Below are positions 1 to 15,146 of a stretch of DNA of 15,146 bases, one piece after another. Location: positions 1-15,146 of the forward strand of contig JAHFEM010000006.1 of assembly GCA_023248505.1 (NCBI GenBank), given 5' to 3'. Made by a program: the position numbers and the translations under genes. The notes beneath the pieces are model-generated. The model saw only the letters and a list, made by a program, of their open reading frames with translations, was not told the DNA's origin and ran no database searches. Numbering within the stretch: position 1 is the first letter of the stretch; each line of letters begins with the position of its first letter. Source of the stretch: Nitrospirota bacterium. GTDB lineage: Bacteria; Nitrospirota; Nitrospiria; SBBL01; Manganitrophaceae.

Positions 1-1051
1 CGACCGTGAGAAGCCCCTCCGAAATCAGTCGGTCGGCGGTCTTTCGAAGGGAGAGATCTTCATCGAGAAGTTCGAGCGGCACCCCTTCCATCTTTCTTAA
101 CCCGAAGATGATCCGATCTTTTCTCAACGCCCCCGGGCTCACCTTTTCCACATGGTCGATCGGAAGGCGGCCCGACTCAATCGTCTCCAAATAGGTCGGG
201 AGCGAATCGGTGTTCGCCCGATGTTCCCGATCGAGGTAGGAGTGGGCCGAGAGCCCGATGCCGAGGACGTCGCCCCGATCCCAGTAAAGGAGATTGTGAC
301 GGCATTCAGAGCCGGGCCGTGCGAAGTTGGAGATTTCATACTGCCGATAACCGGCGGCCGCCAGGCGCGCTTGCGCGGCTCGATACTCCGCAATCGCCTC
401 TCCCTCCGAGGGGAGCGCGAGAAGCCCGGACTGGGCCTTCTTGTAAAAAAGGGTCCCCTCCTCGATCGAGAGGCCATAGAGGGAGAGATGCTCCGGGGCG
501 AGATCGATCGCCGATTGGAGGGTGGCATCCCAATCGGAGGCAGATGGGTCGGGCAGGGCATAGATCAGATCGATTCCGATATTTGTGAATCCCGCCTCCC
601 GTGCGGCATGGAAGACGGCGCGCGCGGCCTCCGCCGTATGGTGCCGGCCGAGCGCGTCGAGATGCGCATCCGAGAACGATTGCACCCCCATCGAGAGGCG
701 ATTGATCCCCCCCGCGCGAAGGGGTAAAAGGTTGCCCGGGTGGATCGTGGCGGGATGGGCTTCCAGCGTGATCTCCACATCCTCCCCAACGGGAAAGCGC
801 TCGCGGCAGAGGGCGATGAGACCGATGAGGACCTCCGGCGCATAGAGGCTCGGCGTCCCACCCCCCAGGTAGATGCTGGTGATCACCCGTTCCTGCCAGA
901 ATGGTGCGCCGGAATGGATCGTGATTTCCTTCTGAAGGGCATCGGCATAACGCGCAGCGAAACCTTCCCGGTATCCCTGAATATTAAATGCGCAGAAGGA
1001 ACAGCGGGCGAGGCAGAAGGGGAAATCGATATACAGTCCGATCGGTTTCAT
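1..1051 (-). CDS. hemW: HemW-like radical SAM heme chaperone (3' end beyond window)
   Basis: HemW proteins bind heme and a [4Fe-4S] cluster and are thought to deliver heme to respiratory enzymes; they resemble coproporphyrinogen dehydrogenase HemN. About 350 codons are visible, reading from ATG at 1051 leftward to the window edge, and the last visible residues lie in the C-terminal winged-helix part. The N terminus reads MKPIGLYIDFPFCLARCSFC, giving the radical SAM C-x3-C-x2-C cluster motif within the first 20 residues. YLGGGTPSLY and GINRLSMGVQSF follow, and later RHNLLYWDRGDVLGIGLSAH, the HNxxYW signature shared by HemW and HemN. The start overlaps the stop of the upstream transferase as ATGA, so the two are probably translationally coupled. 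A purine-rich GAGGGAGGG just upstream can serve as ribosome binding site. Family call is strong; HemW rather than HemN is inferred from the short N terminus and cluster spacing. Confidence 0.93.
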   Translation of the reverse strand, partial: MKPIGLYIDFPFCLARCSFCAFNIQGYREGFAARYADALQKEITIHSGAPFWQERVITSIYLGGGTPSLYAPEVLIGLIALCRERFPVGEDVEITLEAHPATIHPGNLLPLRAGGINRLSMGVQSFSDAHLDALGRHHTAEAARAVFHAAREAGFTNIGIDLIYALPDPSASDWDATLQSAIDLAPEHLSLYGLSIEEGTLFYKKAQSGLLALPSEGEAIAEYRAAQARLAAAGYRQYEISNFARPGSECRHNLLYWDRGDVLGIGLSAHSYLDREHRANTDSLPTYLETIESGRLPIDHVEKVSPGALRKDRIIFGLRKMEGVPLELLDEDLSLRKTADRLISEGLLTV

Positions 1052-1746
1052 TTCCCTCCCTCATCACGGCCTTCCCAGGAGAGGGAGCGAAGAAAGGCGT
1101 GGGTCTTCTTCGGCAGCGGCGCCCCTTGCCGTTCGTGCAGTTCGAACATTTCTTTGAGGAGGATCAAATCGGCCGGCCGGTCGAGGTCATACCAGAAGGG
1201 GAGCAGGGCGCACTCCAGCTTCTCTGCATTGACCTTTCGCAGGGTCGAGATCAATACCTGATCGCTCCCCCAGCGGACCCCGCTGAAGAGATCGGCCAGC
1301 GGCGGCCGCGCGCCGATCAAATAATAGCCGCCGTCCAGACTGGGCCCCACCACCCGCGGGGAGCGGTCGAGGAGATCAAACGCCTGCCGGATAAAATCGA
1401 CCGGCAGCGTCGGAGCATCGCATCCGATGAGGACCACTTTTTGAAATCCTTGACCAAACCCCCATTCAAAGGCAGTTCTCATCCGGTCCCCCAGGCTCTC
1501 CCCCTCTTGCGCAATCAAAGGAATCGACCGCTCCCGGCTGCACTGGACCAGGAAAGGATGATCCACCGGGGTTGCGGCCAAGGCCCGTCGAACCGGGAGA
1601 GGATCGCTCAGAGAAAGGGTATCGAGGATCAATGCCGCCTGCAGCCGGGCCCGCTCTTCCGGGCTGAGCATCGGCCGAAGGCGGGTCTTGACCGATCCCG
1701 GATCGGGGGCTTTGGCGAAGAGGATTAAAATGGCGTCGTTCTGCAT
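1048..1746 (-). CDS. TIGR04282-type transferase (rSAM/selenodomain-associated transferase 1, DUF2064)
   Basis: This 232-residue protein belongs to the GT-A-like family named rSAM/selenodomain-associated transferase 1. Its substrate is not known; relatives resemble nucleotidyltransferases and glycosyltransferases. Visible signatures are FAKAPDPGSVKTRL at residues 10-23 (nucleotide-binding loop), GCDAPTL at 108-114 (the metal-binding Asp) and GPSLDGGYYLIG at 134-145. I place the start at ATG 1746 rather than at an upstream in-frame codon at 1809, because family members begin just before the FAKxPxPGxxKTRL loop and the extra 21 residues are not hydrophobic or conserved-looking. The gene overlaps hemW by 4 bp and they probably form one transcript. 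The usual partner, a radical SAM protein with a selenodomain, is not in the window. Family call is firm, biochemical role unknown. Confidence 0.88.
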   Translation of the reverse strand: MQNDAILILFAKAPDPGSVKTRLRPMLSPEERARLQAALILDTLSLSDPLPVRRALAATPVDHPFLVQCSRERSIPLIAQEGESLGDRMRTAFEWGFGQGFQKVVLIGCDAPTLPVDFIRQAFDLLDRSPRVVGPSLDGGYYLIGARPPLADLFSGVRWGSDQVLISTLRKVNAEKLECALLPFWYDLDRPADLILLKEMFELHERQGAPLPKKTHAFLRSLSWEGRDEGGK

Positions 1747-1774
1747 CTGAGGTATCTCGGCTTTTCTCGCTTGA

Positions 1775-1803
1775 CGATTAACACGATCGACGGCTGCTGT
1801 CAA
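1775..1803 (-). promoter_or_regulatory. Possible sigma70 promoter for the transferase-hemW pair
   Basis: On the minus strand a perfect TTGACA (1803-1798) is followed after 17 nt by TAATCG (1780-1775), about 28 nt upstream of the transferase ATG. The -35 box is good and the -10 box is poor. It lies in the short divergent gap shared with the penicillin-binding protein gene, where a promoter is expected. Confidence 0.35.
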
Positions 1804-1822
1804 CGGCAAGGACCCTTTTACA

Positions 1823-4153
1823 TTGAATATTCAAGGGGAAAATGATATAACCGTTCAAATGAAGAAGAAGCGAAAAAACCGACGTCTCCGTATTTTCCTG
1901 GCGCTCTCCCTCCTGGTTGTTTTTTTCTCCGCCACCTATATCGGCTACCTTGATTATCAGGTCATCAAGAAATTCGAGGGCCAGCGGTGGAAACTCCCCT
2001 CCAAGATCTACTCCGCCCCGTTTGTCCTCTCGCAAGGGATCGACATCGAGAAGAGCGGACTGATCTCCCGCCTGAAACGGTTGAACTATAATCCGGTGAA
2101 GCGGCCGGTCCGAAAACCGGGAGAATACTATCTCACTGCAACCGGTTTGGAGATCCACCTCCGCGATTTTGCCTACCCCGACCGCCTCCAGCAGGGGATT
2201 CCCGTCAGCCTTTCTTTCTCCTCGGGGAAACAGATCGATCGGATCGTTGACCTCTCGCTGGCGGAAGATCTGGAGCGGCTCCCGATTGAGCCGGAGGTGA
2301 TCGGCGGATTTTACGAAGGGACCTGGGAGGAGCGGAGCTTGATCCGTTTGTCGGAAGCCCCGCCGATTCTCATCGATGCCATTATGGCGATGGAAGATCG
2401 CCGTTTCTATGAGCACGGCGGAATCGATCCGCGCGGAATCCTGCGCGCCGCCTGGGCCAATCTCCGCGCCGGCGGAATCGTCCAGGGGGGAAGCACCCTC
2501 ACGCAGCAGTTGGTGAAGAATTTCTATCTCGACAGCGATCGGACGTTGAACCGAAAGGTCAATGAGGCGATCATGTCGCTCCTCCTCGAACGTCATTACA
2601 CGAAGGAGGAGATCCTGGAAACCTACCTCAATGAAATCTACCTGGGACAAAATGGAATCATGGGGATTTACGGGATCGGACAAGGATCGTGGTTTTACTT
2701 TGGGAAGCCGCCGAACGAGATGACAATGGGCGAATCGGCGCTGCTGGCCGGCATTATCCGCTCTCCGAATACCCTCTCTCCACAGAAAAATCTTAAAAAG
2801 GCGATCCTGCGCCGCAACCTCGTCCTGGAAAGGCTCTTCTCCGAGCAGAAAATTACCCTCCGCCAATATGTTCAGGCCCGCGCCGAAACCGTGTCCGGCC
2901 GCAAGGTCAGAGAGCGGCTGAATGCCGCCCCTTATTTTGTGGATGAGATCCGCCAGCGCCTGGCGGCGGCCTATCCCGGCGATCTCCTCAACTCGGGAGG
3001 GCTTCGGATCTTCACCTCGCTCGATGTCGAGCTGCAGCGGATCGCCGAGGAGAAGCTCCGCGACGGACTCCAGATGTTGGAGCGGCAATATCCTCACCTG
3101 AAGCGGGCCGAACCGGAACGCCAGCTCCAAGGGGCGCTGGTGGCGATCGATCCGCGGAGCGGCGAAATCCGGGCCCTCGTCGGGGGCCGCAGCTACGGCA
3201 CCAGCCAATTTAATCGAGTGGTTCAAGCGCGCCGCCAGCCGGGATCGCTCTTCAAGCCGTTTGTTTATCTCGCCGCCTTCGATCAAGCCGCAAACGGGAA
3301 AGAGCCTTATACGCCGATCAGCCAAATTGAAGACGCCCCGATTACTCTGCAGGCCGGGGGCCGCGACTGGTCGCCGCAAAATTACGATCGGACCTATCTC
3401 GGGCCGGTGACGCTGCGCGCGGCCCTTGAGCGATCGCTCAATGCCGCGACCGTTCGGCTCTCGCAGGAGGTCGGCATCGAGAAGATCATCACCACCGCCC
3501 GTGCGTTGGGGGTGACCAGCCCCTTGAAGGACCTTCCTTCCCTGGCGCTGGGAACCTCGGAGGTCTCCCCGCTGGAGATCGCGGTCGCTTATGCGACGCT
3601 GGCCAATCAGGGATTCAAGCGGGAGCCGCTCTTTGTGCAAGGGGTGATTGATCCGGCCAACCTCCGCCTTGATTCACCCGATTCGGACGAGATCCCGCCG
3701 ACCGAGGTGATCTCGCCGCAGGCGGCCTTTCTGGTCACCCATCTGATGAGGGGGGTGATCGAATCGGGAACCGGTCAGGGGGTCCGAAAGCTCGGCTTCG
3801 ATCGTCCGGCCGCCGGGAAGACCGGAACCACCAGCGATGAACGCGACGCCTGGTTTGCCGGGTATACGCCGGAGCTGGTGACCGTCGTCTGGGTCGGGTT
3901 CGATCAGAACGATCCGGTGGAACTGACGGGAGCGCAGGCGGCGCTGCCGATCTGGACCGGCTTTATGAAGGAAGCGCTCGCCGCGACGCCGCCGACCGAC
4001 TTCACCCCGCCCGCCGGGATCGTCTTCAAGCGGGTGAATGAAAACGGGAACGTCTGCCGGGATGGGAAAGAAGAGGCGTTCATCGAGGGGACCGAGCCGA
4101 CGCAATCATGTGAAGGGGGAGTTTTTAAATGGTTCGAACACCTTTTCTTTTAA
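1823..4153 (+). CDS. mrcB: Bifunctional class A penicillin-binding protein, PBP1b type
   Basis: This 776-residue membrane-anchored enzyme polymerises lipid II glycan strands (family GT51) and cross-links the peptides in the periplasm. After a basic cytoplasmic tail, a membrane segment spans about residues 23-43. Residues 57-142 match the UB2H domain of PBP1b, the docking site for outer-membrane activators such as LpoB in enterobacteria. The glycosyltransferase shows EDRRFYEHGG with catalytic Glu191, GGSTLTQQL at 222-230, and RKVNEAIMSLLLE with Glu248. The transpeptidase shows SLFK (Ser475, Lys478), SLN (538-540) and KTG (666-668), so both active sites look intact. The TTG at 1823 has AAGGA ten bases upstream. 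ATG 1859 is the alternative start but lacks a ribosome binding site; both keep the anchor. The 3' end overlaps the next gene by 25 bp. No LpoB-like activator is visible. Confidence 0.95.
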   Translation: MNIQGENDITVQMKKKRKNRRLRIFLALSLLVVFFSATYIGYLDYQVIKKFEGQRWKLPSKIYSAPFVLSQGIDIEKSGLISRLKRLNYNPVKRPVRKPGEYYLTATGLEIHLRDFAYPDRLQQGIPVSLSFSSGKQIDRIVDLSLAEDLERLPIEPEVIGGFYEGTWEERSLIRLSEAPPILIDAIMAMEDRRFYEHGGIDPRGILRAAWANLRAGGIVQGGSTLTQQLVKNFYLDSDRTLNRKVNEAIMSLLLERHYTKEEILETYLNEIYLGQNGIMGIYGIGQGSWFYFGKPPNEMTMGESALLAGIIRSPNTLSPQKNLKKAILRRNLVLERLFSEQKITLRQYVQARAETVSGRKVRERLNAAPYFVDEIRQRLAAAYPGDLLNSGGLRIFTSLDVELQRIAEEKLRDGLQMLERQYPHLKRAEPERQLQGALVAIDPRSGEIRALVGGRSYGTSQFNRVVQARRQPGSLFKPFVYLAAFDQAANGKEPYTPISQIEDAPITLQAGGRDWSPQNYDRTYLGPVTLRAALERSLNAATVRLSQEVGIEKIITTARALGVTSPLKDLPSLALGTSEVSPLEIAVAYATLANQGFKREPLFVQGVIDPANLRLDSPDSDEIPPTEVISPQAAFLVTHLMRGVIESGTGQGVRKLGFDRPAAGKTGTTSDERDAWFAGYTPELVTVVWVGFDQNDPVELTGAQAALPIWTGFMKEALAATPPTDFTPPAGIVFKRVNENGNVCRDGKEEAFIEGTEPTQSCEGGVFKWFEHLFF

Positions 4154-5271
4154 TCGCCCTTCTGGCGAGCCTGTTCGCCGGCTGCCGGAAAGGGAACCCG
4201 GGGGCTTCCGAGATCGTCATCGGCGTCGCCGGCCCGATGACCGGCGATCAGAGCAAGCTCGGAGGAGACGTCGAGCGGGGCACCCGCTTGGCGGTCGAGG
4301 AGTGGAATGCGCGCGGCGGGATCAACGGAAAGAAGATCCTTCTTTCGGTCGGCGACGATCAGCACGACCCGAAGCAGGCCGTTTCGGTGGCAAACAAGCT
4401 GGTGAACTCCGGTATCGTCGGGGTGGTCGGTCATTTCAATTCGAGCGCCTCGATCCCGGCCTCGGCCGTCTACAACGGCGCCGGCGTCCCCATGATCACC
4501 CCCGCCTCGACCAATCCGCGATTGACCGACCAGGGATTCTGGAACGTCTTCCGCGTCTGCGGCCGGGATGATCAGCAGGGAAAGGTCGCGGCCGATTTGG
4601 TTGGAAAACAGCTCAAGCTAAAACGGGTCGCCATCCTCCACGACAAAACAACTTACGGCCAAGGATTGGCCGAGGAGTTCCGAAAGAGTCTCGCGGCCTA
4701 CCCGGAGGTCACGGTTGTCTCATTCGATGGGATCACGCAGGGAGATAAAGATTTCCGAGGCATTCTCACCTCGCTCAAAGGAAACAAGCCCGAGCTCTTC
4801 TTCTTCGGCGGGGTCTTCCCCGAGGGAGGACAGCTCGCCAAGCAGGCGAAGGAGGTCGGCCTCACCGCCCCGATGCTGAGCGGCGACGGGGTGATCGATC
4901 CGAAATTCATCGAGATCGCGGGAGCGGCGGCCGAAGGAACCTATCTCACCTTCACCGCCGACCCGGAGAAGATGCCCCAGGCAAAAGGTTTTCTGGAGAA
5001 GTACAAGGCCAAATACGGAAACGAGCTGGCCCCCTATGCGATCTATTCCTACGATTCCGCCAACATCCTCCTCACCTCTCTCGCAGAGGCCGAGAAGGAA
5101 GGCAAGCTCAAAGACGGGAAGCGGGTGGCGGAGATCGTGCGGAACGTCAAGTACGACGGCGCCCTCGGCCACATCGAATTCGACGCGAAGGGAGATGTTA
5201 AAAAATCGCCCTACATCGTCTGGATCACCCAAAACGGGAAGTTCGAGGAGTTCTGGAAGCCGAAGGAATAG
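4129..5271 (+). CDS. livK: ABC transporter substrate-binding lipoprotein, branched-chain amino acid (LivK/LivJ) family
   Basis: This 380-residue periplasmic-binding protein of the Leu/Ile/Val family captures substrate for an ABC importer made with LivH/LivM permeases. The N terminus is a lipoprotein signal, with a hydrophobic run and FAGC placing the lipidated cysteine at residue 19; Phe at the -3 position is less usual than Leu. The mature part begins IVIGVAGPMTGDQSKLGGD and continues with AVEEWNARGGINGKK, both typical of the family fold. The start ATG lies inside the end of the penicillin-binding protein gene, with AAGGGGGAG 8 nt upstream. The cognate permeases lie about 1.8 kb downstream, separated by three foreign-looking genes. 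Substrate cannot be told from sequence: leucine, other amino acids, amides or aromatic acids are all used by relatives. Confidence 0.9.
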   Translation: MVRTPFLLIALLASLFAGCRKGNPGASEIVIGVAGPMTGDQSKLGGDVERGTRLAVEEWNARGGINGKKILLSVGDDQHDPKQAVSVANKLVNSGIVGVVGHFNSSASIPASAVYNGAGVPMITPASTNPRLTDQGFWNVFRVCGRDDQQGKVAADLVGKQLKLKRVAILHDKTTYGQGLAEEFRKSLAAYPEVTVVSFDGITQGDKDFRGILTSLKGNKPELFFFGGVFPEGGQLAKQAKEVGLTAPMLSGDGVIDPKFIEIAGAAAEGTYLTFTADPEKMPQAKGFLEKYKAKYGNELAPYAIYSYDSANILLTSLAEAEKEGKLKDGKRVAEIVRNVKYDGALGHIEFDAKGDVKKSPYIVWITQNGKFEEFWKPKE

Positions 5272-5274
5272 GCT

Positions 5275-5607
5275 GTGGTCAACGATACAGGTTTCCGAAA
5301 ATTGATCAATGAAGTTATCGGAAAAATTGTAACGGAGTATCGGCCTGAGAAAATCATCCTCTTCGGCTCCTACGCCCACGGCACTCCGAACCGGGACAGC
5401 GACATCGATCTCTTGATCATCAAGAAGACAACAGAGCGGCCGATTGATCGAAGGGTCGCCGTCTCCAAGATCGTTTCGGACCCAAAGCTCCGGATCCCTA
5501 TCGAATCCATCGTCTTGACTCCCGAAGAAATCAAAACCCGTCAAGAAATCGGGGATCAATTCATTGAAGAAATTTCGACGAGAGGTGAACTCCTTTATGC
5601 CGCGTAA
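5275..5607 (+). CDS. MNT-domain minimal nucleotidyltransferase (MntA-like antitoxin)
   Basis: This is a 110-residue member of the minimal nucleotidyltransferase family. In characterised HEPN/MNT toxin-antitoxin pairs, the MNT protein AMPylates the HEPN ribonuclease and so silences it. The motif GSYAHGTPNRDSDIDLLI (residues 31-48) fits GSX10DXD exactly, with Gly31, Ser32, Asp43 and Asp45, so the catalytic metal site looks intact. The start is GTG, 3 nt after the stop of the binding-protein gene, with AAGGA 7 nt upstream. The 3' end overlaps the ATG of the HEPN gene by 11 nt, the usual arrangement for such pairs. The partner is broken, so this is probably an orphan antitoxin or may act on a HEPN protein encoded elsewhere. 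Confidence 0.88.
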   Translation: MVNDTGFRKLINEVIGKIVTEYRPEKIILFGSYAHGTPNRDSDIDLLIIKKTTERPIDRRVAVSKIVSDPKLRIPIESIVLTPEEIKTRQEIGDQFIEEISTRGELLYAA

Positions 5608-6051
5608 AGAATCTCTCTACCCGAAGGATTGGTTCCGAATCGGAGAGAAAGAGATTCAGCGGGCAGAAAATCTGCTCCGTTTCGAAGATCTGGAGGGAGC
5701 AGGATTCAACATTGAAGCTCCCCGCCGCAAGCAGCGGGGAATCTTCGACCCGATGCGACGCGCGTGCGTGTTCAACAAGCAATTGAAAAATTCCTCAAAG
5801 GTTATCTCCTTTCCAAAGGATGGTCGTTAAGAAGAATTCACCGACTCGATTCACTTCTCAATGATGCGGTTGTATACGGACCTACTTTAGAAATGTTTCG
5901 ACCGGCATGCCTGAAGATGAGTGAGTATTATGTAGAAGAACGTTATCCCTCAACAGTTCATTCTGAACTTCGCCAAGAGGAAATTACTGAATCGCTGGAA
6001 ATCGCGAAAAAGATAATTGAAAAAATTAAATTACTTACCTACGTTGACTGA
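5597..6051 (+). pseudogene. HEPN-domain protein disrupted by a 59-bp palindromic insertion
   Basis: Two frames together give one HEPN domain (PF05168 type). The first, from ATG 5597 (AGAGGTG about 9 nt upstream), reads WFRIGEKEIQRAENLLRF and on to GAGFNI. The second resumes with QQAIEKFLKGYLLSKGW, then RRIHRLDSLL and SEYYVEERYPS, and ends at 6051. Removing bases 5714-5772 joins them in frame as GAGFNI-QQAIEKFLKG, the usual family sequence. The insertion length (59 bp) is not a multiple of three, so the first frame runs on through it and stops at 5830 with a scrambled tail. In MNT/HEPN pairs the HEPN protein is the toxin, an RNase. This copy should be inactive unless a downstream start (GTG 5764) makes a C-terminal fragment. 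HEPN identity is firm; toxin activity of the ancestor is inferred from the pairing. Confidence 0.85.
5714..5772. repeat. Palindromic REP-like or MITE-like element inserted in the HEPN gene
   Basis: The inserted 59 bp begin with a nested inverted repeat. GAAG (5714-5717) pairs with CTTC (5743-5746), and CCCCGC (5720-5725) pairs with GCGGGG (5734-5739) around the loop CGCAAGCA. The remaining 26 bp (5747-5772) are G+C-rich without an obvious ORF. The insertion point has a 2-bp ambiguity (TT on both sides). It is the only copy I see in the window. The sequence is reminiscent of short dispersed palindromes mobilised by REP-associated transposases, but no transposase is present here. Confidence 0.7.
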
Positions 6052-6229
6052 AATACATCAGCTACATACCGCTGAAACACCTTTATCGATGATGAACATG
6101 ACAAAAGAAACATTGACTGGAAAGTGATAGGCAAGCCAGGATGCAAAGGAACTTTACGCAGTACGATATTTTGGAACGGCTTATGGTAAAGAACGGATAT
6201 CGCCTGTCAGACAGGAAAACGTCACCCTG

Positions 6230-7069
6230 ATGGATATCCTTTTCACCCCCACCGGCTTGCGCGGCCTGACGAGCTTCGGCGGCCTGTTCCTCTTCATGGC
6301 GATCGAGAACCTCTTCCCCTTTCGGAAGCGGGTCGATCCGATCCTTCGCCACTACGGTGTCAATCTGTTGATCGCAGGGGGAAATGCGGCGATTCTCGGC
6401 ATCGCCTTCGGCGGGGCGGTCGTCGCCTATGCCCGGCTTCTTGAAACGCGCGGGATCGGGCTGCTCCATCTCTTTCCGGTTTCGCTCGGTTGGAACATCG
6501 TTCTCTCGCTGCTCTTTCTCGACTTCGTGACCTACCTATGGCACATGGCCTACCATCGTGCGCCGCTCCTCTGGCGGCTTCACCGCGTCCACCATACCGA
6601 CCGCGACCTGGATGTCACGTCGGCTTCGCGATTCCACCTGAGCGAGATTGGTTTATCGACTCTCCTCCGGTTGGGGGTGATGACCCTCTGGGGACCGGCG
6701 TGGATCTCGGTGATGATCTTCGAGGGGACTCTGCTCGCAGCGGCGCAATTTCAGCACAGCAATTTTAAAATTCCGGACCCGTTCTAGTCGGCGATCCGTT
6801 GGGTTTTCGTCACCCCCGACATGCATCGGGTCCATCACTCGGATCTTCAGGCGGAGACCCACTCAAACTATTCGACAATTTTTTCGTTTTGGGATCGGTC
6901 GATCGGGACCTATCGGACGGCGCCCCAGGAACGGCTCGTGATTGGGCTGAACGATTATCCCCGTCCGGAAGAGCGCACTTTCTTAAAGCTGATGGCCCTC
7001 CCCTTCGGGCGGCCCTGCAACAAGACCGTGACCGAAAGCGCACCGCCCCTTTCGAGGGAGAGGATTTAA
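6230..7069 (+). pseudogene. Sterol desaturase / fatty acid hydroxylase family gene with an in-frame amber stop
   Basis: Members of this family (PF04116) are integral-membrane di-iron enzymes that hydroxylate or desaturate lipids, with iron held by histidine clusters. The frame from ATG 6230 shows hydrophobic segments, then HMAYH (residues 105-109), HRVHH (118-122) and RFHLSE around His136. A TAG at 6785-6787 (codon 186) interrupts it. The same frame then continues without another stop through SAIRWVFVTPDMHRVHHSD, which contains the essential third histidine box (199-203), to a TAA at 7067-7069. The 185-residue product lacks that box and should not be active. The stop lies between IPDPF and SAIRWV, where relatives read straight through, so a point nonsense mutation or a base-call error is the simplest reading. 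The start has only a weak AGGAAA 11 nt upstream. It sits between livK and livH, and its end is 4 nt before livH. Confidence 0.82.
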
Positions 7070-7073
7070 CGGC

Positions 7074-7976
<903 letters not shown>

Positions 7977-8091
7977 TGGGAGAACCGGCCGGTCCAAGTC
8001 CGGACAAGCAAGGTGTGAGGCATCGAGGAGGGCGCGGCGTTTCCTTCGCCTCCACCGCACCGGCCCCGCATAAAAAAAGAAGGAGACTCGG

Positions 8092-9222
8092 TTGTCACTC
8101 TCCAAGCTGACCCATTCGGCGTTGATCGGACTCTGGCTGGGACTGCTCGCCCTTCCCTTCATGGGCTGGACCGGCGCCGGGAAGTTGGCCGCCACCCTGG
8201 CCGCCGGAGGAATGATCTGGCGCCTGCTGATCCAGTGGAGCGCGACCGAGCGATTTCAGGAGCCGATCGCACGCCTGCATCGGCGGGCGCGGGAGATCGG
8301 CGCTTCGCTGGCGCAGATCAATCGGACGGCGCGCCTCGTTGGAGGAGCGGCCCTCTTCCTGATCCTTCCCCTTTTCCTGAACAATTACTACATCGACATT
8401 CTCAGCCTGGCGGGACTCTATGCGCTTCTGGCCGCGGGGCTGAACATCACCGTCGGTTCCGCCGGCCTCCTCGATCTCGGCTATGCCGCCTTCTACGGGG
8501 TGGGCGCCTATGTCTATGCTCTCCTCTCGACCGGCATCGGCCTCTCTTTCTGGCTCGGTCTTCCGCTCGGCGGGGCGATCGCCGCCGCGTTCGGCGTGAT
8601 CCTGGGGGTGATCACCCTCCGGCTCCGGGGCGACTATTTGGCGATCGTGACACTCGGCTTCGTCCAGATCGCCTATCTGGTTTTCAACAATTGGGACGCC
8701 GTGACGAACGGCCCGAACGGGATCTTAAACATCGGCCGGCCGGTCTTGCTCGGGTTCACCCTTCACCAACCGATCCACTTTTATTATCTCGTCCTTGTTC
8801 TGCTCTTTTTGATCGCGGCGGCCATTGATCGATTGACCCGCTCTCAGATCGGCCGGGCCTGGATCGCCATCCGGGAAGACGAGCTCGCCGCCTCGGCGAT
8901 GGGAATCGACACCACCCAGATGAAGGTCCTTGCCTTCGCATTGGGGGCCGGGATCGCCGGCGTGGCGGGGGTCTTCTTCGCCGCCAAATACACCTTCGTT
9001 TCACCGGAGAGTTTTACCTTTCTCGAATCGGTCCGGGTCCTCTCGATGGTGGTGCTGGGCGGCATGGGAAGCCTCCCCGGCGCGATTCTCGGCGCCCTTC
9101 TCCTGACCGTTCTGCCGGAGCTTCTCCGAGAACTGGCAAGTTATCGAATGCTGATTTTCGGCGCCGCGCTGGTCATCATGATGGTCTTCCGGCCGCAGGG
9201 TCTCCTCGGGAGGCGGCATTGA
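8092..9222 (+). CDS. livM: Branched-chain amino acid ABC transporter permease LivM
   Basis: This is the second permease of the Liv-type importer, 376 residues. It starts at TTG 8092, supported by AGGAG 6 nt upstream. The first 90 residues hold two extra hydrophobic segments and a basic linker, as in longer LivM proteins. The core follows with YALLAAGLNITVGSAGLLDL, then RLRGDYLAIVTLGFVQI and NGPNGI. The coupling-loop region is GRAWIAIREDELAASAMGID, and the C-terminal VVLGGMGSLPGAILGA and FRPQGLLGRRH are typical endings. The stop overlaps the following cyclase remnant by 4 bp. In most operons the ATPase genes livG and livF come next; here they do not, so the transporter must use ATPases encoded elsewhere or be non-functional. 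Confidence 0.95.
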   Translation: MSLSKLTHSALIGLWLGLLALPFMGWTGAGKLAATLAAGGMIWRLLIQWSATERFQEPIARLHRRAREIGASLAQINRTARLVGGAALFLILPLFLNNYYIDILSLAGLYALLAAGLNITVGSAGLLDLGYAAFYGVGAYVYALLSTGIGLSFWLGLPLGGAIAAAFGVILGVITLRLRGDYLAIVTLGFVQIAYLVFNNWDAVTNGPNGILNIGRPVLLGFTLHQPIHFYYLVLVLLFLIAAAIDRLTRSQIGRAWIAIREDELAASAMGIDTTQMKVLAFALGAGIAGVAGVFFAAKYTFVSPESFTFLESVRVLSMVVLGGMGSLPGAILGALLLTVLPELLRELASYRMLIFGAALVIMMVFRPQGLLGRRH

Positions 9223-9592
9223 TCGCCGCCCTCGCGGCATCGAAGAATCGCCTCGCCCTCGCCGGCGGCCTCTCAGTGACCCTTCTTCTGTTCCTCCTCT
9301 CCTTCATTCCTTTTTTCCAAGGCATCGAGCTGAAGACATACGATCTTAGGACCCGGCGGCTGGGCGGAGGAACGGCGGCGAATGGATACACGGTCATCGG
9401 AGATCACGTGAACCTCGCCTCCGTCTGGAAGGGCTGAATAAAGAGTTTGGAACCTGCATTTTGATCCGCCGGGCAACTTGCGAAAGGGCGGAGGCTGTGA
9501 TAAAAACAAGAAAGATTGGAAGTGTAAAGGTCAAAGGAAAGAGCGAAGAGGTTGAGATCGATGCCTTGGCAGGAACGACAAAGCCACTATAG
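9219..9592 (+). pseudogene. CHASE2-domain adenylate/guanylate cyclase remnant (internal deletion plus frameshift)
   Basis: The first 50 codons look like the start of a CHASE2 sensor-cyclase: a membrane anchor (LSVTLLLFLLSFIPFFQ) and then GIELKTYDLRTRR, the opening of the CHASE2 extracellular domain. The frame then jumps directly to NGYTVIGDHVNLAS, which belongs near the end of a class III cyclase domain (usual form GDxVNLASRLEG). Several hundred codons, including most of CHASE2 and the catalytic core, are missing. After NLAS the original frame is found one base over (from 9425: LEGLNKEFGT, then GSVKVKGKSEEVEIDAL, ending TAG 9590-9592). This fits loss of one C from a CCC run near 9420-9423. 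The truncated frame itself ends at 9437. Not functional. Nucleotide cyclase ancestry is well supported; which nucleotide it made cannot be said. Confidence 0.8.
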
Positions 9593-9595
9593 GCT

Positions 9596-10143
9596 AAGCT
9601 GCTGATTTCATTTATTCTGTGCCTCTTCATTTCCTCCACCGCCTGGGTGGCGCCGACAGCCATAGAGGTCTACAATGGGATGCAAAGCCATCTGGTCCTC
9701 CGCAGGGGTGGTTGTGGAGACCCTCTCGCTCCCCCGGGCGATGGCGCCGCAAAGAGGAGGCGGACCTACCCCGAGACTAAAGATCAAGTACCAGCGCAAT
9801 ACCCCCAAGATGCGGGTGGAAGTGGCTTCCTTTAAGGGGGGAGAAGGGTCCCCTCTTCATTGAGGATGGGAAGGAGCGCTGGTTCGCGAGCCGGGTCGGC
9901 GCCACCCCTTATGCCAAGCTGGGAGAAAAGAAGGGGAAGATCGCGTATGAGTTCCCTTTTTTCCTGACCGGAGAGAAGCCTCGCCTCCTTGGCGCCGAAT
10001 CGCTCGGGGGGAAACCGGCCCTCCTGTTGGAGTTGACATTCGAGGGTGAAAAGAGGACATTCTGGATTGATCCGGCCGGATATCGGCCGATTCAAGCGGA
10101 AGCGACCTCCGGCCGGCTCCTAGGGATGGCGGTTTCACTTTGA
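9596..10143 (+). pseudogene. Frameshifted exported protein, probably LolA-like outer-membrane lipoprotein-sorting type
   Basis: Three frames in succession appear to make one protein. The first (from about 9596) is a signal peptide, KLLISFILCLFISSTAWVAP, without a usable ATG. The second (around 9675-9863) contains LKIKYQRNTPKMRVEVASF. The third (9850-10143) reads LFIEDGKERWFASRVG, later AESLGGKPALLLELTFEGEK and TFWIDPAGYRPIQAEATSG, ending with TGA. The middle-to-end pattern (lipid-binding beta sheets, KMRxE, DGKxxW, WIDxxGYRPIxxE) resembles LolA-like sorting proteins, which carry lipoproteins across the periplasm. Shifts fall near 9675-9710 and in the G-rich run near 9836-9850. The assignment to LolA is tentative; the presence of one broken exported protein is clearer than its exact family. 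Confidence 0.5.
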
Positions 10144-10162
10144 CTGTCATCCGCAGGGACAT

Positions 10163-10402
10163 TTGAATAAAATCATCGCGAAAGACCCGGCCGTCGCAAC
10201 AGCGCCCGGCGCTGATCCGGCGCTGTTTGAAAAGGTCACCGACTTCTCAGCCGATCCGCGCTTTAAGAGGCTTGCGAAAGAAGATGAACACGCGGCGGAC
10301 CGGCTCGGGACGGGGGATAAATCGCGCATCGCCACGCTCTTTGCGGCCCACCCGAAACCGGCCGACCGGGTCGCGGGGATCGATCGATACGTTGGGCAGC
10401 AT
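10163..10402 (+). pseudogene. Possible remnant of an M48-type metallopeptidase C-terminal region
   Basis: A frame opened by TTG 10163 contains EDEHAADRLG, similar to the ExEADRLG helix that supplies the third zinc ligand and nearby residues in M48 peptidases. It continues with LFAAHPKPADRVAGIDRYV, similar to the HPxxxxRI tail of YfgC/BepA-like proteins. In an intact enzyme these two pieces are separated by several dozen residues and preceded by HExxH; here they nearly abut and no HExxH is present. I see no ribosome binding site at the TTG. It is best read as the tail of a decayed gene with an internal deletion. The frame remains open to 10504, but beyond 10402 the composition no longer looks protein-like. 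The family call is tentative. Confidence 0.4.
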
Positions 10403-10500
10403 CCTCTGCCGCCGGCGGGACGTCCCGTCTCGCCAATCGGTTCGAGCGATCGACGACCATGCTCCGCCGCGAGTAGCGCTTCCGTGAGGAGGGAAGAGAG

Positions 10501-11007
10501 ATGAAAAGACGATTTTCCTTTGTGATGGTTTTCCTGATCGGTCTCATCGTAGGGGGAGGAATCAACGCGAGCGCAGGGGGACCCAAAATCCCGGCGTTCG
10601 AGCTTCTCTCCCTCGACGGGAAAAAATACACGGATAAAGACCTGCTCGATAAGCCGACGCTGCTCGTCTTTTGGGCTTCCTGGTGCGGCACCTGCCAGCA
10701 CGAGCTGCCGAAGGTTCACGACCTGAAAGAGAAGACGAAAGGGAAACCGTTTCAGATCATCGCCATCGGGTTTAAAGATTCGGAAGCCAACATCCGCGGC
10801 TATGTGACGTCGCATCCGAACGTCTTCAACTTCCCCGTCCTCTACGATCCGGGCGATCGGGTGGCAACCCGTCTTGGCGCACAGTATACACCGACCCTCT
10901 TTCTCTTAAACAAGAAGGGAGAGTTGGTGTTGCATCACTTTAGCGAAGGCTTCTTTGAACGGCTCGATTTTCAGGAAGCGCTCCGGAAATTGTTAAAGGA
11001 GGTTTAA
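10501..11007 (+). CDS. Exported TlpA/ResA-like thioredoxin-fold protein
   Basis: This 168-residue periplasmic or membrane-anchored thioredoxin-family protein is likely to reduce disulfides, as in cytochrome c maturation or oxidative stress. It begins with a basic, hydrophobic segment (RRFSFVMVFLIGLIVGGG) that is a signal peptide or uncleaved anchor. The redox motif is WASWCGTCQHELP with Cys62 and Cys65, and the cis-proline loop is TPTLFLLNKKGEL. The CGTC dipeptide differs from the CEPC and CPPC forms common in ResA and TlpA, so the redox potential may differ. ATG 10501 is backed by GAGGAGGG 7 nt upstream. It follows a stretch of decayed genes and precedes rnd by 30 bp. Thioredoxin fold is certain; the physiological partner is unknown. 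Confidence 0.9.
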   Translation: MKRRFSFVMVFLIGLIVGGGINASAGGPKIPAFELLSLDGKKYTDKDLLDKPTLLVFWASWCGTCQHELPKVHDLKEKTKGKPFQIIAIGFKDSEANIRGYVTSHPNVFNFPVLYDPGDRVATRLGAQYTPTLFLLNKKGELVLHHFSEGFFERLDFQEALRKLLKEV

Positions 11008-11019
11008 CCCGGCCTCCTT
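10996..11019. repeat. Inverted repeat over the thioredoxin stop codon
   Basis: AAGGAGG (10996-11002) is complementary to CCTCCTT (11013-11019) around a 10-nt loop that contains the TAA stop. No T-run follows, so it is not a standard intrinsic terminator. It could modestly shield the 3' end of the thioredoxin message. Weak evidence for function. Confidence 0.3.
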
Positions 11020-11037
11020 AGTCTTATTCGGATTGAA

Positions 11038-12189
11038 ATGGATAGTTACGAATACATCACCACATCGGAAGCGCTTCATGATGCGATCAATCACTTGCGC
11101 AGCGCGAGCGTCATCGGAGTCGATACCGAGGGAGACTCGCTCTACAGCTATCAGGAGAAGGTCAGCCTGATCCAGATCTCGGGCGCCGCGCGAAACTTCA
11201 TTTTCGACCCGCTCCTCTTGGAGACCGTTCAGCCGCTGGGCACCCTTTTGGAAGCGCGGTCGATTTTAAAGATCTTTCACGGGGCCGATTACGATTTGGT
11301 GTCGCTTAAACGCGACTTCGGCTTCAACATCGGGCCGATCTTCGATACCGCCTTGGCCGCGCGCGCGCTCGGGATTCGGGAGTTTTCGCTTCAGAATCTG
11401 ATCGTCCGCTATTTCCAGTTGACCCTCTCGAAGACCCATCAAAAGTCGAACTGGTCGACCCGTCCCCTGCCGAAGGATCAATTGGACTACGCCTCTCACG
11501 ATACCGCCTACTTGGTCTCGCTCTACGAGCTGCTGAAAAAAGAGCTCGAAGAAAAGGGGCGGATGGATCAAATGGCGGAGGAGTGCCGGTTTTTGGAAGC
11601 AATTACCTGGAGCGGAAAATCGTTTGAACCCAACGACTATCTTCGCATTAAGGGAGCGCGCGCCCTCCCCCCCTCGGCTCAGAAAGTTTTGCGGGAGCTC
11701 GCCGTGGTGCGCGACCAGTTGGCGAAAAAGAAAAACCGCCCGCCGTTTAAAGTCATCTCCAACGAAGATCTTCTCAAGATGGCCAAAGAATCCCCCCGTT
11801 CGGAGGAAGATCTAAAACGTCTCTTTCCGAGAGAAACTGCGCCGGTCTTTCGAAATCCGGCCCTCTGGTTGAATGCCGTCTCGAAGGGGTTGACGACGAC
11901 CGATCCGCTTCCCAAGACCGAGCGGAACGGCACGGCCCCGCTCACCCCGGATCAGGAACGACTGTTGACGCGCTTGAAGGAGTGGCGGAACAAACAGGCG
12001 GACAAAGAGGGGATCGAACCGGCCATGGTCGTCACCAGCGGCGTGTTGAGCGAGATTGCCAAACGGACGCCAAAATCGGTCGAGGCGCTCCGGGAGGTCT
12101 CTTCCCTTCGGGAATGGCAGATCCGCCGCTACGGAGAACAACTGCTCAAAGAAATTTCCACTCCCCCCAAACCGGCCCGAAAAGAGTGA
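11038..12189 (+). CDS. rnd: Ribonuclease D (DEDDy 3'-5' exoribonuclease with two HRDC domains)
   Basis: RNase D trims the 3' ends of tRNA precursors and other stable RNAs. The protein is 383 residues, the usual length. The DEDDy catalytic domain is complete: VDTEG gives Asp29 and Glu31, HGADYDLVSL gives Asp86, and YASHDTAYL gives Tyr151 and Asp155. A first HRDC domain spans about 208-285 and a second about 300-375 (LTPDQERLLTRLKEWRNKQA, then LREVSSLREWQIRRYGEQLL). HRDC domains help bind RNA. ATG 11038 has only a weak ribosome binding site (CGGATTGAA), so translation may be low or coupled to the thioredoxin gene 30 bp upstream. It converges on the LEA14-type gene with a 13-bp gap and no visible terminator. 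Confidence 0.93.
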   Translation: MDSYEYITTSEALHDAINHLRSASVIGVDTEGDSLYSYQEKVSLIQISGAARNFIFDPLLLETVQPLGTLLEARSILKIFHGADYDLVSLKRDFGFNIGPIFDTALAARALGIREFSLQNLIVRYFQLTLSKTHQKSNWSTRPLPKDQLDYASHDTAYLVSLYELLKKELEEKGRMDQMAEECRFLEAITWSGKSFEPNDYLRIKGARALPPSAQKVLRELAVVRDQLAKKKNRPPFKVISNEDLLKMAKESPRSEEDLKRLFPRETAPVFRNPALWLNAVSKGLTTTDPLPKTERNGTAPLTPDQERLLTRLKEWRNKQADKEGIEPAMVVTSGVLSEIAKRTPKSVEALREVSSLREWQIRRYGEQLLKEISTPPKPARKE

Positions 12190-12202
12190 ACGTCCGGTCG
12201 GA

Positions 12203-12658
12203 CTACTTCTTTCCGGCATGGTGGAGCGAGAAACGCTTTTCCATCCCCATGGCCTGCAAGGTGACCTCCCCTTCTATTCGATAATCGATCTCCTCCGGCG
12301 CATTCTTCAAGAACGGCGCCAGCTCACGCGCCTGCTTCAGACGCACTTCCACCGGAAGGACGATGTCGACCGAAGCGTGCCTCGGAAGCTCGAAGGGGGT
12401 CTTCCGCTCCCCCGCTGCAATTTCTACTTCATGCAGATAGAGCTGGTACGAGAGATGCTGGATGGTCAGGCCGACCGAGTTTGGATTGGTCAATTGGACG
12501 CTCAGACCGAGGGAAGCGCCTGAGAGATCGATCCGGTCGATCCGAATCCCCTGGAGCCGCCATTCCGGCTTGGTGAGGATCTGGGCCGGCGTGCAGCCGA
12601 AGACCGCATAGAAAAGAAAAACCAGAAAGAGGAAAGAGGCCCTAGACCGCTTCTGCAT
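12203..12658 (-). CDS. LEA14-like (WHy / LEA type 2 domain) lipoprotein
   Basis: This is a 151-residue lipoprotein. The signal peptide (SFLFLVFLFYAVFGC) puts the lipidated cysteine at residue 22. The mature part reads RIDRIDLSGASLGLSVQLTN, then PNSVGLTIQHLSYQLYLHEV and GERKTPFELPRHASVDIVLP, the immunoglobulin-like strand pattern of the LEA14/WHy domain, with the conserved NPN turn. Plant relatives are linked to desiccation and stress; bacterial ones are mostly uncharacterised. The ATG at 12658 is the only plausible start. A near-consensus promoter ends 6 nt before it, leaving no room for a ribosome binding site, so the message may be leaderless. Domain call is confident, role unknown. Confidence 0.85.
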   Translation of the reverse strand: MQKRSRASFLFLVFLFYAVFGCTPAQILTKPEWRLQGIRIDRIDLSGASLGLSVQLTNPNSVGLTIQHLSYQLYLHEVEIAAGERKTPFELPRHASVDIVLPVEVRLKQARELAPFLKNAPEEIDYRIEGEVTLQAMGMEKRFSLHHAGKK

Positions 12659-12664
12659 CCGTTG

Positions 12665-12693
12665 AGATTACGGGATCGCACAACGTTTGTCAA
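12665..12693 (-). promoter_or_regulatory. Sigma70-type promoter of the LEA14-like gene
   Basis: On the minus strand TTGACA (12693-12688) and TAATCT (12670-12665) are separated by exactly 17 nt. The -35 box is perfect and the -10 box matches in part. The expected transcription start, about 7 nt beyond the -10 box, falls on the ATG at 12658. It is back to back with the riboswitch promoter, the two -35 boxes being 26 bp apart. Confidence 0.6.
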
Positions 12694-12719
12694 AGGGGTC
12701 TTTTACCTCTTTTCCTTCC

Positions 12720-12747
12720 TTGACAAAATATCATTTTTTGGTATCTT
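12720..12747 (+). promoter_or_regulatory. Sigma70-type promoter driving the riboswitch transcript
   Basis: A perfect TTGACA (12720-12725) is followed after 16 nt by TATCTT (12742-12747), in an A+T-rich stretch unlike its surroundings. The predicted start near 12754 lies about 15 nt before the aptamer, as expected for a riboswitch leader. Confidence 0.65.
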
Positions 12748-12768
12748 TTACCACGAACAAAGTCTAGC

Positions 12769-12867
12769 TCCATGATAAAGGCAAACCAGCCGAAAGGCTG
12801 GGGCGCAAAGCTTCAAGGCTTCGCCGGGCGATCGAAATCGCCGGCATGCCGGTTGGGCTGCCCTGGA
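12769..12867 (+). promoter_or_regulatory. Class I cyclic-di-GMP riboswitch aptamer (GEMM-I)
   Basis: The leader RNA carries the signatures of the GEMM-I aptamer, which binds the second messenger cyclic di-GMP. GGCAAACC (12780-12787) leads into a perfect hairpin CCAGCC-GAAA-GGCTGG (12786-12801) whose GAAA tetraloop normally docks on the second arm. The invariant CGCAAAGC follows at 12804-12811. A second arm has GCC/GGC (12823-12825 with 12843-12845) stacked on GGCGAT/ATCGCC (12827-12832 with 12837-12842). The closing 3' strand ends TGCC (12859-12862), pairing with GGCA (12780-12783), and TGGA (12864-12867) can pair with TCCA (12769-12772). The order and the conserved loops fit well; a covariance-model score was not available to me. 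Confidence 0.88.
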
Positions 12868-12907
12868 TAAATAAGCGTCCTCTATCCTTATTTATATGCG
12901 CAGCCCA
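12854..12907 (+). promoter_or_regulatory. Predicted antiterminator stem of the riboswitch expression platform
   Basis: TGGGCTGC (12854-12861), part of the aptamer's closing 3' side, is exactly complementary over 8 nt to GCAGCCCA (12900-12907), the 5' side of the terminator. Inside this pair, ATAAATAAG (12867-12875) is complementary over 9 nt to CTTATTTAT (12887-12895). Together they form one long hairpin that excludes both the closed aptamer and the terminator. This predicts that cyclic di-GMP binding frees the terminator and switches the gene off. The complementarities are seen directly; the direction of switching is inferred. Confidence 0.7.
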
Positions 12908-12934
12908 TTTCTCAATTCGAAGTGGGCTTTTTTA
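12902..12934 (+). terminator. Intrinsic terminator controlled by the riboswitch
   Basis: AGCCCATTTC (12902-12911) pairs with GAAGTGGGCT (12919-12928), ten base pairs with one G-U, around a 7-nt loop. The run TTTTTTATTT follows directly. It lies 54 bp upstream of the lipoprotein ATG, with no gene between, so it must act as a leader attenuator and not as the end of a gene. Confidence 0.88.
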
Positions 12935-12988
12935 TTTCCCGGATCATCCGAAAAACAAATGATAAATACAAACAGGAGGCAGAAAAAC

Positions 12989-15064
12989 ATGAAAAGGCTA
13001 CTTGCAGTGGCTTCGGCTTCATTGATATTGAGCCTTGGCCTGACGGCGTGCGGTGGGGGCGGCGGCGGTGGAAGTTCAAGCGGAGGGGGAGGCGGTCTTC
13101 AGTCGGCCGGTTTCGAGGTGCCGACCGAAATCTCGGCGGTGCCGACGAACCTCTCGGGAACCGTCGGAGGCGTGACCAAACCGGGCCTCAAATCGAAACT
13201 CTCCGCATTAAAACGGGCGGCGACCGACCCCACCACCGATTACAGCAAGGCACAGACGGTGAAGTTCGTGAACGAGCACACGCTGGAGCAGTTCGACATC
13301 ATCGAACAGGTTCTCTCGGCACTGGCCCAGACGAACTACGCCGACGAAGCCAACGTCAATCAAGGTCCATATAAAGCGATGGTTGCCTTCCAGGATGAGA
13401 AGAACGGCATCGAGACGAAATCGCTCGAGCCGTGGGTGGTTGATTCGGCGATGATTGAAGAAGATGGCAAGGATGTCAATCGCGTCCGGCTTTGGATCGA
13501 GGAGGGAGATGGAGGAGTCACCCGTTTGCTCAAGGGTGAATTCAAAATTTATCAGTCGGCGACACAGCGCGAGGACGGCTCCTACAGCGACTACGGCGTC
13601 TGGACGTTGAACGTCAAGTTCGACGACACAGCGTCACAGTTCTTCGCCGCATCTGCCGAGATCGATGCAAACGGCCGTGCAGTCATCAAAATTAATGAAA
13701 ACAGCTCGGACGGGCCAGGAGGCGGTAATCATCAAATGAAGGCGGTCATGAACCGGTCGGAGACAGACGGCTTCGGGAAGGTGATGTTCCCCGACTTTGA
13801 GAGCTGCACTCAGCCCGATTGTACGCCGGACTCGGTGGAAGCGAAATACGCCTACGACACGACCCATCTCGCCATCCAAAAAGCGGCGGATGCCGTCCAG
13901 TATAAAGACCGGACGTCCATCACCGAGATGACCCACCGATATGGAATGTTCGACAGCGCAACCGGACAGGATGTCATGAAGACCAAGTCGTTCGGCTTCC
14001 CGGTGGAGTTCACCGACACCGAGGGGCACCGCCAGTTCGCCTACTACGGCGCTTGGCAAGGCCGCCATCAGCTCTGGGCCGGCAACGGAGCGGTTCCAGC
14101 CGGAACCACCGTCAAACGTCAAGACCGGAACAATCAGGAGACCGCGGAGACCTACACCGTCGCAGAACAGTTTAATGGGACCTTCACCAAGCGAACGCTG
14201 GTGCCGGGCACCCTTAGCGACATCCAAGGGATCGCCGTCGAGACGTGGATCAACAAACACTATAACCTGCTCCATGATGGATCGACGTGGCAGTCCTGCG
14301 AAGGATGGATCGACTTCGGTCAAAACCCTCCATTCTGCACCAGCGGCTCATTCGCTACTTTCGCTGATTTCGACGCGCTGGTGGTGAGCGAAAACGACCG
14401 CAAGTTCGTCAACATCGGTCATTGGGATAACAACACCCAAAGTCAAAAGAATTATGTTTATCTCAACGCCGACCCGGGTCTGAGCGGTTACAACGGCTCA
14501 GGGTTCTATGAGGCACAACCCCCCCAGCCCGGCACCCCGGGAGGCTTCACACCGATCAGCCCCGCCGTGAAGCTTGCTGAAACCATCGGCGCCGATCTCT
14601 TTGTCGATATCGGCGGCTCCATCTATATCTCCTACACCGGAGAATTCAGCGGGCCGACCACCACGACAGGCTGGGTGCAAAAAGAGTTGACCGGCTTCGA
14701 TGAGAGCACTTGGACGCCGACGTTCGGTTCCGGAGATGTGGCCTTTACCCCGGATCCGGGGCGTGAGTACTACATCAACAGCCATGGGGCCAACTTCATC
14801 GTGCGCCGTAAAGACAACAGCACGATGGCCGCCAGCGTCTATGATGTGATGATCGAGCTGCAGAGCGCCGCCAACCCGATCAACGCCGCATCGATGCTCC
14901 CTTCAGGGACCGCTTATCTCCGTTCCCCCTGGAGGCAGGAAGTGCGCTACTCCTTCGTAACAAGCGCCGGCGCAAACTTCCTGACGTTGCTGTATCTCAC
15001 CGATGACCCCAATACCCCGGATGTGGATGAGAGCGCCACGCCGACGCCGGTCACCACCGGCTAA
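12989..15064 (+). CDS. Large lipoprotein of unknown function under riboswitch control; stop codon probably premature
   Basis: This exported lipoprotein has 691 residues as encoded. The ATG at 12989 is chosen over upstream in-frame codons because AGGAGG lies at 12974-12979, 9 nt before it, and a clean lipoprotein signal follows (LILSLGLTAC, lipidated Cys21). The upstream part of the frame is terminator sequence. A Gly/Ser linker occupies residues 22-36. The rest is rich in Asp, Gly, Thr and aromatic residues with few lysine clusters and looks like an extended beta-rich surface or periplasmic protein. Cysteines near ESCTQPDCTP and between QSCEGW and PPFC might form disulfides. I do not recognise a family. 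After the TAA at 15062-15064 the same frame continues as WGLQAYDTNGTPNDFTDDSP and beyond to the window end. This suggests TAC or TAT was the ancestral codon and that the protein was longer. Transcription is predicted to fall when cyclic di-GMP is high. Confidence 0.8.
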   Translation: MKRLLAVASASLILSLGLTACGGGGGGGSSSGGGGGLQSAGFEVPTEISAVPTNLSGTVGGVTKPGLKSKLSALKRAATDPTTDYSKAQTVKFVNEHTLEQFDIIEQVLSALAQTNYADEANVNQGPYKAMVAFQDEKNGIETKSLEPWVVDSAMIEEDGKDVNRVRLWIEEGDGGVTRLLKGEFKIYQSATQREDGSYSDYGVWTLNVKFDDTASQFFAASAEIDANGRAVIKINENSSDGPGGGNHQMKAVMNRSETDGFGKVMFPDFESCTQPDCTPDSVEAKYAYDTTHLAIQKAADAVQYKDRTSITEMTHRYGMFDSATGQDVMKTKSFGFPVEFTDTEGHRQFAYYGAWQGRHQLWAGNGAVPAGTTVKRQDRNNQETAETYTVAEQFNGTFTKRTLVPGTLSDIQGIAVETWINKHYNLLHDGSTWQSCEGWIDFGQNPPFCTSGSFATFADFDALVVSENDRKFVNIGHWDNNTQSQKNYVYLNADPGLSGYNGSGFYEAQPPQPGTPGGFTPISPAVKLAETIGADLFVDIGGSIYISYTGEFSGPTTTTGWVQKELTGFDESTWTPTFGSGDVAFTPDPGREYYINSHGANFIVRRKDNSTMAASVYDVMIELQSAANPINAASMLPSGTAYLRSPWRQEVRYSFVTSAGANFLTLLYLTDDPNTPDVDESATPTPVTTG

Positions 15065-15146
15065 TGGGGTCTGCAAGCCTACGATACAAACGGCACGCCG
15101 AACGACTTTACCGACGACAGTCCGCTTCAGGCGGACGGCACGCCGG

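Follow-up and report, generated by a model that had tools for sequence, protein, structure and literature searches.

A class I cyclic di-GMP riboswitch, predicted to act as a transcriptional OFF switch, upstream of a conserved lipoprotein gene in Nitrospirota

Introduction

Upstream of a predicted lipoprotein gene that starts at position 12989 of the stretch of Nitrospirota DNA analysed here (15,146 nucleotides, referred to throughout as the window) lies a class I cyclic di-GMP (c-di-GMP) riboswitch, which very probably acts as a transcriptional OFF switch for that gene. The aptamer is of a recognised class, the pairings on which switching would depend are mutually exclusive and are conserved among related leaders, and the target gene is itself conserved. 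The element as such is a known riboswitch class made up of ordinary parts, and its pairing with the lipoprotein gene is kept across many related species. The assembly to which the window belongs, as contig C205, has a size of 2.61 Mb and is 72% complete, and the nearest named contig in GTDB is that of Candidatus Manganitrophus sp. GAC4. All features of the riboswitch and its gene are on the forward (+) strand.

The aptamer and its predicted binding pocket

An earlier note on this DNA, made from the sequence alone, had read a complete GEMM-I riboswitch at this site and proposed covariance scoring as a check, which the element passes: the Rfam model RF01051 (c-di-GMP-I) matches 12770-12865 with a score of 69.1 bits against a cut-off of 35. 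If Rfam is scanned with clan competition, the model displayed is not RF01051 but RF03167 (c-di-GMP-I-GGC), which matches 12771-12866 with 62.2 bits (E 6.4e-13; gathering cut-off 59). On the basis of both matches the aptamer is placed at 12770-12866, and in a fold of 12769-12867 the outer pairs of P1 are formed between 12769-12772 and 12864-12867. The alignment from the Rfam scan reveals the features by which members of the RF01051 family are recognised, namely a P2 capped by a GNRA tetraloop, a P3 and a three-way junction. The GEMM-I core and GAAA hairpin of the earlier note are likewise present, with the GAAA tetraloop that caps P2 at 12792-12795 and CGCAAAGC at 12804-12811. For comparison, an alignment was made of 19 of the 20 leaders in which riboswitch and gene are found together (the remaining one, from genome G026, was read by eye instead), and across these 19 the tetraloop is invariant.

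The predicted pocket that emerges from the alignment is the canonical G20/A47/C92, comprising G12780, A12807 and C12861, if these are numbered as in Vc2, which we take to place them at positions 20, 47 and 92 respectively. Position 20 is a predicted ligand contact, and G is the letter of the c-di-GMP type; the A at position 20 that characterises GEMM-Ib (cGAMP) aptamers is thus absent from the aptamer of the window. Of the 19 aligned leaders (window included), 15 have G at position 20, 3 have A and 1 has C. Position 47 is A and position 92, predicted to pair with a guanine of the ligand, is C in every one of the 19. The GGC family presumably owes its name to its bases at 20, 47 and 92, with G at 47 as its mark; in the RF03167 consensus this G follows the CGC of P2, a place taken by A in the window and throughout the 19 aligned leaders, and for this reason the element is filed here under RF01051.

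The expression platform

A sigma-70-like promoter occupies 12720-12747, with TTGACA at 12720-12725, a spacing of 16 nt, and TATCTT at 12742-12747 preceded by TG. The earlier note had correctly recognised a perfect -35 box, but had placed it within a span beginning at 12769, whereas the promoter is actually upstream of that position. An exact TTGACA was found upstream by script in 18 of 19 other leaders (a tally that includes L055, which is outside the leader alignment), and by eye in the remaining one, L049.

The further parts named in that note lie where it had put them. The 3' strand of P3 ends in TGGGCTGC (12854-12861), whose final base is C12861 and which is the exact 8-nt complement of GCAGCCCA (12900-12907), so that these two strands form the 5' and 3' sides of a candidate antiterminator; the latter strand is common to the 5' arm of the terminator. 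Between them is a nested 9-bp stem (12868-12896), formed by ATAAATAAG (12868-12876) and CTTATTTAT (12888-12896), which extends this pairing. The intrinsic terminator (12902-12934) consists of a 10-bp hairpin at 12902-12928 followed by a T tract, and is strong as had been claimed, the region 12901-12935 having a folding energy of -15.0 kcal/mol; it begins 36 nt past the aptamer match and has no overlap with the aptamer. A Shine-Dalgarno sequence, AGGAGG, is present at 12974-12979.

In the mechanism proposed, the nascent RNA would, in the ligand-free state, bring 12854-12861 and 12900-12907 together so that they enclose the nested stem, and as this pairing would precede synthesis of the 3' arm of the terminator, the polymerase would read through. 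With ligand bound, the aptamer would retain the 3' strand of P3, including C12861, the terminator arm would be left free, and transcription would end near 12930.

As to whether the antiterminator could be fortuitous, single-base shuffling of the 49 nt that follow 12850-12863 produced an exact 8-nt complement to that segment in 15 of 20,000 trials. Stronger support than these odds comes from the conserved pairing among the aligned leaders, with its changes on both strands. Of the 19, 18 (window included) retain the 8-bp antiterminator, L057 having no such arm, and 140 of 144 cells pair, a number reached by none of 10,000 arm shuffles, uncorrected for the relatedness of the leaders; when each of the 10 arm combinations is counted only once, and only Watson-Crick pairs are admitted, the observed value of 71 is attained by 14 of 10,000 shuffles. 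Two positions vary on both strands. The pair involving 12859 is C-G in 11 of the 18 leaders and T-A in 7, while that involving 12860 is G-C in 8, A-T in 6 and G-T in 3, and is unpaired in 1; since the aptamer model leaves 12860 unpaired, variation there speaks for the antiterminator itself.

Stepwise folding gives a picture of how these structures may succeed one another. Directly after the 3' strand of the antiterminator has been made, all 18 leaders have the antiterminator as their fold of lowest energy, and once the leader is complete the terminator takes that place in 13 of them, the antiterminator persisting in the other 5. For the window, folded in 3-base steps, the antiterminator is dominant from 12906 to 12924 but not from 12927 onwards. 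The full-length unliganded folds have energies of -68.0 kcal/mol (terminator) and -66.0 kcal/mol (antiterminator), and given that the terminator fold is thus lower by 2.0 kcal/mol even when no ligand is bound, switching must be kinetic.

The platform is absent from two relatives that possess both aptamer and gene, namely G030 (leader L057) and G026 (as judged by eye). Separately, it may be mentioned that the ortholog leaders L043, L044, L052 and L057 have C or A at position 20, a possible change of ligand at one locus; the first three of these retain an OFF-type platform, and L057 is the leader just mentioned as having none.

Polarity and ligand

The closest parallel to this arrangement is the Cd1 riboswitch of Clostridioides difficile, a proven class I c-di-GMP OFF switch, in which the antiterminator pairs the ligand-binding C87 and its formation abolishes ligand binding (PMC9262584). 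Common to Cd1 and the window are the aptamer class, an antiterminator in which the 3' strand of the aptamer pairs with sequence further downstream and so sequesters the ligand-pairing C, and a terminator able to coexist with the aptamer. In the window, alignment and folding both point to the feature typical of an OFF switch of this kind, an antiterminator that uses the aptamer 3' strand and is mutually exclusive with aptamer and terminator alike. The two differ in that Cd1 controls flagellar genes, whereas the window element precedes a lipoprotein gene, and in that, for the window, binding and termination are predictions. Because the antiterminator takes up C12861, the predicted ligand-pairing base, as happens with the corresponding C in the proven case of Cd1, we infer that the window element also has OFF polarity, and the physiological role suggested for it is to be read at the same strength. 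The predicted OFF logic is supported by its agreement with the conservation of the antiterminator, the stepwise folding and the Cd1 layout.

As regards the ligand, aptamers that have been tested show an association of G at position 20 with c-di-GMP and of A with c-AMP-GMP (PMC9481103), and G11 of Cd1 corresponds to G20 of Vc2 (PMC9262584). The G at position 20 of the window's aptamer accordingly suggests c-di-GMP as the probable ligand. It is conceivable, but improbable, that an element with the aptamer and OFF mechanism just described responds instead to 3',3'-cGAMP, or to both dinucleotides. This has to be considered because the genus seems to possess a cGAMP pathway: A is found at position 20 in 41 of 59 loci of the genus (by script), and both this genome and that of another member (G005) encode a GAF-GGDEF protein with Ser at what is, judging by the motif, the putative Hypr-defining position. 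Some ortholog leaders also have A (3) or C (1) at position 20, which is in any case a selectivity factor rather than a hard filter (PMC9262584). Against this, the window and 14 of the 18 other aligned leaders carry G at position 20.

It is very improbable that the polarity should be the reverse, with ligand binding favouring readthrough. All three other copies in the same genome do look ON-type, with terminators overlapping the aptamer, and the Geobacter cGAMP riboswitches are ON switches (PMC6456294, PMC9262584). In particular, the pilM riboswitch of Geobacter metallireducens, the aptamer fold of which is highly homologous to that of the window, senses cGAMP and is ON because its terminator itself captures the ligand-pairing C (PMC9262584). 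In the window, by contrast, it is the antiterminator that captures this C; the strand shared with the aptamer belongs to the antiterminator, and the terminator stands 36 nt beyond the aptamer match, clear of any overlap. Least probable of all is that the element belongs to the c-di-GMP-I-GGC variant class, possibly with altered ligand specificity, since although RF03167 is the best of its clan in the Rfam scan and its gathering score is exceeded (62.2 vs 59), A12807 and its equivalents in all 19 aligned leaders stand where that model has G, and the RF01051 score is 69.1 bits.

Distribution of the riboswitch and the gene

The riboswitch was sought, together with its gene, in 58 genomes, comprising the window's own and 57 relatives. 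RF03167 has a match in 35 of these and the downstream lipoprotein in 24, and comparison of coordinates shows gene and riboswitch sharing a contig, with the riboswitch immediately upstream, in at least 20 of the 24 gene-bearing genomes, the window's own included. Among the others, G002 has the lipoprotein gene and a riboswitch of the window type (L066) at the ends of two contigs, and in G019 a GEMM-like leader can be discerned by eye, with no RF03167 match among the matches listed, though one may exist; the genome scan of G006 and G007, which have the gene, gave no RF03167 match at all.

A model (R1) built from the 19 aligned leaders finds the riboswitch in 14 of 52 named lipoprotein loci, partly from the same genomes as the 58. 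All 14 belong to the group of 16 loci whose titles are of the Nitrospirota type, and one of the two misses of this type, L207, begins inside the gene and so is without upstream sequence. In the other 38 of the 52 loci Rfam at gathering scores detects no riboswitch. A weak R1 match at L172 (15.9 bits, E 0.14) was left out of the count. With the riboswitch found in 14 of the 52 loci, the lipoprotein family is wider than its riboswitch.

The downstream lipoprotein gene

The regulated gene (12989-15064) encodes a predicted lipoprotein, with an LTAC lipobox identified by eye, that belongs to no family found in a Pfam search; in searches of NCBIfam and of PDB sequences nothing passed the threshold, the matches having E values of 0.07 or worse. 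Of 7,995 candidates that were scored, 371 qualify as homologs at E <= 0.001, and most of the best 120 of the 371 are about 830-960 residues long. The nearest named relative among the matches listed, P0002 of Candidatus Manganitrophus sp. SA1 (86% identity), has 897 residues, of which 1-718 align with the window protein. An AlphaFold2 model of P0002 has a mean pLDDT of 80.9, and a Foldseek search of the PDB with this model returned nothing at E <= 0.001, the best hit being at 0.035. The in-frame stop of the window gene, at 15062-15064, is 82 bases before the contig end. Another contig of the same genome (C145, locus L221) overlaps the end of the gene by about 235 bases, differing at a few positions, and its reading frame continues past this point, so the stop in the window may be strain variation or an assembly error.

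Elsewhere in the window, at 4129-9222, there are genes for a binding protein of the branched-chain amino acid type and for two permeases, and between these transport genes, at 5275-6051, a pair of small ORFs that by eye are nucleotidyltransferase-like and HEPN-like.

A possible two-signal layout in the genus

Six genomes of the genus contain 59 RF01051 loci (4, 30 and 25 in three scans), in which a script read position 20 as A in 41 and G in 14, with 4 undecided. Where a terminator was found, its 5' arm lies inside the end of the aptamer in 26 of 27 A20 copies, an ON-type layout like that of pilM, L085 being the sole A20 copy with a detached terminator, and 12 of 13 G20 copies have detached terminators; the exception, L104, looks like a case of a wrongly chosen hairpin. 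The four undecided copies, which are A by eye, have detached terminators. In 14 A20 copies and one G20 copy (L066, at a contig end) no terminator was found in the stretch examined. The window's own genome has three further GEMM-I copies, at G000:C83:195-494 (L002 and L004) and G000:C383:3322-3406 (L003), all of which have A at position 20 and a terminator that overlaps the aptamer; two of the three stand in tandem.

Tandems of a G20 copy followed within 80 nt by an A20 copy occur five times, in four of the six genomes: L069/L081 (G002), L074/L087 (G003), L095/L105 (G005), and L102/L096 and L104/L111 (both G004). In four of these tandems the A20 half is one of the copies for which no terminator was found. 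After all five there is an ORF with several fibronectin-III (fn3) matches, these ORFs being cut at the locus ends.

GGDEF domain matches number 22 in the window's genome and 33 in G005, taken as 22 and 30 loci respectively, and among those loci whose motif is readable a Ser-type (Hypr-like) one was seen in 1 of 17 for the former and 2 of 25 for the latter. The proteins concerned, all identified from the motif alone as Ser-type GAF-GGDEF proteins, are L117 (G000:C150) and L146 and L164 (both G005), and the Ser read in each is at what we take to be the position that defines Hypr (cGAMP-making) enzymes. An active-site Ser marks Hypr enzymes (PMC8835794).

A tentative reading, which we regard as possible but on balance doubtful, is that in Ca. 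Manganitrophus the G20 copies, that of the window among them, are c-di-GMP OFF switches with detached terminators, the A20 copies are cGAMP ON switches with overlapping ones, and the tandems gate fn3-protein genes, acting as gates that would require both the presence of cGAMP and the absence of c-di-GMP. The near-complete division of terminators between A20 (26 of 27 overlapping) and G20 copies (12 of 13 detached), the five tandems and the Ser-type GGDEF proteins would all be consistent with this. Counting against it are L085, the four undecided copies with detached terminators, the 14 A20 copies and one G20 copy for which none was found, and L044 and L052, A20 ortholog leaders from outside the genus that retain the OFF-type platform. 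Within this two-signal reading, any antiterminator in the G20 copies of tandems is putative only. As an absolute rule, “A20 = ON, G20 = OFF” is ruled out, since A20 copies with detached terminators exist.

Precedents for parts of such a layout are known. Desulfobacca acetoxidans has both G-type (c-di-GMP-I) and A-type (c-AMP-GMP) riboswitches in one species, but its copies cluster with AdoCbl riboswitches, whereas the genus of the window pairs G-type with A-type (PMC9481103). Tandem pairs of cGAMP-type copies occur in G. sulfurreducens (PMC6456294), and the tables available from a review of tandem riboswitches list no c-di-GMP-I/c-AMP-GMP pair (PMC9481103).

Significance

In the literature searched, including the accessible portions of PMC9040806 and PMC12342949, no c-di-GMP riboswitch is described from the manganese-oxidising lineage; guanidine riboswitches have been sought in Ca. 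Manganitrophus noduliformans, and none was found (PMC12342949). The element in the window, with c-di-GMP as its predicted ligand, would tie this second messenger to a conserved, uncharacterised lipoprotein in many Nitrospirota, including the manganese-oxidising lineage, and the switch could act as a c-di-GMP reporter for these bacteria. The layout seen across the genus is the more novel lead, and offers a test case for two-signal riboswitch logic.
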